64,000 nucleotides of DNA from Hyphomicrobiales bacterium (GTDB lineage Bacteria; Pseudomonadota; Alphaproteobacteria; Rhizobiales; Rhizobiaceae). The translations under genes and the position numbers were made by a program. Under the pieces are notes generated by a model that was not told the DNA's origin, made no database searches, and saw only the letters and a program-made list of their open reading frames with translations. Of this stretch, positions 1 to 64,000 are shown in pieces (position 1 is the first letter of the stretch; the number at the start of each line of letters is the position of its first letter). The DNA lies in NCBI GenBank assembly GCA_900473795.1, contig UCMT01000060.1, forward strand, positions 1-64,000, written 5' to 3'.

Positions 1-995
1 GGCATTAATGAAGGTTGGTATAAGTCATTACCTTTACTAATATTATTTCTAAGTATTCCAAGCGTGTTTGCGCGAAATATGTTTGAATTTTTTAGGTATA
101 TATCTGATCCACTGCAGCAGCCGTCTCCGTCGCTCAGTATCAGAAAATCATTATCTGCATATCCGAATGTGATGCCCTTTGACGTGCATATATCGCGAAG
201 AACCTTCAGATGGGGTCTCCTATATCCAGCCGGCAATACGTATTCGTTTCCAACAAGAGAAGAACTGTTATCCCGATACCAAGTGATAACACTCCCGTCG
301 AAGTAATTTAGCAAGGCGTCACCAAATTTCTTGTCGGCGCTGACGGGCACTTTGAGGTACTCGGCCGAGACGTGATCCACGCAACCTACAGGTAGCTGCA
401 TAATCATCTCGGCAGCGTGCTGTTCTTGCCCAGGGATCAATGGTTGCAGGCGGAGACCGACTTTAATTTGCCTGTCGCGCAACCTGCCGATGAGAGATAA
501 GAAGGTCTCGTAGCTTAACGCGCCACGGTCGACTCGGCGTCTAAGTTCTTCAGAGCAGCCGGCGAATGAGACACGGACGAGCGTGTTGGCGTTACTGAGT
601 GCGTCTATATAGATATCTTCAAAAAGGAGCTTGCCCTTAGTGCTCAGCAGATAGGGGTATCCATCGTCCTTTAGAACCTGCATGATCTTCAGTGTAGACC
701 TGATTTTTGCTTCTATAGGCATGAGGGGATCAGACATGCCACCAAATTGAATAGGTGTACGGTGCTGAAGAAACTCATCCAAAGCGGAATTAATGATTCC
801 GTTGTTCACGCGGTGTAGCCGCATTTCAAGGGTCGAAGCATCGGCCGCCGCTAGCTTTGCCTCTCGTCCGGAGCCTGTTCGAGCTCGCGCGTAGCAATAG
901 CCGCAGGAAAATTGGCACGCATTGTACGAATCGAGTCGAACCGGAGCAGAGCAGAAAGAAATCTGGCTGGATACCGATAAGAAATGTTTGTACAT
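1..995 (-). CDS. Radical SAM protein, spore-photoproduct-lyase-like class (C-terminus beyond window)
   Basis: The frame is open to the left edge, so the C-terminus is missing; about 331 codons are visible from an ATG at 995. Residues 27-34 carry CxxxCxxC (C-QFS-C-GY-C), the [4Fe-4S]/SAM signature of radical SAM enzymes. It is followed by GGMSDPLMPIE near residues 85-95 and by a LRLQPLIPG strand, both arranged as in the COG1533 'DNA repair photolyase' class. Near residue 290 a DGDGCCSGSD stretch adds two more cysteines, possibly for an extra metal site (inference). No good Shine-Dalgarno precedes 995; an in-frame ATG at 1043 would overlap the upstream gene and is an alternative start. Base composition is clearly lower in GC than the rest of the window, suggesting transfer. 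The substrate cannot be told from sequence; it lies directly behind two small membrane-protein genes and is probably co-transcribed with them. Confidence 0.72.
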   Translation of the reverse strand, partial: MYKHFLSVSSQISFCSAPVRLDSYNACQFSCGYCYARARTGSGREAKLAAADASTLEMRLHRVNNGIINSALDEFLQHRTPIQFGGMSDPLMPIEAKIRSTLKIMQVLKDDGYPYLLSTKGKLLFEDIYIDALSNANTLVRVSFAGCSEELRRRVDRGALSYETFLSLIGRLRDRQIKVGLRLQPLIPGQEQHAAEMIMQLPVGCVDHVSAEYLKVPVSADKKFGDALLNYFDGSVITWYRDNSSSLVGNEYVLPAGYRRPHLKVLRDICTSKGITFGYADNDFLILSDGDGCCSGSDIYLKNSNIFRANTLGILRNNISKGNDLYQPSLM

Positions 996-1000
996 GCGGC

Positions 1001-1300
1001 TTAAGACAAGAATTGAGTGTAAAGAAGGTTGGCCGTCGTGCATATGTTCTGGACTATTACGACTATGACCGTAAACCAAGCAAGATTTATAAGAAAGTAT
1101 ATCGCTTTCCTTGCTGTGGGAAGGGAAGAGGCGCGTCTGCCAAATATCTCCCATACCACTTCGTAGGTTGCCACGTCATCTATTTTTGAAGATTCAGGCG
1201 TCAAAATGATCCTTGGCATCTCCATCTTGTAGCTTTTTCCTGAGTGTGTGAACTTTAGCACCGATTGCTTCTCAGAAACATCTACACAAGCCATTCCCAA
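1001..1300 (-). CDS. Small unknown protein with C-terminal membrane segment
   Basis: A 99-residue frame with no recognised family. Residues 1-60 look soluble and mixed in charge; a single strongly hydrophobic segment lies near residues 68-85 (IYFLINLAWFTVIVVIV). Its start overlaps the end of the upstream 162-codon gene by 29 bases in the +1 frame, and its stop lies just before the radical SAM start at 995 (or inside that frame if 1043 is used). This suggests translational coupling. Alternatively, it and the upstream gene are one membrane protein broken by a single-base frameshift. GC is low, as in both neighbours. Confidence 0.45.
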   Translation of the reverse strand: MGMACVDVSEKQSVLKFTHSGKSYKMEMPRIILTPESSKIDDVATYEVVWEIFGRRASSLPTARKAIYFLINLAWFTVIVVIVQNICTTANLLYTQFLS

Positions 1301-1760
1301 TGGGTTCGTCTATCTCTTGAGCATACTTTTTTTCAAGAAGCCTGCCGATAAACTTGTCAACATCATAGGCCTTTGGCGATCTTGCCGCGTCCTCTATCAA
1401 GTATAGTGCTTCCCACGCGGCCCAACGGGGGGAGTGCCGAGACTGATCATAGTCGGCATAGGAGCTATAATCCTTGATGAATTTTGGGCAGAAATACTGA
1501 TAGAGCGCAAACGCCACGATAAAAAACAATGACCCCAACCATAGAAGCCACCAAGAAAATGGTAGGCTTACACTATACTCAATACAGATGTTGTCGACGC
1601 AGAGCCTGTTGGCGCGGGAAGAATTCTCGGTAAGAGTGGCAATTATCGGAGAAATTGCAAACCAAGTGCCGAAATATCTCAGATAATTCAAAGAGTAAAA
1701 GAATTTGTACCACTGCCAATGGTACTTGAGACTGTCAGCTGGCAAGAAACCCATTTGCAT
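1272..1760 (-). CDS. Unknown two-segment membrane protein
   Basis: A 162-residue frame with no recognised domain. There are two likely membrane segments: one around residues 27-45 (YLRYFGTWFAISPIIATL) and a stronger one around residues 68-88 (FSWWLLWLGSLFFIVAFAL), with two cysteines between them. The C-terminal third is soluble and charged. It is the first gene of a low-GC minus-strand trio and overlaps the 99-residue gene. The region from 1761 to the uvrB stop at 1915 holds no gene and presumably carries the promoter, though no convincing motif was identified. Confidence 0.5.
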   Translation of the reverse strand: MQMGFLPADSLKYHWQWYKFFYSLNYLRYFGTWFAISPIIATLTENSSRANRLCVDNICIEYSVSLPFSWWLLWLGSLFFIVAFALYQYFCPKFIKDYSSYADYDQSRHSPRWAAWEALYLIEDAARSPKAYDVDKFIGRLLEKKYAQEIDEPIGNGLCRCF

Positions 1761-1914
1761 CCTCTTCCTCTCGCCAATTACTGGCTCTCACAATTGCAGT
1801 GGTGCAGCTCTTGCGTTTCTGCTCCCTGTTCGGACCTTTTCGTCTGCTTTGCGATCACTCCATACCCTCGTAACTTCCGGCGCCGACCCTCGGGTCTAAA
1901 CTGGGATGACGAAC

Positions 1915-4959
<3,045 letters not shown>

Positions 4960-5131
4960 GCCGGCGAATATGGAGAGAGTCCGGCGGAAAGGGAAGGGGG
5001 CGATGAGTACAAAAAGGCAACGGATATGCCGGCTACTGCCAGTTTCTGACATAGGGCGAGGGCCACCCGGCGGCGCCTCCAGCGCGGGTGAAAAGCCGCC
5101 GCGGGCCTTGCCGGGCGCGGCGCTCTGCGGC

Positions 5132-5237
5132 TAAGCAGACTTTCGTTGGCAAGCCAACGATTCATCTGCCCAGTCTCCCGGTCTTGTCGCAGGTTTTGGT
5201 CGGAAAACCGTGGAACACTTTTCCGAAACCTGCTTAG
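5132..5237. repeat. ~106-bp interspersed repeat, copy 1
   Basis: It starts TAAGCAGACTTTCGTTGGC and ends CCGAAACCTGCTTA, giving terminal inverted repeats TAAGCAG/CTGCTTA. Internal dyads are CGTTGGC-AAGCCAACG and CGGAAAA...TTTTCCG. Two further copies lie at 18059 and 26706. This copy sits between the uvrB 5' end and the DUF486 gene; the others abut stop codons. The right half resembles a repeat widespread in Rhizobiales intergenic DNA. Confidence 0.85.
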
Positions 5238-5273
5238 AAGCGGATGCCGTCCAACCCTCCCAGGATTCGTCTT

Positions 5274-5627
5274 ATGCCCTTTGCGATCAATCCGGCCGCC
5301 GTCTGGCCGATCCTCCTGCTGCTCCTGTCGAACGTGTTCATGACCTTCGCCTGGTACGGCCATCTCAAACACGCCTCGTCGCCGCTGTACCTGGCGATCG
5401 TCGCCAGCTGGGGCATCGCCTTCTTCGAATACTGCCTGGCGGTTCCCGCCAACCGGCTGGGCAACACGGTCTACTCCGCCGCCCAGCTGAAGACGATGCA
5501 GGAGGTGATCACCCTCGTCGTCTTCGCCGCCTTCTCGACCTTCTGGCTGAAGGAAACCCTGACCTGGAACCATGCGATCGGCTTCTGCCTGATCGCCGGC
5601 GGCGCGGCCTTCGTGTTCAAGGGCTGA
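5274..5627 (+). CDS. DUF486 family small membrane protein (DMT-like)
   Basis: A 117-residue integral membrane protein with four predicted helices. It carries the DUF486 hallmarks SNVFMTFAWYGHLK in helix 1, SWGIAFFEYCLAVPANR in helix 2/loop and AAQLKTMQEVITLVVF in helix 3. DUF486 proteins belong to the drug/metabolite transporter superfamily; no substrate is established. The ATG at 5274 follows a CCAGGA stretch at a workable distance; an upstream in-frame ATG at 5244 has only a weak ribosome site. It has no operon partner: a roughly 80-bp gap precedes the DUF1800 gene. Confidence 0.85.
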   Translation: MPFAINPAAVWPILLLLLSNVFMTFAWYGHLKHASSPLYLAIVASWGIAFFEYCLAVPANRLGNTVYSAAQLKTMQEVITLVVFAAFSTFWLKETLTWNHAIGFCLIAGGAAFVFKG

Positions 5628-5708
5628 TCTTTCGCCATCCCGCCGGTCTTTCGCAGAATCGCCACAAGCATGCCGTAGCGCTATCTGGATGCGTGAGGGA
5701 AGGGTTTG

Positions 5709-7205
5709 ATGAGCCTGGCATTTTCCACCATGGCGGCGTTGCGGTTCGGCACCGGGTTCCGGCCGGAGCAGGTGCCGCCGGCGAGCGTCGAGGAACTGCT
5801 GGCGCAACTGTCGGCGGGGCGGCAGGAAACGCTGTTGTTCCCGCAGGGCGGGCTTGCCGCTGCACGGCAGCGGATCGTCGACGCGGCGGAGAAACAGGAC
5901 GCGCTCAAGCTCGCCAACAAGACCGCCGGCGAAGCGACCAAACGCGTCAACCGCAAGCGCTTGATGATCGAAATCAACACGCATCTCGGCGAGGACGAAC
6001 ATGCGCGGTTCATGCAGGCCGTGCTGTCGCCCAACGGCTTCAACGAGCGGATGGCGAGCTTCTGGGTAAACCATTTCAGCGTCAGCTCCGTCAAGGCGCA
6101 GTTCATGCGGCTTCTGGTGCCCGTCTACGAGGCCGAGGCGATACGGCCGAACATCGGCGGTCGGTTCGCCGACCTCGTCAAGGCGGCCGTCCTGCATCCG
6201 GCGATGCTGATCTATCTCGACCAGGTGAAATCCTTCGGTCCGACCTCGCCGCTGGGATTAAAGCGCAAGGTCGGGTTGAACGAGAATCTCGGCCGCGAAC
6301 TGCTGGAACTTCATACGCTCGGCGCCGGCAGCGGCTACAGCCAGACGGATGTCCGCAATGCGGCGTTCGTGCTCACCGGCATGACCGTCGACCGCCGGAG
6401 CTACCGCGCCCGCTATGCCGTGCAGATGGCCGAACCGGGGGCGCGGGATGTCCTGGGCAGAACCTATGGCGGCCGCCGTCGCGGGCTGCCGGATATCCTC
6501 GCGCTGATCGAGGATCTGGCGGCAGCACCGGCGACACGCGCGCATATCTGCCGCAAGATCGCCGGCCATTTCCTGGCCGACACGCCGCCGCCGGAGGTGG
6601 TGCGGGCCATGACCTCCGCGTGGGAAGACGCGGACGGCGATCTGACCGCTGTCTATGCGGCGATGCTCCGTCACTCCAAAAGCTGGGACGACGAAGGCCA
6701 GAAAGCCAAGCCACCGTTCGACTACATCGTGTCCGGCCTGCGGGCGCTGTCTGCCACGCAAGAGGACTTGCAGGACGGCGGTCGGGTCAAACACAGGATG
6801 ATGGCCGCCGATGCCCAGGCTGCCGACATGACGGCCGCTCAGGACGAGATGGCGATGATGCCGGCGGTCGATGGCAAGCTTGCCGACCTGGCGACGCTGC
6901 GCGTCAATCCGCTGACGGTGCAGGCCGCGGCAAGGCTTGGCCAGCCGCTCTGGAGACCGCCGAGCCCGGCCGGGTTCGAGGACAGTCTTTCGGCCTGGAT
7001 CGCCGGCGGCCCGCTGGCCGACCGGATCGCCTGGGCGCGGCTGGCCGCGGCAAGGCTGGGCGGCGACCGCGACCCGCGGGATTTCCTGCAGGCCGCATTG
7101 CGCGATGCTGCCCGCCAGGACACGATCGACATCGTCTCTCGTGCGCCCAACCGGCAGATGGGGCTTGCGCTCGTTCTCGCATCGCCGGAATTCAACAGAA
7201 GGTAG
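5709..7205 (+). CDS. DUF1800 domain protein
   Basis: A 498-residue protein of the DUF1800 family, recognised by FWVNHFSVS (around residue 118), LNENLGRELLELHTLGAG, the FVLTG segment, and a late ICRKIAGHFLAD segment. The biochemical role is not established; these genes are almost always paired with a DUF1501 gene, as here, where the next gene begins 7 bp after this stop. No classical signal peptide is evident at the N-terminus. A GAAGGG ribosome site precedes the ATG at 5709. The pair is often annotated as secreted or surface-associated, but this is inference. Confidence 0.9.
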   Translation: MSLAFSTMAALRFGTGFRPEQVPPASVEELLAQLSAGRQETLLFPQGGLAAARQRIVDAAEKQDALKLANKTAGEATKRVNRKRLMIEINTHLGEDEHARFMQAVLSPNGFNERMASFWVNHFSVSSVKAQFMRLLVPVYEAEAIRPNIGGRFADLVKAAVLHPAMLIYLDQVKSFGPTSPLGLKRKVGLNENLGRELLELHTLGAGSGYSQTDVRNAAFVLTGMTVDRRSYRARYAVQMAEPGARDVLGRTYGGRRRGLPDILALIEDLAAAPATRAHICRKIAGHFLADTPPPEVVRAMTSAWEDADGDLTAVYAAMLRHSKSWDDEGQKAKPPFDYIVSGLRALSATQEDLQDGGRVKHRMMAADAQAADMTAAQDEMAMMPAVDGKLADLATLRVNPLTVQAAARLGQPLWRPPSPAGFEDSLSAWIAGGPLADRIAWARLAAARLGGDRDPRDFLQAALRDAARQDTIDIVSRAPNRQMGLALVLASPEFNRR

Positions 7206-7212
7206 GCCGCAG

Positions 7213-8394
7213 ATGGGTATGGACAAGCTGTCGATGAGCCGCCGGGCGTTTCTCGCTTCGGCCTGCTGCGCGGCCGCGGCGCCGCTGGTGACATCCATGA
7301 CGCTGGCGGCGGCGCCGGGTAGCAAGCGGCTGGTGACGATCATCCTGCGCGGCGCCATGGACGGGCTTCATCTCTTGCAGCCCTATGCCGACCGCGCGTT
7401 CAAGCTCTGCCGGCCGACCCTTGCCCTGACGCCGGACAGCGGCCTGATCGACCTCGACGGTTTCTACGGCCTCAATGCCGACGCGAAGGACCTTCTGCCG
7501 CTCTGGGAACGTGGCGAGCTCGCCTTCGTGCAATCCGTCTCGACGCCGTATCGGGACGGGCGCAGTCACTTCGATGGACAGGACGTTCTGGAAAATGGGG
7601 GCTCCGCGGTCGGCGAGGAAAAGAGCGGCTGGCTGAACCGGGCGCTGTCGGCCATGCCGCCCGGATCGGCGCGCAAGGCGATCGACGTGAACACCTCGGC
7701 GGAACTGCTCTTGAGCGGCGACAATGATGTGGAGGTCTGGTCGCCGCGCACGGATCTGGCGATGAAAATCGACGAGCGCGGCTTCTTCGAGCGGCTTTAT
7801 CGCAACGATCCGCTTTTCGCCAAGGCGATGGCCGATGCGTCCGTCACGGATTTTTCGGTCGACGAACTCTATGGCGACGGCAAGCGCGGCGCCAAGGCTG
7901 CCGATATCGCGCGTCTTGCTGCCGGCATGCTGATGCAGGACTATCGGATCGCCAGTTTCTCCATCACCGGCTGGGATACGCATGCCGGCCAGAAAGCGGC
8001 CTTCAGGGCCGCCGCCAAGGAGCTGGCGACGGCGATCCTGACCATTCGCAGCGCGCTTTCGCCGGATGTCTGGAAGGAGACGATCGTTGTCGGCATGACC
8101 GAGTTCGGCCGCACCGCGCGCGAGAACGGCTCCTTGGGAACAGACCACGGGACCGGCGGCCTCGCGCTGATTGCCGGCGGCGGCATCGATGGCGGCAAGG
8201 TGATCGGACAATGGCCGGGGCTGGGCGAAAAACATCTGCTCAACGGGCGCGACCTGATGCCGACCGGCGACGTGCGCGAACTGGCGGCGGCGATGCTCTA
8301 CCGGCAGTTCGACATCTCGCCGGGCAAGCTGACGAGCACCATCTTTCCGGGGCTGGATTTCAGCCCGTCGTCGGTGTACCTCAAATCCGTCTGA
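7213..8394 (+). CDS. DUF1501 domain protein, Tat-exported
   Basis: A 393-residue protein opening with a twin-arginine signal (SMSRRAFLASACCAAAAPLV) that ends in an AAA region, so export of a folded protein by the Tat system is predicted. The mature part carries DUF1501 landmarks (VTIILRGAMDGLHLLQPY, SRSHFDGQD-type segment, GWDTHAGQ and FGRTARENGSLGTDHG). These residues resemble the metal sites of the alkaline-phosphatase/sulfatase fold, which is the known structural relationship of the family; the substrate is unknown. It is coupled to the upstream DUF1800 gene. Confidence 0.9.
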   Translation: MGMDKLSMSRRAFLASACCAAAAPLVTSMTLAAAPGSKRLVTIILRGAMDGLHLLQPYADRAFKLCRPTLALTPDSGLIDLDGFYGLNADAKDLLPLWERGELAFVQSVSTPYRDGRSHFDGQDVLENGGSAVGEEKSGWLNRALSAMPPGSARKAIDVNTSAELLLSGDNDVEVWSPRTDLAMKIDERGFFERLYRNDPLFAKAMADASVTDFSVDELYGDGKRGAKAADIARLAAGMLMQDYRIASFSITGWDTHAGQKAAFRAAAKELATAILTIRSALSPDVWKETIVVGMTEFGRTARENGSLGTDHGTGGLALIAGGGIDGGKVIGQWPGLGEKHLLNGRDLMPTGDVRELAAAMLYRQFDISPGKLTSTIFPGLDFSPSSVYLKSV

Positions 8395-8503
8395 CGGTTG
8401 AGGACGCGTGACGAGACTTCGCAGCGTCGCGGGCCCTAGTGGTGAAAAGCTGACGCTTGTTATACGGTACGGACTTCCGTTTAGGGTGGAAGGCGGGACG
8501 TCC

Positions 8504-9145
8504 TTATCCCCATTCAGGAAGATTGGCTCGGCCGTTTGCTCCAAGGCGGGCCAAACGCGGCGGTGAGAACGGCCGACCGGACCATTCCAGCACGCTCTCG
8601 CGAACAACCTGCCGTTCCTCGTCCGACGCGAACAGCCTAGCCGGCCACGGGTGAGCGTACGTCTTGGACATCCAGAAATAGAAAGTTCCCGCATCCTCTT
8701 CGAGAGCATACAGCGAGTCCCACGTGCAGATGATCGTCTGACCCAAGACGGTGTAGGTAATTCCGCTCTTGTCTACAGTAGACTCAACGGGCTTGCCAAT
8801 TGCGCCGGCCTTCATCAGTCGCCGGCGATACAGGAAACGCAAGAGCCGTCGGGCCGGCTTGAGCAACAGAATTGCCAAGAGCGCACAAAGAATGATTGTC
8901 GCAACGGCATAGACTGCGAATATGGCAACGTCGCCTGCCTGCCACCTGTCGAAATTCAGGATCAGCGAGACGAAAAGTGCAACTAGTCCTACCGCCCCGA
9001 CGACCGGACCAAGCGGCAACAACTGGCGCGTTGCATACTGAATTTCGAGATGATCGTCGAGTTCCAACTCGAAGGATCTGCGAAAGCCGGGCCGATCCGC
9101 AGACGGCCAGATTCGCGGAACTGAGCCAGGGGAACGCTCGGACAT
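8504..9145 (-). CDS. YcxB-like C-terminal domain membrane protein
   Basis: A 213-residue protein with two membrane helices (about residues 45-65 and 73-96, ending ALLAILLLKP). After an RRLLRFLYRRRLMK linker comes a YcxB-like cytoplasmic domain (ICTWDSLYALEEDAGTFYFW, ...RLFASDEERQVVRE). YcxB-like domains resemble PH-type folds attached to membrane anchors; function is unknown. It is isolated between the DUF1501 gene (convergent, about 110 bp with no recognised feature) and a repeat-containing gap. Confidence 0.75.
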   Translation of the reverse strand: MSERSPGSVPRIWPSADRPGFRRSFELELDDHLEIQYATRQLLPLGPVVGAVGLVALFVSLILNFDRWQAGDVAIFAVYAVATIILCALLAILLLKPARRLLRFLYRRRLMKAGAIGKPVESTVDKSGITYTVLGQTIICTWDSLYALEEDAGTFYFWMSKTYAHPWPARLFASDEERQVVRESVLEWSGRPFSPPRLARLGANGRANLPEWG

Positions 9146-9557
9146 AGTTCAACCTTCCAGAATTGCAGCCCGCGGAACTTGGCAATGCAGATTTTGTACG
9201 GGAGGGTGCGATTTACGTCAATCGAAGCACCACAGTGCACGACAGCATCGGGCGTCTGTCACCGCGTGGCATATCCCGCAGCAGGGGGTATCGCCAACGG
9301 GCTTGCGGTTTGTTCCCTCTTCTCCCCGGCGGGGAGAAGGTGGCGCGAAGCGCCGGATGAGGGGGCCGGCTGGCGCCGGAATTGCCGAGACCCCCTCATC
9401 GCCTCGCCTGCGCTCGGCACTTCTCCCCGCGGGGGAGAAGTTGGAGCTTGTCGCAATCGCCTTCGCTCCTTAGGCATTGCCCTGCTGCCCTGAAGGGCGG
9501 GATGGAGGAGCTAGATGCCAGCCTTTTTGATGTGCCAAACGCTGGATATTTTCGCCG
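9146..9557. other. Gene-free interval holding a palindromic repeat
   Basis: No coding potential was recognised. The left 170 bp hold the promoter side of the YcxB-like gene; the centre is the palindrome at 9319-9440; the right part runs into the 3' end of ssuB. Confidence 0.6.
9319..9440. repeat. 122-bp extragenic palindromic repeat
   Basis: The left arm starts CTTCTCCCCGGCGGGGAGAA and continues to GATGAGGGGG; the right arm is its inverted counterpart, ending in a second small hairpin (CTTCTCCCCGCGGGGGAGAAG). Arms are about 47 bp around a short GC-rich loop. This is the same architecture as the element embedded in uvrB. Confidence 0.85.
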
Positions 9558-10430
9558 CTAGCCGGCCTTTTCACCAAACAGCGTGTCGAGGATCTGCCCT
9601 TCCAGCCGTGCCAGTTCGGGCGAACCGTGGCGGCGGGGGCGGTCCAAGGGGATGTCGAGATCGAGGGCGATCCTGCCGCGGTCGATGACGATGACGCGGT
9701 CGGCCAGCGCTACCGCTTCGGCGACGTCGTGGGTGACCAGCACGGCGGTGAACTTCTGCTGCAGCCAGATGCGTTCGAGCAGCTGCTGCATCTCGATGCG
9801 GGTGAGGGCGTCGAGCGCGCCGAGCGGCTCGTCGAGGGCGAGGATATAGGGATGGGCGACGAGGGCGCGGGCGAGCGCGACGCGCTGGCGCTGACCGCCG
9901 GAAAGCACCGACGGCCATTCGCCGGCGCGGTCGGCAAGGCCGACTTCGCGGAGGATGGCGAGCGACTTTTCGCGGGCTCCTTCGCCGCCAGCGATGCCGG
10001 TCAGGCCGACTTCGACATTCTTGGCGATCCGCGCCCAGGGCAGGAGGCGCGGCTCCTGGAACATGATGCGGGTGCGGTTTTCGCCGTTTTCCCCCTTGTT
10101 CACCGTGAGCGTGCCGGTGGTCGGCTTATCGAGGCCGGTCAGAAGGCGGAGCAGCGTGCTCTTGCCGCAGCCGCTCTTGCCGATGACGGCGAGGAACTGG
10201 CCGGCGGGGACATCCAGGTCGATGTTATCGAGGACGGTCTTGTCGCCGAACTTGCGGCTGATATCGCGGAAGGAGAAGGCGGTATCCCTTGGATCACGCG
10301 CGCGCGCCTGGGGCGCCGCATAGGGAAACCATTGTGTCGGCGTGGTTTCGCGCAGCGCGCGGGCTTCGGCCGTGTCCTTCGCCGTTTTAACGGGCGCGTC
10401 GGATTTCGGACTAAGGGCGATGACGGACAT
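9558..10430 (-). CDS. ssuB: Aliphatic sulfonate ABC transporter ATP-binding protein
   Basis: A 290-residue ATPase that would power the SsuC permease for uptake of organosulfonates. It has Walker [10 protein letters not shown] (near residue 84), a Q-loop in [11 protein letters not shown], the signature LSGGQRQR, Walker [13 protein letters not shown] and the switch histidine in LVTHD. The RLLPW Q-loop context and LGALDALTR are typical of the SsuB/TauB subclass. An N-terminal leader of about 50 residues precedes the nucleotide-binding fold. It is last in a minus-strand ssuA-ssuC-ssuB operon, 33 bp behind ssuC; a GGAG lies upstream of its ATG. Confidence 0.9.
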
Positions 10431-10463
10431 TTCGGGCCACTCCGTTTTCGTTTCGCTATTGGC

Positions 10464-11240
10464 TCAGGCGGTCTGGAAGGCCGGATGCCATTGCAGGGTC
10501 AGGCGCTCGAGCAGCCGGGCAAAGCTGTCGGCGAGCTTGCCGAGCAGGGCGTAGATCAGGATCGACAGGACGACGACGTCGATCAGCAGGAACTCTCGGG
10601 CCTGCATGGCCATGTATCCGAGGCCGGAGGAGGCGGCGATGGTTTCGGCGACGATCAGCGTCAGCCACATGATGCCGAGCGCATAACGCAGGCCGACGAA
10701 GATGGCCGGCAGGGCGCCGGGCAGGATGACGCGGAAGAACAGCGTGGTGCGCGACATGCCGTAGACGCGGCCCATCTCGACCAGCTGCGGATCGACGCTC
10801 TGGATGCCGAGCAGCGTGTTGACGTAGATGGGGAAGAACACGCCGAGCGCGACGAGGAACAGTTTTGCCTGCTCGTCGATGCCGAACCAGAGGATGACCA
10901 GCGGGATCAGCGCCAGATGCGGAATGTTGCGGACCATCTGCAGCGTCGTGTCGGTGAGGTTTCGCGACAGGCCGGAGAGGCCATTGGCAAGGCCGAAGGC
11001 GAGGCCGATCGAGCCGCCGATGACGAAACCGGACAGCGCGCGGGCGGTGCTGACGCCGATGTTCCGGATGAGTTCGCCGGACAGAAGCAGACGCCAGAAG
11101 GCTTCCGCAACCGCCGAAGGGGCGGCCATGACGTTCGGCGAGATCAGGCCGGTGCGGGCCGCAATCTCCCAGACGAGCAGGATGACGGCGGGCAGGGCCC
11201 AGCCCGTCGCGTTTTTCAGGATCTGACCGGTAGCTTTCAT
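10464..11240 (-). CDS. ssuC: Aliphatic sulfonate ABC transporter permease
   Basis: A 258-residue inner-membrane permease with about six helices and the binding-protein-dependent transport motif EMGRVYGMSRTTLFFRVILP, the EAA-type coupling loop that contacts SsuB. Length and motif fit the SsuC/TauC/NrtB family. It follows ssuA after 77 bp and precedes ssuB by 33 bp. A strong GGAGG ribosome site precedes the ATG. Confidence 0.9.
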   Translation of the reverse strand: MKATGQILKNATGWALPAVILLVWEIAARTGLISPNVMAAPSAVAEAFWRLLLSGELIRNIGVSTARALSGFVIGGSIGLAFGLANGLSGLSRNLTDTTLQMVRNIPHLALIPLVILWFGIDEQAKLFLVALGVFFPIYVNTLLGIQSVDPQLVEMGRVYGMSRTTLFFRVILPGALPAIFVGLRYALGIMWLTLIVAETIAASSGLGYMAMQAREFLLIDVVVLSILIYALLGKLADSFARLLERLTLQWHPAFQTA

Positions 11241-11317
11241 CGTCTGACCTCCATTGTCTCCTGTGAGCGTGCCGGCCCGGATCGACCGGCACGCTTGCCG
11301 TATTTCCTGGGAGGAAA

Positions 11318-12271
11318 TCAGTTGGTCGGCGCCGTCCAGACGGCATCGCTGATGGTGATCGCCTTCGGGATCAGGCCGAGCTTGAAGAACCGGTCGGCGG
11401 TCTGCTGCTGGCTGGCGACGATCTCGGGCGTGACCGGTCCGATGCCGAAGGAGGCGCGGCCGGCAGCGAGCGTCTGTGCGTCCAGCGGCACGCCGGTCAC
11501 CTCATGCAGCGCCTCGGCGACCTTGTCGCGGTTGGCATCCGCCCAGACGGCGGCTTCCTTCAGCGCTGCGATCGCCGTCGAGACCGTTTCCGGGTGATTG
11601 GCGGCGAAATCGCGGTTGGCGAGGAAATAGGTATTGACCTTCAGCGTCTCGGCCGACGTCGTCAGAATGCGTGGCTTGTAGCGCGTTTCGGCAATGGCGA
11701 AGAAGGGGTCCCAGACCGCCCAGGCGTCGACCTTGTCGCTGGCGAAGGCGGCGGCGGCATCGGCGGGGCTCAGATAGACGGGGGTCACGTCGCCGAAGCC
11801 GACACCGGCCTTTTCAAGGGCGGCGACGACGAGATTGTGGGAGCTCGTGCCCTTGGCGACGCCGATCTTCTTGCCCTTGAGGTCGGCCACCGACTGGATC
11901 GGCGAATCCGGCTTGACGAAGATCGCCTCGCCAGTGCCTTGCGACGGAAGAGCCGCGACATAGACGATGGCCGAGCCCGCTGCCTGGCCGAAGATCGGCG
12001 GCGCATCGCCCGTCCAGCCGACATCGATCGAGCCGACGTTCAGCGCCTCGACCAGCGGCGGGCCGGCCGTGAACTCGACCCAGGAAACGGTGATGCCCTT
12101 CGGCTCAAGCGCCTTCTCGATGATCTTCTGTTGCTGGGCGATGACCGGCAGGCCGGTCTTCTGGTAGCCGATCTTGAATTCGGTGAGCTCGGCGGCGAAG
12201 GCGCTGGAGGCTGCAAAAAGCCCGGCGGCCAGAAGGCCGGTGCCGAAAATCCGTCTGGTCAGTGTGAGCAT
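11318..12271 (-). CDS. ssuA: Sulfonate ABC transporter periplasmic binding protein
   Basis: A 317-residue secreted protein. The N-terminus RRIFGTGLLAAGLFAASSAFA is a signal peptide cleaved after AFA. The mature part has the family's GYQKTGLPVIA opening, the DVGWTGDAPPIFGQAAG ligand-loop region, DSPIQSVADLKGKKIG and an AWAVWDPF segment. It captures alkanesulfonates for SsuBC. An AT-rich upstream region with an inverted repeat (12338-12351) probably carries the operon promoter. A second, orphan SsuA paralogue lies at 37552. Confidence 0.9.
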   Translation of the reverse strand: MLTLTRRIFGTGLLAAGLFAASSAFAAELTEFKIGYQKTGLPVIAQQQKIIEKALEPKGITVSWVEFTAGPPLVEALNVGSIDVGWTGDAPPIFGQAAGSAIVYVAALPSQGTGEAIFVKPDSPIQSVADLKGKKIGVAKGTSSHNLVVAALEKAGVGFGDVTPVYLSPADAAAAFASDKVDAWAVWDPFFAIAETRYKPRILTTSAETLKVNTYFLANRDFAANHPETVSTAIAALKEAAVWADANRDKVAEALHEVTGVPLDAQTLAAGRASFGIGPVTPEIVASQQQTADRFFKLGLIPKAITISDAVWTAPTN

Positions 12272-12337
12272 CGATCCCTCTTGTGGTTGGCGGCAGGCGA
12301 TGACGCCTTTCCGCAGAACATGAGGCCATGCTAGATA

Positions 12338-12351
12338 AATCTATTTAGATT
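12338..12351. promoter_or_regulatory. Inverted repeat in AT-rich region upstream of ssuA
   Basis: AATCTA-TT-TAGATT is a perfect 6+2+6 dyad inside the only strongly AT-rich tract of this region (12331-12375). It lies about 67 bp upstream of the ssuA ATG. It is a plausible operator/promoter site for the sulfonate operon; the binding protein is unknown. Confidence 0.45.
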
Positions 12352-12436
12352 ATAGAGTTTATTTATTTTGTAGATCGGACGGAGAAGGAAACGGTTTTCC
12401 GCGATGGGCGGGTAAGTGACCCGATTTTTGCGGCAG

Positions 12437-13033
12437 TCAGTCGAGCAGATCGAAGGCGCGGAAAATCCAGATGACCTGATAGACCAGGCCGGCAATGAGG
12501 AAAATCGCGTGAAACCGGCGGTTCGGGCTGATCGCGGCTCCGATGCACATGAGGATATAGGCGGCATTGCGCAGCGGATATTCCAGTCCGAACGAGGCGA
12601 AATAGGCCTGGCCTTTCACCGCCGTGTCGACGAGATCGACCGCATAGGCGAGCGCCAGGAAGCCGAAGAACCAGGCGCGGCGCGGCATGAAATAATGTTC
12701 GTAGCCGCTGTAGTCCTCCATCGTGGTGAGAAACAACAGCACGCAGAGGAAAAAGAAGATGCAGCAATAGACGATGACGAAGAGATAGACGCCGAAATCG
12801 ATGACCGGCACCGCATGCAGCCGATATTCCCACCACCAGAAATAGATCAGGAACAGGAACATGAAGAGCACCCAGCCGAGATGCGGCCAGTAGATCTTCG
12901 TCTTGCCGGGATGCTGCACGAAGAGGGCAAGCCCGGTCAGCAACCGGGCCATGCTGAGACTGATGACCATGCCCATGACGACGCGGATATGGGAAAAGAT
13001 CTGCGGATCGACGGCCGGGGCCAAAGGCTCCAT
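12437..13033 (-). CDS. Unknown multi-spanning membrane protein
   Basis: A 198-residue hydrophobic protein with about five to six helices (for example IRVVMGMVISLSMARLLTGL, WVLFMFLFLIYFWWWEYRL and LFVIVYCCIFFFLCVLLFLT). No family was recognised. The ATG at 13033 lies 5 bp after the stop of the thioesterase gene, indicating one operon and supporting this start over a much longer open frame that would overlap the thioesterase. Function cannot be told from sequence. Confidence 0.75.
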   Translation of the reverse strand: MEPLAPAVDPQIFSHIRVVMGMVISLSMARLLTGLALFVQHPGKTKIYWPHLGWVLFMFLFLIYFWWWEYRLHAVPVIDFGVYLFVIVYCCIFFFLCVLLFLTTMEDYSGYEHYFMPRRAWFFGFLALAYAVDLVDTAVKGQAYFASFGLEYPLRNAAYILMCIGAAISPNRRFHAIFLIAGLVYQVIWIFRAFDLLD

Positions 13034-13038
13034 GATCT

Positions 13039-13419
13039 TCAGGCCTCCGGCGGCACCGGTTTCGGATGGCCGCTTTCGTCCAGCGCCACCATCACGAACA
13101 GCGCGTCGGTGACCTTGTCCATGCGATCCGAGAGGTAACGCTGCGCCCAGGCCTCGACCTTCAGCGTCATCGAGGTGCGGCCGACCTTGATGACATCGGT
13201 ATAGATGCAGAGCGTGTCGCCGATCTTGACCGGCATCTCGAAGGCCATTTCCTTGACCGCGGCAGTGACGACGCGACCACGGGCCCGTTCGGCGGCGCGG
13301 ATGCCGCAGGACAGGTCCATCTGCGCCATCACCCAACCGCCGAAGATATCGCCGGCGGCATTGGCGTCTGCCGGCATCGCCAGCGTGCGCAAGGTCAGGT
13401 CGCCATTTGGTTTCGTCAT
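13039..13419 (-). CDS. Acyl-CoA thioesterase, YciA-type hotdog fold
   Basis: A 126-residue single hotdog domain. The catalytic helix region reads NAAGDIFGGWVMAQMDLSCG, with the Asp in GGWVMAQMD matching the YciA/BFIT-type acyl-CoA hydrolase active site. A HotDog strand follows (TAAVKEMAFEMPVKIGDTLC). It hydrolyses acyl-CoA thioesters in the cytosol; chain-length preference is unknown. It is first in a two-gene operon with the following membrane protein. Confidence 0.88.
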   Translation of the reverse strand: MTKPNGDLTLRTLAMPADANAAGDIFGGWVMAQMDLSCGIRAAERARGRVVTAAVKEMAFEMPVKIGDTLCIYTDVIKVGRTSMTLKVEAWAQRYLSDRMDKVTDALFVMVALDESGHPKPVPPEA

Positions 13420-13635
13420 GGTTCATCGTCTCCGTTTGGTTCGATGTAACCCAAGGAGGCGGGATCGGAAAAGACCCGCAGGAAAATATCCGCTGGACCA
13501 CCATCAAAGGTGTTTACTGGCCGGTGTTAACAAAAGGTAAGTCGAATGCCGTCAATTTTAGCCATCTATTGTTAGGAAGTTTGAAAATACGAGCGGTTAT
13601 CCTTCTGTTCGACAATACGGAGGGGGTTTGCGTTC

Positions 13636-15450
13636 ATGAAACATTTTCGAATTTCCGTGCGCCTGTATGCGCTGGTGGGGCTGGCGCTGCTGATGATGGC
13701 GGCCGTCATGCTGCTCGGCCTCGTCAAGGAGCAGGAAAAGCTGGTGACGCAGCGCAAGGCGATGCTCGAAGCCATGAACGAGAACGCGATCACCGTGTTC
13801 GAAGCCTATTACAAGCAGGAGCAGGCCGGCACGCTCAGCCAGGCGGATGCGCAGGCGCGCGCCATCGAGGCGATCAGCGCGATGCGCTATCAGGGCAATG
13901 GCTATTTCTGGATCAACGACATGCAGCCGAAGATGGTGATGCATCCGATCAAGCCTGCCATGAACGGCACTGACCTCACTGAAAACAAGGACCCGAACGG
14001 CAAGCATCTGTTCGTCGAGTTCGTCAAGACGGTGCAGGCGCAGGGCAAGGGCTTCGTCGACTACTACTGGCCGAAGCCGGGCGCCGAGGAGCCGGTGCTG
14101 AAATATTCGCATGTCGCCGGCTTCAAGCCCTGGGGCTGGGTCGTCGGCACGGGCGTCTATGCCGACGACCTGGCTGCGATGTTCCGCGAAGGCCTGATGC
14201 ATGTCGCTGTGATGTGTGGCGTCGCGGCCCTCATCATCCTGCTTGCCGCCTTTTCGATCGTTCGCAGCGTCGTGCGTCCGGTCGAACGCCTGAAGGCCTC
14301 AATGCGGGCGATCGCCGACGAGGATGTCTCGGGCGAGGTGCCGGAAACCGACCGCAAGGACGAGGTCGGCCAGATGGCGCGGGTTCTGGTCGTTCTGCGC
14401 GACTCGGTGAAGGAGCGCATCGAGCTTCGCGAGCGCGAGGCCGAGCAGCAGAGTGAGCTCGATGAAGAACGCCGCAGCAACGAACATCGCCTGCAGTCCG
14501 GCGCGCAGGCACAGGCCGACGCCATGGCGACGGTCGGCGCCGCGCTGGAAAAGCTGGCGAGCGGCGACCTGACGGCGGACATCGGCCGCATCGCGCCGGA
14601 ATATTCCAAGCTGCGGGACGACTTCAACACGGCGGTGACGGCGCTGCGCGGCGTCATCCAGTCGATCGCGCAATCGACCGAAGTGGTGCATGGCAGCGCC
14701 GGCGATATTTCGCAGGCCGCCAACAACCTGTCGCGCCGCACCGAGCAGCAGGCCGCAGCGCTGGAGCAGACGGCTGCGGCGCTCGACGAGATCACCTCGA
14801 CCGTCAAGAGCGCTTCCGACCGCGCCGCCGAAGCCCGCGAGATGGTCAACGAGACGAAGGGCAGTGCCGCCAGGTCCGGCGAGATCGTCCGCAACGCGGT
14901 TGCCGCGATGAGCCGGATCGAGGGCTCGTCCAGCCGCATCAGCCAGATCATCGGCGTCATCGACGAGATCGCCTTCCAGACCAACCTGCTTGCGCTCAAC
15001 GCCGGCGTCGAGGCGGCGCGGGCAGGGGAAGCGGGCCGCGGCTTTGCCGTCGTCGCCCAGGAAGTGCGCGAACTGGCGCAGCGTTCGGCCGGTGCCGCCA
15101 AGGAGATCAAGGAGCTGATCCGTAATTCGGCGACGGAAGTCGAAACCGGCGTGACGCTGGTGCGCTCGACCGGCGACGCGCTGACGGAGATCGAGGCGCT
15201 GGTCAACCGGGTGAATGAAACGGTCGCCTCGATCGCCACTGCCGCGTGCGAGCAGGCAACCGGTCTTGCCGAGGTCAACACGGCCGTCAACAGCATGGAC
15301 CAGATGACCCAGCAGAACGCGGCGATGGTCGAGGAGACGACGGCAGCGAGCCAGACGCTGGCGCAGGAAAGCCGCGAGCTGAAAAGCCTGCTGCAGACCT
15401 TCCGCCTTTCCGCCAACGCCAGCCAGACCGCCTACGGGCGCGCGGCCTGA
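13636..15450 (+). CDS. Methyl-accepting chemotaxis protein, single Cache sensor
   Basis: A 604-residue transmembrane chemoreceptor. Helix 1 spans about residues 9-28. The periplasmic part (about 35-190) is a single-Cache domain, shown by [20 protein letters not shown] and the late [15 protein letters not shown] segment; such domains often bind small organic acids. Helix 2 spans about 193-214, then HAMP, then the signalling hairpin with [20 protein letters not shown]. No CheR-tethering pentapeptide is seen at the C-terminus (YGRAA). A GGAGGGGG site precedes the ATG. It is monocistronic, with a hairpin terminator just after the stop. No che genes are nearby. Confidence 0.93.
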
Positions 15451-15478
15451 TCACTTCAAAAAGACGGAAATGCCGATT

Positions 15479-15508
15479 GCCCGTGTCCGCAAGGATGCGG
15501 GCCTTTTC
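15479..15508 (+). terminator. Rho-independent terminator of the chemoreceptor gene
   Basis: A 10-bp stem (GCCCGTGTCC/GGATGCGGGC, two G-U pairs) with a GCAA tetraloop, followed by CTTTTCC. It begins 29 bp after the chemoreceptor stop. Confidence 0.8.
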
Positions 15509-15688
15509 CGTTCCGGCAATTGCACGAAGCGGCGGGCTGCAATCTGAGGCTTTTTTGGCGATCGTCGCGGCATTTGCGGTGCGTGCCTTGACCATGGCGG
15601 TTTTGCAGCCAGAATGGCGCGGTGATTCAAGATGTTAAACATCTTTTCGCAGCGCCAGCGAAGGCGCTGAAACCGGGGAGGACTGCCT

Positions 15689-16282
15689 GTGACGCCATTT
15701 CGACATGTGATTATCCGCATCGGGGCGCTGATGGCGCTGTCGCTCGGCGGGCTTTCGGCCTGCACCGTCGTCGTCGATGAGCCGCGGCCGCGGCCGGAGC
15801 CGTCCTACCCGCAGATGTGCACGATGGAATACGACCCGGTCTGCGCCGATCGCGGCGACAACCGCAGGACCTTTGCCAATGCCTGCCAGGCGCGGGCCGA
15901 CGGTTACCGCATCATCGGCCGCGGCGAGTGCCGGCCGCAGCGCCCCGATTTCGGCGACGACCGGCCGCGGATCTGCACGCGCGAATATGATCCCGTCTGC
16001 GCCCGGCAGGGACGCCGCCAGCAGACGTTTTCCAACGGCTGCATGGCCGAAGCCGAAGGCTTCCGCGTGATCGGCCGCGGCGAATGCCGCCGCCCGGAAA
16101 CGCTGCCCATCGACGATAGCGGCCTGCGTCCGGGCCGCGATCCCGATCGCCGGCCGCAGGCCTGCACCCGCGAATTCGCGCCGGTCTGCGCCCGCCAGGG
16201 GCGCCAGCGGCAGACCTTTCCGAATGCCTGCACGGCAGAGGCCGAGGGGTTCCGGGTGATCGACAACGGCCCGTGCCAGTAA
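15689..16282 (+). CDS. Lipoprotein with three Kazal-type domains
   Basis: A 197-residue protein starting at a GTG, preceded by GGGGAGGA at the right spacing. The signal peptide ends in a lipobox (LGGLSAC), so the mature N-terminal cysteine is probably lipidated and the protein envelope-anchored. Three repeats follow, each of the form C-x-x-E-Y/F-x-P-V-C-A-x-x-G-x-x-x-x-T-F-x-N-x-C with a final G-x-C: the shortened Kazal serine-protease-inhibitor pattern. They begin near residues 43, 93 and 150, joined by Arg/Pro-rich linkers. It could shield the envelope from proteases (inference). The repeats are close enough to have arisen by internal duplication. Confidence 0.85.
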   Translation: MTPFRHVIIRIGALMALSLGGLSACTVVVDEPRPRPEPSYPQMCTMEYDPVCADRGDNRRTFANACQARADGYRIIGRGECRPQRPDFGDDRPRICTREYDPVCARQGRRQQTFSNGCMAEAEGFRVIGRGECRRPETLPIDDSGLRPGRDPDRRPQACTREFAPVCARQGRQRQTFPNACTAEAEGFRVIDNGPCQ

Positions 16283-16313
16283 GGCGAACACACTCGTTTG
16301 ACGTTGTGCTACA

Positions 16314-16826
16314 TTAATTGAAGTCGTCTGCTTCCGATGAATGTGCAGCCAGCCACGTCAGCAGGTCCTCTTGGAAGCGCGCGCCCCCGATCTTGAACAT
16401 GTCGAGGTATAGCTCGGGAGCAAGCGCGTCATAGAAATGTTCTGGGTCGCGCTTGGTGATGAAGGCATACAGGTCCCATGTCCTCGTGAGGGTCGTCTCC
16501 ATCGATTCTCCCTCGTGGTCCGCTGTGGTCACCGCGTGCTCGGCCAGAGCCCTGACGAACCAAGGATGATGCTCTTTGGCTTCCAATAGCCACCGATCAG
16601 CCCGAGCGGCCTCAGCAGGTTCCACTGGCCCATCCTCCTCCTGTAACAGCATCAGATTGATTATCTTGGAGGAAGGGGGCCAGCGATGCTTAGGGTCATT
16701 GACAAAATTCAAGCCGCAAGACCCACATCGAAAGCGCTGAATTTTTCGAACCTTCCCGTACTTTACGAAGTCCCTGCCGTTGCAGCCGGGGCAGTAAACA
16801 TCCTCGTCATCATCCGTGTCCGCCAC
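16314..16826 (-). CDS. Zinc-ribbon protein of unknown function
   Basis: A 170-residue cytosolic protein starting at a GTG. An AAAGGA site lies 6 bases upstream, which favours this start over an ATG at 16874. Residues 10-45 form a zinc ribbon (CPGCNGRDFVKYGKV... FRCGSCGLNF) like those at the N-terminus of IS1-type InsA and other transposase-linked proteins. The rest is helical and acidic with no transposase catalytic region, so it is not an insertion sequence. The preceding small membrane-protein frame stops one base before this start, suggesting coupling. GC is lower than in neighbouring core genes. Confidence 0.6.
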   Translation of the reverse strand: MADTDDDEDVYCPGCNGRDFVKYGKVRKIQRFRCGSCGLNFVNDPKHRWPPSSKIINLMLLQEEDGPVEPAEAARADRWLLEAKEHHPWFVRALAEHAVTTADHEGESMETTLTRTWDLYAFITKRDPEHFYDALAPELYLDMFKIGGARFQEDLLTWLAAHSSEADDFN

Positions 16827-16827
16827 T

Positions 16828-17025
16828 CTATTTCCTTTCCTGTGACGGGCGCCTGCGCCAGCTTCGCAGCTCACGAAGAAGCGAGTTGATCGCCGAGATC
16901 AAACCAGTGATGGCAACAATAGTCGCTGTTAAAGGGAGTATATCCAATTGCCACTCCTTATGGCTGTTCAAGATGCAGTTAGGATATGACTTGCCGCCTT
17001 CGCTGCAATCATGAATTTTACGCAA
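16828..17025 (-). CDS. Possible small single-span membrane protein
   Basis: A 65-codon frame beginning at a TTG, with one clear membrane segment (LPLTATIVAITGLISAINSL) followed by a very basic tail (RELRSWRRRPSQERK). The stop lies one base before the GTG of the zinc-ribbon gene, and that gene's AAAGGA site lies inside this frame: the usual arrangement of coupled genes. No Shine-Dalgarno or homologous family was recognised, so the call rests on arrangement and the membrane segment. Confidence 0.35.
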   Translation of the reverse strand: MRKIHDCSEGGKSYPNCILNSHKEWQLDILPLTATIVAITGLISAINSLLRELRSWRRRPSQERK

Positions 17026-17251
17026 AATTAAGAGATAGATGGAACCGAAAAGCAGACGGAGGTATGTCCCAGCTAGTTATCCTTGGCCAGCGCTCCGCGA
17101 TCCCAGGTGATGCGGGCGATCTGGTACATTAGCTGCGACAGCGACAATGACCGTTTGGCGCAAAGAGGACGGGTTGGTAGAACACGCTGACGATCGAGCC
17201 GCCCGTTCGGAGCGGTTCGCAGTTAACGACGGAAAACAGGAAGCTGCGGCA

Positions 17252-18061
17252 ATGTCTTTGCGCATCGTTTCATTGAACGCCTGGGGTGGCCGGGTTTACG
17301 TGCCGCTGATGCGTTATCTCGTCGATGTGGACGCGGATGTGATCTGCCTGCAGGAGGTGGTGCGCACGCCGGCTACCACCTCTGACTGGCTGGTCTATCG
17401 GGATCATGACGTGGAACTGCCGCAGCGCGCCAATCTGTTCGACGAGATCCGTGCCGCGCTTCCATCGCATGATGCCTTCTTCTGCCCGACGGCGCGCGGC
17501 ACGCTGTTTGATGGCGACGAGGAAGTTCCCTCCGAATTCGGGCTGGCGACCTTCGTGCGCCGTTCGCTCGCCGTCATCGGCCAGGCCAGCGATTTCGTCC
17601 ATGGCGAATTTTCACCGGATGGCTGGGGGTCGCATCCGCGGGCGCGCAATGCCCATTGTGTCCGGCTGTTCAGCTATGAGGACGGCTTTCCGGTGACCAT
17701 CGTCCAGATGCACGGCCTTCGCGATCTCAACGGCAAGGGCGATACGCCGGCGCGCGAAAGGCAGACGGAGGCGCTGATCGAAATCATCCTGAATCTCTGG
17801 CGCGGCAATGAGCGGCTGGTGGTCTGCGGCGATTTCAACGTCCTGCCGGAGAGCGGGATGTTCGGCGCGCTCGCCGATCTCGGCCTCTCCGATCTGGTGA
17901 CCTCGCGGGGCCATACAGATACGCGGACGTCCTATTACGAAAAACCGGGACGCTTTGCCGACTACATGCTGGTGACGCCGGATGTGGAGGTCGTCGGCTT
18001 CGACGTGGTTGAGGAGCCTGAAGCCTCCGACCATCGCGCGCTGCTTTTGGAGATGCGCTGA
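17252..18061 (+). CDS. Endonuclease/exonuclease/phosphatase (EEP) family protein
   Basis: A 269-residue metal-dependent phosphoesterase. Landmarks are SLNAWGG (first metal/Asn strand), DVICLQEVV with the catalytic Glu, GDFNVLPES with the Asp-Asn pair, and the final SDHRALL histidine. This set is shared by DNase I-like nucleases and inositol/sphingomyelin phosphatases; the true substrate cannot be told. The ATG at 17252 has an ACAGGAAG site; the upstream open frame is not family-like. The stop codon is also the first bases of an interspersed repeat. Confidence 0.88.
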   Translation: MSLRIVSLNAWGGRVYVPLMRYLVDVDADVICLQEVVRTPATTSDWLVYRDHDVELPQRANLFDEIRAALPSHDAFFCPTARGTLFDGDEEVPSEFGLATFVRRSLAVIGQASDFVHGEFSPDGWGSHPRARNAHCVRLFSYEDGFPVTIVQMHGLRDLNGKGDTPARERQTEALIEIILNLWRGNERLVVCGDFNVLPESGMFGALADLGLSDLVTSRGHTDTRTSYYEKPGRFADYMLVTPDVEVVGFDVVEEPEASDHRALLLEMR

Positions 18062-18164
18062 GCAGATTTTCGTTGGCAAGCCGACGATCATCTGCTTGGC
18101 TTTTCCTGTTTTGTCGCAGGTTTTGATCGGAAAACCGCGGGACACTTTTCCGAAACCTGCTTAG
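18059..18164. repeat. ~106-bp interspersed repeat, copy 2
   Basis: It begins at the TGA stop of the EEP gene (TGAGCAGATTTTCGTTGGC) and ends CGAAACCTGCTTAG. It is highly similar to the copies at 5132 and 26706, including the CGGAAAA/TTTTCCG dyad, which could also act as a 3' hairpin for the EEP transcript. Confidence 0.85.
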
Positions 18165-18200
18165 GATCGGTACGCGCGCGCAGTCAGAGAGGCGGGGCGG

Positions 18201-18644
18201 ATGCGAATAGACGTGACAACGATCGGGTTCACCCAGAGCAGTGCGGCGGATTTCTTTGGCCGCCTGAGGCAGGCTGGCGTGAAGAGGGTCATGGACATCC
18301 GGCTGCACAACACGTCCCAGCTGGCCGGTTTCGCCAAGGCCGGCGATCTGCCGTATTTTCTCAAGGAGCTGTGCGGCGCGGACTATGTCCACCAGCCGCT
18401 GCTCGCACCGACCGAAGACATTCTCACCGCCTTCAAGAAGGAGAAGGGCGACTGGAACACGATGCGCCATCGGTTCATGGCGCTGATGGCGGAGCGCGGC
18501 ATCGAGAGCCGCCTTACGCCTGCGGCGTTCGCAGGCAGTTGCCTGCTCTGCTCGGAGGCCTTGCCGCACCAGTGCCACCGCCAGCTCGTCTGCGACTATC
18601 TCAACGGGAAATGGGGCGGGGCGCTCTCTGTCAGGCATTTGTGA
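18201..18644 (+). CDS. DUF488 domain protein
   Basis: A 147-residue protein of the DUF488 family, shown by TTIGFTQSSAADFFGRL, VMDIRLHNTSQLAGFAK, and a C-terminal CLLCSEALPHQCHR segment with clustered Cys/His. DUF488 proteins are small cytosolic proteins of unknown function, proposed to be nucleic-acid or metal related because of this C-x-x-C...H-x-C-H cluster. It lies 36 bp after the repeat and has no operon partner. Confidence 0.88.
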   Translation: MRIDVTTIGFTQSSAADFFGRLRQAGVKRVMDIRLHNTSQLAGFAKAGDLPYFLKELCGADYVHQPLLAPTEDILTAFKKEKGDWNTMRHRFMALMAERGIESRLTPAAFAGSCLLCSEALPHQCHRQLVCDYLNGKWGGALSVRHL

Positions 18645-18856
18645 CGGATGCACCTGCCGGCGTCGGCGCGGGCAGGGACCATATCCGGTAAGGGAAGCGA
18701 AAGGCTTCGTTTACCCTGTTTGCATAAAATCTGCTGTAATCGCGGCCTTTGCGAACCGGTGCCCGCCTTTCGACACAGGCGGCCCTCAGGTTTCATGCGG
18801 GGCCGGGCGGATACCGGATGGTGCGTTCTGGCGCATCGTCAACAAATGTAACAGCG

Positions 18857-18890
18857 TTGCAGCGTTCTTTCCGCTTCGACGCGCGGCGCA
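18857..18890. repeat. Degenerate fragment of the second interspersed repeat family
   Basis: GTTGCAGCGTTCTTTCCGC and CGACGCGCGGCGC match the right half of the elements at 28034 and 54403. It lies just upstream of the Extensin-like gene. Confidence 0.5.
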
Positions 18891-18900
18891 GAGGGCGGCA

Positions 18901-20196
18901 ATGAGTATGGTTTCCCTTTTCCGGCGGCCCGCGCAGGTTTTCGTACTGTCGCTTTCGCTGACGGCCTGTTCGACGGACGATCTCAGCCCGCCGGCGCGGA
19001 TCGATTCCTCGGCCCGGGTCAGCGCCATCCAACCGGTCCGTGATCACGCAAGGGGGAGGCGGGAAACCGCCTATCCCTCGGCGGAAACGCCGGTCAGCAC
19101 ATTCTCCGAAAATTCCGACGGTGCCGTTCCCGTCGATCCGCGGATGCGGACGAGCGAGCGGCTGCCGATGATCGACAGCGAGCCGATGGAGAGCGGTCAG
19201 CAACCTTCCGCCATGGCGAGCGTTCAGCCGATGGTCGTACCGCCCGAGGGCGTCAACATGGACGCGATGCTGGGCGTCGAGCCGGTTTCGGCGCCGGTCG
19301 TCGGCCTCGCCGAGGAGCAGAACCGCGATATCGCCGTAGGCAATGAGATCGCCGAGGGCAACACCAGCCAGCCGGTGGTCGGCGGCATCGGTGGCGATAC
19401 CGTGCAGCAGCTCGGCGGGCCGCAGGGCGCAACGGCGTCGGCCGAGGCGGATCCCGGCTATGATCCGGACCTGCCGCCGTTGAGCCCGGAGAAAATCGCC
19501 GCCGAGGAGGCGCGCAAGGCACAGTTTCTCGAACAGCAGCAGCGGGTGATGCTGCGCCGGCAGCAGGCGCAGGACGAGCAGCAGGTGGCCTTCCTGCCGC
19601 GCGCCGAAAACCCTTTGAGCGAACCCGATTTCACCGGCCGCATGCCGGCAGCCGAAGTCGCCTGCCGCCAGCGGCTGAAGAAGCTGCGGGTCGAATTCAG
19701 GGACATTCCGCGCATCTATGATGGCAAAGCCTGCGGCATCGACTATCCGATCGAGCTCACCGGTCTTTCCGGCGGCATCGACGTCAAGCCTGCCGTCAAG
19801 CTCAACTGCGAGGTGACGGAAGCGTTTGCGCTCTGGGTGAAGAACGAACTGGCGCCATCCGCCCGCTACCGCTATTTCTCCGGCGTCAAGACGATCAAGC
19901 CGCTCGGCGGCTATTCCTGCCGGACGATGAATTCGCGGCGCGGCAACCCGATGTCGGAACATGCCCGCGGCAATGCCATCGACGTCGGCAAGTTCGTGCT
20001 GAAATCCGGCAAGGAGATCGACGTGCGCAAGCCGGGCTTCTTCGCCTTCCGCGAAAAGGGCCTTTTGAAGGCGGTGCGCAGCGACAGCTGCAAATATTTC
20101 AACACCGTGCTTGGCCCGGGCAGCGACCCGCAGCACAAGGATCACTTCCATTTCGACCTGAGGAACCGCAAGTCGGGCTACCGGCATTGCGATTAG
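18901..20196 (+). CDS. Extensin-like C-terminal domain lipoprotein
   Basis: A 431-residue envelope protein. The signal sequence ends in SLSLTACS, a lipobox. Residues 25-230 are a low-complexity, Pro/Glu/Gln-rich spacer ending in a coiled segment (EEARKAQFLEQQQRVMLRRQ). Residues 245-431 are the 'Extensin-like protein C-terminus' domain: CRQRLKKLRVEF, CGIDYPIELTGL, SEHARGNAIDVGKF and QHKDHFHFDLR. The S-x-H...D and H-x-D/H-F-H-F-D pattern resembles LAS-type (M15-like) zinc peptidases, suggesting peptidoglycan binding or cleavage (inference). Confidence 0.88.
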   Translation: MSMVSLFRRPAQVFVLSLSLTACSTDDLSPPARIDSSARVSAIQPVRDHARGRRETAYPSAETPVSTFSENSDGAVPVDPRMRTSERLPMIDSEPMESGQQPSAMASVQPMVVPPEGVNMDAMLGVEPVSAPVVGLAEEQNRDIAVGNEIAEGNTSQPVVGGIGGDTVQQLGGPQGATASAEADPGYDPDLPPLSPEKIAAEEARKAQFLEQQQRVMLRRQQAQDEQQVAFLPRAENPLSEPDFTGRMPAAEVACRQRLKKLRVEFRDIPRIYDGKACGIDYPIELTGLSGGIDVKPAVKLNCEVTEAFALWVKNELAPSARYRYFSGVKTIKPLGGYSCRTMNSRRGNPMSEHARGNAIDVGKFVLKSGKEIDVRKPGFFAFREKGLLKAVRSDSCKYFNTVLGPGSDPQHKDHFHFDLRNRKSGYRHCD

Positions 20197-20360
20197 GCGC
20201 GGGGCGCTTTCCGGGCGGATGGCAACGGCAGCAATCGGCCAAAGCGGCCATTGGTCCGGGTATGGTTTTCATGACCGTCCTTCAGTCCTGTAGCGGCGTC
20301 GCTGGAACTCGACCCGGATACTGAGAGTTTGGCAGCGGTACAACATCGCAGGAGGACGTC

Positions 20361-20750
20361 ATGAACGCTCATGCCATGCCAACGAAGGACGAGATCGTGG
20401 CCCTTGAGAAGTCCTATTGGGACGCAATGAAGGCGAAAGACGGCCGGCGCACTTCAGAACTATCGGGGAAGACCGCGCTCGTCACCGGTGCACAAGGGGT
20501 CATGCGTATCGAGAAAGAGAAAATGGGGAAGATGACCGAGGACGGAAAATGGACCCTCGAATCCTATGATCTCGAAGACGTCGAAGTCTCCACGCCTTCC
20601 GCCGACATCGCGCTCATCGCCTACACTGTGAGGCAAAGCGTCACGATGGACGGAAAGTCGCAAAATCTGCGGGCAGCCGATAGTTCCGTTTGGATCCGCG
20701 GATCAAAAGGATGGGAGTGCCACGCCCATAGCGAGACGTTTCTAAAGTAA
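20361..20750 (+). CDS. NTF2-like/SnoaL-type small protein
   Basis: A 129-residue cytosolic protein with the alpha+beta pattern of DUF4440/SnoaL-like NTF2-fold proteins (VALEKSYWDAMKAKDGR opening helix; paired strands ending SSVWIRGSKGWECHAHSETF). Function ranges from enzymes to ligand carriers, so none is assigned. An AGGAGG site precedes the ATG closely. It is monocistronic. Confidence 0.75.
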   Translation: MNAHAMPTKDEIVALEKSYWDAMKAKDGRRTSELSGKTALVTGAQGVMRIEKEKMGKMTEDGKWTLESYDLEDVEVSTPSADIALIAYTVRQSVTMDGKSQNLRAADSSVWIRGSKGWECHAHSETFLK

Positions 20751-21155
20751 GCGAGGGTGACCGTTTCGGCGCATGGCGGAAGATCTCATTCCCACTTCAC
20801 CGGTGAATGGCCGCTTGGCGCTTCGGACAGGCATCAGGCAAAAAAAGAAGGCCGGTAAAAACCGGCCTGGGGGTGAACCGTACCGAAGGGGGACTGCGGG
20901 CGGGTTCTTGCAAATCATGCGAGCAGTGTTCCACGGCGTGAACATGAGGCAAGACCATCACGGTTTCATGACAGCAGGGCCAATTTCGGCCGTAACCCGC
21001 AACTGACGCTGTTCGCTGCAGCGCCTCGGCGTTCTGATCCATTCGGGCAAAGCGGATTTATTGCAGCCTATTTTTGTAATGCCGGGGTGAACATTGCCGC
21101 GGAAAGGTCCATATAAGGCGTCTCCTTCCGCACGTACCCCTCCGGAACACACTTC
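20751..21155. other. Gene-free interval with a minus-strand terminator and possible small RNA
   Basis: No protein-coding frame is convincing. The interval holds a Rho-independent terminator facing left (20841-20867) with no minus-strand gene to its right, so an RNA transcribed leftward from near 21050-21100 may end there. The right end must also carry the ABC exporter promoter. Confidence 0.5.
20841..20867 (-). terminator. Rho-independent terminator on the minus strand
   Basis: Read leftward: GGCCGG-TTTTTA-CCGGCC, then TTCTTTTTTT. The six-pair GC stem and long U-run are clear. In the plus direction there is no U-run, so the polarity is minus. Confidence 0.75.
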
Positions 21156-22082
21156 ATGGCGCCCATCGTTTCAGTTTCCAATCTGGTGAAAACCTATGCG
21201 TCCGGCTTCCAGGCGCTCAAAGATGTCAGCCTCGAGATCGAGGAGGGCGAGATCCTTGCGCTGCTTGGCCCAAACGGCGCCGGCAAGACGACGCTGATCT
21301 CGATCATCTGCGGCATCGTCAATCCGACGAGCGGCGAGGTCCGGGTCGGCGGCTACGACGTCGTGCGGGATTTTCGCGAGACGCGCTCGATCATCGGCCT
21401 GGTGCCGCAGGAACTGACGACCGACCAGTTCGAGACCGTCTGGAACACGGTGTCCTTCTCGCGCGGCCTGCACGGCAAGAAGCCGGACCCGGCACATATC
21501 GAGAAGGTGCTGAAGGACCTGTCGCTCTACGACAAGAAGGACAACATGCTGCGCGAGCTTTCCGGCGGCATGAAGCGGCGGGTGCTGATCGCCAAGGCGC
21601 TTTCCCACGAGCCGCGCATCCTGTTTCTCGATGAGCCGACGGCGGGTGTCGACGTCAATCTGCGCAAGGACATGTGGCAGGTGGTCGAACGGCTGCGCGA
21701 AACCGGCGTGACGATCATCCTGACGACGCACTACATCGAAGAGGCGGAAGAGATCGCCGATCGCGTCGGCGTCATCAATGGCGGCAAGATCCTGTTGATC
21801 GAGCAAAAGACGGACCTGATGAAGAAGCTCGGGCGCAAGGAACTGCGCGTCGACCTGCAGGAGCCGATCTCGACCATCCCCGAAACGCTCTCCACCTACG
21901 AACTGACGATCGAGGATGAGGGGCACTCGCTGATCTACGATTACAATACGGCAAGCGAGCGCACCGGCATCACGACGCTTTTGACGGCGCTGGCCGAGGC
22001 CGGGATCAGGCTGAAGGACATCTCGACACGGCAGAGCTCGCTCGAGGATATTTTCGTCGAACTGGTGGGAGCACGCGCATGA
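21156..22082 (+). CDS. ABC-2 type transporter ATP-binding protein
   Basis: A 308-residue ATPase of the DrrA/NodI exporter class. It has Walker [11 protein letters not shown]-loop [10 protein letters not shown], signature LSGGMKRR, Walker [13 protein letters not shown] and [11 protein letters not shown]. The LSGGMKRR signature and C-terminal extension (about residues 230-308) are typical of exporters rather than importers. It overlaps the permease start by 4 bp (ATGA). The exported substrate is unknown. Confidence 0.92.
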
Positions 22083-22840
22083 ACCTCGAAGCGGTCAAGT
22101 CGATCTATTTCTTCGAGATGGCGCGCACGCGGCGGACGCTTTTGCAGAGCGTCGTCTCGCCGGTCATTTCCACATCGCTCTACTTCATCGTCTTCGGGGC
22201 GGCCGTCGGGTCGCGCATCCAGGAGATCGACGGCGTCTCCTACGGCGCCTTCATCACGCCCGGCCTGATCATGCTGACGTTGCTCACCCAGTGCATCGGC
22301 AACGGTTCGTTCGGCATCTACTTTCCGAAATTCACCGGCACGATCTACGAGATCCTGTCGTCGCCGGTGTCGATGACCGAGATCGTGCTCGGCTATGTCG
22401 GGGCGGCGGCGACCAAAGGGCTGATGATCGGCACGATCATTCTGGGCACGGCGGCGCTGTTCGTCGACCTGCATATCGCCCATCCCCTGGTGATGATCCT
22501 GTTCTTCGTGCTGACGGCCATCACCTTCAGCCTGTTCGGCTTCATCATCGGCATCTGGGCCAAGGATTTCGAGCAGCTGAACCTGATCCCGATGCTGGTG
22601 ATCCCGCCGCTGGTCTTCCTCGGCGGCAGCTTCTACTCGATCGACATGCTGCCACCCTTCTGGCAGGCGGTCAGCCATTTCAACCCGGTGCTCTACCTGA
22701 TCAGCGGCTTCCGCTGGAGCTTCTTCGAGATCGCCGACGTCAATCCGGTCGTCAGTTTTTCGATCATCATTGTATTTCTGGCGGTGCTGATGGGGTTGCT
22801 GACGTGGATATTCAGGACGGGGTATCGGTTGAGGAACTAG
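22079..22840 (+). CDS. ABC-2 type transporter permease
   Basis: A 253-residue membrane protein with about six helices. It shows the ABC-2 landmarks of DrrB/NodJ-type permeases: a [10 protein letters not shown] helix, the [20 protein letters not shown] loop (the conserved amphipathic coupling region), and a [19 protein letters not shown] segment. It forms a two-gene exporter with the upstream ATPase. Confidence 0.92.
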
Positions 22841-22918
22841 TCGGGGGGCTAATAGGCCGTAGCCAATAGCCAATAGTTATTAGGGCAATGGACATCTCAA
22901 TCTAAGAGACTGATATTC

Positions 22919-22970
22919 CTACTGGCTACTGGCTACTGGCTACTGGCTACTGGCTACTGGCTACTGGCTA
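22919..22970. repeat. Heptanucleotide tandem array (CTACTGG)7
   Basis: Seven perfect CTACTGG units plus CTA. The final CTA is the complement of the TAG stop codon of the aspartic protease gene. About 40 bp to the left, AGCCAATAGCCAATAG is a diverged inverted copy (CTATTGG on the other strand), so the array and this segment can pair as a hairpin between convergent genes. Confidence 0.95.
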
Positions 22971-23669
22971 ATCCCTCAATCGCAACTCGTCCGTCTGCAT
23001 TTGCAGGAAACCCAGTGTCGACAAGAAGCTCATGCCGAGCAGGCTCTGGTCGAGCTTGCCTGCCTCGGCGACGCTGGCGCGGATGTCGTTGCGGACGATC
23101 GGGCCGATGGCGACTTCGGCGAGCGTGACGGGGGCGGCGCGGGCCGTGCCGTTGGCGGTCAGCACGGTCTGGGTGTAGGCGAGGCCGGCGGGGTTGAGGC
23201 CAAGCTTTTCAGCATCCTCGTAGGACAGCGCCACCGTGCTGGCGCCTGTGTCGACCAGCATCTGGACGCTCTCGCCATTGATCGTCACCGGCGTTTCGAA
23301 GTGGCCGTTCAGGACCTTGTGCAGCACGACTTCCTGGCGGCCCTCATTGTCGGTGAAGACCGTGGCCCGGCCGGGGATGAGGCCGCCTGCCAGCCGGTTG
23401 CCGAAGGATTGCAGGTCGTTGCGGTAGAGATAGACCGACACGAGAACCAGGATGATCAGCACCCAGATGGCGAATTGGCGAAGGCTCTGGCCGATGTGGC
23501 GCCGGCTCTGCAGGATGCCGGTGCTGATCATGGCCGCGATGGCGCCAAGCGCGACGAGGCGGCCGAAGTCGTCGTTCATGATGCCGAAGGTACGGCCGCT
23601 GTCGTGGTTCAGGATGAGAAAGACGAGCCCAACCGCCAGGATGCCGAGAAGAATGGCCAGCCTGTTCAT
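22968..23669 (-). CDS. TIGR02281-family retropepsin-like aspartic protease
   Basis: A 233-residue membrane-anchored protease. Two to three N-terminal helices (residues 3-20, 37-52, 65-83) precede a periplasmic or cytosolic retropepsin-like domain. The active site is VDTGAS near residue 138, with the family's second glycine strand (LGMSFLSTLG). One catalytic Asp per chain implies a dimer. The start overlaps the end of DUF1289 by 4 bp, so the two are co-translated. The stop codon is the end of a heptamer array. Confidence 0.9.
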   Translation of the reverse strand: MNRLAILLGILAVGLVFLILNHDSGRTFGIMNDDFGRLVALGAIAAMISTGILQSRRHIGQSLRQFAIWVLIILVLVSVYLYRNDLQSFGNRLAGGLIPGRATVFTDNEGRQEVVLHKVLNGHFETPVTINGESVQMLVDTGASTVALSYEDAEKLGLNPAGLAYTQTVLTANGTARAAPVTLAEVAIGPIVRNDIRASVAEAGKLDQSLLGMSFLSTLGFLQMQTDELRLRD

Positions 23670-23890
23670 TCCTGGTCGACCCGTTCGCGGGCCATGCGGG
23701 CCCGGCGTGTTTCGCGGCGCGGCTTGCGTTCCACCGTTTCGAGCCGGGCGGGCAGCAGCTCCATGACGGTGCGGCGCTGCTCGGACGTATAGAGCGTCCA
23801 GGCGCCGATCTCGTCGCGCGTGCGGCCGCAGCCGAAGCAGTAGCCGGTTTTCATGTCGATCGAACAGACGAGGATGCAGGGCGATTCCAT
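23666..23890 (-). CDS. DUF1289 small cysteine protein
   Basis: A 74-residue protein with the DUF1289 pattern SPCILVCSIDMKTGYCFGCG, four cysteines in a probable metal site, then a W-x-x-Y/T helix and a very basic tail. Function is unknown. It is upstream of and overlapping the aspartic protease gene, a common pairing in Rhizobiales. Confidence 0.88.
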   Translation of the reverse strand: MESPCILVCSIDMKTGYCFGCGRTRDEIGAWTLYTSEQRRTVMELLPARLETVERKPRRETRRARMARERVDQE

Positions 23891-23935
23891 AAAGGCGTAA
23901 CGTCCATCAAGAGCGGTTCGAAATATATCGGCGTT

Positions 23936-24724
23936 TCAAATCGCCAGCGCAAGGGCGGCGAGAACCGCGATTTCGCTCAGTTGTTGTGTGGCACCGATTG
24001 TGTCGCCCGTATGGCCGCCGATCTTGCCGGCGACGATTTGGCTGAAGGCGGGCACTGTTGCGGCAAAGGCGGCAACGGAAAGCACCGCGGCAAGCAGCGA
24101 GGCGCCCGAGACAAGCAGAAGAAGGGCCGCCGAAACGACGCCGAGAACAAGCGCGAAGGTCACCGCAGCCGCATCCGGTTCGCCGGCCGAGGCGGCAACG
24201 CCATCCTTGCGGGCCGGCGGCAGTTTCGACCAGTGCCAGACCATCGCCGTGCGGCTGAGTGCGGCCGCGGCAAGCACGAGCAGGCCGGCGCCGCTCGGCG
24301 ACACCAGCGGGATCACCGCGGCAAGCGCCGAAACGCGCAGGCCAAAGGAGAGGATGAGCGCGACCGCGCCGTAGGAGCCGATGCGGCTGTCCTTCATGAT
24401 GATCAGCGCGCTTTCCTTCGACCGGCCGCCTCCCAGGCCGTCGGCCGTGTCGCTGAGGCCGTCCTCGTGCAGGGCGCCGGTGATCAGCGCCTGGATCGTT
24501 ACCGCGACGAAGGCGGTAAAGAGGGGGGCCGCCTGGATGGCGCTGAAGATGGAGACGATCGCTGCCGCCGGCAGCACGATCAGCAGCCCCGCGACGGGGA
24601 AGGCGCGCACGGCCCGGCTCAGGCGTCCGTCGAAATTGACGAAATGGCGCTGCGGCATGTGGATGCGGCTGAGAAAGGCGACCGAGCGCGCCACGTCGTC
24701 GATGAAGTCGCGGATATCGAACAT
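23936..24724 (-). CDS. cobS: Adenosylcobinamide-GDP ribazoletransferase (cobalamin synthase)
   Basis: A 262-residue integral membrane enzyme joining adenosylcobinamide-GDP to alpha-ribazole (phosphate) in the last stage of cobalamin synthesis. The family's catalytic acidic motif ALHEDGLSDTADGLGGG is intact near residues 80-97, with GRSKESALIIMKDSRIGSYG following. The ATG at 24724 has a GGGGGAG site; an upstream ATG at 24760 lacks one. It is divergent from cobT, with 273 bp between in which no cobalamin riboswitch was recognised. Confidence 0.93.
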   Translation of the reverse strand: MFDIRDFIDDVARSVAFLSRIHMPQRHFVNFDGRLSRAVRAFPVAGLLIVLPAAAIVSIFSAIQAAPLFTAFVAVTIQALITGALHEDGLSDTADGLGGGRSKESALIIMKDSRIGSYGAVALILSFGLRVSALAAVIPLVSPSGAGLLVLAAAALSRTAMVWHWSKLPPARKDGVAASAGEPDAAAVTFALVLGVVSAALLLLVSGASLLAAVLSVAAFAATVPAFSQIVAGKIGGHTGDTIGATQQLSEIAVLAALALAI

Positions 24725-24997
24725 TGGCTCCCCCTGGCGTTTTCCCGCGTTCGAGCGCATGCGGAAAAACGCACTGCTTGCTGATTCCGGAGCATCTTAT
24801 CCGCTTGCAAGCGCTTCGGCTTGAAGAGGGCTGCTCCAGCGATCCGCCCCCCGCGAATCGGTGTTTTCCGGCTGATCATGCGACGGCGACACGAACAGGC
24901 GCAAATGCCGTTGCCGGATTTGTCATCGCGCTCTATGAGGAAGCACCTTTGCGGGCGAAGCATCCGCTGACGACGAGACGACAAGAGGATACCGATC

Positions 24998-26014
24998 ATG
25001 AGTGCCAGCGGCCTGCCGTTCGACGATTTCCGTGAGTTGCTGCGCAATCTGCCAGGCCCCGACAGCGCGGCGCTGGTGGCGGCCCGCGAGCGGGATGCGC
25101 AGTTGACCAAGCCGCCGGGGGCACTCGGGCGGCTGGAGGAGATCGCCTTCTGGCTCGCCGCCTGGACGGGCAGGGCGCCCGCGGTCAACCGGCCGCTGGT
25201 GGCGATCTTCGCCGGCAATCACGGCGTGACGAAACAGGGCGTGACGCCTTTCCCGCCCTCGGTGACGGCGCAGATGGTCGAGAATTTCGCGGCCGGCGGC
25301 GCTGCCATCAACCAGATCTGCGTCAGTCATGATCTCGGGCTGAAGGTGTTCGACCTGGCGCTGGATTACCCGACTGCCGATATCACCGAAGAGGCGGCGC
25401 TTTCGGAGCGCGACTGCGCGGCCACCATGGCCTTCGGCATGGAGGCGGTTGCCGGCGGCACCGATCTTCTGTGCATCGGCGAAATGGGCATCGGCAACAC
25501 GACGATCGCGGCTGCGATCAACCTGGCGCTCTATGGCGGCACGGCGCAGGATTGGGTCGGTCCCGGTACGGGATCGCAGGGCGAGGTTCTGGCCCGCAAG
25601 ATCGCCGCCGTCGAAAAGGCGGTGGCGCTGCATGCCGACCATCTGTCCGATCCGCTGGAAGTGCTGCGACGCCTCGGCGGCCGCGAGATCGCCGCCATGG
25701 CCGGCGCGATCCTTGCCGCGCGCATGCAGAAGATCCCCGTCATCATCGACGGCTATGTCGCAACGACGGCTGCCGCCATCCTGCGTGCCGTCAATCCGGC
25801 AGCGCTCGATCACTGCCTGATCGGCCACGTTTCGGCCGAGCCGGGGCACATGAAGGCGATCGAGATGCTCGGCAAGACGCCGCTTCTGGCACTCGGCATG
25901 CGGCTCGGCGAAGGGACCGGTGCCGCCCTTGCAGCGGGCATCGTCAAGGCCGCTGCTGCCTGCCATTCGGGCATGGCGACGTTTGCCCAGGCCGGCGTCA
26001 GCAACAAGAGCTGA
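24998..26014 (+). CDS. cobT: Nicotinate-nucleotide--dimethylbenzimidazole phosphoribosyltransferase
   Basis: A 338-residue cytosolic enzyme making alpha-ribazole phosphate from NaMN and dimethylbenzimidazole (called CobU in some alphaproteobacterial schemes). It contains KPPGALGRLEEIAFWLA, the IFAGNHGVTKQGVTPFP loop, GEMGIGNTTIAAA, and the conserved C-terminal SAEPGHMKAIEMLGKTPLLA with the base-activating Glu. Length equals the family norm. It is divergently arranged with cobS, its pathway partner. Confidence 0.95.
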   Translation: MSASGLPFDDFRELLRNLPGPDSAALVAARERDAQLTKPPGALGRLEEIAFWLAAWTGRAPAVNRPLVAIFAGNHGVTKQGVTPFPPSVTAQMVENFAAGGAAINQICVSHDLGLKVFDLALDYPTADITEEAALSERDCAATMAFGMEAVAGGTDLLCIGEMGIGNTTIAAAINLALYGGTAQDWVGPGTGSQGEVLARKIAAVEKAVALHADHLSDPLEVLRRLGGREIAAMAGAILAARMQKIPVIIDGYVATTAAAILRAVNPAALDHCLIGHVSAEPGHMKAIEMLGKTPLLALGMRLGEGTGAALAAGIVKAAAACHSGMATFAQAGVSNKS

Positions 26015-26291
26015 CGGGCGTCCGGGATATTGCCACCGGTTGCAACACAGGATGTGGTCGAGGTTATACCGCGATTCGTTGTCGATCCAGCATGAAAGCC
26101 CGCCTATACCGTTAATTGCGACGCTTGCCGCCATCGTCCGGCCATGATGGGGCTTGATACGGCATGCCTTCTCACCTATGCGGATGCGGCGATCTGATCA
26201 CAACCCGCAGCCGTTTGAAAAGACGAACATTCAGGCCGGTGTCAGAATTGCATGCTCGATGCATTCGCTCCACGCGGCGCTAGGAGCGAAC

Positions 26292-26708
26292 ATGTATCTG
26301 GACAGGGACTTTCGTGGCATGGGCAGTGAAAAGCCGGTAAAGAAGCACACGGGCATCCGGCATTTCTTCGCCGCTGCAAGCTACTCGCTGGGCGGTGCCA
26401 AGCGCCTGTTGGGTGAGGCGGCATTTCGCCACGAACTCATGGCCTTCGGGGGCGCCATGGTGGCGTTCGTCATCAGCGGCGCGACCTTCTTCCAATATGT
26501 CGCGATGCTGGTGCTGTTCCTGCTGATGATCGCCTTTGAAGCGCTGAACACGGCGATCGAGGAAATCGTCGATCGCGTCTCCCCGGAAATCTCCGAGATG
26601 GGCAAGAATGCCAAGGATCTCGGCTCGCTGGCCTGCCTCTGCGTCATTGTCGCCAATGCCGGCTACGCGGCCTATGTCGTCTTCCTGTCGAAGCTTTTCG
26701 CGGTCTAA
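26292..26708 (+). CDS. dgkA: Diacylglycerol kinase
   Basis: A 138-residue inner-membrane kinase that recycles diacylglycerol to phosphatidic acid, often needed when osmoregulated glucans are made. Three helices, with the catalytic stretch [18 protein letters not shown] and KDLGSLA, are intact. The N-terminus is about 15 residues longer than E. coli DgkA. The ATG at 26292 has a TAGGAG site. The TAA stop is the first base triplet of a 106-bp interspersed repeat. Confidence 0.93.
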
Positions 26709-26807
26709 GCAGACTTTCGTTGGCAAGCCGACGATTCATCTGCCTAGCTCTGTTTTGTCGCAGGTTTTGATCGGAAAACCGCGGGACACTTTTCCGAAAC
26801 CTGCTTG
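26706..26807. repeat. ~106-bp interspersed repeat, copy 3
   Basis: It begins at the dgkA stop (TAAGCAGACTTTCGTTGGC) and ends CCGAAACCTGCTTG. It differs from copy 2 mainly in the central linker. Confidence 0.85.
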
Positions 26808-26886
26808 AGGTCCCCCGCGTTTTATTCCCGCCTCAGCTTTCAAATTAAATTGAGCGGCGGCGCGGCGTGCCGGTGCCGATCAAAGT

Positions 26887-26901
26887 TGACGCGGGAAATC
26901 A
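26887..26901 (+). promoter_or_regulatory. Iron-responsive operator (TGA-N9-TCA) before fbpA
   Basis: TGA-CGCGGGAAA-TCA matches the iron-responsive operator recognised by RirA in Rhizobium. It overlaps a TTGACG -35-like element, with AT-rich AATTATATA about 17 bases downstream as -10. It lies 60 bp upstream of the fbpA ATG, so iron-replete repression of fbpABC is predicted. Confidence 0.65.
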
Positions 26902-26960
26902 TAATTATATACCGGAACCGCCGGGCAGGATGGTCCGGCCAAATATTTCGAGAGGCTTCC

Positions 26961-27971
26961 ATGAAAATTTCGATCCCAGGTTCCGCAAGCGCGCTTGTGC
27001 TGGCCACTGCGCTGCTTGGCGCGACCGCCGTCAAGGCCGACGACATCGGTATCGTCGTCTACAATGCCCAGCATGAGAGCCTTGGCATTGAATGGGCCGA
27101 GGCCTTCACCAAGGAAACCGGCATTCCGGTGACCCTGCGCAAGGGCAGCGACATGGAGTTCGCCAACCAGATCGTCCAGGAAGGTGCCGCATCGCCGGCC
27201 GACGTGTTCCTGACGGAGAATTCGCCGGCCATGTCGCTGGTCGATGGGGCAGGGTTGTTCGAGCCGATCGCCGCCGACACGCTGGCGCAGGTGCCGGAGA
27301 ATTTCCGCCCCTCCAACGGCCACTGGATCGGCGTTGCCGCTCGCTCGACCGTGTTTGCCTATGACAAGACCAAGCTCAGCGAAGACAAGCTGCCGAAGTC
27401 TCTGCTCGACCTCGCCGATCCGAGCTGGAAGGGCCGCTGGGCAGCGTCGCCTTCGGGTGCCGACTTCCAGGCGATCGTCAGCGCGCTTCTGTCGCTCAAG
27501 GGCGAAGAGGCAACCGCGTCGTGGCTCGCGTCGATGAAGGAGAACTTCACGGCCTACAAGGGCAACTCGACGGCGATGAAGGCGGTCAACGCCGGCGAAG
27601 TTGAAGGCGCGGTGATCTATCACTATTACTATTTCGGCGATCAGGCGAAGACCGGCGAGAACAGCAAGAATGTCGCGCTGCACTTTTTCAAGAATGAAGA
27701 CCCGGGCGCATTCGTCAGCATTTCCGGCGGCGGCGTGCTCGCGGCCAGCCAGCACAAGGAAAACGCCCAGAAATTCCTGAAGTGGCTGACGGGCAAGGGC
27801 GGCCAGGCGATCCTGCGCGACGGTACCTCCTTTGAATATGCCGTCGGCAACGGCGAAGCGTCGAACGCAGCGCTGCCGGCGCTCTCCGGCCTGCAATACC
27901 CAAAGGTCGATCCGGCGACGCTGAACAGCGCAAAAGTCACAGACCTGATGACGGCGGCCGGTCTGCTGTGA
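26961..27971 (+). CDS. fbpA: Iron(III) ABC transporter periplasmic binding protein
   Basis: A 336-residue secreted protein. The signal peptide ends near ATAVKA and the mature protein opens DDIGIVVYNAQHESLGIEWA. The FbpA/AfuA-type ferric-binding fold shows paired tyrosines in VIYHYYYFGDQA, the usual Fe(III)-coordinating Tyr pair. It delivers iron to FbpBC downstream. A GAGAGG site precedes the ATG. The operator upstream supports iron control. Confidence 0.9.
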   Translation: MKISIPGSASALVLATALLGATAVKADDIGIVVYNAQHESLGIEWAEAFTKETGIPVTLRKGSDMEFANQIVQEGAASPADVFLTENSPAMSLVDGAGLFEPIAADTLAQVPENFRPSNGHWIGVAARSTVFAYDKTKLSEDKLPKSLLDLADPSWKGRWAASPSGADFQAIVSALLSLKGEEATASWLASMKENFTAYKGNSTAMKAVNAGEVEGAVIYHYYYFGDQAKTGENSKNVALHFFKNEDPGAFVSISGGGVLAASQHKENAQKFLKWLTGKGGQAILRDGTSFEYAVGNGEASNAALPALSGLQYPKVDPATLNSAKVTDLMTAAGLL

Positions 27972-28033
27972 TAGGCAAGGTCTAAACCTGAACGGAACTC
28001 TCCGCTTAGGGATCGTCATCCGGACTGCCGCAC

Positions 28034-28128
28034 AATTCCTCAAGCCGGGATCGCTTCGAGGAATTATGCAGCAGTTTAAACGTGTTACAGCGTTCTTTTC
28101 GCGTCATATCCGACGCGCGGCGCTGTAG
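28034..28128. repeat. Second interspersed repeat family, copy 1
   Basis: This segment from AATTCCTC through ATTATGCAGCAGTTTAAAC to GACGCGCGGCGCTGTAG matches 54403-54498 and a fragment at 18857. It holds internal dyads (AATTCCTC/GAGGAATT). The same general sequence is common between rhizobial genes. It lies between fbpA and fbpB. Confidence 0.75.
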
Positions 28129-28193
28129 CGGCAACATTCGCAGCGGCGCGTGAATGCCGCTGCGAATGTCTTTTTGGTTTGAAAGCAGAGATC

Positions 28194-29783
28194 TTGAGCG
28201 CCACCGCGTTTCATGCCGAATCCTCCTCCCTGCGGCGGTTGGCCGTTGCCGCCAGAGGCCGTTCGCGGGTTCCCTATCTCTGGGTGACGATCATTGCGGC
28301 CTTCGTTTCGCTCGTCAGTCTCGTGCCGCTCGGCTTCATCGCCTGGATCACCATCCAGACCGGCTGGGAAACGGCGTCAAAGCTGATTTTTCGCGGCCGT
28401 GTCGGCGAACTGCTGATCAACACGGCGCTGCTCGAGCTCTGCACCATCCCGCTGACGATCGTGCTGTCGGTGGCGCTCGCGTGGCTGACGGAGCGGACCG
28501 ATCTGCCCGGCGCTCGCGTTTGGGCCTGGCTTGCGGTGGCGCCGCTTGCGGTTCCGGCCTTCGTGCACAGCTATGCCTGGATCAGCCTGTTTCCCGGCCT
28601 GCATGGGTTGGCCGGGGGCGTGCTGGTATCGGTGCTCGCCTATTTCCCGTTCCTCTATCTGCCGATTGCCGCGCAACTCAGGCGTCTTGATCCGGCGATC
28701 GAGGATGCGGCAGCCTCGCTCGGGCTCAATCCGTGGCAGGTCTTCTTCCGCGCCATCCTGCCGCAGCTCAGGCTGGCGATCTGTGGCGGCTCGCTGCTGG
28801 TGGGCCTCCATCTTCTGGCCGAATACGGTCTCTACGTGATGATCCGTTTCGACACGTTCTCGACGGCCATCGTCGACCAGTTCCAGTCGGCCTTCAACGG
28901 CCCGGCGGCGAACATGCTGGCAGGCGTTCTCGTCGCCTGCTGCCTGCTGCTCCTCGGCATCGAGGTGCTCCTGCGCGGCGGCGAGCGCTATGCCCGCGTC
29001 GGTTCCGGCGCTGCGCGTCCGGCAGATACGCGGCGGCTCGGCTGGATGATCGTTCCGGCACTTGCCCTCAACGTCGCGACGGTGGCGCTGGCGATCGGGG
29101 TGCCTTTCGTGACCCTGACGCGCTGGCTTTATATCGGCGGCGCCGAGATCTGGCGGATCGATCTCGTCGGCGGCGCGTTCGGGCAGACCGTATTGCTGGC
29201 CATCGCCGGCGGCGTGTTGGCGACGGTCGCCGCGGCGCCGATGGCCTGGCTGTCGGTGCGCGCGCCCGGCCGGCTGCAGCGCATCTTCGAGGCCTGCCAC
29301 TATTATGTCGGCGCGCTTCCCGGCGTGGTGGTGGCCCTGGCGCTGGTGACGATCACGGTGCGGCTGATCCTGCCGCTCTACCAGACATTCGCGACCCTTT
29401 TCCTTGCCTATGTGCTGCTGTTCCTGCCGCGCGCCATGGTCGGCCTGCGCACGAGCATCGCACAGGCGCCCGTCGAACTCGAGCGCGCGGCGATGGCCCT
29501 GGGGCGTACGCCCTTCCAGGCGGTTCGCCAGACGACGATGCGGCTGGCGGCACCCGGCGTTGCGGCCAGTACGGCGCTGGTGGCGCTCGGCATCACCAAC
29601 GAACTGACGGCGACGCTGATGCTGTCACCCACCGGCGTCGAGACTTTGGCCACCAAATTCTGGTCGCTCACCAGCGAGATCGACTATGTCGCAGCGGCGC
29701 CCTATGCGGTGATGATGGTGCTCTTGTCACTACCGCTGACCTTCCTCCTTTACATCCAATCCAGACGGGCAGCCGGGCAATGA
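28194..29783 (+). CDS. fbpB: Iron(III) ABC transporter permease
   Basis: A 529-residue fused double permease with about twelve helices in two halves. Each half carries an EAA-type coupling loop ([21 protein letters not shown] and [20 protein letters not shown]). Length and duplication fit FbpB/SfuB. Start codons are TTG: 28194 has a weak GCAGAG site and 28179 has none. The stop overlaps fbpC by 4 bp. A repeat in the 222-bp gap to fbpA may reduce read-through, keeping binding protein in excess. Confidence 0.9.
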
Positions 29784-30838
29784 CATTTCTGACCATCGAC
29801 GCCATCAGGAAATCCTACGGCCCGACGGTGGCGTTGGACGCGATCGACATGACGATCGAGGCGGGCGGCCGCACCGCGATCGTCGGCCCCTCCGGCTCCG
29901 GCAAGACGACGCTTCTGCGCATCATCGCCGGCTTCGAGACGCCCGACAGCGGCTCGCTGGTGCTGGACGGGAGAGCGCTGGCCGGCAATGGCTCGCTCGT
30001 ACCGGCGCACAAGCGCGGCATCGGCATCGTTTCGCAGGACGGCGCGCTCTTCCCGCACCTGACGGTGGCCGACAATATCGGCTTCGGGCTGGCCAAGAAG
30101 GCTGCGGATCGCGACAGACGGATCGCCGAGCTGATGGAGATGGTCGAACTCGACGGCATCATGGCGGCCCGGCGCCCGCACCAGCTTTCCGGCGGCCAGC
30201 AGCAGCGTGTCGCATTGGCGCGGGCACTGGCGCTGAGGCCGCGGCTGATGCTGCTGGACGAACCCTTCTCGGCGCTCGACACGGGCTTGCGCGATACGAT
30301 GCGGCGGACGGTGGCGCGGGTACTGCGCGCCGCCGGGACGACGGCAATCCTGGTGACGCATGATCAGGCCGAGGCGCTGTCCTTTGCCGATCAGGTGGCC
30401 GTGCTGCGGCAGGGGCGGCTCGTCCAGTTCGGACCGCCGCGGGCGCTTTACGGAAAGCCGCGCGACCGCGAAACTGCGACCTTCCTCGGCGAAGCCATTC
30501 TGCTTGACGCCGATATCGTGTCGGGCCGCGCAGAGTGTATTCTGGGTTCACTCGCGGTGGAGCCGGGGTCGACGGCGGGGCAGGCGACGATCATGCTGCG
30601 CCCCGAACAGATCCGGCTGACGACAGCGGCTGCGGCGACGGATTCGGAAGGACCGGTCGGGCATGTCGACGATGTGGAATTCGGCGGCGGCGACTGCATG
30701 GTGCTGGTGCGAATCGATCGCACAGACCGCGCCATGCCGGATTTCCTGTCGATCAAATGTGTCGGTTTCGAAATTCCGGGGCCGGGTGATCTTGTACGGA
30801 TCAGCGTCCACGGCCCGGCGCATGTGCTGGCCGATTGA
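29780..30838 (+). CDS. fbpC: Iron(III) ABC transporter ATP-binding protein
   Basis: A 352-residue ATPase. It has Walker [11 protein letters not shown]-loop [14 protein letters not shown], signature LSGGQQQR, Walker [13 protein letters not shown] and VTHDQAEA. The last 110 residues form a TOBE-type regulatory domain ([10 protein letters not shown]) as in FbpC/PotA-type importers. It is translationally coupled to fbpB and the last gene of the operon. Confidence 0.92.
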
Positions 30839-30904
30839 GGCGCGTCGCGCCGGGCCCTTTTGTCGATGACGCAAAAACCGCTGCGCTCTTTTGCGCGGCA
30901 GGCC

Positions 30905-32440
<1,536 letters not shown>

Positions 32441-32561
32441 GATCTCAAACGCGTTTATGGAATCCGTTGAAGTATAAGAGGAAAACCTTAAGAAGTTGCT
32501 GCGATTCCTTGTTTTTGGAGGCGCCTTCCGTAAGGTGCGCGGACGATTTTCTCCAGGAAGC

Positions 32562-33143
32562 ATGACCATGAAGCGCCTGGCGAGCGTCATCCGCGATTTT
32601 CTCCTGACGGTTTCGATTTTTCTTTTTCTCGGGCTCGTGGTGACGCGCCTCGACGCGGGCCGGCAAGAACTGAGCTCGGGCCGCGCGAAGGTTATCGATG
32701 GCGATACGCTGGTGCTTGACGGCAAGCGTATCAGGCTCGTCGGTATCGATGCGCCGGAGCTTCGCCAAATCTGTCAGCGCGACAACCGGCCGTGGCCTTG
32801 CGGCAAGGCGGCCAGGGACCATCTGGCCGCGCTGATCGGCGATGCGCGCACGATGTGCGAAGCGGGCGGCAGCGACCGCTACGGCCGGCTTCTCGCAGCG
32901 TGCTCGTCGGGCGGCCGCGACCTGAATGCAGCGATGGTCGGTTCCGGCTATGCCGTTGCCTTCGGAGCCTACGAGGCCGAGCAGGACGCCGCGAGGACGC
33001 AGCGGCTCGGCATCTGGGCAGGCACGTTCGATGCGCCGCGCACATGGCGCCAGACCCATGGCGGAATGGACGAGGCACCCCATATACCGGACGGCTGGCT
33101 GGACGCGGTGATGTCGCGGCTTGGCGCATGGATGAAGACGTAG
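32562..33143 (+). CDS. Membrane-anchored thermonuclease-family (SNase) protein
   Basis: A 193-residue protein. An N-terminal helix (FLLTVSIFLFLGLVV) anchors or exports it. The staphylococcal-nuclease fold has VIDGDTLVLDGKRIRLVGID with the catalytic Asp/Arg, APELRQ, and GRLLAACS. The conserved Glu (APE) and two Arg residues are present, so activity is plausible. AGGAAG precedes the ATG at 32562. It is transcribed towards the UDG-like gene 18 bp downstream, probably an operon. Confidence 0.85.
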   Translation: MTMKRLASVIRDFLLTVSIFLFLGLVVTRLDAGRQELSSGRAKVIDGDTLVLDGKRIRLVGIDAPELRQICQRDNRPWPCGKAARDHLAALIGDARTMCEAGGSDRYGRLLAACSSGGRDLNAAMVGSGYAVAFGAYEAEQDAARTQRLGIWAGTFDAPRTWRQTHGGMDEAPHIPDGWLDAVMSRLGAWMKT

Positions 33144-33161
33144 ATTTGAAGGCCTGAGGGA

Positions 33162-33800
33162 ATGACGGACAAGGCAACGGATGATCTGGCGGCGTTGCGC
33201 GCGGCGATCGCCGCCTGCCGGATCTGCCGCGACACGCCGGCGCGCGGCCCCGACGATCAGTTGCCGCATGAGCCGCGGCCGGTCGCGGTGATCTCGCAGA
33301 CGGCGCGCATCCTGATCTGCGGCCAGGCGCCGGGCCTGCGCGTCCATGAGAGCGGGCTGCCGTTCAACGATGCGTCCGGCGACCGGCTCCGGCAATGGCT
33401 CGAGGTGACGCGGGATGAGTTCTATGATCCGGGCCTGTTTGCCATCGTGCCGATGGGCTTCTGTTTTCCCGGTTACGATGACAAGGGCAGCGATCTGCCG
33501 CCGCGCCGGGAATGCGCACCGCGATGGCGCCATGCGGTCATGGATGCCATGCCGCAGATCGAGCTTGTGCTTGCCATCGGCCAATATGCGCAAGGCTGGC
33601 ACCTCGGCGACCGCCGCAGCGCGACGATGACGGAGACGGTGCGCAACTGGCGCACCCATCTTGGCGCCAATAGCGGGCCGGCGGTGCTGGCCCTGCCGCA
33701 TCCGAGCTGGCGCAATACCGGTTGGCTGAAGAAAAATCCGTGGTTCGAGGTCGAGGTCCTGCCTGTTCTCCGCGAACGGGTAAAAAAATTGATTTTCTGA
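33162..33800 (+). CDS. Uracil-DNA glycosylase superfamily protein
   Basis: A 212-residue protein of the UDG fold. It has CRICRDTPARG (an N-terminal C-x-x-C), LICGQAPGLRVHESGLPFND corresponding to motif A, and LPHPSWRNTGWLKKNPW corresponding to motif B with the conserved His. The GQAPG motif and two close cysteines suggest the family 4/5-like or 'uracil-DNA glycosylase family' group; only two of the four iron-sulfur cysteines are evident, so a cluster is doubtful. DNA repair is likely but the substrate is unproved. Confidence 0.82.
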   Translation: MTDKATDDLAALRAAIAACRICRDTPARGPDDQLPHEPRPVAVISQTARILICGQAPGLRVHESGLPFNDASGDRLRQWLEVTRDEFYDPGLFAIVPMGFCFPGYDDKGSDLPPRRECAPRWRHAVMDAMPQIELVLAIGQYAQGWHLGDRRSATMTETVRNWRTHLGANSGPAVLALPHPSWRNTGWLKKNPWFEVEVLPVLRERVKKLIF

Positions 33801-33864
33801 AACAATTTTCTTCCATTTGCCTGATTTCACGCTATAGAGAGAAAAATATTCGAAGGGGCTTTTC

Positions 33865-34353
33865 ATGGATCGTCTTGACCGCAAAATCCTGCGCCTTTTG
33901 CAGGAGGATTCCACACTCGCCGTTGCCGACCTCGCCAAGAAGGTTGGCCTCTCCACCACGCCATGCTGGCGCCGGATCCAGAAGATGGAAGAGGATGGCG
34001 TCATTCGCGGCCGGGTCGCCTTGCTCGACCCTGTGAAGATCAACACCAAGGTGACGGTTTTCGTTTCCGTCCGCACGAACACGCACTCCATCGAATGGCT
34101 GCGGCGCTTCTCGGAGGTGGTCGTCGAATTTCCGGAGGTGGTGGAGTTCTACCGCATGAGCGGTGATGTCGACTATCTGCTGCGCGTCGTCGTGCCCGAT
34201 ATTGCCGCCTATGACGCCTTCTACAAGCGGCTGATCGCCAAGATCGAAATCCGCGACGTGTCGTCGGCCTTTGCGATGGAGCAGATCAAGTACACGACGC
34301 AACTGCCGCTCGACTACATGCAGATCGAGCAGGCCAAATCCAGCGAGGATTAG
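33865..34353 (+). CDS. Lrp/AsnC family transcriptional regulator
   Basis: A 162-residue regulator with N-terminal helix-turn-helix (LDRKILRLLQEDSTLAVADL, then STTPCWRRIQKME) and a C-terminal RAM ligand/oligomerisation domain (VVEFYRMSGDVDYLLRVVVP). It is likely an amino-acid-responsive regulator. Its target cannot be assigned: genes on either side are unrelated DNA-repair-like functions. The 5' flank is AT-rich (33836-33850, CTATAGAGAGAAAAA) and may be the promoter. Confidence 0.92.
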   Translation: MDRLDRKILRLLQEDSTLAVADLAKKVGLSTTPCWRRIQKMEEDGVIRGRVALLDPVKINTKVTVFVSVRTNTHSIEWLRRFSEVVVEFPEVVEFYRMSGDVDYLLRVVVPDIAAYDAFYKRLIAKIEIRDVSSAFAMEQIKYTTQLPLDYMQIEQAKSSED

Positions 34354-34364
34354 GCAGGAAGCGA

Positions 34365-35057
34365 CTACGGCTTCAGGCGATCGAGCACGGCGGCGCTGGT
34401 CAGCTCGCGGACGGCATCCTTGCCGATCCATCGAGCGCTGCGGTCCTGGCCTGCAGCGAGAGCCTCGGCCAGCGACAGGGCAGGGCGATGGCAATAGGCG
34501 CTGCTCTTGCCGATCTGGCGCAGCGCCCAGTTCACCGCTTTCTTGACGAAATTGCGCTCGTCGCCGGCATGGGCTTCGACGAGGGCAAGCCAGGCGAGGA
34601 TCGTGTCGTCCGGCTCGTCCTTCAGGTGAACGGCGCTGACGGCGATCATCGCAAAGGCGGACCGCCGGACGAATTCACGTTCGTCGGCGGCAAATTCCGG
34701 GATGAGGACGCCTTCCAGCCGGGCAGCGACAAAGAGATCCGCGACGCCGTCGACGATTTCCCAGGAGTTGAAATCGCCGGCCCATTGTCGGGCCTCCTCC
34801 ACGGTCAGCACTTTCGGTTCGGCTGTGAAAGAGGCAAGCAGCCGCGCCTCGCGGATGCCGCTCTCCCAGAGCGCGAGCGCACGGGCATGGTCGCGCTTGA
34901 TCGCCCGCGCGATCGGCCGCAGCTCGGCATGGTAAATGCCGAGCGCGGTTGCAGTTTCGATGCCGAAACGCGCCATTCCGGCACGGTTTTCCTCCCTCCG
35001 CAGCGATTTCAGATGGGCGATCACCGCATCTGCCGGGGAGGAAGGCGACAGCGTCAT
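34365..35057 (-). CDS. AlkD-like DNA alkylation repair protein
   Basis: A 230-residue all-helical HEAT-like protein of the DNA alkylation repair family (MARFGIETATALGIYHAELR, ESGIREARLLASF, WEIVDGVADLF, FVKKAVNWALRQIGK). AlkD proteins remove alkylated bases by trapping flipped lesions. The W-E-x-V-D segment corresponds to the catalytic Asp region. Its start overlaps the stop of the dehydrogenase gene by 4 bp, so the two are co-translated although functionally unrelated. Confidence 0.85.
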   Translation of the reverse strand: MTLSPSSPADAVIAHLKSLRREENRAGMARFGIETATALGIYHAELRPIARAIKRDHARALALWESGIREARLLASFTAEPKVLTVEEARQWAGDFNSWEIVDGVADLFVAARLEGVLIPEFAADEREFVRRSAFAMIAVSAVHLKDEPDDTILAWLALVEAHAGDERNFVKKAVNWALRQIGKSSAYCHRPALSLAEALAAGQDRSARWIGKDAVRELTSAAVLDRLKP

Positions 35058-35923
35058 TTTTCCAGCCGTGCCAGCAGTGAGGACGTGTCCCAGCGCTTGC
35101 CGCCGAGCGCCTGGACCTCGGCGTAGAACTGATCGACGAGGGCCGTGACCGGCAGCTTGGCACCGTTGCGGCGGGCTTCGGAGAGCAGGATGTCGAGATC
35201 CTTGCGCATCCAGTCGACGGCGAAGCCGAAATCATATTTGCCTGAAATCATGGTCTTGTGGCGGTTTTCCATCTGCCAGGAGCCGGCAGCCCCCTTGGAA
35301 ATGACGTCGACGACCTTCTCGATATCGAGCCCGGCCTTCTTGCCGAAGTGGATGCCTTCGGCGAGCCCCTGGACGAGGCCGGCGATGCAGATCTGGTTGA
35401 CCATCTTCGTCAGCTGGCCGGAGCCTGCCGGTCCCATCAGGCCGACCATGCGCGCATAGGCGTCGATGACCGGTCTGGCGCGTTCGAAGACATCGGCATC
35501 GCCGCCGCACATTACCGTCAGAACGCCGTTTTCGGCGCCGGCCTGGCCGCCCGACACCGGGGCGTCGATGAAGTGGAAGCCGCCGGCTGTTGCGGCGGCG
35601 TCGAGCTCGCGGGCAACTTCGGCCGACGCGGTCGTGTTGTCGATGAAGACGGCGCCCTTCGCCATGGTTTCGAAAGCGCCGTCCTTGCCGGTCGTCACCG
35701 CGCGCAGGTCGTCGTCGTTGCCGACGCAGCAGAAGACGAAATCGGCGCCAGCGGCCGCCTCGGCCGGTGTCGGTGCAGCTCGGCCGCCGAATTCCGCCGC
35801 CCATTTCTCGGCTTTCGCGATCGTGCGGTTGTAGACCGTCAATTCGTGGCCGCCTTTGACCTTGAGATGGCCGGCCATCGGATATCCCATGACGCCAAGA
35901 CCAATGAACGCGACTTTAGCCAT
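35054..35923 (-). CDS. 3-hydroxyisobutyrate-dehydrogenase-family oxidoreductase
   Basis: A 289-residue NAD(P)-dependent beta-hydroxyacid dehydrogenase. It has the Rossmann motif FIGLGVMGYPMAGHL, the substrate loop DAPVSGGQAGAENG, GSGQLTKMVNQI with the catalytic Lys, and a helical C-terminal domain (KDLDILLSEAR). The family includes tartronate semialdehyde reductase and glyoxylate reductase, so the substrate is not fixed. It is first in an operon with the AlkD-like gene. Confidence 0.9.
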   Translation of the reverse strand: MAKVAFIGLGVMGYPMAGHLKVKGGHELTVYNRTIAKAEKWAAEFGGRAAPTPAEAAAGADFVFCCVGNDDDLRAVTTGKDGAFETMAKGAVFIDNTTASAEVARELDAAATAGGFHFIDAPVSGGQAGAENGVLTVMCGGDADVFERARPVIDAYARMVGLMGPAGSGQLTKMVNQICIAGLVQGLAEGIHFGKKAGLDIEKVVDVISKGAAGSWQMENRHKTMISGKYDFGFAVDWMRKDLDILLSEARRNGAKLPVTALVDQFYAEVQALGGKRWDTSSLLARLEK

Positions 35924-36035
35924 TCCAAAACTCCTGTATCCCGTATCGCGAGAGACTTAGCGGAAATGGCCGAGAGGCGGAAGGGAGAACGCCGCTTGTG
36001 CGGCCGCGTTTCATGAAAATACGCGGCAAGGGCAG

Positions 36036-37280
36036 TCAGGATGTCGGGACGAACGAACTCAGGGTGAAATAAGCGACTGCACCGGCAGCGATGGCCACAA
36101 GCGTCGCCAAAGCGAGCGTCGTCGCATAGGGTCCTCTGCCGCCCGCCGTGAATGCCAGCACGACTTTCGTCATGAGATTGACCACCACCGCGATCAGGAT
36201 TGCCGCGACGGCGGTGGCAAGATCGACCGACGCTCCCGTCATACGCGCCGTCGAAAGGGTGATGGCGTCGAGATCCATCAGGCCCGATACGGCCGCGACG
36301 GCAAACAGCATGGTTTGGCCGATCCTGTCGACCAGAACCTTTGACACCACGATCACGGCGCCGAGCAAGGCGCCAAATCGCAGCACCTCGCCAAGCTCGA
36401 ATGGATTTTCCAGTTGCAGATCCGGTGCGCCATGCTTGCCGTTGCCACGCCGGGCGATCAGAAAGCTTGCGGCCAGCATGACAAGTATGGCCGGCACCAG
36501 CGCAATCGCCAGTGGTATCAGCAGAACGGGCGCCAGGGCGGCGCCGATGACGAGGACGCGGATGAGCGACAGCGCCCCGGCGATGGTGGCGCCGCAGGCC
36601 AGTTGTCGGGCGCTTTCCGGCGCCTCGGCGGCGAAGCGGGCAAAGGAGAGTGTCAATGCCGTCGAGGAAGCCAGTCCGCCGGCGGCGCCGGCAAACAGGA
36701 TGCCGCGACTGGGCCCGGCAACGCGGATGGCGACATAACCGGCGAAGGAGATGGCAGCGATCGTGACCGGAAGCAGCCACAGAGCGAACGGGTTCAGGAT
36801 GTCCCAGGGATCGATGGTCTCGTTGGGCAGCAGTGGCAGAGCGACGAGCGTCATGGCCAGACGAATGAGGGCTGCCCTGATCTCCAGCCAGTTCAATTGC
36901 TTGAGAAAACCGTGAAGGCTGCGCTTGGCGGCGAGCAGCACCGTGGTCATGACCCCGCCGGCAGCCGCGGCCCGCACGTCGCCGAGGATCGCTATCGCAC
37001 CCAGCGCAAAGACAACGAAGGCCGCGACGACAGTGGTGGCGCCATAGTCCTCGTCTGCCTCGGACTCGCGCAGTTTGAAGACGACGAAAGCGGCGCCGAA
37101 AAGGAGCAGCAGGACCGCAGGCAGGACGGGGCCGGCCAGTGTCTGGAGATAGCCGGCGAGCCCACCGAGAAAGCCCGAAAGGCCGAAGGTGCGGATACCG
37201 GCGGTTCTACCGCCGGAGGGCACGTCGCGGTCCTGCCAGCCCCTCTCGCAGCCCACGAGGAGGCCGATCGCGGGCGCCAC
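36036..37280 (-). CDS. MgtC/DUF4010 family membrane protein
   Basis: A 414-residue protein with about ten helices. It opens in an MgtC/SapB-like segment (AIGLLVGCERGWQDRD, then GIRTFGLSGFLGG) and continues with DUF4010 (SGLMDLDAITLS near residue 338). The role is unknown. The only conventional start is the GTG at 37280, but the typical upstream residues (ELVEVFQRLGV) are encoded in frame before it with no ATG/GTG/TTG; an ACG at 37311-37313 stands about where a start would be expected. The N-terminus may therefore be longer via a non-AUG start, or truncated. Confidence 0.85.
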   Translation of the reverse strand: MAPAIGLLVGCERGWQDRDVPSGGRTAGIRTFGLSGFLGGLAGYLQTLAGPVLPAVLLLLFGAAFVVFKLRESEADEDYGATTVVAAFVVFALGAIAILGDVRAAAAGGVMTTVLLAAKRSLHGFLKQLNWLEIRAALIRLAMTLVALPLLPNETIDPWDILNPFALWLLPVTIAAISFAGYVAIRVAGPSRGILFAGAAGGLASSTALTLSFARFAAEAPESARQLACGATIAGALSLIRVLVIGAALAPVLLIPLAIALVPAILVMLAASFLIARRGNGKHGAPDLQLENPFELGEVLRFGALLGAVIVVSKVLVDRIGQTMLFAVAAVSGLMDLDAITLSTARMTGASVDLATAVAAILIAVVVNLMTKVVLAFTAGGRGPYATTLALATLVAIAAGAVAYFTLSSFVPTS

Positions 37281-37454
37281 GCCGAGGCGCTGGAAGACTT
37301 CGACAAGTTCCGTTCCACAAGGATAGGGTCCAGAGGCCTCTGGGCAAGAGTGGCATCCCGGGCTCCCGTCATCCGCGGTTCATCACGGAACACGGGAGAA
37401 GGATTTTTTGCCGGAAAGGAGTTTGCGGATCGGCTTTTCCGGTATCGTGCCCGT

Positions 37455-37495
37455 TTTTAATATATATATTGTATATAGTTTTTATATAATGCTTC
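37455..37495 (+). promoter_or_regulatory. AT-rich promoter tract upstream of the orphan SsuA-like gene
   Basis: TTTTTAATATATATATTGTA and the following TATAGTTTTTATATAATG run form the most AT-rich tract of the window, sharply different from flanking DNA. It lies about 60-95 bp upstream of the binding-protein ATG and probably holds the promoter. The ssuA operon also has an AT-rich, dyad-bearing upstream tract. Confidence 0.5.
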
Positions 37496-37551
37496 AGCCT
37501 TGATGGAGTAGACGCTTTAGGGCGACGACCGAACACCGAGAGGGATCCATC

Positions 37552-38523
37552 ATGTTCACACGCCGACAGACATTATCGCTTTTCGGAACTGCCGCGCTCG
37601 CCGCGACGTTGCGAGGAACTGGCCGCGCGGCGGCATCGGAGCCGCTGAAGGAATTGCGGTTCGGGTGGCAGAAGAACGGCGTCCTGGCTCTTGCCAAGGG
37701 GACAGGCGCGCTGGAGAAACGCTTCGCCGATCGCGGCATTTCGATCACTTGGGCGGAATTCTCCTCCGGCCCGCCGCTGCTGGAGGCGCTCGGCGCCGGC
37801 GCCATCGATTTTGGCCCGACGGGGGACGTTCCGCCGCTGTTTGCGCAGGCGGCCGGCGGCAATCTGCGTTATGCCGGTACCTACAAGGGATCGGCTGCGG
37901 GGTCCGCCATCTTGGTGCACAAGGATTCGCCGATCCAGTCGATCGGTGACCTGAAGGGCAGGCGGGTGGCGTTCAAGCGTGGATCCAGCGCCCACAACCT
38001 TACCGTCAAGGCGTTGCGCACCGCAGGCCTTGGCGTCACCGATATCGAGGCGGCCGACCTTTCGCCCTCCGACGCGGCGGCGGCATTCGCCAGCAATCAG
38101 ATCGATGCCTGGACGATCTGGGATCCCTATTACGCCGTCGCTGAAAAGAACCCGCAGACGCGCGTGCTGACGACGGGCGAGGGGATTGCCGACAGCTGGA
38201 GCTATTTCCTCAGCAATGGCGACTTTACTGCCGCGCACGGAGACGTGCTGCTCGAAATCCTCGATGAACTGGCAAAGGTCGGGGCGGCGGCACAAAACAA
38301 TCTCGACGGCACCGTCGCGGCGCTGTCGAAGATCACCGGCGTGCCGGAGGACATCCAGCGCGTGGCGCTGACGCGCAAGGGCTTTACCCTTGCGGCGGTC
38401 TCGACGGTCGGGCCGGAGGCGGCCGCCTATCAGCAGGCACTGGCCGACGAGTTCTACGCGTTGCAGATCATTCCGAAAAAGCTGACCGTCGGCGATATTA
38501 TCTGGAGCGGCCGGGCGAGCTGA
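37552..38523 (+). CDS. Orphan sulfonate/nitrate/taurine-type ABC binding protein
   Basis: A 323-residue periplasmic protein with a twin-arginine-like leader (FTRRQTLSLFGTAALAATL). It shares with ssuA (12271) GWQKNG, FSSGPPLLEAL, a DFGPTGDVPPLFAQAAG loop, DSPIQSIGDLKGRR and a WTIWDPYY segment. No permease or ATPase gene is adjacent, so it may feed the SsuBC pair or another system. It is monocistronic with its own promoter. Confidence 0.88.
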   Translation: MFTRRQTLSLFGTAALAATLRGTGRAAASEPLKELRFGWQKNGVLALAKGTGALEKRFADRGISITWAEFSSGPPLLEALGAGAIDFGPTGDVPPLFAQAAGGNLRYAGTYKGSAAGSAILVHKDSPIQSIGDLKGRRVAFKRGSSAHNLTVKALRTAGLGVTDIEAADLSPSDAAAAFASNQIDAWTIWDPYYAVAEKNPQTRVLTTGEGIADSWSYFLSNGDFTAAHGDVLLEILDELAKVGAAAQNNLDGTVAALSKITGVPEDIQRVALTRKGFTLAAVSTVGPEAAAYQQALADEFYALQIIPKKLTVGDIIWSGRAS

Positions 38524-38635
38524 GCGAGGAATGATGCACTCCTGCGGGCGGAAGGACGAGGCGCCGTCCGCAGGGTGGGCGACATAAGAATTCGGCTTTG
38601 GGGTGTCGACAGCGGGGCCAACGCTCTAAAGGCGC

Positions 38636-39451
38636 TTAGGCCCGCAGTCTCGCAATCACCAGATGGCCGGTGATCGGTTCACCCTCTTCCATGCGCACGA
38701 TGATGTCGGTGAGTTCGACGACGTCGAAGCCGATGGCGTCGAGGCGTTCGCGGACGTAGGTTTCGGCATGGGCGAAGCGCTGGTGCGGGCCGACCATGAA
38801 AGTGCGCCCGGCGAAGGTTTCCGCGGGTAATGTTTCGCTCGAGAAGATGAACAGGCCGCCCGGGTTCATGTTTTCGGCGGCGCCGAAGAACAGGGCCTCG
38901 AGCGCGCCGAGATAGGGCAGCACGTCGGTCGCGGTGATCAGGTCGAAGGGCTCGTCGTCATTGTCCTCGAGAAAATCGACGACCTCGGCGACATAGAGCG
39001 TCTCGTAGAGGTCCTTCTCATGGGCGATCTCGACCATGTTTTCCGACAGGTCGATGCCGGTGATATCGTCTGCCATGTCGCGCAGTGCGCCGCCGGTCAG
39101 GCCCGTGCCGCAGCCGAGATCGAGCATCCGGGCAAACGGCCCGAGCTTCAGCGACTGCAGCCGCTGGCGCACCATCATCGGCACGTGATAGTCGAGCTGC
39201 TCGACGAGCACGTCCTCGAAGACGTCGGCGTGCTGGTCGAAGAGAGTGGTCACATAGGCGTCAGGCGCCTTGTCGGGCGTTTCGCCACGGCCCAGCGAAG
39301 CGATACGGACGGCCGCGCCGCCGTGATCTTCCGGATCGATCGCCAGCACTTCCTCATAGGCTTTCACCGCCGCATCGACATTGCCGGATTTCTCCAGGGC
39401 AAGGGCGCGGTTATAGGCTTCGGCGAGGGCTTCTTCATCGATCTTCTGCAT
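38636..39451 (-). CDS. TPR-containing SAM-dependent methyltransferase
   Basis: A 271-residue protein. Residues 1-50 form a TPR-like helical pair (YNRALALEKSGNVDAAVKAY). A class I methyltransferase fold follows, with motif I LDLGCGTGLTGG (near residue 113), the acidic GIDLSENM strand and motif IV DLITATDVLPYLG. The substrate is unknown. The ATG at 39451 is the family start; upstream open frame is not conserved in character. It is divergent from the DUF2270 gene. Confidence 0.88.
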   Translation of the reverse strand: MQKIDEEALAEAYNRALALEKSGNVDAAVKAYEEVLAIDPEDHGGAAVRIASLGRGETPDKAPDAYVTTLFDQHADVFEDVLVEQLDYHVPMMVRQRLQSLKLGPFARMLDLGCGTGLTGGALRDMADDITGIDLSENMVEIAHEKDLYETLYVAEVVDFLEDNDDEPFDLITATDVLPYLGALEALFFGAAENMNPGGLFIFSSETLPAETFAGRTFMVGPHQRFAHAETYVRERLDAIGFDVVELTDIIVRMEEGEPITGHLVIARLRA

Positions 39452-39593
39452 GGGCGCGTCTTTACGGCTCCGTTGCGAATTTGGCAATGCGAAAACCCGC
39501 GCGCGCAGGCGTTTGCGGCTCGAAATGCGTTTATCGCCGCGAAATTTGGGCGCATGATGGGAAAAACCAACAAAATCTTGGAGGACAAAACCC

Positions 39594-40319
39594 ATGGCTG
39601 CGGAATTCAGCCCGGTCGAGCTGCTGAAGGACGGCAGTGAAGCCAAAAGCCCGCCCCTGCCGACAACGTCACCGGAAACGCTTACCGCACTGGTGCACTA
39701 CTATCGCGGTGAAATCGGTCGAATGGCGGGCTGGCGTGACCGTATCGACCGGACCTCGAACTGGGCGATCACCGTGGTCGCCGCGCTGCTTTCGGTTTCC
39801 CTGTCGGCGCCGACGTCCCACCATGGCGTATTGCTGTTTGCGATGCTTCTCGTCTCGCTGCTTTTGTTCATCGAAGCTCGGCGATACCGTTTCTTCGATG
39901 TCTATCGCGCGCGCGTTCGGCGGATGGAGCGTGGCTATTTTGCCCAGATTCTCAGCCCGCAGGCGCCCTTCAAGGCGAACTGGGCTGCGCCGATCGCCGA
40001 CAGCCTGCGGCGGCCGGCTTTCCTGATGACCTATCGTGCGGCAGTCTGTCGACGGTTGCGGCGCAATTATTGCTGGATGTACCTGATTCTGCTCATGGCC
40101 TGGGCCCTGAAGATCTCGTCCCCTGTTCGCCAGCCCGACGGCAGCGAGGCGCGGCATGTGCGCTCGCTCACCGACCTCGCCGCCAATGCGGCGCTCGGCC
40201 CTGTTTCCGGCTGGCTGGTGCTCGGCCTTGTCGTCCTGCTCTACGCTGCCATGGCCTATGCGGCGCTTTCCAAGGAGACCGGCGAGGGCGAACTGGCGCA
40301 TGGCGAGGTTCATGTCTGA
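39594..40319 (+). CDS. DUF2270 integral membrane protein
   Basis: A 241-residue protein with four helices (TSNWAITVVAALLSVSLSAP, LLFAMLLVSLLLFIEARRY, YLILLMAWALKI, GWLVLGLVVLLYAAMAY) and the DUF2270 pattern RRYRFFDVYRARVRRME after helix 2. Function is unknown. A TTGGAGGAC site precedes the ATG. Confidence 0.85.
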   Translation: MAAEFSPVELLKDGSEAKSPPLPTTSPETLTALVHYYRGEIGRMAGWRDRIDRTSNWAITVVAALLSVSLSAPTSHHGVLLFAMLLVSLLLFIEARRYRFFDVYRARVRRMERGYFAQILSPQAPFKANWAAPIADSLRRPAFLMTYRAAVCRRLRRNYCWMYLILLMAWALKISSPVRQPDGSEARHVRSLTDLAANAALGPVSGWLVLGLVVLLYAAMAYAALSKETGEGELAHGEVHV

Positions 40320-40421
40320 TCCGATGAAACATGCGGGCTGATGGCATGTGCAGGATTTCTTGATTGCGATCCGGGACAGCTGCTGATTTTATCGCGCCTT
40401 CAGTGACATAAGGAGACGACG

Positions 40422-41126
40422 ATGACGGGTCAGAAGGTTGCAATCATCACGGCGGGCGGGTCCGGCATGGGAGCGGTGTCGGCGCGCCGGCTGGCAGCGG
40501 AAGGGTATCGCGTTGCGATTCTTTCCTCCTCCGGCAAGGGCGAGGCGCTGGCAAGCGAACTCGGCGGCATCGGTGTCACGGGGTCCAACCAGTCGAACGA
40601 CGATCTGAAGCGGCTGGTGGATGCCGCCTATGCCAAATGGGGCAGGGTGGACGCGCTGATCAATTCGGCCGGCCATGGCCCGCGCGCGCCGGTGCTGGAG
40701 CTGACGGACGACGACTGGCACAAGGGCATGGAGGTCTATTTCCTCAACGTCGTGCGGCCGACACGGTTGGTGACGCCGATCATGCTGGAGCAGAAATCCG
40801 GCAGCATCGTCAACATCTCGACCTATGCGGCCTTCGAGCCGGACCCGCTGTTTCCGACCTCCGGCGTCTTCCGCTCGGGGCTTGCCGCCTTCACCAAGCT
40901 TTTCGCCGACAAATATGCAGCCGACAATATCCGCATGAACAATGTCCTGCCGGGCTTCATCGACAGCCTGCCGGAAACCGTGGAACGGCGCCAGCGCATT
41001 CCGATGGGGCGCTATGGCACATCGGAGGAGGTGGCCGAACTGGTGGCGCTTCTGGCGACCGACCGCGGCGGCTACATCACCGGCCAGAACATCCGCATCG
41101 ATGGCGGCATCACCCGGTCGGTGTAA
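40422..41126 (+). CDS. SDR family protein lacking the usual Tyr/Lys pair
   Basis: A 234-residue Rossmann-fold protein with a cofactor loop ITAGGSGMG (variant of TGxxxGxG), an NSAG segment, IVNIS with the catalytic-position Ser, and C-terminal RMNNVLPG...YITGQNIRIDGG. Where normal short-chain dehydrogenases have Y-x-x-x-K before the AAL-x-x-FT helix, this one has S-G-V-F-R (PTSGVFRSGLAAFT). Conventional oxidoreductase chemistry is therefore doubtful. AAGGAGACG precedes the ATG. No partner gene. Confidence 0.85.
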   Translation: MTGQKVAIITAGGSGMGAVSARRLAAEGYRVAILSSSGKGEALASELGGIGVTGSNQSNDDLKRLVDAAYAKWGRVDALINSAGHGPRAPVLELTDDDWHKGMEVYFLNVVRPTRLVTPIMLEQKSGSIVNISTYAAFEPDPLFPTSGVFRSGLAAFTKLFADKYAADNIRMNNVLPGFIDSLPETVERRQRIPMGRYGTSEEVAELVALLATDRGGYITGQNIRIDGGITRSV

Positions 41127-41148
41127 CTTCTTTACTCGGGGCGAGGCG

Positions 41149-41415
41149 TCAGTTGATGATGAACTCGCCCTTGAGCGCCCGCCAGTCCGAGGCCGAGATC
41201 AGCTTGCGGTGCACGTAGCGGACCGAATGCAGAGGCCCTTCCAGCGTTTCCTGCCAGAATTTCAGGAAGCTTTTCATTTCCGGAAAATCCGGCGCGATAT
41301 CGTAGTGTTGCCAGATATAGGTCTGCAGGAAACTCGGATGATCGGGCATGCGATAAAGGATCTGGGCCGTCGTCAGGCCGTAACCCTTGAGCTGCAGTTC
41401 CAGTTCATGTGTCAT
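41149..41415 (-). CDS. usg: Usg family protein
   Basis: An 88-residue protein of the alphaproteobacterial Usg family, recognised by KGYGLTTAQILYRMPDHP, FLQTYIWQHYDIAPDFP, LKFWQETLEGPLHSVR. Function is unestablished; in the literature usg takes its name from a gene near trp genes. The ATG at 41415 has AGG nine bases upstream, better than the alternative at 41427. It converges on the SDR gene. Confidence 0.88.
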   Translation of the reverse strand: MTHELELQLKGYGLTTAQILYRMPDHPSFLQTYIWQHYDIAPDFPEMKSFLKFWQETLEGPLHSVRYVHRKLISASDWRALKGEFIIN

Positions 41416-41568
41416 TTCGGACCTCATTTGCTCAATGATGGTCCCTGCAATTGAAGCACCGATTTGGTTAATCGGGAATTAACAAAATCGTCGCACCCGA
41501 TAAATAATAAGGAAAATCAGTATTTTAGCAGCCGGCCAATGCGAGTGCTGCCAAAACGGTTCCGACAC

Positions 41569-42399
41569 TCAGCGCTTGAGATGACGGGTGATGCGGTCTT
41601 CCAGCCAGGCCCAGAGATTGCGCAGGATCTCGACCATGATCAGATAGAGGATCGCCGCCCAGACATACATCTGATAGTCGAAGGTGCGGGAGAAGGCGCG
41701 GCGGGTTTCGCCCATCAGATCGAAGACGGTGACGATCGCGACGATGGCCGAACCCTTGATCATCAGGATGATCTCGTTGCCATAGGGACGCAGCGCGACG
41801 ATCAGCGCCTGCGGCAGGATCACCTTGAAGAAGGCGATGCGCGGCGGCAGCCCGAGCGCTGCGGCCCCTTCCGTCTGGCCGCGCGGCACGCTCTGAATTG
41901 CGCCGCGCAGGATCTCCGCCTGATAGGCGGCGGTATTGAGCGTGAAGGCGAGCAGCGCGCAGTTCCAGGCCTCGCGGAAGAACCACCACAGTCCGATCGC
42001 CTCCATCTGCGGCCGGAAGCTGCCGAGACCGTAGTAGACGAGGAACAGCTGGGCGATCAGCGGCGTGCCGCGGAAGAAATAGACATAGGCATAGGCCGCC
42101 CATCCGAGGATCTTGTTCTTCGACATGCGTGCGAAGGCGATCGGCAAGGACAGGAGCGCGCCGAGCGTGATGGAGGCGCCGACGAGCCCCAGGGTGACGC
42201 CGAGGCCGGAAATGAAGCTCGGGCCGTATTTGGCGAATTTTTCCGGGTCCCAGCCGTCGACCATCAGCAGGAAGAGCCCGACGGTCGCCGCCAGCCAGAC
42301 GCCGAGCGCGATATTGCCGATCAAACGCTGCGCCGTGAACGGGCGGGCGATGCCCGGTGGTGCCGGTTGCGGCGGGATCATGGTTTCCGCGTGGCTCAT
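41569..42399 (-). CDS. Polar amino-acid ABC transporter permease (HisM/OccM type)
   Basis: A 276-residue permease with about five helices and the HisM family coupling loop (GQTEGAAALGLPPRIAFFKV). An FFRGTPLIAQLFLVYYGLG segment is typical of basic-amino-acid and opine permeases. It is the last gene of a three-gene minus-strand cluster and overlaps the previous permease by 4 bp. No ATP-binding gene follows. Confidence 0.9.
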   Translation of the reverse strand: MSHAETMIPPQPAPPGIARPFTAQRLIGNIALGVWLAATVGLFLLMVDGWDPEKFAKYGPSFISGLGVTLGLVGASITLGALLSLPIAFARMSKNKILGWAAYAYVYFFRGTPLIAQLFLVYYGLGSFRPQMEAIGLWWFFREAWNCALLAFTLNTAAYQAEILRGAIQSVPRGQTEGAAALGLPPRIAFFKVILPQALIVALRPYGNEIILMIKGSAIVAIVTVFDLMGETRRAFSRTFDYQMYVWAAILYLIMVEILRNLWAWLEDRITRHLKR

Positions 42400-43199
42400 C
42401 GGGCAACCTCCGAACGTTTGGTCCAGCGTTCGAGCGCCGAAAAGACGATGGACGACAGCATTGCCAGAATGAGGAACAGAAGGCAGGCGACGGCAAAAAA
42501 CTCGAAGGCCTGCTTGCTGACACGGGCGGCGACACCGGTCTGGCGCAGGATATCCGGCAGGCCGATCACCGAGACGAGCGCCGTATCCTTGAGCAAAGCC
42601 ATCCACAGATTGCCGAGACCGGGTAGGGCGATGCGCACCAGTTGCGGCAGGATGATCAGCCGCATGGTCTTGCCGCGGTGGAAGCCGAGCGCATCGCCGG
42701 CTTCGTACTGGCCGCGCGGAATGGCCTTGAATGCCGACAGAAGCACTTCCGAGCAATAGGCGGAGAACACCACGCCAAGGGCGATCATGCCTGCCACGAA
42801 GGCGTTGATCTCCACCGGCCCCTCGTAACCGAGCGAGGCGAGGAATTGCTGCACGAGGATCTGCAGGCCATAATAGACGATGAACAGCGTCAACAGTTCC
42901 GGCAGGCCGCGGAAGATGGTGGTGTAGATGTTGGAGGCAAGCCGCAGCGATTTTTCCTCGGACTGTTTGGCCAGCGCGATGAAAAAGCCGAACACCAGCC
43001 CGACCGGCAGCGTCGCGATCGCCAGCGTCGCGGTGATCATGAAGCCGTAGGAAATCTCGTCGCCCCAGCCGGCATTGTCGCAGGCGAGCAGCGTGCCGGA
43101 GCCGAACAATCGGAAAATTCCGATGGGACCGCATAACGGGTCGATCACCGAGGCGAGCCAGGCCACGGCCGAAGAGAGGGCGGCAAACAATCCGCTCAT
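42396..43199 (-). CDS. Polar amino-acid ABC transporter permease (HisQ/OccQ type)
   Basis: A 267-residue permease with the companion loop (GQYEAGDALGFHRGKTMRLI) and the segment IFRGLPELLTLFIVYYG. It pairs with the HisM-type protein to form a heterodimeric channel. It is separated from the upstream binding-protein gene by a 153-bp gap containing a Rho-independent terminator. Confidence 0.9.
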   Translation of the reverse strand: MSGLFAALSSAVAWLASVIDPLCGPIGIFRLFGSGTLLACDNAGWGDEISYGFMITATLAIATLPVGLVFGFFIALAKQSEEKSLRLASNIYTTIFRGLPELLTLFIVYYGLQILVQQFLASLGYEGPVEINAFVAGMIALGVVFSAYCSEVLLSAFKAIPRGQYEAGDALGFHRGKTMRLIILPQLVRIALPGLGNLWMALLKDTALVSVIGLPDILRQTGVAARVSKQAFEFFAVACLLFLILAMLSSIVFSALERWTKRSEVAR

Positions 43200-43260
43200 G
43201 CCAGAACATTCCCCTTTGAAGCGTTTTTTGATGAGCTTCTTTTTATATAGTTCTTGTCAG

Positions 43261-43292
43261 ACAAAAACGGCGGAAGGGCAAGCTTCCGCCGT
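43261..43292 (-). terminator. Intra-operon terminator between binding protein and permease genes
   Basis: Read leftward: ACGGCGGAAG-CTTGCC-CTTCCGCCGT then TTTTTGT, a 10-bp perfect stem with U-run. It lies about 60 bp after the binding-protein stop and about 60 bp before the permease ATG. Partial termination here would keep binding protein in excess. Confidence 0.85.
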
Positions 43293-43352
43293 CGCATTTT
43301 CGTCATGGCACGATGCTTTTCCCGAATGTGGGGTGCAAAGCCACGCTCCGGT

Positions 43353-44135
43353 TCAGCTGCCGTAAACGTCGAAGGGGAAATACTTGTCGTTGATTTCCTT
43401 GTATTTGCCGTTCTTGCGGATCGCGTCGATCGCGGCGTTGAATTTTTCGCGCAGCGCGTCGTCACCCTTGCGCACGGCGATGCCGGCGCCTTCGCCGTTG
43501 ATGACGGGATCGATCGGCAGCACGCCGAGCAGCTTGCAGCAGGCGCCATCGGCCGTCTTCAGCCATTCCGACAGCACGACGACGTCATCGACCACGCCGT
43601 CGATGCGGCCATTGGCGATGTCGAGCTTGTATTCTTCCGAAGTCGGATAGAGCTTGAGCTCCGACTTCTTCAAATGCGCTTCGGCATAGTTGGAGTGAGT
43701 CGTCGACGACTGCGCGCCGAGCGTCTTGCCGTCAAATGCGTCTTCCGTCGCTTCGGTGATCGGCGAATCCTTCGGCACGACGATCGCCGGCGGCGTGTTG
43801 TAATACTTGTTGGTGAAGTCGACCTTTTCCTTGCGCTCGGCGGTGATCGACATCGAGGCGATGATTGCGTCGAACTTCTTCGAGATCAGCGCCGGGATGA
43901 TACCGTCCCAGTCCTGCGTGACGAAGGTACATTCGGCCTTCATCTCTTCGCAGAGCGCCTTGGCGATGTCGATGTCGAAACCGGTCAGCGAACCGTCCGA
44001 CTCCAGGTTGTTGAACGGCGGGTAGGCGCCCTCCGTACCGATCACGATCTTTTCGCCTGCAGCCATCGCGGTGCTGGCCATCAGCGCGATGACGGCTGCC
44101 GAAGCGGCCATGGCAAGACGTTTTGAAATACGCAT
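43353..44135 (-). CDS. Basic amino-acid/opine ABC transporter binding protein
   Basis: A 260-residue secreted protein with signal peptide (RLAMAASAAVIALMASTAMA). The mature part has the polar amino-acid-binding signature GTEGAYPPFNNLESDGSLTGFDIDIAKALCEEM. The Asp of GFDIDIA and the SMSITAERKEKVDFT segment resemble HisJ/ArgT/OccT. A CC pair (GACCKLL) fits the disulfide-bearing group. It probably binds arginine, ornithine, lysine or an opine. Confidence 0.9.
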   Translation of the reverse strand: MRISKRLAMAASAAVIALMASTAMAAGEKIVIGTEGAYPPFNNLESDGSLTGFDIDIAKALCEEMKAECTFVTQDWDGIIPALISKKFDAIIASMSITAERKEKVDFTNKYYNTPPAIVVPKDSPITEATEDAFDGKTLGAQSSTTHSNYAEAHLKKSELKLYPTSEEYKLDIANGRIDGVVDDVVVLSEWLKTADGACCKLLGVLPIDPVINGEGAGIAVRKGDDALREKFNAAIDAIRKNGKYKEINDKYFPFDVYGS

Positions 44136-44521
44136 ATTGGTCCTCTCTGTTGGCTGGCGGCCGGTTTTTTCTTCTTCGCGGCCGCCGATATGCCGGCCAT
44201 CGTTGCGGCCGGGGTGCGCGGATATTCGTACGCTTTAAGCGAAAAAATCAACAGGAAAGCAGTGGTGACCTCATGAAAAGTCTGAACATCGTCGTGTCGG
44301 GGTGGCTTCCCGATGATGCCGGCCTATGTCTGCGGAAGATGAATGGAGCATTCATGCTGAGTTAATGCAGATTTCGCTAATCCTCATGGGCTGATTTGGC
44401 CGGTGTGCCTTCTTTTGACCGCCTTTTGACGGCTTGGGTCTGCCCAAACGGCGAAGAAAGAAGAAGGCCGGGACGTCCTACCGGTTGAAAACGACAACGG
44501 GACCTCTGAAGGAGGAAATAT
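44136..44521. other. Divergent promoter interval
   Basis: A 386-bp gap between the leftward binding-protein gene and the rightward OmpA-family gene. Its right end holds an AAGGAGGAAA ribosome site. A 30-codon frame at 44273-44365 lacks a ribosome site and is not called. No riboswitch or repeat was recognised. Confidence 0.5.
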
Positions 44522-46693
44522 ATGACCATTCGATCCAAACTTTTCGCGACCGTCGCGTTTCCGATACTGTCGATGTCGATCGCCATCCAGCCGGCTCTGG
44601 CCGACAGCCTGATGAAGCCGTTCCAGGTTGCGCAGGAAGACGGCATCGCTCAGGACGGCGGCGAGCAGACACCGGAAGAGCTGCTGCGCAAGAAGCGCAA
44701 GCAGCGGGCGCAGCAGCAGGAGCAACAGAGCGAAGAGGCCCAACCGTCGCAGGAAGAGCAGCCGAGCCGCGCCGAACGCCGCAAGAAGCGGCAGGAGGCC
44801 GAGCAGCAGCAGCAGGAGGCCCAGCCCTCTGCCGATGACGATGCCGCCCGCCAGGCGGCCGAAGAAAAGCAGCGCATTCGCGCCGAGCGCAAGAAGCGCC
44901 AGCAGGCCGAACAGCAGCAGCAGGAAGAGGCTCAACCGTCCGGCGACGATGAGGCTGCGAAGGCTGCCGAGGAACGGGCAAAGATCCGTGCCGAGCGCAA
45001 GAAGCGCCAGCAGGCCGAGCAGCAACAGCAGGAAGAGGCGCAGCCGTCCGGCGACGATGAGGCTGCGAAGGCTGCCGAGGAACGGGCAAAGATCCGTGCC
45101 GAGCGCAAGAAGCGCCAGCAGGCCGAACAGCAACAGCAGGAAGAGGCTCAGCCGTCAGCCGACGATGAGGCCGCGAAGGCTGCCGAGGAACGGGCAAAGA
45201 TCCGCGCCGAGCGCAAGAAGCGCCAGCAGGCCGAAGGGCAGCAGCAGGAGGAAGCCCAGCCTTCCGCCGAGGACGAGGCTGCAAAGACTGCCGAGGAGCG
45301 GGCGAAGATCCGCGCCGAGCGCAGGAAGCGTCAGCAGGCCGAAGGGCAGCAGCAGGAAGAAGGCCAGCAGCCCGCCGCCGAGGACGCACTGCGCCCGGCG
45401 ATCGACGGTGACGGCGAAGCGACCGAAACCCCACGCAAGCGGCGCGACCGCCGCCAGCCTATCCCGGACATCGTCGATACGCGCAGCGAGGAAGAAAAGC
45501 AGGAGATTGCCCGCGATCCGGCTGCGACGGACGATACGGTCGTCTTGCCGGTGGATAAGGGCGCTGCCGTTCTCGACAGCGACAAGGACGCCGACAATGC
45601 CGGCGACGAGGGTGTGCGCGAGAAGCGTCGCAAGCGTCGTGAACAGGCGCGTGCCCAGGAAGAAAACGTCGAGGTTCCGAAGAGCGACGAGGAAGCCCAG
45701 TCGAGCCGCAGGGACCGCCGTCCGACCCAGGAGGAACTGGGAGCCAACATCAGGGAAGAAGGCCGCCGTGTCGAGCGGGTGCCGGAATTCAATGCGAATG
45801 ACCTGATCGATGCCTTTACCGGCAACGACAGCAGCCGCCGGCCGCGGATCGATGAGACGCGCGATAACCGCACCGTTCTCGATTTCGGCGACCAGATCAT
45901 CGTGCGCGGCGACGATCGTCCGCGTCTGCGCCGCAATGCCCAGGAAACCTACTATGAAGAACTGTCGCGTGGCCGGTCCCGCGAGGTCATCGAGCGGCCG
46001 AACGGCGTGCGCATCATCACGATCTACAATCGCTACGGTGACATCGTGCAGCGTTCGCGCATCGATCGGGACGGACGCGAATATCTGATGATCTATGCGC
46101 CAGAGGTCGATGAAGGCCCCCGTCCGCCGATTTACGATGTCGGCGAGGACCTGCCGCCGATGCGCCTGCGCGTGCCGGTTCGCGACTACATCATCGACAC
46201 GTCGAGCGAGCCGGACCGCGACTACTACGACTTCCTGGCCGAGCCGCCGGTGGAGCAGGTGGAGCGCGTCTATTCGATCGACGAGGTGAGGAATTCGGCC
46301 CGCATCCGTGACAAGGTGCGCCGCATCGACCTCGATACGATCACGTTTGCGACCGGCAGCGCCGAAGTCCCGCTGTCGCAGGCCAAAACCCTGCGCAAGG
46401 TTGCCGACGCCATGCTGCAGGTGATCGAGAAGGATCCGGGCGAGACCTTCTTCATCGAAGGTCACACGGACGCGGTCGGCAGCGACGAATCGAACCTCGT
46501 TCTCTCGGACGAACGCGCCGAATCGGTCGCCTCGCTGCTGACGGAGGTCTACGACATTCCGGCCGAAAACCTGGTGACCCAGGGTTATGGCGAGCGCTTC
46601 CTCAAGGTCCGCACGCTGGAAGCCGAACAGGAGAACCGCCGCGTGACAATCCGTCGCGTGACGCCGCTCGTCCGTCCGGTGGCCCAGAAATAA
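44522..46693 (+). CDS. OmpA-family protein with 36-residue charged repeats
   Basis: A 723-residue envelope protein. The signal peptide ends ALA-DSL near residue 28. Residues about 55-290 are Arg/Lys/Glu/Gln-rich with a 36-residue motif (AEERAKIRAERKKRQQAEQQ and a following QQEEAQPSGDDEAAKA) repeated about five times, predicted as a long alpha-helix or coiled coil. Residues about 300-580 are charged and less regular. Residues 605-723 are an OmpA-like peptidoglycan-binding domain (ITFATGSAEVPLSQ, FFIEGHTDAVGSDESN, LSDERAESVASLL, TQGYGERF). The helix could span the periplasm. A perfect AAGGAGG precedes the ATG and a strong terminator follows. Confidence 0.9.
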   Translation: MTIRSKLFATVAFPILSMSIAIQPALADSLMKPFQVAQEDGIAQDGGEQTPEELLRKKRKQRAQQQEQQSEEAQPSQEEQPSRAERRKKRQEAEQQQQEAQPSADDDAARQAAEEKQRIRAERKKRQQAEQQQQEEAQPSGDDEAAKAAEERAKIRAERKKRQQAEQQQQEEAQPSGDDEAAKAAEERAKIRAERKKRQQAEQQQQEEAQPSADDEAAKAAEERAKIRAERKKRQQAEGQQQEEAQPSAEDEAAKTAEERAKIRAERRKRQQAEGQQQEEGQQPAAEDALRPAIDGDGEATETPRKRRDRRQPIPDIVDTRSEEEKQEIARDPAATDDTVVLPVDKGAAVLDSDKDADNAGDEGVREKRRKRREQARAQEENVEVPKSDEEAQSSRRDRRPTQEELGANIREEGRRVERVPEFNANDLIDAFTGNDSSRRPRIDETRDNRTVLDFGDQIIVRGDDRPRLRRNAQETYYEELSRGRSREVIERPNGVRIITIYNRYGDIVQRSRIDRDGREYLMIYAPEVDEGPRPPIYDVGEDLPPMRLRVPVRDYIIDTSSEPDRDYYDFLAEPPVEQVERVYSIDEVRNSARIRDKVRRIDLDTITFATGSAEVPLSQAKTLRKVADAMLQVIEKDPGETFFIEGHTDAVGSDESNLVLSDERAESVASLLTEVYDIPAENLVTQGYGERFLKVRTLEAEQENRRVTIRRVTPLVRPVAQK
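44840..45383 (+). repeat. 108-bp tandem coding repeats in the OmpA-family gene
   Basis: The units beginning GAGGCTGCGAAGGCTGCC start at 44951, 45059, 45167 and 45275, exactly 108 bp apart, with a 111-bp diverged unit before them. The second and third are nearly identical. Because 108 is a multiple of three, unit loss or gain keeps the frame. Confidence 0.92.
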
Positions 46694-46728
46694 CCATAGT
46701 CCGGTCTCTCATTGAGATGCCGCTGCAG

Positions 46729-46760
46729 ACGGCCCGGTGCATCGAGCACCGGGCCGTTTT
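46729..46760 (+). terminator. Rho-independent terminator of the OmpA-family gene
   Basis: ACGGCCCGGTGC-ATCGA-GCACCGGGCCGT then TTT: an almost perfect 12-bp stem, 35 bp after the stop. Confidence 0.9.
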
Positions 46761-46819
46761 GCATCTGCTTTTTTCCTTCGCCTTTGCCATTCCCGCCGTT
46801 GCAGCCTTTCGAGCCTTTG

Positions 46820-47554
46820 ATGAAAACTTTTCTCGCCACTTTTCTCATGGTCGTCTCGACCGGCCACGCCTGTCTTGCCGCAACCCGGCTCGTCGAACCG
46901 CGGCTGACGCTTCGCAAGCAGGAGGCGGGGACAAAACCGCGTGTTGCGCTGACCTTCGATGCCTGCAGCGGCAGGACGGACGAGCGCATTTTGTCGATGC
47001 TGATCGACAACAGCATTCCGGCTACCATCTTCGTCACCGGCCGCTGGCTGAAGCGCAACGGCGCGGTTTTCGCGATGCTCAATGCGCGCCCGGATCTGTT
47101 TGAGATCGAGAACCACGGGGCGATGCATATTCCGGCCGTCGACCGGCCGATGGCGATCTATGGCATTCCGGCGGCCGGCAGTGCGCAGGCCGTTGCCGCG
47201 GAGGTGGCGGGCGGCGCGGCGGCCATCGAGGCCCAGGGGGCGACGCCCCATTGGTTCCGCGGCGCGACGGCGAAGTACAGCCTGTCGTCGATCGGCCAGA
47301 TACGGCAGATGGGATTTCGCGTCGCCGGCTATTCGGTGAACGGCGATGGCGGCTCGCTGCTTGGCGCGCCGGCCACGGAAAAACGGATTGCCTCGGTGAG
47401 GGATGGCGACGTGATCATCGCCCATATCAACCAGCCGACGCGTACGGCCGGCGATGGCGTCGTCAAGGGCATCCTCGACCTCAAGGCCAAGGGCTTCGCC
47501 TTCGTTCGGCTCGACGGCGCGGTGGAAGACGGCAGCGACGACACCACCAATTGA
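46820..47554 (+). CDS. Secreted polysaccharide deacetylase family protein
   Basis: A 244-residue protein with signal peptide (FLATFLMVVSTGHACLAA). The NodB-homology motif reads VALTFDACSGRTDERIL with the catalytic and metal Asp, a strand ATIFVTGRWLK, then FEIENHGAMHIP with the His/His metal motif in a modified form, WFRGATAKYS, and IAHINQPT. It likely removes acetyl groups from an envelope or exopolysaccharide. Its ribosome site is weak. It is convergent with mobB, 6 bp apart. Confidence 0.88.
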   Translation: MKTFLATFLMVVSTGHACLAATRLVEPRLTLRKQEAGTKPRVALTFDACSGRTDERILSMLIDNSIPATIFVTGRWLKRNGAVFAMLNARPDLFEIENHGAMHIPAVDRPMAIYGIPAAGSAQAVAAEVAGGAAAIEAQGATPHWFRGATAKYSLSSIGQIRQMGFRVAGYSVNGDGGSLLGAPATEKRIASVRDGDVIIAHINQPTRTAGDGVVKGILDLKAKGFAFVRLDGAVEDGSDDTTN

Positions 47555-47560
47555 TCAAGG

Positions 47561-48082
47561 TCAATCCGGCCTTCTGGAAAGCCCCGTCGTGGCCTCGATG
47601 AAATCGGCGATCGCTGTCGTATCGTTAAGATCGAACAGGCGCAGACCTTGATCCTCGACGGAATGATCCGCGGCGATCGCGACGATATGCGGATCGGTGG
47701 GGGCGAGCGGTTCGCGGTATGCCGCCTCCAGTCGCCGCGCCTCGATCTTGGGGATCGGCTCGCGTTTGTAGCCCTCGATCAGGACGAGATCGCAGGGGGC
47801 GAGGCGAGCAAGAATCTCCGAAAAACTTGGCTCCGGCGCGCCGCGCAATTCATGCATGATGGCATAGCGGGTGCCGGAAACGATGGTCACCTCATGGGCG
47901 CCTGCCTCGCGATGACGAAAACTGTCGGCGCCGACCTTGTCGATATCGAAATCATGATGGGCGTGCTTGACGGTCGAGACGCGGTAGCCGCGCCGCGTCA
48001 GTTCGGTGACCAGTCGGACGGCGAGGCCGGTCTTGCCGGAGTTCTTCCAGCCGGCGATTCCAAAGATCTTGGGGGACGTCAT
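47561..48082 (-). CDS. mobB: Molybdopterin-guanine dinucleotide biosynthesis protein B
   Basis: A 173-residue GTP-binding protein with P-loop IAGWKNSGKTGLAVRLVTEL and VLIEGYKREPIPKIEARR. MobB assists MobA in making molybdopterin guanine dinucleotide. Its start overlaps the mobA stop by 4 bp. Family length and motif are standard. Confidence 0.93.
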   Translation of the reverse strand: MTSPKIFGIAGWKNSGKTGLAVRLVTELTRRGYRVSTVKHAHHDFDIDKVGADSFRHREAGAHEVTIVSGTRYAIMHELRGAPEPSFSEILARLAPCDLVLIEGYKREPIPKIEARRLEAAYREPLAPTDPHIVAIAADHSVEDQGLRLFDLNDTTAIADFIEATTGLSRRPD

Positions 48083-48726
48083 CTTTCCATGTCCTCGATG
48101 AGCGGCAGCCAGCGCTCGGCCGTTTCCAGGTCCGCCGGCGTATTGATGTTGAAGAAGGGGTCGATCGAACCTTCCGCGGTGTCGATCACGGGGAAATCGA
48201 CCGCGGTCATGCCATGGCTTTCGATAAAGCTGCGCACCCGCCGCTTCTCGTCCGTCAGCAGCCAGTGTTCGAGCTCATCCGCAAGGCTGATCGGCCACAG
48301 CGCGAAGACGGGATGCATGACGCCGGCCGAATAGGCGACGGCGATCTGTACGGGCTCAGTGATTGCACCTTGAAGGCGGGCGACGAGGTTGCGCGGAATG
48401 AAGGGGGTGTCGGTCGGTACCGTGACGACGTGGCTTGCAGCGGGAAAGCACGCGGCCGCGTGCCGCATGGCCGATAGCACGCCCGCCATGGGGCCGGCAT
48501 GGCCGGGAACGGTATCGGCAAAGACCGCAATGCCCGGAGCGAAGTCCAATCGTGCGATGATGTTGCTGTTGACGCCGAGCCCGGCCGCCTGGGGGGCGAC
48601 ACGTTCGATGATGTGGCTGAGAAGCCGCCTGCCGCCCAGCAGCACAGCCGCCTTGTCGCTGCCCATGCGCGACGACCTGCCACCGGCAAGGATGACGGCG
48701 GGCGGGCGGTCTGCCGATGCGCTCAT
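48079..48726 (-). CDS. mobA: Molybdenum cofactor guanylyltransferase
   Basis: A 215-residue nucleotidyltransferase with the N-terminal motif PAVILAGGRSSRMGSDKA binding GTP, VFADTVPGHAGPMAGVLSAM, and PTDTPFIPRNLVARL with catalytic Asp. It transfers GMP to molybdopterin. The start at 48726 is closest to the family N-terminus; an in-frame ATG at 48747 is possible. It is coupled to mobB. moaA lies 5 kb away. Confidence 0.92.
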   Translation of the reverse strand: MSASADRPPAVILAGGRSSRMGSDKAAVLLGGRRLLSHIIERVAPQAAGLGVNSNIIARLDFAPGIAVFADTVPGHAGPMAGVLSAMRHAAACFPAASHVVTVPTDTPFIPRNLVARLQGAITEPVQIAVAYSAGVMHPVFALWPISLADELEHWLLTDEKRRVRSFIESHGMTAVDFPVIDTAEGSIDPFFNINTPADLETAERWLPLIEDMER

Positions 48727-48751
48727 CGAATGTCTCTGTCGTTGCATCCGC

Positions 48752-49660
48752 TCATTTTGGCGATCCCGGGTCCGATTGCTGCGCGACGGCCGCTGCCCGA
48801 CGCTTGTTTTCGCGAGCAAAGGCATAGAGGCCGGAGGCGATGATAATCGCAACGCCGGTGACCATCCAGAGATCCGGTTGTTCGGCAAAGAACAGAACGC
48901 CGATGCCGATCGACCAGATCAGGCTGGTATAGCGGAAGGGCGCGACGATGGCGGTTTCGCCGTTTCGCATGGCAAGCACGATGCACTGGTAACCGACGAG
49001 GAGCAGCAGGCTTGCGGCGCCAAGATGGCTGACGGATACCAGCGACATCGGTTGCCAGCCGCCGAGCGGCACGACAAGCGCTGCGCCGACGAGCGTGATG
49101 ACCACGGCGGTGATGACGGAGATGAAGAGGGATGGCACGGCCGGATCGATCCGGCGGGTGCACAGGTCGCGGATTGCCGCGCCGACGACCGACGCGACGA
49201 CGCTGAGTGCTGCGCCGGTAAACCCCTCAGGCCCGGGGCGAAGCACGATCAGCACGCCGACGAAGCCCGCAAGGATCGCCAGCCAGCGTCGCCAGCCGAC
49301 CGGTTCCGACAAAAACAGGGCAGCGCCGAGGGTCACGGCAAGCGGCAAGGCCTGCAGAATGGCCGAGGCGTTGGCAAGCGGGATCTGGCCGAGCGCCATG
49401 ATGTAGGTGATGGATGCGAAGACTTCGGCGACGATGCGCAGCGCGATGACGGGGTTCAGGATCAGACGGACCGAACGCAAGGCTCCGAAGTGACGGGCAA
49501 GCAGCAAAACAAGCAACGAGGTGAAGAAGCCGCGCACCAGCATGATCTGGCCCGCATTCATGACGCCAGTAACGGATTTCACCAAAGCGTCGTTGCAGGT
49601 GAAGCCCGCCATGGCGAGGCACATGAAGATTGCGCCGCGAAAATTGGCGTTGGATTGCAT
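48752..49660 (-). CDS. EamA/DMT superfamily transporter
   Basis: A 302-residue membrane protein with ten helices in two EamA repeats (GAIFMCLAMAGFTCNDALVK; second repeat near GAAIRDLCTRRIDPA; SLIWSIGIGVLFFAEQP). It probably exports small metabolites; the substrate is unknown. The ATG at 49660 is chosen because the extra upstream residues from 49714 are not hydrophobic-leader-like. It is 25 bp upstream of mobA and may share its transcript. Confidence 0.88.
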   Translation of the reverse strand: MQSNANFRGAIFMCLAMAGFTCNDALVKSVTGVMNAGQIMLVRGFFTSLLVLLLARHFGALRSVRLILNPVIALRIVAEVFASITYIMALGQIPLANASAILQALPLAVTLGAALFLSEPVGWRRWLAILAGFVGVLIVLRPGPEGFTGAALSVVASVVGAAIRDLCTRRIDPAVPSLFISVITAVVITLVGAALVVPLGGWQPMSLVSVSHLGAASLLLLVGYQCIVLAMRNGETAIVAPFRYTSLIWSIGIGVLFFAEQPDLWMVTGVAIIIASGLYAFARENKRRAAAVAQQSDPGSPK

Positions 49661-50118
49661 TATTCTTATTTGCCTGTTCTCATCGCAGCCCGGCCTTTCG
49701 GCCGCCGAATGCATCAGCTTCGAAAGCGCATGGGATTGGTCTTGCCTATCTCTAAAGCATCGGCATGCGTTTTATGCAACGTCTATCGGATGGCTGTCTT
49801 ATTTCATGGCAGATTTGAAAGAATAGCCGTTTCCATCAATATTTTAGAATATTCAAACAAGACTCCGCGCAATTTCGCCGCGACCGCGCTAAACCACGGG
49901 ATTTTTGGGGAAATATTAAGCTTCGGTACCTATCGTGCCGATATTCCGCTGCCCTTCGCATGACGCGATTATGGTTGACGTAACGGCAAGCATTTCCGTT
50001 CAAGGTCAACCGGATGACGTTCCGGACAGGCGCCATGGTCGCGCCCCGGCATGTCCGTTCTCCACCGGGAGAGCAGTCTGGCGGGAATGTCCGATTTGCT
50101 CAACATCTGGAGTTCGGA
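49661..50118. other. Gene-free interval between EamA and chemoreceptor genes
   Basis: A 458-bp divergent promoter region. The left half is AT-richer (about 49760-49935, including AATATTTTAGAATATTC). No recognisable operator, repeat or RNA was found. An open frame begins at 50014 in frame with the chemoreceptor, but its extra 35 residues are not receptor-like. Confidence 0.5.
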
Positions 50119-52671
50119 ATGTCCCTGATCGATCGTTCGCTGCAGCGCCTTCGCATTGTCACCAAGGTTCTCCTGTTCGTCGTGCCGCTTGTGGCCCTCA
50201 TCGCCGGCATCGGCCTTGTCGGCTATTTCACCGCAAGTACGCTCAACGGGCACATGACCGTGACGCGCGAAACGATTAACAACCTCTCCGATTTCCAGGC
50301 ACTGCGCAGCGGACTGCAGAGCTTCGTCGACAATCCGACCGAGGACGCGCGTACAACGCTTATTTCCCGCATCGACGATCAGGAAACGGGTATCCGTTCG
50401 CTGAACGACCTGCTGACGGCCGAGGCCGACAAGGCCAAGATCGGTTCCGTCGTCGCGCTGGGCGAGGTGATGCGCGGGCAACAGGAGAAACTCTGGGCGA
50501 TCAAGACCGAGCGCGACAGTGTCACGGCATCGCTCGACGCCGCCCTTGCCGACATGACGGCGCGGGGCAACGCCGCTTTCAAGCAGATCGACATCCTGCG
50601 CAAGGAATCCGGCGAGAAGGAATCCTTCGCCAAGGCGCTGCTTTTCGATGCGGCCGCCTATCAGGGGCTTGCCGAGCGCATCAAGAAATTCCGTCTGCCG
50701 GTCACCATGGCGATCGCGCCGGACGCCAAGGTCCAGCAGGCGACCAATCTCATGCCGCATCTGTTGAAGCAGATTGCCGAAGCCGAGAAGATCGCATCCG
50801 ACAAGGTGCAGAAGAGGATCGCCGAGGTGAAGGCGGATACCCAGAAGATCGTGGACATCCTCAAGAGTACCGATACCAACGACGTCAAGAAGGGCCTGCT
50901 CGGCACGGCGCTGATCAAATTCTCCAAATACGAAGCCGATTTCGCCAAGGAGGCGGTGACCAATTCGGATACGGCAGCCAAGCGCTTCGTCGGCATGGAT
51001 GGTGAGATTTCGGCTCTCAAAACGCTGATCGGGCTGATGAACGAAACCTTCAAAGGGCTCGACCACACACGTCTGCATATCAGCGAGCTGCATCGCAAGC
51101 TCGATGAACCAAGCCGCGAGAGCGTGATTGCCGACATCGCTGCCGTGCGTGCGAGCGTCACGAAGCTTTCGGAAATGGGTGGCAAGAACGCAGCCCTGCG
51201 CGACCTTGCCGGCAAGCTGACGCCGTCGCTCGAAGCGATCGACAGCGGCACTGCGCAACTGATCGATGTCGGTGCGCGCTGGCAGGCGGCCAAGGCCGAC
51301 GCCTCGACGCAGGTCGCCGCTGCCAGCCAGACGCTGGAAAGCTTCGTCAGTAGCGCCCAGGAAGCCGGCAAGCAGGACAGCCAGCGCTCCGCCGATGTCT
51401 CGATCATCGCCATGGTCGCCGGCACGCTGCTGGCCATCATCGGCGGGTTGATGCTGATCGAAACCCTGCGTGGCCCGCTGAAGCGCGTGACGGAGACGAT
51501 GACGCGGCTTGCGCAAGGCGACCTCGAAGTCGCGATCGAAGGCCGCAACCGCGGCGACGAGATCGGTGACATGGTGCGCTCGGTTGCGGTGTTCCGTGAC
51601 AACGCGGTCGAAAACGTCCGGCTCGGGCAGGAAGCCGAGGCCGCCCGCACGCTGTCGGCCGAAGAAGAGGCTCGACGCCGCCAGGAGCGCGCCCGCATCG
51701 AGGCCGAGCAGATGGAGGCGCTCAACGCGCTCTCCGACGTGCTGGCCAAGCTTGCCGACGGCAATCTGGAAGAGGGCATGGCGGAAGACCTGTCCGAGGA
51801 CTACATCGTCATGGCCCGGACCTACAACAATGCTGTCGAGGCCCTGCGTGCGACACTGATCGACGTCCGCTCCGTCACCGACGAAATCACCGGCGGCACC
51901 GGCAATCTGGCGTCCTCCGCCGACGATCTCGCCCGCCGCACGGAACAGCAGGCGGCGGCACTCGAGGAAAGCTCACGCGCGCTGGGCCAGCTGACCGAAA
52001 TCGTCCGCTCGACCGCCGAAAGCGCCCGCAAGACGACGGTATCGGTCGACGAAACGCAAAGCTACGCCAAGCATTCCGGCGAAGTCGTCGGCAAGGCGAT
52101 CGAAGCAATGGCAGCAATCAACCGTTCGTCCGACAAGATCAGCACGATCATCGGCGTCATCGACGAGATCGCCTTCCAGACCAACCTGCTCGCGCTGAAC
52201 GCCGGCGTCGAGGCGGCCCGTGCCGGCGAGGCCGGCCGTGGCTTTGCGGTCGTCGCGCAGGAAGTCCGCGAGCTTGCCCAGCGCTGCGCCGGTGCGGCCC
52301 GCGAGATCAAGGGGCTGATTTCCGAAAGCTCGGCGCAGGTCCGTGGCGGCGTCGAGCTGGTGCAGGAAACCGGCAATGCCCTGACCGTCATCAACGACCA
52401 TATTTCGACGATCCACCAGCTCGTCAGCAACATCGAATCGGCCGCCGCCGACCAGTATCGTGGTCTCAACGAGGTCAACCAGGCCGTCCACGAGGTCGAG
52501 CTCCTGACCCAGCAGAACGCGGCGATGGTCGAGGAGAACACCGCCGAAATCCACGGCCTGCGCCATCAGGTGGAGGCGCTGAACGAGAAGATCGAGCGCT
52601 TCAAGACCGGGACCAGCCGTTCGGTGGCGGGCGGCCGGGCGCAGGGATACGGCAGAAGCTACGCAGCCTAA
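50119..52671 (+). CDS. Methyl-accepting chemotaxis protein with long helical sensor
   Basis: An 850-residue chemoreceptor. Helix 1 is at about 14-36 (VLLFVVPLVALIAGIGLVGY). About 380 periplasmic residues follow that are largely helical and charged, resembling helical-bundle (HBM-like) sensors rather than Cache. Helix 2 is at about 431-452 (MVAGTLLAIIGGLMLIET), then HAMP and a methylation/signalling domain ([20 protein letters not shown]) almost identical to that of the receptor at 13636. There is no CheR pentapeptide. A GGAG precedes the ATG at 50119. It is monocistronic. Confidence 0.92.
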   Translation: MSLIDRSLQRLRIVTKVLLFVVPLVALIAGIGLVGYFTASTLNGHMTVTRETINNLSDFQALRSGLQSFVDNPTEDARTTLISRIDDQETGIRSLNDLLTAEADKAKIGSVVALGEVMRGQQEKLWAIKTERDSVTASLDAALADMTARGNAAFKQIDILRKESGEKESFAKALLFDAAAYQGLAERIKKFRLPVTMAIAPDAKVQQATNLMPHLLKQIAEAEKIASDKVQKRIAEVKADTQKIVDILKSTDTNDVKKGLLGTALIKFSKYEADFAKEAVTNSDTAAKRFVGMDGEISALKTLIGLMNETFKGLDHTRLHISELHRKLDEPSRESVIADIAAVRASVTKLSEMGGKNAALRDLAGKLTPSLEAIDSGTAQLIDVGARWQAAKADASTQVAAASQTLESFVSSAQEAGKQDSQRSADVSIIAMVAGTLLAIIGGLMLIETLRGPLKRVTETMTRLAQGDLEVAIEGRNRGDEIGDMVRSVAVFRDNAVENVRLGQEAEAARTLSAEEEARRRQERARIEAEQMEALNALSDVLAKLADGNLEEGMAEDLSEDYIVMARTYNNAVEALRATLIDVRSVTDEITGGTGNLASSADDLARRTEQQAAALEESSRALGQLTEIVRSTAESARKTTVSVDETQSYAKHSGEVVGKAIEAMAAINRSSDKISTIIGVIDEIAFQTNLLALNAGVEAARAGEAGRGFAVVAQEVRELAQRCAGAAREIKGLISESSAQVRGGVELVQETGNALTVINDHISTIHQLVSNIESAAADQYRGLNEVNQAVHEVELLTQQNAAMVEENTAEIHGLRHQVEALNEKIERFKTGTSRSVAGGRAQGYGRSYAA

Positions 52672-52696
52672 GTGGGCACCCCTCAACGAAGATCAG

Positions 52697-52726
52697 AACC
52701 CGTGCCGGTACAAAGGCGCGGGTTTT
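52697..52726 (+). terminator. Rho-independent terminator after the chemoreceptor
   Basis: AACCCGTGCC...GGCGCGGGTT stem (one mismatch) followed by TTGT, starting 26 bp after the stop. It also faces the minus-strand NTF2-like gene, so it may serve both. Confidence 0.65.
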
Positions 52727-52732
52727 GTCGTT

Positions 52733-53095
52733 TCAGCCGGGCGGCTGTGAGACCGAGCCGCCGGAGGGCAGGCCGAAGAACACCTCGACCGAATGGATCT
52801 GGCCTTCCGATGCCTCGAAAAGTTCGGTGTTTCGTGCCCGGTTTCCGTTCTTCCACGTGGCGTCGTAAGTGACGAAGCATCGGTTTTCAGAAACGACGAG
52901 ATGCTGCAGGTCCAGCGATTCGAACGTACCGGCGACCGGCCAGCAGCGCTCGAAATAGGTTTTACGGTCGATGTGGTCGTCGTAAGGGCTGGTGAAGGTG
53001 AAGTCCTGTGCGAGCAGCGTTTCCAGACGAAGCCTGTCGGCCGTCAGGTAGCAATCGAAACTGCTGCGTACCAATTCCTCGATGGAAGCGAACAT
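52733..53095 (-). CDS. SnoaL/NTF2-like protein
   Basis: A 120-residue cytosolic protein of the NTF2 fold (SSFDCYLTADRLRLETLLA helix; FTFTSPYDDHIDRKTYFERC; C-terminal strand ending VEVFFGLP). Such proteins may be enzymes or ligand binders; none assigned. It converges with the chemoreceptor. Confidence 0.78.
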   Translation of the reverse strand: MFASIEELVRSSFDCYLTADRLRLETLLAQDFTFTSPYDDHIDRKTYFERCWPVAGTFESLDLQHLVVSENRCFVTYDATWKNGNRARNTELFEASEGQIHSVEVFFGLPSGGSVSQPPG

Positions 53096-53199
53096 GGCGA
53101 CGTTCCACAGATAGCGTTGATCGGTTCTAACCGAACGTGATGCGGGGAGGTTTGTTCCGTACTTTGCATCCGTTGCCGTTGGGGGGAGACGACGTGGCT

Positions 53200-54249
53200 T
53201 CAGCCGCCGGTGACGCTCATGTGGCGGGCGACGGCGGGTTTGTTGCGGGTGCGGTCGATGATGAAGTCATGGCCCTTGGGCTTGCGGGTGATCGCCTCGT
53301 CGATGACGCGCGACAGATAGGCGTCGTCGTCGGAGGCGCGCAGCGGCGTGCGCAGGTCGGCGGCGTCGTTCTGGCCGAGGCACATATAGAGCGTGCCGGT
53401 GCAGGTGAGGCGGACGCGGTTGCAGCTCTCGCAGAAATTATGGGTCATCGGCGTGATCAGGCCGAGCCGGCCGCCGGTCTCCGTGACGCTCAGATAGCGC
53501 GCCGGGCCGCCGGTCTTGTAGGCGATGTCCGAGAGGGTGAACTGGCGGGCGAGGCGATCGCGCATTTCCGAGAGCGGCAGGTAGTGATCGGTGCGGTCCT
53601 CGTCGATCTCGCCCATCGGCATGGTTTCGATCAGCGTCAGGTCCATGCCGCGGCCGTGCGCCCAGCGCAGCATCTCGGGGATCTCGGCGTCGTTGAGGCC
53701 CTTCAGAGCAACCGCGTTGATCTTGACGTGGATGCCCGCGGCCTGGGCCGCGTCGATGCCTTCCATCACTTTCGACAGTTCGCCCCAGCGGGTGATCTGC
53801 TTGAACTTGCCGGCGTCGAGCGTGTCGAGCGAGACGTTGATGCGCCGGACGCCGCAATCGGCGAGTTCAGAGGCAAAGCGCGACAGCTGCGAGCCGTTGG
53901 TGGTCAGGGTCAGTTCATCGAGAGTGCCCGAATGGACGTGCTTGCCGAGCTCGCGCACAAGGAACATGACATTCTTGCGCACCAGCGGTTCGCCGCCGGT
54001 CAGGCGCAGCCTACGCACACCCTTGGCGATGAAGGCGGAGCAGAGCCGGTTCAATTCCTCCAGGGTCAGGAGGTCCTTCTTCGGCAGGAAGGTCATGTTT
54101 TCCGCCATGCAATAGGTGCAGCGGAAGTCGCAGCGATCCGTCACCGAAACCCTGAGATAGGTGACGGCGCGCCCGAACGGGTCGATCATCGGCGCTTTGA
54201 CGTCGATGAGCTTCTGAGCGCCGGCCTGGTCGATGGTGACGGTATTCAA
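53200..54249 (-). CDS. moaA: GTP 3',8-cyclase
   Basis: A 349-residue radical SAM enzyme for the first step of molybdenum cofactor synthesis, acting on GTP. The N-terminal cluster motif is CDFRCTYC (C40, C44, C47), a GGEPLVRKN segment contacts SAM, and the C-terminal second cluster is [11 protein letters not shown]...C. It ends in the required Gly-Gly. The start is TTG at 54249, 8 bases after a strong AGGAGA site. Its 5' region contains a copy of the second interspersed repeat. Confidence 0.95.
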
Positions 54250-54402
54250 CGAAATTCTCCTGTTGCATCAATGTCGTGAGCAAAACGGGCGGCGTCAAGG
54301 CGAAAGCACAAAGAGCCATCAGAAAACCGGTGAAACACTTTCTTTCCGTGGAGGGAAGTGAAGGCCAAGAATTCCTTCCGGCAGGAATCTGCGGTACTGC
54401 AT

Positions 54403-54498
54403 AATTCCTTCAATCGGAATCGATTTAAGGATAAAGTCATGCAGCAGTTTCAAGTGCTACAGTGTCCTTTTCGCGTCATATTCGACGCGCGGCGCCGT
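54403..54498. repeat. Second interspersed repeat family, copy 2
   Basis: AATTCCTTCAATCGG through CATGCAGCAGTTTCAAGTGC to TCGACGCGCGGCGCCGTCG. It closely matches 28034-28128, with arms AATCGGAATCGATT. It lies between moaA and the DUF971 gene. Confidence 0.75.
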
Positions 54499-54530
54499 CG
54501 CGCCTGGTGCGCAAGCGGGAGACCGAAATC

Positions 54531-54905
54531 ATGAGCGACATCTGGCCGACCGAATTGCGCGTGTCGAAGGACCGCCACCGGCTGACGGTGACCTTCAACG
54601 ATGGTTCCTCCTACGACCTGTCCGCGGAGATGCTGCGCGTCCTGTCTCCCTCGGCAGAGGTCCAGGGGCACGGGCCGGGGCAGGGGCTGACGGTTCCCGG
54701 CAAGCGCAATGTCTCGATCATCTCGATGACGCCGACCGGCAATTATGCGGTGCGGATCGGCTTTGACGATTTCCATGATACCGGCATCTTTACCTGGACC
54801 TATCTGCGCGAACTGGGAGAGAACGGCGACACGTTGTTTGCCGCCTATGAGCACGATCTCGCTGAAAAGGGCATGACCCGCGACAAGCCGGAAAAGCCGC
54901 GCTAA
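54531..54905 (+). CDS. DUF971 domain protein
   Basis: A 124-residue protein of DUF971 (also the N-terminal part of gamma-butyrobetaine hydroxylase-like proteins): WPTELRVSKDRHRLTVTFND, YDLSAEMLRVLSPSAEVQGH, GNYAVRIGFDDFHDTGIFTW, YLREL. These proteins are thought to bind Fe-S or metal and to assist cofactor maturation; the proximity to moaA is suggestive only. The start at 54531 has a GGAGA site. Confidence 0.9.
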   Translation: MSDIWPTELRVSKDRHRLTVTFNDGSSYDLSAEMLRVLSPSAEVQGHGPGQGLTVPGKRNVSIISMTPTGNYAVRIGFDDFHDTGIFTWTYLRELGENGDTLFAAYEHDLAEKGMTRDKPEKPR

Positions 54906-54917
54906 CGGCCGGCGCAG

Positions 54918-55403
54918 TCAGTCGAGATCGGTTTCTTCCTTCAAAAGGCGGGCGATCAATCGCTCCATCGACTGGGCGACGATCAGGCACTCCTCGATCG
55001 GTTCGTTGTCCAGCGATTTCTCGATCAGCGTGGTCTGGATTTCCATCGCCTGCTCCGTCAGCTCACGGCCGCTTTTCGTCAACGACAGCCGCAAAACGCG
55101 CTTGTCCTTCTCGTCGCCGCGCCGCTCGATCAGCCCGCGTTTTTCGAGCTGGGGCAGAAGCATGCTCATGTTCGATCGCCCGACGAGAAGTTTTCGCGCG
55201 AGTTCCTGCTGCGAGATGCCCTCGAAGCGATAGAGGTTGATCAGGATGTCGAGATGCGGCGGCTTGATGTCGAGATCGGCGAGTGCGCGCGTGAGCGTCT
55301 GCTGCATCAGCTGACAGGCGCGGGCGACCGCGATCCAGCTGCGGAAACGGGGATGATCCCAGGGAAAATGATGGTGTTCGATCGTCGCTTGCTTTTTGTT
55401 CAT
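54918..55403 (-). CDS. MarR family transcriptional regulator
   Basis: A 161-residue winged-helix repressor: DILINLYRFEGISQQELARK, LLVGRSNMSMLLPQLEKRGL, IERRGDEKDKRVLRLSLTKS. It probably senses a small aromatic or phenolic ligand. The start at 55403 (MNKKQAT) is favoured because a perfect dyad (55412-55427) lies upstream of it; an ATG at 55433 would put that operator inside the gene. Divergent regulation of the hydrolase gene is likely, but a ~2-kb insertion now separates them. Confidence 0.88.
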   Translation of the reverse strand: MNKKQATIEHHHFPWDHPRFRSWIAVARACQLMQQTLTRALADLDIKPPHLDILINLYRFEGISQQELARKLLVGRSNMSMLLPQLEKRGLIERRGDEKDKRVLRLSLTKSGRELTEQAMEIQTTLIEKSLDNEPIEECLIVAQSMERLIARLLKEETDLD

Positions 55404-55480
55404 AGCTGCAAAATGATGTTCATCATTGAACATTCAAAGGGAATCCCACTATGGCATCCTTTGCGATCGAGGTCACCCGT
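55381..55480 (+). repeat. 100-bp direct repeat, left copy
   Basis: Positions 55381-55480 match 57403-57502 with about six mismatches, covering the marR start codon, the operator and the first ten codons of the hydrolase. It is the left border of the segment carrying the cyclase gene. Confidence 0.9.
55412..55427. promoter_or_regulatory. MarR-type operator dyad
   Basis: AATGATG-TT-CATCATT is a perfect 16-bp palindrome directly upstream of the regulator. The second copy at 57434-57449 has one mismatch (CATCGTT) and lies just before the intact hydrolase gene. MarR autoregulation and hydrolase control are inferred. Confidence 0.6.
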
Positions 55481-55580
55481 CTCGCGCGCGAATGCGTCTT
55501 GCTCGCGCAAGCTCGGGCCTCGCCGGACACCACGGCTGCGGTCATTCCGGAAGTCCCGCCATCCGATAGCCCTCGATAAA
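55452..55580 (+). pseudogene. Truncated duplicate 5' end of the alpha/beta hydrolase gene
   Basis: The first ten residues (MASFAIEVTR) equal those of the hydrolase at 57473, after which the frame diverges and stops within 42 codons (TAA at 55578). It overlaps the 3' end of the TPR reading frame on the other strand. It is a relic of duplication or of an insertion junction, not a functional hydrolase. Confidence 0.75.
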
Positions 55581-56741
55581 ATGCTGACGCACGTCTTCGT
55601 CGCGGAAAGGTTGCGACGCGGACCAATGCCGGATGGAGAAGCCTGGATTGCTCATCATGAACATTTGAGCCTCGCGACGGGCCTCCTCCAGGCGCCCGAG
55701 TTGCGCCAGGCTCGCCGCTAGAAAGCGGCGCGATGCGTTGCGATAGGTTTCGGGCCTGCGCAGCGTCTGGACTGCGGACTCATAGTCGCGCAGCGCATAT
55801 TGGGCCTGCCCCAGCATCCAATAATACCAGCCGGGAGGATACGGATTGAGCCTCAGCGCCTTGCGCACATATTCGACGGCCTCGGCCGGCTGGCCCTTCA
55901 GCGTAAGCAGATCGGAGCGCATCGCCCAGGCATCGGCGTAGTTCGGGTCCAGTCTGACGGTGGCGTCAAACTCGGCATCCGATTCCCCCCAGCGGCGTTC
56001 ATGCCCGAGGATGATAGCCAGTACCCAGCGGTTCCCGGCGTCGTTAGGGTCAAGCGCTACGGCTCGTTGGGCCTCCGCCAGAGCCCTTGCCCGATTGGGA
56101 TCGATCGGCGCGTCGAAGAATTCCCATCCCAGCCAAAGGTTCAACGCCAGCCAGCGATGCGCCTCGGCATAGCCCGGATCGAGCGCGAGGGCCTGCTCCA
56201 GCAGGAAAATCGCTTCTCTCGCGGTGATTGCCGTTTGAAAGCTCAGCGCCCGCGCCCGGACACAGAGCTCATAGGCCTCCAGGTTCGCGGGGCGATTGCG
56301 GGCTGCGTGCGTCGTTAAACGGCCGACAAGGGCCTCGACGATCTTGCCCGTTACCTCGTCCTGCACGGCGAAGATATCCTCCAGGCTGCGGTCGAACCGC
56401 TCGGCCCACAGGTGGTCACCTTCGATCGCATCGATCAATTGAGCATTGATGCGAACCCGTCCCGCAGCCCGCCGGGCGCTGCCCTCCAGGAGATGGCGCA
56501 CGCCAAGTTCGCGCGCGATGCGGCGCACGTCCATGTGCCTGCCCTTGTACGCGAAGACCGAGTTGCTGGCGATGACGAATAGTCCGCTGCTCCGCGACAG
56601 GTCCGTGATCAGGTCCTCGGTCAGGCCATCAACGAATTCCTCCTGCACCGGGTCGTTGCTCATGTTTGTGAACGGCAGGACGGCGATGGAGGGTTTGGCG
56701 GGCAGCGGCAACGGCGCCCGCTCCACCGGCCCGTGAAACAC
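55542..56741 (-). CDS. C-terminal half of a class III cyclase-TPR protein, after an in-frame stop
   Basis: A 399-codon frame beginning at a GTG that directly follows the TAG of the cyclase domain, in the same frame. It starts with a TolB-like/cyclase-associated region (KPSIAVLPFTNMSNDPVQEE, GDHLWAERFDRSLEDIFAVQ), then TPR-like helices (ALALDPGYAEAHRWLAL, RLDPNYADAWAMRSDLL, LRLNPYPPGWYYWML). In intact homologues this follows the cyclase domain without a break. It may be re-initiated, produced by read-through, or dead. No Shine-Dalgarno is obvious before the GTG. Confidence 0.8.
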   Translation of the reverse strand: MFHGPVERAPLPLPAKPSIAVLPFTNMSNDPVQEEFVDGLTEDLITDLSRSSGLFVIASNSVFAYKGRHMDVRRIARELGVRHLLEGSARRAAGRVRINAQLIDAIEGDHLWAERFDRSLEDIFAVQDEVTGKIVEALVGRLTTHAARNRPANLEAYELCVRARALSFQTAITAREAIFLLEQALALDPGYAEAHRWLALNLWLGWEFFDAPIDPNRARALAEAQRAVALDPNDAGNRWVLAIILGHERRWGESDAEFDATVRLDPNYADAWAMRSDLLTLKGQPAEAVEYVRKALRLNPYPPGWYYWMLGQAQYALRDYESAVQTLRRPETYRNASRRFLAASLAQLGRLEEARREAQMFMMSNPGFSIRHWSASQPFRDEDVRQHFIEGYRMAGLPE

Positions 56742-57278
56742 CTAGCCAGCCAGCGTTTCGATGCGGTAGACGGTCACCGGCTCGGCGACGTTCTTGATCG
56801 TTTGCGGGCCGAGGTCGTCGAATCGAACGTCAAGCTTGCGCTTGACCTGGTCGTAGACGCTGCCGGAGATGCAGATCTCTCCAGCGCCGGCCATGGCCTG
56901 AAGCCGCACGGCGACAATGACGCCGTCACCGAAAAGGTCGCCGTCTTCGACAACGACATCCCCCAGATTGACGCCGATGTGTAGGACAATCCGGCGGTCG
57001 TCGGCGCGATCGTCGTTCGCCGCCGCCATGCGCTTCTGGAGTTCGACGGCGCAAGCCACCGCGTTCACCGCGCTGGCGAACTCCACCAGAACGCCGTCAC
57101 CCATCATCTTGACGATACGACCGTGATGCTGGCGGACGAGCGGCACGAGGATTTGCTTGCGCCGTTCTTTCAGCGCCGCCAGCGTACCCTGCTCGTCGAG
57201 ATCGACAAGCCGACTGTAGCCGACCACATCGGCAGCCATTATTGCTGCGAGACGGCGCTGGGCGTGCTCTTCGGCCAT
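56742..57278 (-). CDS. Adenylate/guanylate cyclase class III catalytic domain
   Basis: A 178-residue N-terminal half: RRLAAIMAADVVGYSRLV with the first metal Asp, a KMMGDGVLVEFAS segment with the second, HIGVNLGDVVVEDGDLFGDG, and VYDQVKRKLDVRFDDLG. It makes cAMP or cGMP if active. A TAG at 56742-56744 ends the frame, and the next codon continues in frame into the TPR half, so a single nonsense change splits the gene. It lies in a segment bounded by direct repeats. Confidence 0.85.
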   Translation of the reverse strand: MAEEHAQRRLAAIMAADVVGYSRLVDLDEQGTLAALKERRKQILVPLVRQHHGRIVKMMGDGVLVEFASAVNAVACAVELQKRMAAANDDRADDRRIVLHIGVNLGDVVVEDGDLFGDGVIVAVRLQAMAGAGEICISGSVYDQVKRKLDVRFDDLGPQTIKNVAEPVTVYRIETLAG

Positions 57279-57402
57279 GTCGCATTCGCTTTCACAGAAT
57301 GCTGGACATTGAATTGTATGGGTGGCCCTCGCAAAAGTCTATCTGATTGGAGGCGTCCCGCCAGCCGGATCGGCAGGGAGGTCTATGACGGCCGAAGATG
57401 CC

Positions 57403-57502
57403 ATCGTCGCTTGCTTTTTGTTCATCGTTGTACAATGATGTTCATCGTTGAACATTTAAAGGGAATCCCACTATGGCATCCTTTGCGATCGAGGTCACCC
57501 GT
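57403..57502 (+). repeat. 100-bp direct repeat, right copy
   Basis: The right border copy of the segment 55481-57402. It retains the operator dyad and the first codons of the intact hydrolase; on the other strand only eight codons of the marR start remain (MNKKQATM then divergent). Confidence 0.9.
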
Positions 57503-58378
57503 CATGCCCTCAGATGCGTGTCGGCCTTTTCTCCGGAGACCGCGGGACGGCTGGCATTCCGGCTGTTCAGTGTCACGCCCTCGCGCGAGCCGTCGAGCGG
57601 CAAGGAAAAGGCAGCGCTCGCGGCGGCAGGACCTGTCGTGGCGCGCGCCCATCCGGTCACTCTTTCCTATGCCGGCGGCTGGGTGATGGCCAGGCATTTT
57701 CGTGCGCAGGGCGATGGCGCGGCAAAGCGCGTGCTCCTGGTCCATGGCTGGGGATCGCGCAGCGACTATCTGGCGAAGATGATCGAAGGGCTCGTGGCCG
57801 GCGGCGCCGAGGTGGTCGCGCTCGATTGGCCCGGCCACGGCGCCTCGCCAGGCCGAACGCTGACGATGCCGGTTGCCGTGCGCGCGATCGACGCCGCCTG
57901 GCGGCATTTCGGCGGGTTTGATGTTGCGGTCGGTCATTCTTTTGGCGGTGCGAGCCTCGCCTGTGCTGCCGGCGGTCTGGTGTGCGACGTCCCGTCCCGG
58001 ATTGCCAAAAGTATGGTCCTGATCGGTGCGCCAAGCGAGATGACATGGCTTTTCAAAGGGTTCGGGAAGCTTCTTCGCCTTTCTCACAAAGCCCAGGCGG
58101 CTCTGGAGGGCATGGTCGTCCATCTGTCGGGCCGGCGCATCGAGGACTTCGACGCCGCCCGGATACTCGGGGTGCTGACCGTGCCGGTGCTCGTCATCCA
58201 TGCGGAAGACGACAAGGAGGTTTCTGCCGATCATGCGCGCCGCTATGCGGCGGCCGGGGCGAATGTCGAACTCCACTGGGCCAACGGTCTTGGCCACCGC
58301 CGAATCGTTTCGGCGCTGCCGGTGATCGAGCGGATCAATGCCTTCATTCATGCGGAAGATAGAAGGGCTGCAGCCTAG
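57473..58378 (+). CDS. Alpha/beta hydrolase
   Basis: A 301-residue serine hydrolase: strand VLLVHGWGSRSDYL (oxyanion region), VVALDWPGHGASPG, nucleophile elbow VAVGHSFGGASLAC with Ser near residue 162, and late ALPVIERIN after a C-terminal GLGHRR with the catalytic His. Substrate unknown. An AAGGGA site precedes the ATG. A MarR-type operator copy sits just upstream, so the marR gene 2 kb to the left probably controls it. Confidence 0.88.
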   Translation: MASFAIEVTRHALRCVSAFSPETAGRLAFRLFSVTPSREPSSGKEKAALAAAGPVVARAHPVTLSYAGGWVMARHFRAQGDGAAKRVLLVHGWGSRSDYLAKMIEGLVAGGAEVVALDWPGHGASPGRTLTMPVAVRAIDAAWRHFGGFDVAVGHSFGGASLACAAGGLVCDVPSRIAKSMVLIGAPSEMTWLFKGFGKLLRLSHKAQAALEGMVVHLSGRRIEDFDAARILGVLTVPVLVIHAEDDKEVSADHARRYAAAGANVELHWANGLGHRRIVSALPVIERINAFIHAEDRRAAA

Positions 58379-58448
58379 CAATTTTTGCGGGTGTCGTCAT
58401 GACGGCGTCATGCTATCAGTCGAAAGGCTCGGATTCTGGGAGAGCAGC

Positions 58449-59057
58449 ATGACGATCATTCGCTCGGTCGAGGAACTGAACGCGCTCTATGGGGAAGCCG
58501 GAGAGGCGTCGCTGGTCAAGGTGACAAGCAAGCTGACGCCAGACTACGCCCAGATGATCGAGGCTTCTCCATTTGCCGCGCTCGCCACCCTCGGCCCCGA
58601 GGGGCTCGATTGTTCGCCGCGTGGAGACGACGACAATGTCGTCAGGATAGAAGACGAGAAGACCGTGCTGATGCCGGACTGGCGCGGCAACAACCGGGTC
58701 GATTCGCTCGCCAACATCGTGCGCGACCCGCGCGTCGCCCTGATGTTCCTCGTTCCCGGCTCGAATACGACCATGCGGATCAACGGCACGGCCGTCGTCA
58801 GCGTCGATCCGGACCTGACCAATTCCTTCGAGGTCGACGGCAAGCATCCGCGCAGCGTCATCGTCGTCACCATCGGCGAGGTCTATTTTCAATGCGCCCG
58901 TGCATTGATCCGCTCGCAACTCTGGAACCCCGAGCGCTTCATCGATCCGCAGTCGCTGCCGACGCCGGGCGCGCTGCTGAAGGCGGCGAAGGCGGATTTC
59001 GATCGGGAGACCTACGATCGCGAATGGCCGGAGCGTGCCGCCAAGACGATGTGGTAG
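58449..59057 (+). CDS. Pyridoxamine 5'-phosphate oxidase-family protein
   Basis: A 202-residue flavin-binding split-barrel protein: ASPFAALATLGPEGLDCSPR, VLMPDWRGNNRVDSLANIVR, VALMFLVPGSNTTMRINGTA, and a later GEVYFQCARALIRSQLW. This is the MSMEG_1061-type F420/FMN-binding subfamily; its reaction is unknown. The ATG at 58449 follows GGGAGAGC. It lies 71 bp after the hydrolase gene, possibly in one transcript. Confidence 0.85.
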   Translation: MTIIRSVEELNALYGEAGEASLVKVTSKLTPDYAQMIEASPFAALATLGPEGLDCSPRGDDDNVVRIEDEKTVLMPDWRGNNRVDSLANIVRDPRVALMFLVPGSNTTMRINGTAVVSVDPDLTNSFEVDGKHPRSVIVVTIGEVYFQCARALIRSQLWNPERFIDPQSLPTPGALLKAAKADFDRETYDREWPERAAKTMW

Positions 59058-59162
59058 ACGCTGCCGGACTTCGAATAAAACAGGCAGATTGCACGTCTTT
59101 GAGAGGACGGGCCGGCATGCCTCGATGGAGGGCGGCTTTTGGTGCCGTGGATTGAGGAACAC

Positions 59163-59552
59163 ATGAAAGACAGGGGCGTCTTGTTGCCGGCGGTCGTGAT
59201 GGCCGTCGGACTTTTTGCCAGCGCGGCAAAGGCTGATGGGCTGGTCGAGGAATACAACGCCTATATCGGCGAGGAAGATCTCTACAATTCCAATGGCGAG
59301 CGGCTGTCCGAGCCGTGGCAGATCATCCGCCAGGACCGGGCGAACTATCATCGCTTCGGCACATCCCAGCCGGGCGATGAAGGCGACAGTTTCTTTGCCT
59401 CCGCCACGAACCGTGAAAAGGCCGAGCGCATGATCGAATACGGCACCATCGAAACGCGCGCCGCGCGGGCGCTGGTACGAGGCAACGTGCTGATCAACGT
59501 GCAGATCTTTCGCGGCGCCGACGGCGACTATATCAATGTCACCGTCGATTGA
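59163..59552 (+). CDS. Small secreted protein of unknown function
   Basis: A 129-residue protein with a signal peptide (VLLPAVVMAVGLFASAAKA). The mature part is acidic (DGLVEEYNAYIGEEDLYNSN) and ends in IFRGADGDYINVTVD. No family recognised. TGAGGA precedes the ATG at 59163. It overlaps the following peptidase gene by 17 bp, so the two are co-translated, suggesting a shared envelope role. Confidence 0.75.
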   Translation: MKDRGVLLPAVVMAVGLFASAAKADGLVEEYNAYIGEEDLYNSNGERLSEPWQIIRQDRANYHRFGTSQPGDEGDSFFASATNREKAERMIEYGTIETRAARALVRGNVLINVQIFRGADGDYINVTVD

Positions 59553-60333
59553 CCGGGGGCTTGTTTTCGCTGCGATGCTGCTTTTGGCTGGCCCGGCTCA
59601 AGCGGACGAACTCAGTCTCGCACGAAAAGTAAAGCTGCTCATCGACGCCTATCCGGAAACCCTTCTCGGGAGCGAGGATGGATCAATCCTTTTTCGCGAC
59701 GGCGAACCGGCCTTGGCGATCGATGACGGCAAGGCGAAGGACCATGCGCAGAAACTCGCGTCCGGCGATATCGAGGACAGCCTGTCGCAGATTTATCCGC
59801 CAGGCCCCTGCGAAACCCGGCCGGAGGTCAATTTCGATCCGGGCCGCATTCGCAGCGAGGTCCTGATGAAGCGCCTGTATGGCGGATCGGCGCGCGAGGT
59901 GGAGGCGTCGCTGGTTAAGGTCGACTGGTTCGGCAGCAAGCTGCCGGTGACGAAAAGGCAGGGCGTGGCGCAGGCGCTGGAGAAAGTTCGTGACGCGCTG
60001 AAAACAGTGCCTGACCTGAAGATCTTTCTCACGCCTTCCGCCGGCACCTTCAACTGGCGCAAGGTTGCCGGCGCCTCGAACCTGTCCGTGCACAGCTTTG
60101 GTGCGGCGATCGATCTCAATACCCGCTACGCGGACTATTGGGTCTGGGCGGGCGGCAAGCCGGGCCGGGTGCAGCAACGCGATAGCCAATATCCGATGAC
60201 GATCGTCGATGCTTTCGAGCGGAACGGCTTCATCTGGGGCGGGCGCTGGTATCACTACGACACCATGCATTTCGAATACCGGCCCGAACTCCTGGCCATC
60301 GCCAAGGCGGCAGGCGCTTCGGCCTGCCGCTAA
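59536..60333 (+). CDS. M15-family peptidase (D-Ala-D-Ala carboxypeptidase-like)
   Basis: A 265-residue secreted protein with signal peptide (VFAAMLLLAGPAQA). The LAS-type zinc site appears as SVHSFGAAIDLN (H...D ligands) and MHFEYRPEL with the last His, plus a catalytic-position Glu/Asp. It most resembles the VanY/M15C family of peptidoglycan-cleaving enzymes. It is translated with the upstream small secreted protein and converges on the L,D-transpeptidase gene. Confidence 0.87.
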   Translation: MSPSIDRGLVFAAMLLLAGPAQADELSLARKVKLLIDAYPETLLGSEDGSILFRDGEPALAIDDGKAKDHAQKLASGDIEDSLSQIYPPGPCETRPEVNFDPGRIRSEVLMKRLYGGSAREVEASLVKVDWFGSKLPVTKRQGVAQALEKVRDALKTVPDLKIFLTPSAGTFNWRKVAGASNLSVHSFGAAIDLNTRYADYWVWAGGKPGRVQQRDSQYPMTIVDAFERNGFIWGGRWYHYDTMHFEYRPELLAIAKAAGASACR

Positions 60334-60355
60334 ACGGCTCCAAAGGCGAATTCGG

Positions 60356-60997
60356 TCAGTCTCGGACGATGACCTTGGTGCCGATCGTCACGTTGGCGTA
60401 CAGGTGCTCGACATCCTCGTTTGCCATGCGGATGCAGCCGGAGGACATCGCCTTGCCGATCGATGACGGCTGGTTGGTGCCGTGGATGCGGTAGATGGTC
60501 GAGCCGAGATACATGGCGCGGGCGCCGAGCGGGTTTTCGATGCCGCCCTTCATGGTGACGGGCAGGATATGGCCCTTCCTGGCTTCGCGGGCGCGCATCT
60601 CTGCCGGCGGATTCCAGGTCGGCCATTCGGCCTTGCGGCTTACCGTATTGCTGCCTGTCCAGATGAAGCCCTCGCGGCCGACGCTGACGCCGTATTGCAT
60701 GGCAATGCCGTTGCCGAGCACGTGGTAGAGGCGGCGGTCGGAATTGTCGACGATGATCGTGCCGGGCGCGACGTTTTCGGGGAAGGCGACCAGTTCGCGC
60801 TGGATCGGCGACTGGTTGACGTTCTTCCTGGCGGTCCTGGTCTTTGCCGGCTTGCCCTCCGACAGGACCTGCAGCCAGCCGGTCTTGGCGGTCGAGGACT
60901 GGAGCGAGGCGACTTCGAAGGATCCGCTCTCACCGGCTGCCTGTGCAGAGGGGGCAAGAAGCGCGGTAGCGATCAGGGCTGCGATGATGGTTTTCAT
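60356..60997 (-). CDS. L,D-transpeptidase (YkuD family)
   Basis: A 213-residue secreted enzyme with signal peptide ([15 protein letters not shown]). The YkuD catalytic region is [20 protein letters not shown] with C-I-R-M following: the H...S-x-G-C-I-R motif with catalytic Cys. It makes 3-3 crosslinks or attaches proteins to peptidoglycan. The ribosome site GGGAGA lies in the 3' strand of a hairpin (61005-61025). Confidence 0.92.
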
Positions 60998-61004
60998 GTC
61001 CGTA

Positions 61005-61031
61005 TCTCCCGGTTTGTGCGGGAGATTTTTT
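61005..61031 (-). promoter_or_regulatory. Leader hairpin covering the L,D-transpeptidase ribosome site
   Basis: On the minus strand, TCTCCCG-CACAAAC-CGGGAGA forms a 7-bp GC-rich stem; its 3' strand contains the GGGAGA Shine-Dalgarno, 8 bases before the ATG. On the plus strand the same hairpin is followed by TTTTTTCC and could end antisense transcripts. Confidence 0.5.
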
Positions 61032-61165
61032 CCGGTTTCTTCCGGTTGGCTCCCTTGTATGGTGCCTTTCTAGACAATCACCGGGAGAGCGGCTGTTTCC
61101 TGGGGAACGCAAAAAAGAACGGCAAAGGGCGCTGTTGACGCCTTCTGCCGAGACATGTCCTTTTG

Positions 61166-62233
61166 CTATTTGCGATAGATCAGCCAGCTCTTGCCGGTGT
61201 CTTTCTTCATGCCCTCTTCAAACAGCATGGATCGGTTGCGGCCGGCATTCTTGGCGCAGTAGAGCGCGATATCGGCCTTGTTGTAGAGATCGACCGGATC
61301 GTCAGCCTGCGTTGCCTGGCAGACGCCGACGGAGAGGGTGATCGGGCCGTAATTGACGCCGGTCTTGGAATTCTTGAAAGGGGTCGTCGCAAGCGCGGTG
61401 CGGATGCGCTCGGCCACCTGCAGGCTTTCCTCGAGCGTGTTGTCGCTGAGAATGATGGCGAATTCCTCGCCGCCGGTGCGGGCGACGAAGACGTCGCGGC
61501 GCAGATTGGCGCGGATGACCGTGCCGACCGTCGCCAGGATCTTGTCGCCGACCGGATGGCCGTAGCTGTCGTTGATCTTCTTGAAATGGTCGATATCGGC
61601 GATCAGTAGGCCCGTTTGGGAGCGGAGCTGCTCGGAATTGTAGATGGCCGCGAGTTTCTCGTCGAAGGCCCGGCGGTTGGCGAGGCGTGTCAACGAATCA
61701 GTATTGGCGATGCGCTTGTACTCATCCAGCTCCTGCCGAATGACCTCCATCTCGAAGGACTTCAACGAGACGTTTTCGGCGCGTTCCTTGCCCTGGTTCA
61801 TCGTATCGGCCGTCGCTTCCGTCAGGATGCTGACGGCCTGTCGCAGGATTTCGGCGCTGGCGTTGCTCTTGCAGGTTATGTTCTGATAGGTTTCGTCGAG
61901 CAGCCGATTGTAGTTTTCGAGTGCAGACTGCTCCTCCTGCAGAAGCCTGAGAAGATCGCCAAGTTCGCTCGCCAGATGCGTATGCGCCCGGTCGATGCCG
62001 GCGGCGTGGTGCACGTGGGCGAAGTAGCGCGCGCCGATCTCGTCCAGTTCTTCCTGGGTGGCGCGGCTGCCGAGTGCTGCCAGTTCCTTGGTCAGCTTGG
62101 GGTTGGAGCCGATATAGGCTTCGTAATAGAGCTCGTAGTTTCGCGGAAGGGGGGCAATCCCCATGATGCGCATCGCATAGGTCACCTGCGCGGCGATATC
62201 CGGTATCTGCGCCTTGCTCAAAGCCGCCTGCAT
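61166..62233 (-). CDS. Diguanylate cyclase (GGDEF family)
   Basis: A 355-residue cytosolic protein. Residues 1-190 are helical with no recognised sensor domain; the GGDEF domain follows (NTDSLTRLANRRAFDEKL, LIADIDHFKKINDSYGHPVG, RTGGEEFAIILSD). The active site is GGEEF, a functional variant. AGGAG six bases before the ATG at 62233 supports this start over 62266. No inhibitory RxxD is obvious upstream of GGEEF. It makes c-di-GMP. Confidence 0.93.
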   Translation of the reverse strand: MQAALSKAQIPDIAAQVTYAMRIMGIAPLPRNYELYYEAYIGSNPKLTKELAALGSRATQEELDEIGARYFAHVHHAAGIDRAHTHLASELGDLLRLLQEEQSALENYNRLLDETYQNITCKSNASAEILRQAVSILTEATADTMNQGKERAENVSLKSFEMEVIRQELDEYKRIANTDSLTRLANRRAFDEKLAAIYNSEQLRSQTGLLIADIDHFKKINDSYGHPVGDKILATVGTVIRANLRRDVFVARTGGEEFAIILSDNTLEESLQVAERIRTALATTPFKNSKTGVNYGPITLSVGVCQATQADDPVDLYNKADIALYCAKNAGRNRSMLFEEGMKKDTGKSWLIYRK

Positions 62234-62350
62234 CGCGGACTCCTGTCTTATTGTCACCGCCTGCAAGTTCTAGGGGTAAAAGATTTTGGAAGGCTTAACG
62301 TTTGGCGAAATCAATCGGTAAGATTGAACCGATTTGACGCCTGCCGGGTC

Positions 62351-62384
62351 CAAAAAGCATTCAGGCAGCGATGTCTCGCTGCCT
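62351..62384 (-). terminator. Rho-independent terminator of fumC
   Basis: Read leftward: AGGCAGCGA-GACA-TCGCTGCCT, then GAATGCTTTTTGG. Nine-pair stem, starting 35 bp beyond the fumC stop. Confidence 0.75.
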
Positions 62385-62418
62385 GGCTGTATTTTGCTCA
62401 ACTGCTTCCGGCCACCGC

Positions 62419-63810
62419 TCAGGAAGGGCTGATCATCGTTTCCGGGCGGACGATCGCGTCGAATTCCGCGTCGGTGACATAGCCGCCGCCAACGGCTTCC
62501 TCGCGCAGCGTCGTGCCGTTCTTGTGGGCCGTCTTGGCAATCTTCGCGGCATTGTCGTAGCCGATCTTCGGGGCCAGTGCCGTGACCAGCATCAGCGAGC
62601 GATCGAGCGCCGCCTTGATATTGTCCTCGCGGGCCTCGATGCCGACGACGCAATTGTCGGTGAACGAGACGCTAGCGTCTGCCAGCAACTGCACCGACTG
62701 GAGGAAATTATAGGCCATCAGCGGATTGTAGACGTTCAGCTCGAAGTGTCCTTGGCTGCCGGCGAAGGTCAGCGCCGCATTGTTGCCGAACACCTGCACG
62801 CAAACCTGCGTCAGCGCTTCGCACTGGGTCGGGTTGACCTTGCCTGGCATGATCGACGAGCCGGGCTCGTTTTCCGGCAGCGACAGTTCGCCGAGACCGG
62901 AGCGGGGCCCGGAGCCGAGGAGACGGATGTCGTTGGCGATCTTGAACAGGGCGGCGGCGGCGGCGTTTATTGCGCCGTGGCTGAAGACCATCGAATCGTG
63001 AGCTGCCAGCGCCTCGAACTTGTTGGGAGCGGTCACGAAGGCGATACCGGTGATCTCGGCGATCTCAGCGGCGACCTTTTCGGCAAAACCGACCGGCGCG
63101 TTGAGGCCAGTCCCGACGGCGGTGCCGCCCTGCGCCAGTTCGCAAAGGCCGGGCAGCGTCATCTCGATCCGCTTGATCGATGAGGCGACCTGTGCGGCAT
63201 AGCCGGAAAATTCCTGGCCGAGCGTCAGCGGCGTGGCGTCCTGCGTGTGCGTGCGGCCGATCTTGATGATGTGATCGAAGGCCTTCACCTTGGCTTCGAG
63301 AGCGGCGTGCAGATGCTTCAGAGCCGGCAAGAGGTCGTGAACGACGCGCTCGGCGCAGGCGATATGCATGGCCGTCGGATAGGTATCGTTCGACGACTGA
63401 CTCATGTTGACGTGGTCGTTCGGATGCACCGGCTTCTTCGAGCCCATGACGCCGCCGAGCATTTCGATCGCCCGGTTGGAGATCACTTCATTGGCGTTCA
63501 TGTTCGACTGGGTGCCGGAGCCGGTCTGCCAGACGACGAGCGGGAAATGATCGTTGAGCTTGCCGTCGATCACTTCCTGGGCTGCTTCGATGATGGCGTT
63601 GCCGATTGTCGGGTCGAGGCCCTGCAGTTCCATGTTGGCGCGGGCGGCGGCCTGCTTGACGATGCCGAGGGCGCGAACGATCGACAGCGGCTGTCTTTCC
63701 CAGCCGATCTTGAAGTTGCCGAGCGAACGTTGCGCCTGCGCGCCCCAATAGCGGTCGCTCGCGACCTCGATCGGGCCGAACGTATCTGTTTCCGTGCGCG
63801 TTGATGTCAT
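62419..63810 (-). CDS. fumC: Fumarate hydratase, class II
   Basis: A 463-residue TCA-cycle enzyme interconverting fumarate and malate. Signature [17 protein letters not shown] with the catalytic serine loop, the [17 protein letters not shown] active site, and [20 protein letters not shown]. Length is standard for iron-independent, heat-stable class II enzymes. The ATG at 63810 has a CAGGGA site; an upstream ATG at 63831 is also possible. Confidence 0.96.
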
Positions 63811-64000
63811 CGTAATCCCTGCTTTCGTCATGCGGTGTCGAGACCGGAGGTGATGCGGCCGTCGTCCGGCGGCCTTCTGAAGCTGTGATGCGGTTCTCTC
63901 TGGCCCAGGTGCGCGGTGCTTGTAAAGAGGTTGCGAGGGGCTGGGGCATGCTACAATCGTTTAAAATGCGGCCCTTTGCGCGAGCCTCGCGGCCGGTACG
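63811..64000. other. Upstream region of fumC at the window edge
   Basis: Presumed promoter of fumC. No other feature recognised; a neighbouring gene may start beyond the edge. Confidence 0.4.

Follow-up and report, generated by a model that had tools for sequence, protein, structure and literature searches.

A membrane protein and a radical SAM enzyme encoded side by side in bacteria and P2-like phages: a candidate anti-phage module

Here we describe a family of gene pairs in which a gene for a membrane protein (MP) directly precedes a gene for a radical SAM enzyme (rSAM), and whose genomic context suggests that it is probably a mobile two-gene operon serving as an anti-phage module, by abortive infection or exclusion, of bacteria and temperate P2-like phages. 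We consider this the best explanation because it is favored by an acquisition slot on phages, a defence-rich slot on the chromosome, two well-scored defence neighbourhoods, the fixed pairing of the genes, and their wide scatter at low frequency. On the other hand, the loci without clear defence neighbours and the small numbers count against it. No description of the pair was found in the open-access literature searched, as judged by titles and the beginnings of abstracts among the matches listed, and the word "radical" had 0 occurrences in a passage search of the DefensePredictor main text (PMC13092281).

Results

The window, by which we mean the whole stretch of 64,000 nucleotides that was analysed, corresponds to bases 1-64000 of contig C97 (77,448 bases), and its position 1 is the end of that contig. 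Three frames had been predicted on one strand, in DNA of a composition unlike the rest. Both features were recovered: the frames lie on the minus strand, in the order 1272-1760, 1001-1300 and 3-1154 when moving away from uvrB, and GC is 0.468 in positions 1-1760 versus 0.628 across the remaining window (Table 1). The rSAM most likely starts at the ATG at 995, in agreement with the start of its relatives; none of the aligned relatives has a counterpart to the 53 residues that precede this ATG in the 384-aa frame, and the start is 5 nt past the end of the preceding frame. Because position 1 is the end of contig C97, the gene is cut by the assembly, with 331 aa visible versus 402-434 aa in complete members, in a frame that is open as far as visible. 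Sequence to the left of position 1 is absent from the assembly. A search of the window's own genome with a full-length relative (E<=10) did not find the rest of the gene; it returned only the window rSAM, matched as far as residue 319 of 405, plus one distant paralogue, which lies on contig C43, showing that the remainder is missing from the assembly in recognisable form.

Table 1. Features of the MP-rSAM locus and its flank, in positions of the window.
Feature	Position	Strand	Remarks
rSAM gene	1..995	-	start ATG (993-995) aligns with relatives; 3' end lost at the contig edge, position 1
Extra N-terminal Cys codon (FCS)	951..953	-	invariant in the nine family members compared
CxxxCxxC cluster motif (CQFSCGYC)	894..917	-	from sequence and alignment
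GGMSDP motif	726..743	-	GG and DP invariant in nine members
CC pair near the C terminus	114..119	-	invariant in nine members; not aligned with Cys in 14 other rSAMs
MP C-terminal piece	1001..1300	-	strand region and last hydrophobic segment
MP N-terminal piece	1272..1760	-	hydrophobic segment 68-95 and CPxFIKxY...HSPRW...WE motif; frame differs from that of the C piece; 29-nt overlap
uvrB	1915..5052	-	conserved core-gene flank, outside the module; 3' side is a variable cargo slot

The two small frames had been taken for two overlapping membrane proteins. Instead, they are the N- and C-terminal pieces of one MP of ~240 aa. Firstly, in pairwise BLASTP the N piece aligns with residues 36-153 (E 8e-25) and the C piece with residues 166-243 (E 2e-10) of a single 247-aa Sneathiella protein (genome G367, locus L012), whose gene lies directly before that of an rSAM. 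Secondly, the pieces match consecutive stretches, 6-149 and 152-237, of the MP family profile (239 positions). Thirdly, the MP, whose size in the family is about 240-280 aa, is an unsplit, single frame in all ten other loci. The split in the window may be due to decay, to a true two-piece form or to an assembly error near the contig edge. That the window copy is decayed or misassembled and without function in this genome is a serious possibility, though not the likelier one: its MP is in two frames and the contig ends inside its rSAM. Against this, the family is conserved elsewhere, the visible part of the rSAM is open, and the split lies ~1.3 kb from the contig edge, where it could be an assembly error. 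This estimate is compatible with any reading of the family and is not to be added to the likelihoods given for the other explanations.

Hydropathy analysis revealed three main hydrophobic segments in the eight complete MPs tested; in the window N piece, the first of them falls under the threshold used. In the predicted MP model (pLDDT 80.4, pTM 0.67), helices occupy 29-58, 74-94 and, as a long final one, 207-241; short helices span the conserved CPxFIKxY...HSPRW...WE region, and strands fall between 147 and 183. A mixed helix/strand stretch is predicted to precede the last hydrophobic segment. The model had no fold match at E<=0.001 in the PDB or BFVD, the MP had no Pfam match above cut-off, and PADLOC had no match to the Sneathiella MP or either window piece up to E 1, or to the MP of phage locus L023 at E 0.01. 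By PADLOC, Pfam and fold searches, the MP falls outside the known membrane effectors of defence systems.

The window rSAM matches the Pfam model Radical_SAM PF04055 (37.9 bits versus a cut-off of 29.5, E 2.7e-9), and the three cysteines of CxxxCxxC are invariant in nine members, which places the family in the radical SAM superfamily. The motifs CxxxCxxC, SDP-x-x-PIE and an extra CC pair, all named in the original prediction, are present, the second as SDPLMPIE. We compared the nine family members that could be aligned with 14 other rSAMs (two of them identical), consisting of eight that we take from their motif to be PA0069-type, five of L026 type, and L101, a 278-aa rSAM of a gut phage (MT835521.1). 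In the FastTree analysis the nine formed one group (support 0.993), and the sequence closest to them outside this group was L101 (0.987). Residues invariant in the nine members include C16, C28, C32, C35, G86-G87, D90-P91, E213, K216, C293 and C294, in the numbering of the Mesorhizobium protein (L011). C16 is missing from the eight PA0069-type and five L026-type sequences, and C293 and C294 are missing from all 14 comparison rSAMs in the alignment. One possibility is that these extra cysteines coordinate a second metal site. By eye, L101 does show a late CC, which the alignment placed elsewhere.

The predicted rSAM model is weaker than that of the MP (pLDDT 67.2), and residues 1-51, which form the cluster-binding end, and 289-309 are under 50. 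In the PDB it most resembles spore photoproduct lyase, NifB and peptide-modifying enzymes, the top match being the lyase entry 4fhg (E 1.3e-5, TMq 0.43); C140 mutants of this lyase are among the PDB fold entries. The predicted likeness to spore photoproduct lyase thus holds at the level of the radical SAM fold only, as the Pfam model of the lyase, PF20903, has no match to the window rSAM up to E 1 and gives the Sneathiella rSAM 15.4 bits, below the gathering score of 27. The peptide-modifying enzymes SuiB and SkfB are among the fold neighbours, and the sole PDB sequence-profile match at E<=0.01 is 8vpo (TigE, 8.9e-4). These likenesses would suit maturation by the rSAM of a toxin or bacteriocin unlinked to phage, with the MP, or an unannotated short peptide, as precursor. 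We regard this as quite improbable, because none of the nine NCBIfam models listed, peptide-maturase ones included, reaches its cut-off, with wide margins, and because the MP, a ~240-aa membrane protein with three hydrophobic segments, is not a leader-core peptide. TIGR04470 (Radical SAM mobile pair protein B) scored 23.8 bits versus a cut-off of 410, and the partner here is a membrane protein. In PADLOC, the window rSAM matched pVip weakly (1.9e-5), the Sneathiella rSAM matched pVip at 0.015 and RTasDUF1848 at 0.0062, and the L023 rSAM had no match at E<=0.01. Similarity to DUF1848 in Pfam scored below the cut-off (E 0.15 and 0.031) and was dropped; the word DUF1848 was not found in the open-access literature searched.

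Family rSAMs were found in 11 loci: the window, Mesorhizobium sp. YM1C-6-2 (L011, genome G709), Sneathiella sp. HT1-7 (L012), a Zhongshania MAG (L013), a Candidatus Sulfotelmatobacter MAG (L014), genomes G980 and G958, and four IMG/VR contigs (L022-L025). The named organisms are Alphaproteobacteria, one Gammaproteobacterium and one Acidobacterium. The rSAM of L014 comprises only the first ~115 residues, its frame stopping about 150 nt before the contig end, and the L023 MP shares 89% identity with those of L024 and L025. In all 11 loci the MP gene lies directly upstream of the rSAM gene, with gaps of -4 to +22 nt. Strong MP profile matches occurred in 4/388 Rhizobiaceae genomes (G000, G709, G958 and G980), the same four that the rSAM profile found in a slightly different sample of 394, and the MP profiles found no strong MP without an rSAM in the 388 Rhizobiaceae genomes or in the viral collection. 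In that collection, where the scans rely on short conserved patterns and can miss members, an alignment of MPs from the phages and Zhongshania recovered precisely the four contigs that the rSAM alignments had given, and a second MP alignment had no match. The arrangement, recurring in 10 further loci, is beyond chance. The proposed coupling of a membrane component with an rSAM is therefore borne out as a fixed partnership, the two remaining adjacent wherever the family was found.

The pair is rare. Counting the window's own genome, true rSAM members were present in 2/385 genomes of the class sample, 2/398 of the phylum, 4/394 of the family and 2/377 of the order, and a search of the genus with the MP N piece gave 1/26. 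At order level, 9/377 genomes had matches at E<=1e-25; seven of these were partial (92-98 bits, versus 503 and 611 bits for the true members) and were dropped, and from their sequence we take them to be PA0069-type. Two genomes, G1031 and G862, gave weak MP matches (E about 4e-4) covering at most model positions 18-109, which may represent distant relatives and were not counted, and IMG/VR L005 and L026-L029 (23-30% identity) belong to another rSAM group. A tblastn search with the Mesorhizobium MP (E<=0.01) found nothing among 72,556 plasmid and 50,697 phage records, nor did a DNA search with the L022 pair among 20,395 records of E. coli. Plasmid and phage protein searches with the rSAM gave only distant partial matches or, in a search at E<=1e-15, none. 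A single-protein scan of genome contigs with the window rSAM was null, probably through non-conserved patterns; the alignment-based rSAM scan of these contigs returned four loci.

The suggestion that the pair was acquired horizontally gained support, as it is AT-rich in most loci, occurs in scattered taxa and phages, and sits in cargo slots of phages and chromosomes. GC contrast was measured at 10 loci (L024 was left out), and in seven the pair is below its surroundings by at least 0.07, namely three phage loci (0.34-0.35 versus 0.56-0.59), three Rhizobiaceae including the window (0.46-0.48 versus 0.61-0.64) and Zhongshania (0.42 versus 0.50). The contrast is small in G958 (0.510 versus 0.553) and L014 (0.469 versus 0.501), and Sneathiella has none (0.471 versus 0.477).

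On phage contigs L022 and L023 the pair, with GC 0.34-0.35 versus 0.56-0.58 for the locus, is flanked on one side by a tail-completion gene (phrog_26) and on the other by a baseplate-assembly gene (phrog_6142), and the fragments L024 and L025 have the same neighbours by ORF similarity. By gene order these loci are P2-like. In passages of PMC3091744, the P2 order is S, Orf30, V, orf30 is counted among three loci presumed to have been acquired horizontally, and P2's own Orf30 is listed with unknown function. It is this orf30 position that the phage copies of the pair occupy. In passages of two other studies, the A-Q locus is described as a defence hotspot of P2-like phages (PMC9122126) and the fun locus is added as another (PMC9519451); the word orf30 is absent from these texts. 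The orf30 slot can carry non-defence cargo. Its use, together with a partner that is a membrane protein and the unassigned function of P2 Orf30, would also fit lysogenic-conversion or surface cargo, in which the rSAM modifies a membrane lipid or sugar and the MP is its anchor, altering adsorption or the host surface and not acting in intracellular defence. This we deem unlikely, since a Pycsar system adjoins one chromosomal copy and type I RM genes adjoin another, the window copy is in a slot that holds systems such as DRT8 and dCTP deaminase in congeners (see below), and no glycan or lipid gene was named among the scanned subset of neighbours.

By raw count, well-scored known systems adjoin the pair in 2/6 chromosomal loci outside the window. 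In G958, the pair lies beside a nucleoside-deoxyribosyltransferase-like gene, followed by a TIR effector (346.5 bits), an E1-E2 protein (703.6) and a Pycsar cyclase (613.4), and a PDDEXK_4 gene lies on the other side. In Zhongshania L013 the order is HsdM, HsdS, PDC-S18 (470 bits) and then MP-rSAM, and no HsdR is present on the 6.8-kb contig. In G980, the pair adjoins an HNH gene of low GC that weakly matches mREase_IV (30.6 bits). Sneathiella has a UvrD-type helicase and a phage-integrase-like gene nearby. In Mesorhizobium, uvrA is the neighbour on one side; the genes on the opposite side look, by eye only, like a VapBC pair, whose 94-aa gene had no PADLOC match. At L014, no defence gene was recognised by eye. 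Placement in a recurrent defence island or prophage slot was thus found for the window, G958, L013 and L022-L025, and was weak or not seen for G980, G367, G709 and L014.

To place the window copy, we used the congeners. uvrB is present in 25/26 genus members, including the window's own genome, G019 having a 42-base match only, and the 3' side of uvrB was taken from all 24 other uvrB-bearing congeners. Cargo was defined as ORFs of at least 165 aa and GC <=0.50 lying short of dusA or of the end of the contig or stretch. Low-GC cargo was found in 15/24 congeners and is defence-type in nine; six have no such cargo (G018, G010, G008, G011, G003 and G009), and in three the slot is cut by contig ends (G025, G014 and G023). 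Twenty proteins from the 15 cargo-bearing genomes, with small ORFs included in part, were put to PADLOC, and 8/20, from six genomes, matched at E<=1e-10: DRT8 (G007), AbiU, also AIPR in Pfam (G020), NsnA with a type II methyltransferase (G004), dCTPase (G016), a ThsA-like protein (G024), and cll and beta (G002). Pfam searches with 10 of the cargo proteins gave NACHT in two genomes (G021, G017) and a combination of SLFN_AlbA_2 and NB-ARC in one (G006), cargoes of defence type. Cargo of the remaining 6/15 genomes (G005, G012, G015, G013, G022 and G001) received no assignment. As a control, 10 of 46 window ORFs drawn at random gave 0/10 PADLOC matches. The 3' side of uvrB is therefore a variable cargo slot, not a core operon, and the window pair occupies a site where many congeners keep anti-phage cargo.

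These flanks also bear on a role as a DNA-repair accessory, with a spore-photoproduct-lyase-like enzyme tied to its repair neighbours: uvrB in the window, uvrA in Mesorhizobium and the UvrD-type helicase in Sneathiella, in line with the lyase being the best PDB fold match. That role is very improbable, and was set aside once the uvrB flanks of the congeners had been read. The cargo 3' of uvrB in congeners is unrelated, we noticed no repair gene among the neighbours at L013, at G958 or in the phages, a membrane partner would be unexpected, and the nine members have no invariant cysteine between C35 and C293, where the catalytic cysteine of the lyase would probably lie.

Discussion

The original proposal of a defence system is upheld in so far as the pair occurs in phage slots and has defence neighbours in several loci; its function as such is deduced from this context. 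If it is an anti-phage module, an effector-plus-trigger mechanism may be put forward, tentatively and with more doubt than confidence. The MP would be a membrane-acting effector that is silent in uninfected cells, and the rSAM would sense infection or supply the trigger. It could do the latter either by modifying the MP itself, through peptide-type chemistry, or by making a small-molecule signal that is read by the soluble stretch of the MP. Activation would then stop the infected cell or block phage entry.

A bolder reading, which we place somewhat short of an even chance, is that the pair represents a new immune module, common to defence islands and P2-like prophages. In it, a previously unrecognised rSAM clade, marked by an extra cysteine plus a CC pair and perhaps by a second metal site, would use radical chemistry to switch on or hold back a membrane effector of its own. 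To our knowledge, viperin is the one well-known radical SAM defence enzyme. A second, distinct rSAM clade tied to a membrane protein would, if true, introduce a chemistry new to bacterial immunity, in a two-gene system that is compact and testable. In addition, the uvrB 3' slot offers a ready place to seek further undescribed systems in this genus.

Comparison with known systems

The rSAMs of the PA0069/Rv2578c family, which are COG1533-type, share with the family described here the radical SAM core, CxxxCxxC and a DP after a glycine-rich turn. Identity to eight PA0069-type proteins is 25-30% over 170-208 residues, and PLSDB matches of similar identity carry the PA0069 name. Unlike them, the family forms its own branch (0.993) and has the extra cysteine, the CC pair and an EYLK motif, and the PA0069 model NF033668 gives 58.6 bits versus a cut-off of 360. 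Spore photoproduct lyase provides the nearest solved fold (4fhg, E 1.3e-5). However, the Pfam model of the lyase is missed, and the family has a membrane partner and a mobile context. The lyase has its catalytic cysteine after the cluster motif, and the family has no invariant cysteine between C35 and C293, where its counterpart would probably lie.

With pVip the family shares a radical SAM enzyme and, probably, an antiviral role, and there is the weak PADLOC match mentioned above; it differs in its score with the viperin model NF038283 (18.9 bits versus a cut-off of 180) and in its constant membrane partner. The layout of an enzyme gene beside that of a small transmembrane protein with a soluble stretch, in defence islands and prophages, resembles Pycsar and CBASS-type systems. 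RexAB is likewise a system of signal enzyme plus membrane effector. The pair differs from all of these in having no cyclase or known effector domain, and neither protein reaches their models. Finally, with respect to the P2-like cargo loci (tin/old, Z/fun and orf30), the defence hotspots in passages of PMC9122126 and PMC9519451 are the A-Q and fun loci, not orf30, whereas the phage copies of the MP-rSAM pair are located at the orf30 position.

Relatives and neighbours of the pair

The closest outsider to the clade of radical SAM enzymes partnered with the membrane protein is the gut-phage enzyme of MT835521.1 (L101), which has a cysteine ahead of RLD and a late CC, and next to which no open reading frame (ORF) resembling the membrane protein was noticed. 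The weak membrane-protein matches at L034 and L035 have an FCPxxxKR(Y/F) stretch in common, and no radical SAM ORF was noticed beside their genes within the 3.3-kb loci. Possibly, these two proteins and the membrane protein of the pair belong to a wider membrane-protein family.

On the P2-like phage contigs L022 and L023, the additional low-GC genes lie, as judged from gene order, near the Z/fun position, and the three of these genes compared with PADLOC gave no match. In the Rhizobiaceae genome G958, a nucleoside-2-deoxyribosyltransferase-like gene is flanked by the TIR effector and the pair.

Coordinates of the accessory features
Feature	Locus	Position
Low-GC genes, towards tail-fibre end	L022	13678-15398
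Low-GC genes, towards tail-fibre end	L023	13186-14094
Gut-phage radical SAM enzyme, 278 aa	L101 (MT835521.1)	2947-3783
Weak MP-like membrane protein	L034	1177-1806
Weak MP-like membrane protein	L035	1183-1842
Nucleoside-2-deoxyribosyltransferase-like gene	L020 (G958)	8383-8859

The uvrB-dusA slot

The 3' side of uvrB as far as dusA forms a variable cargo slot in the genus (window 1761-1914; loci L063-L068 and L071-L089). Low-GC ORFs occupy it in 15 of the 24 relatives; the cargo includes defence-type genes in nine and is without assignment in six (G005, G012, G015, G022, G013 and G001). The cargo of G005 comprises pentapeptide and DUF900 genes, and that of G012 and G015 appears P-loop-like by eye. 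At the 5' end of dusA in the relative G009 (L086, start of dusA), an integrase-like and an FRG-like ORF were both recognized by eye; dusA islands carrying integrases at the dusA 5' end are described in PMC4482086.
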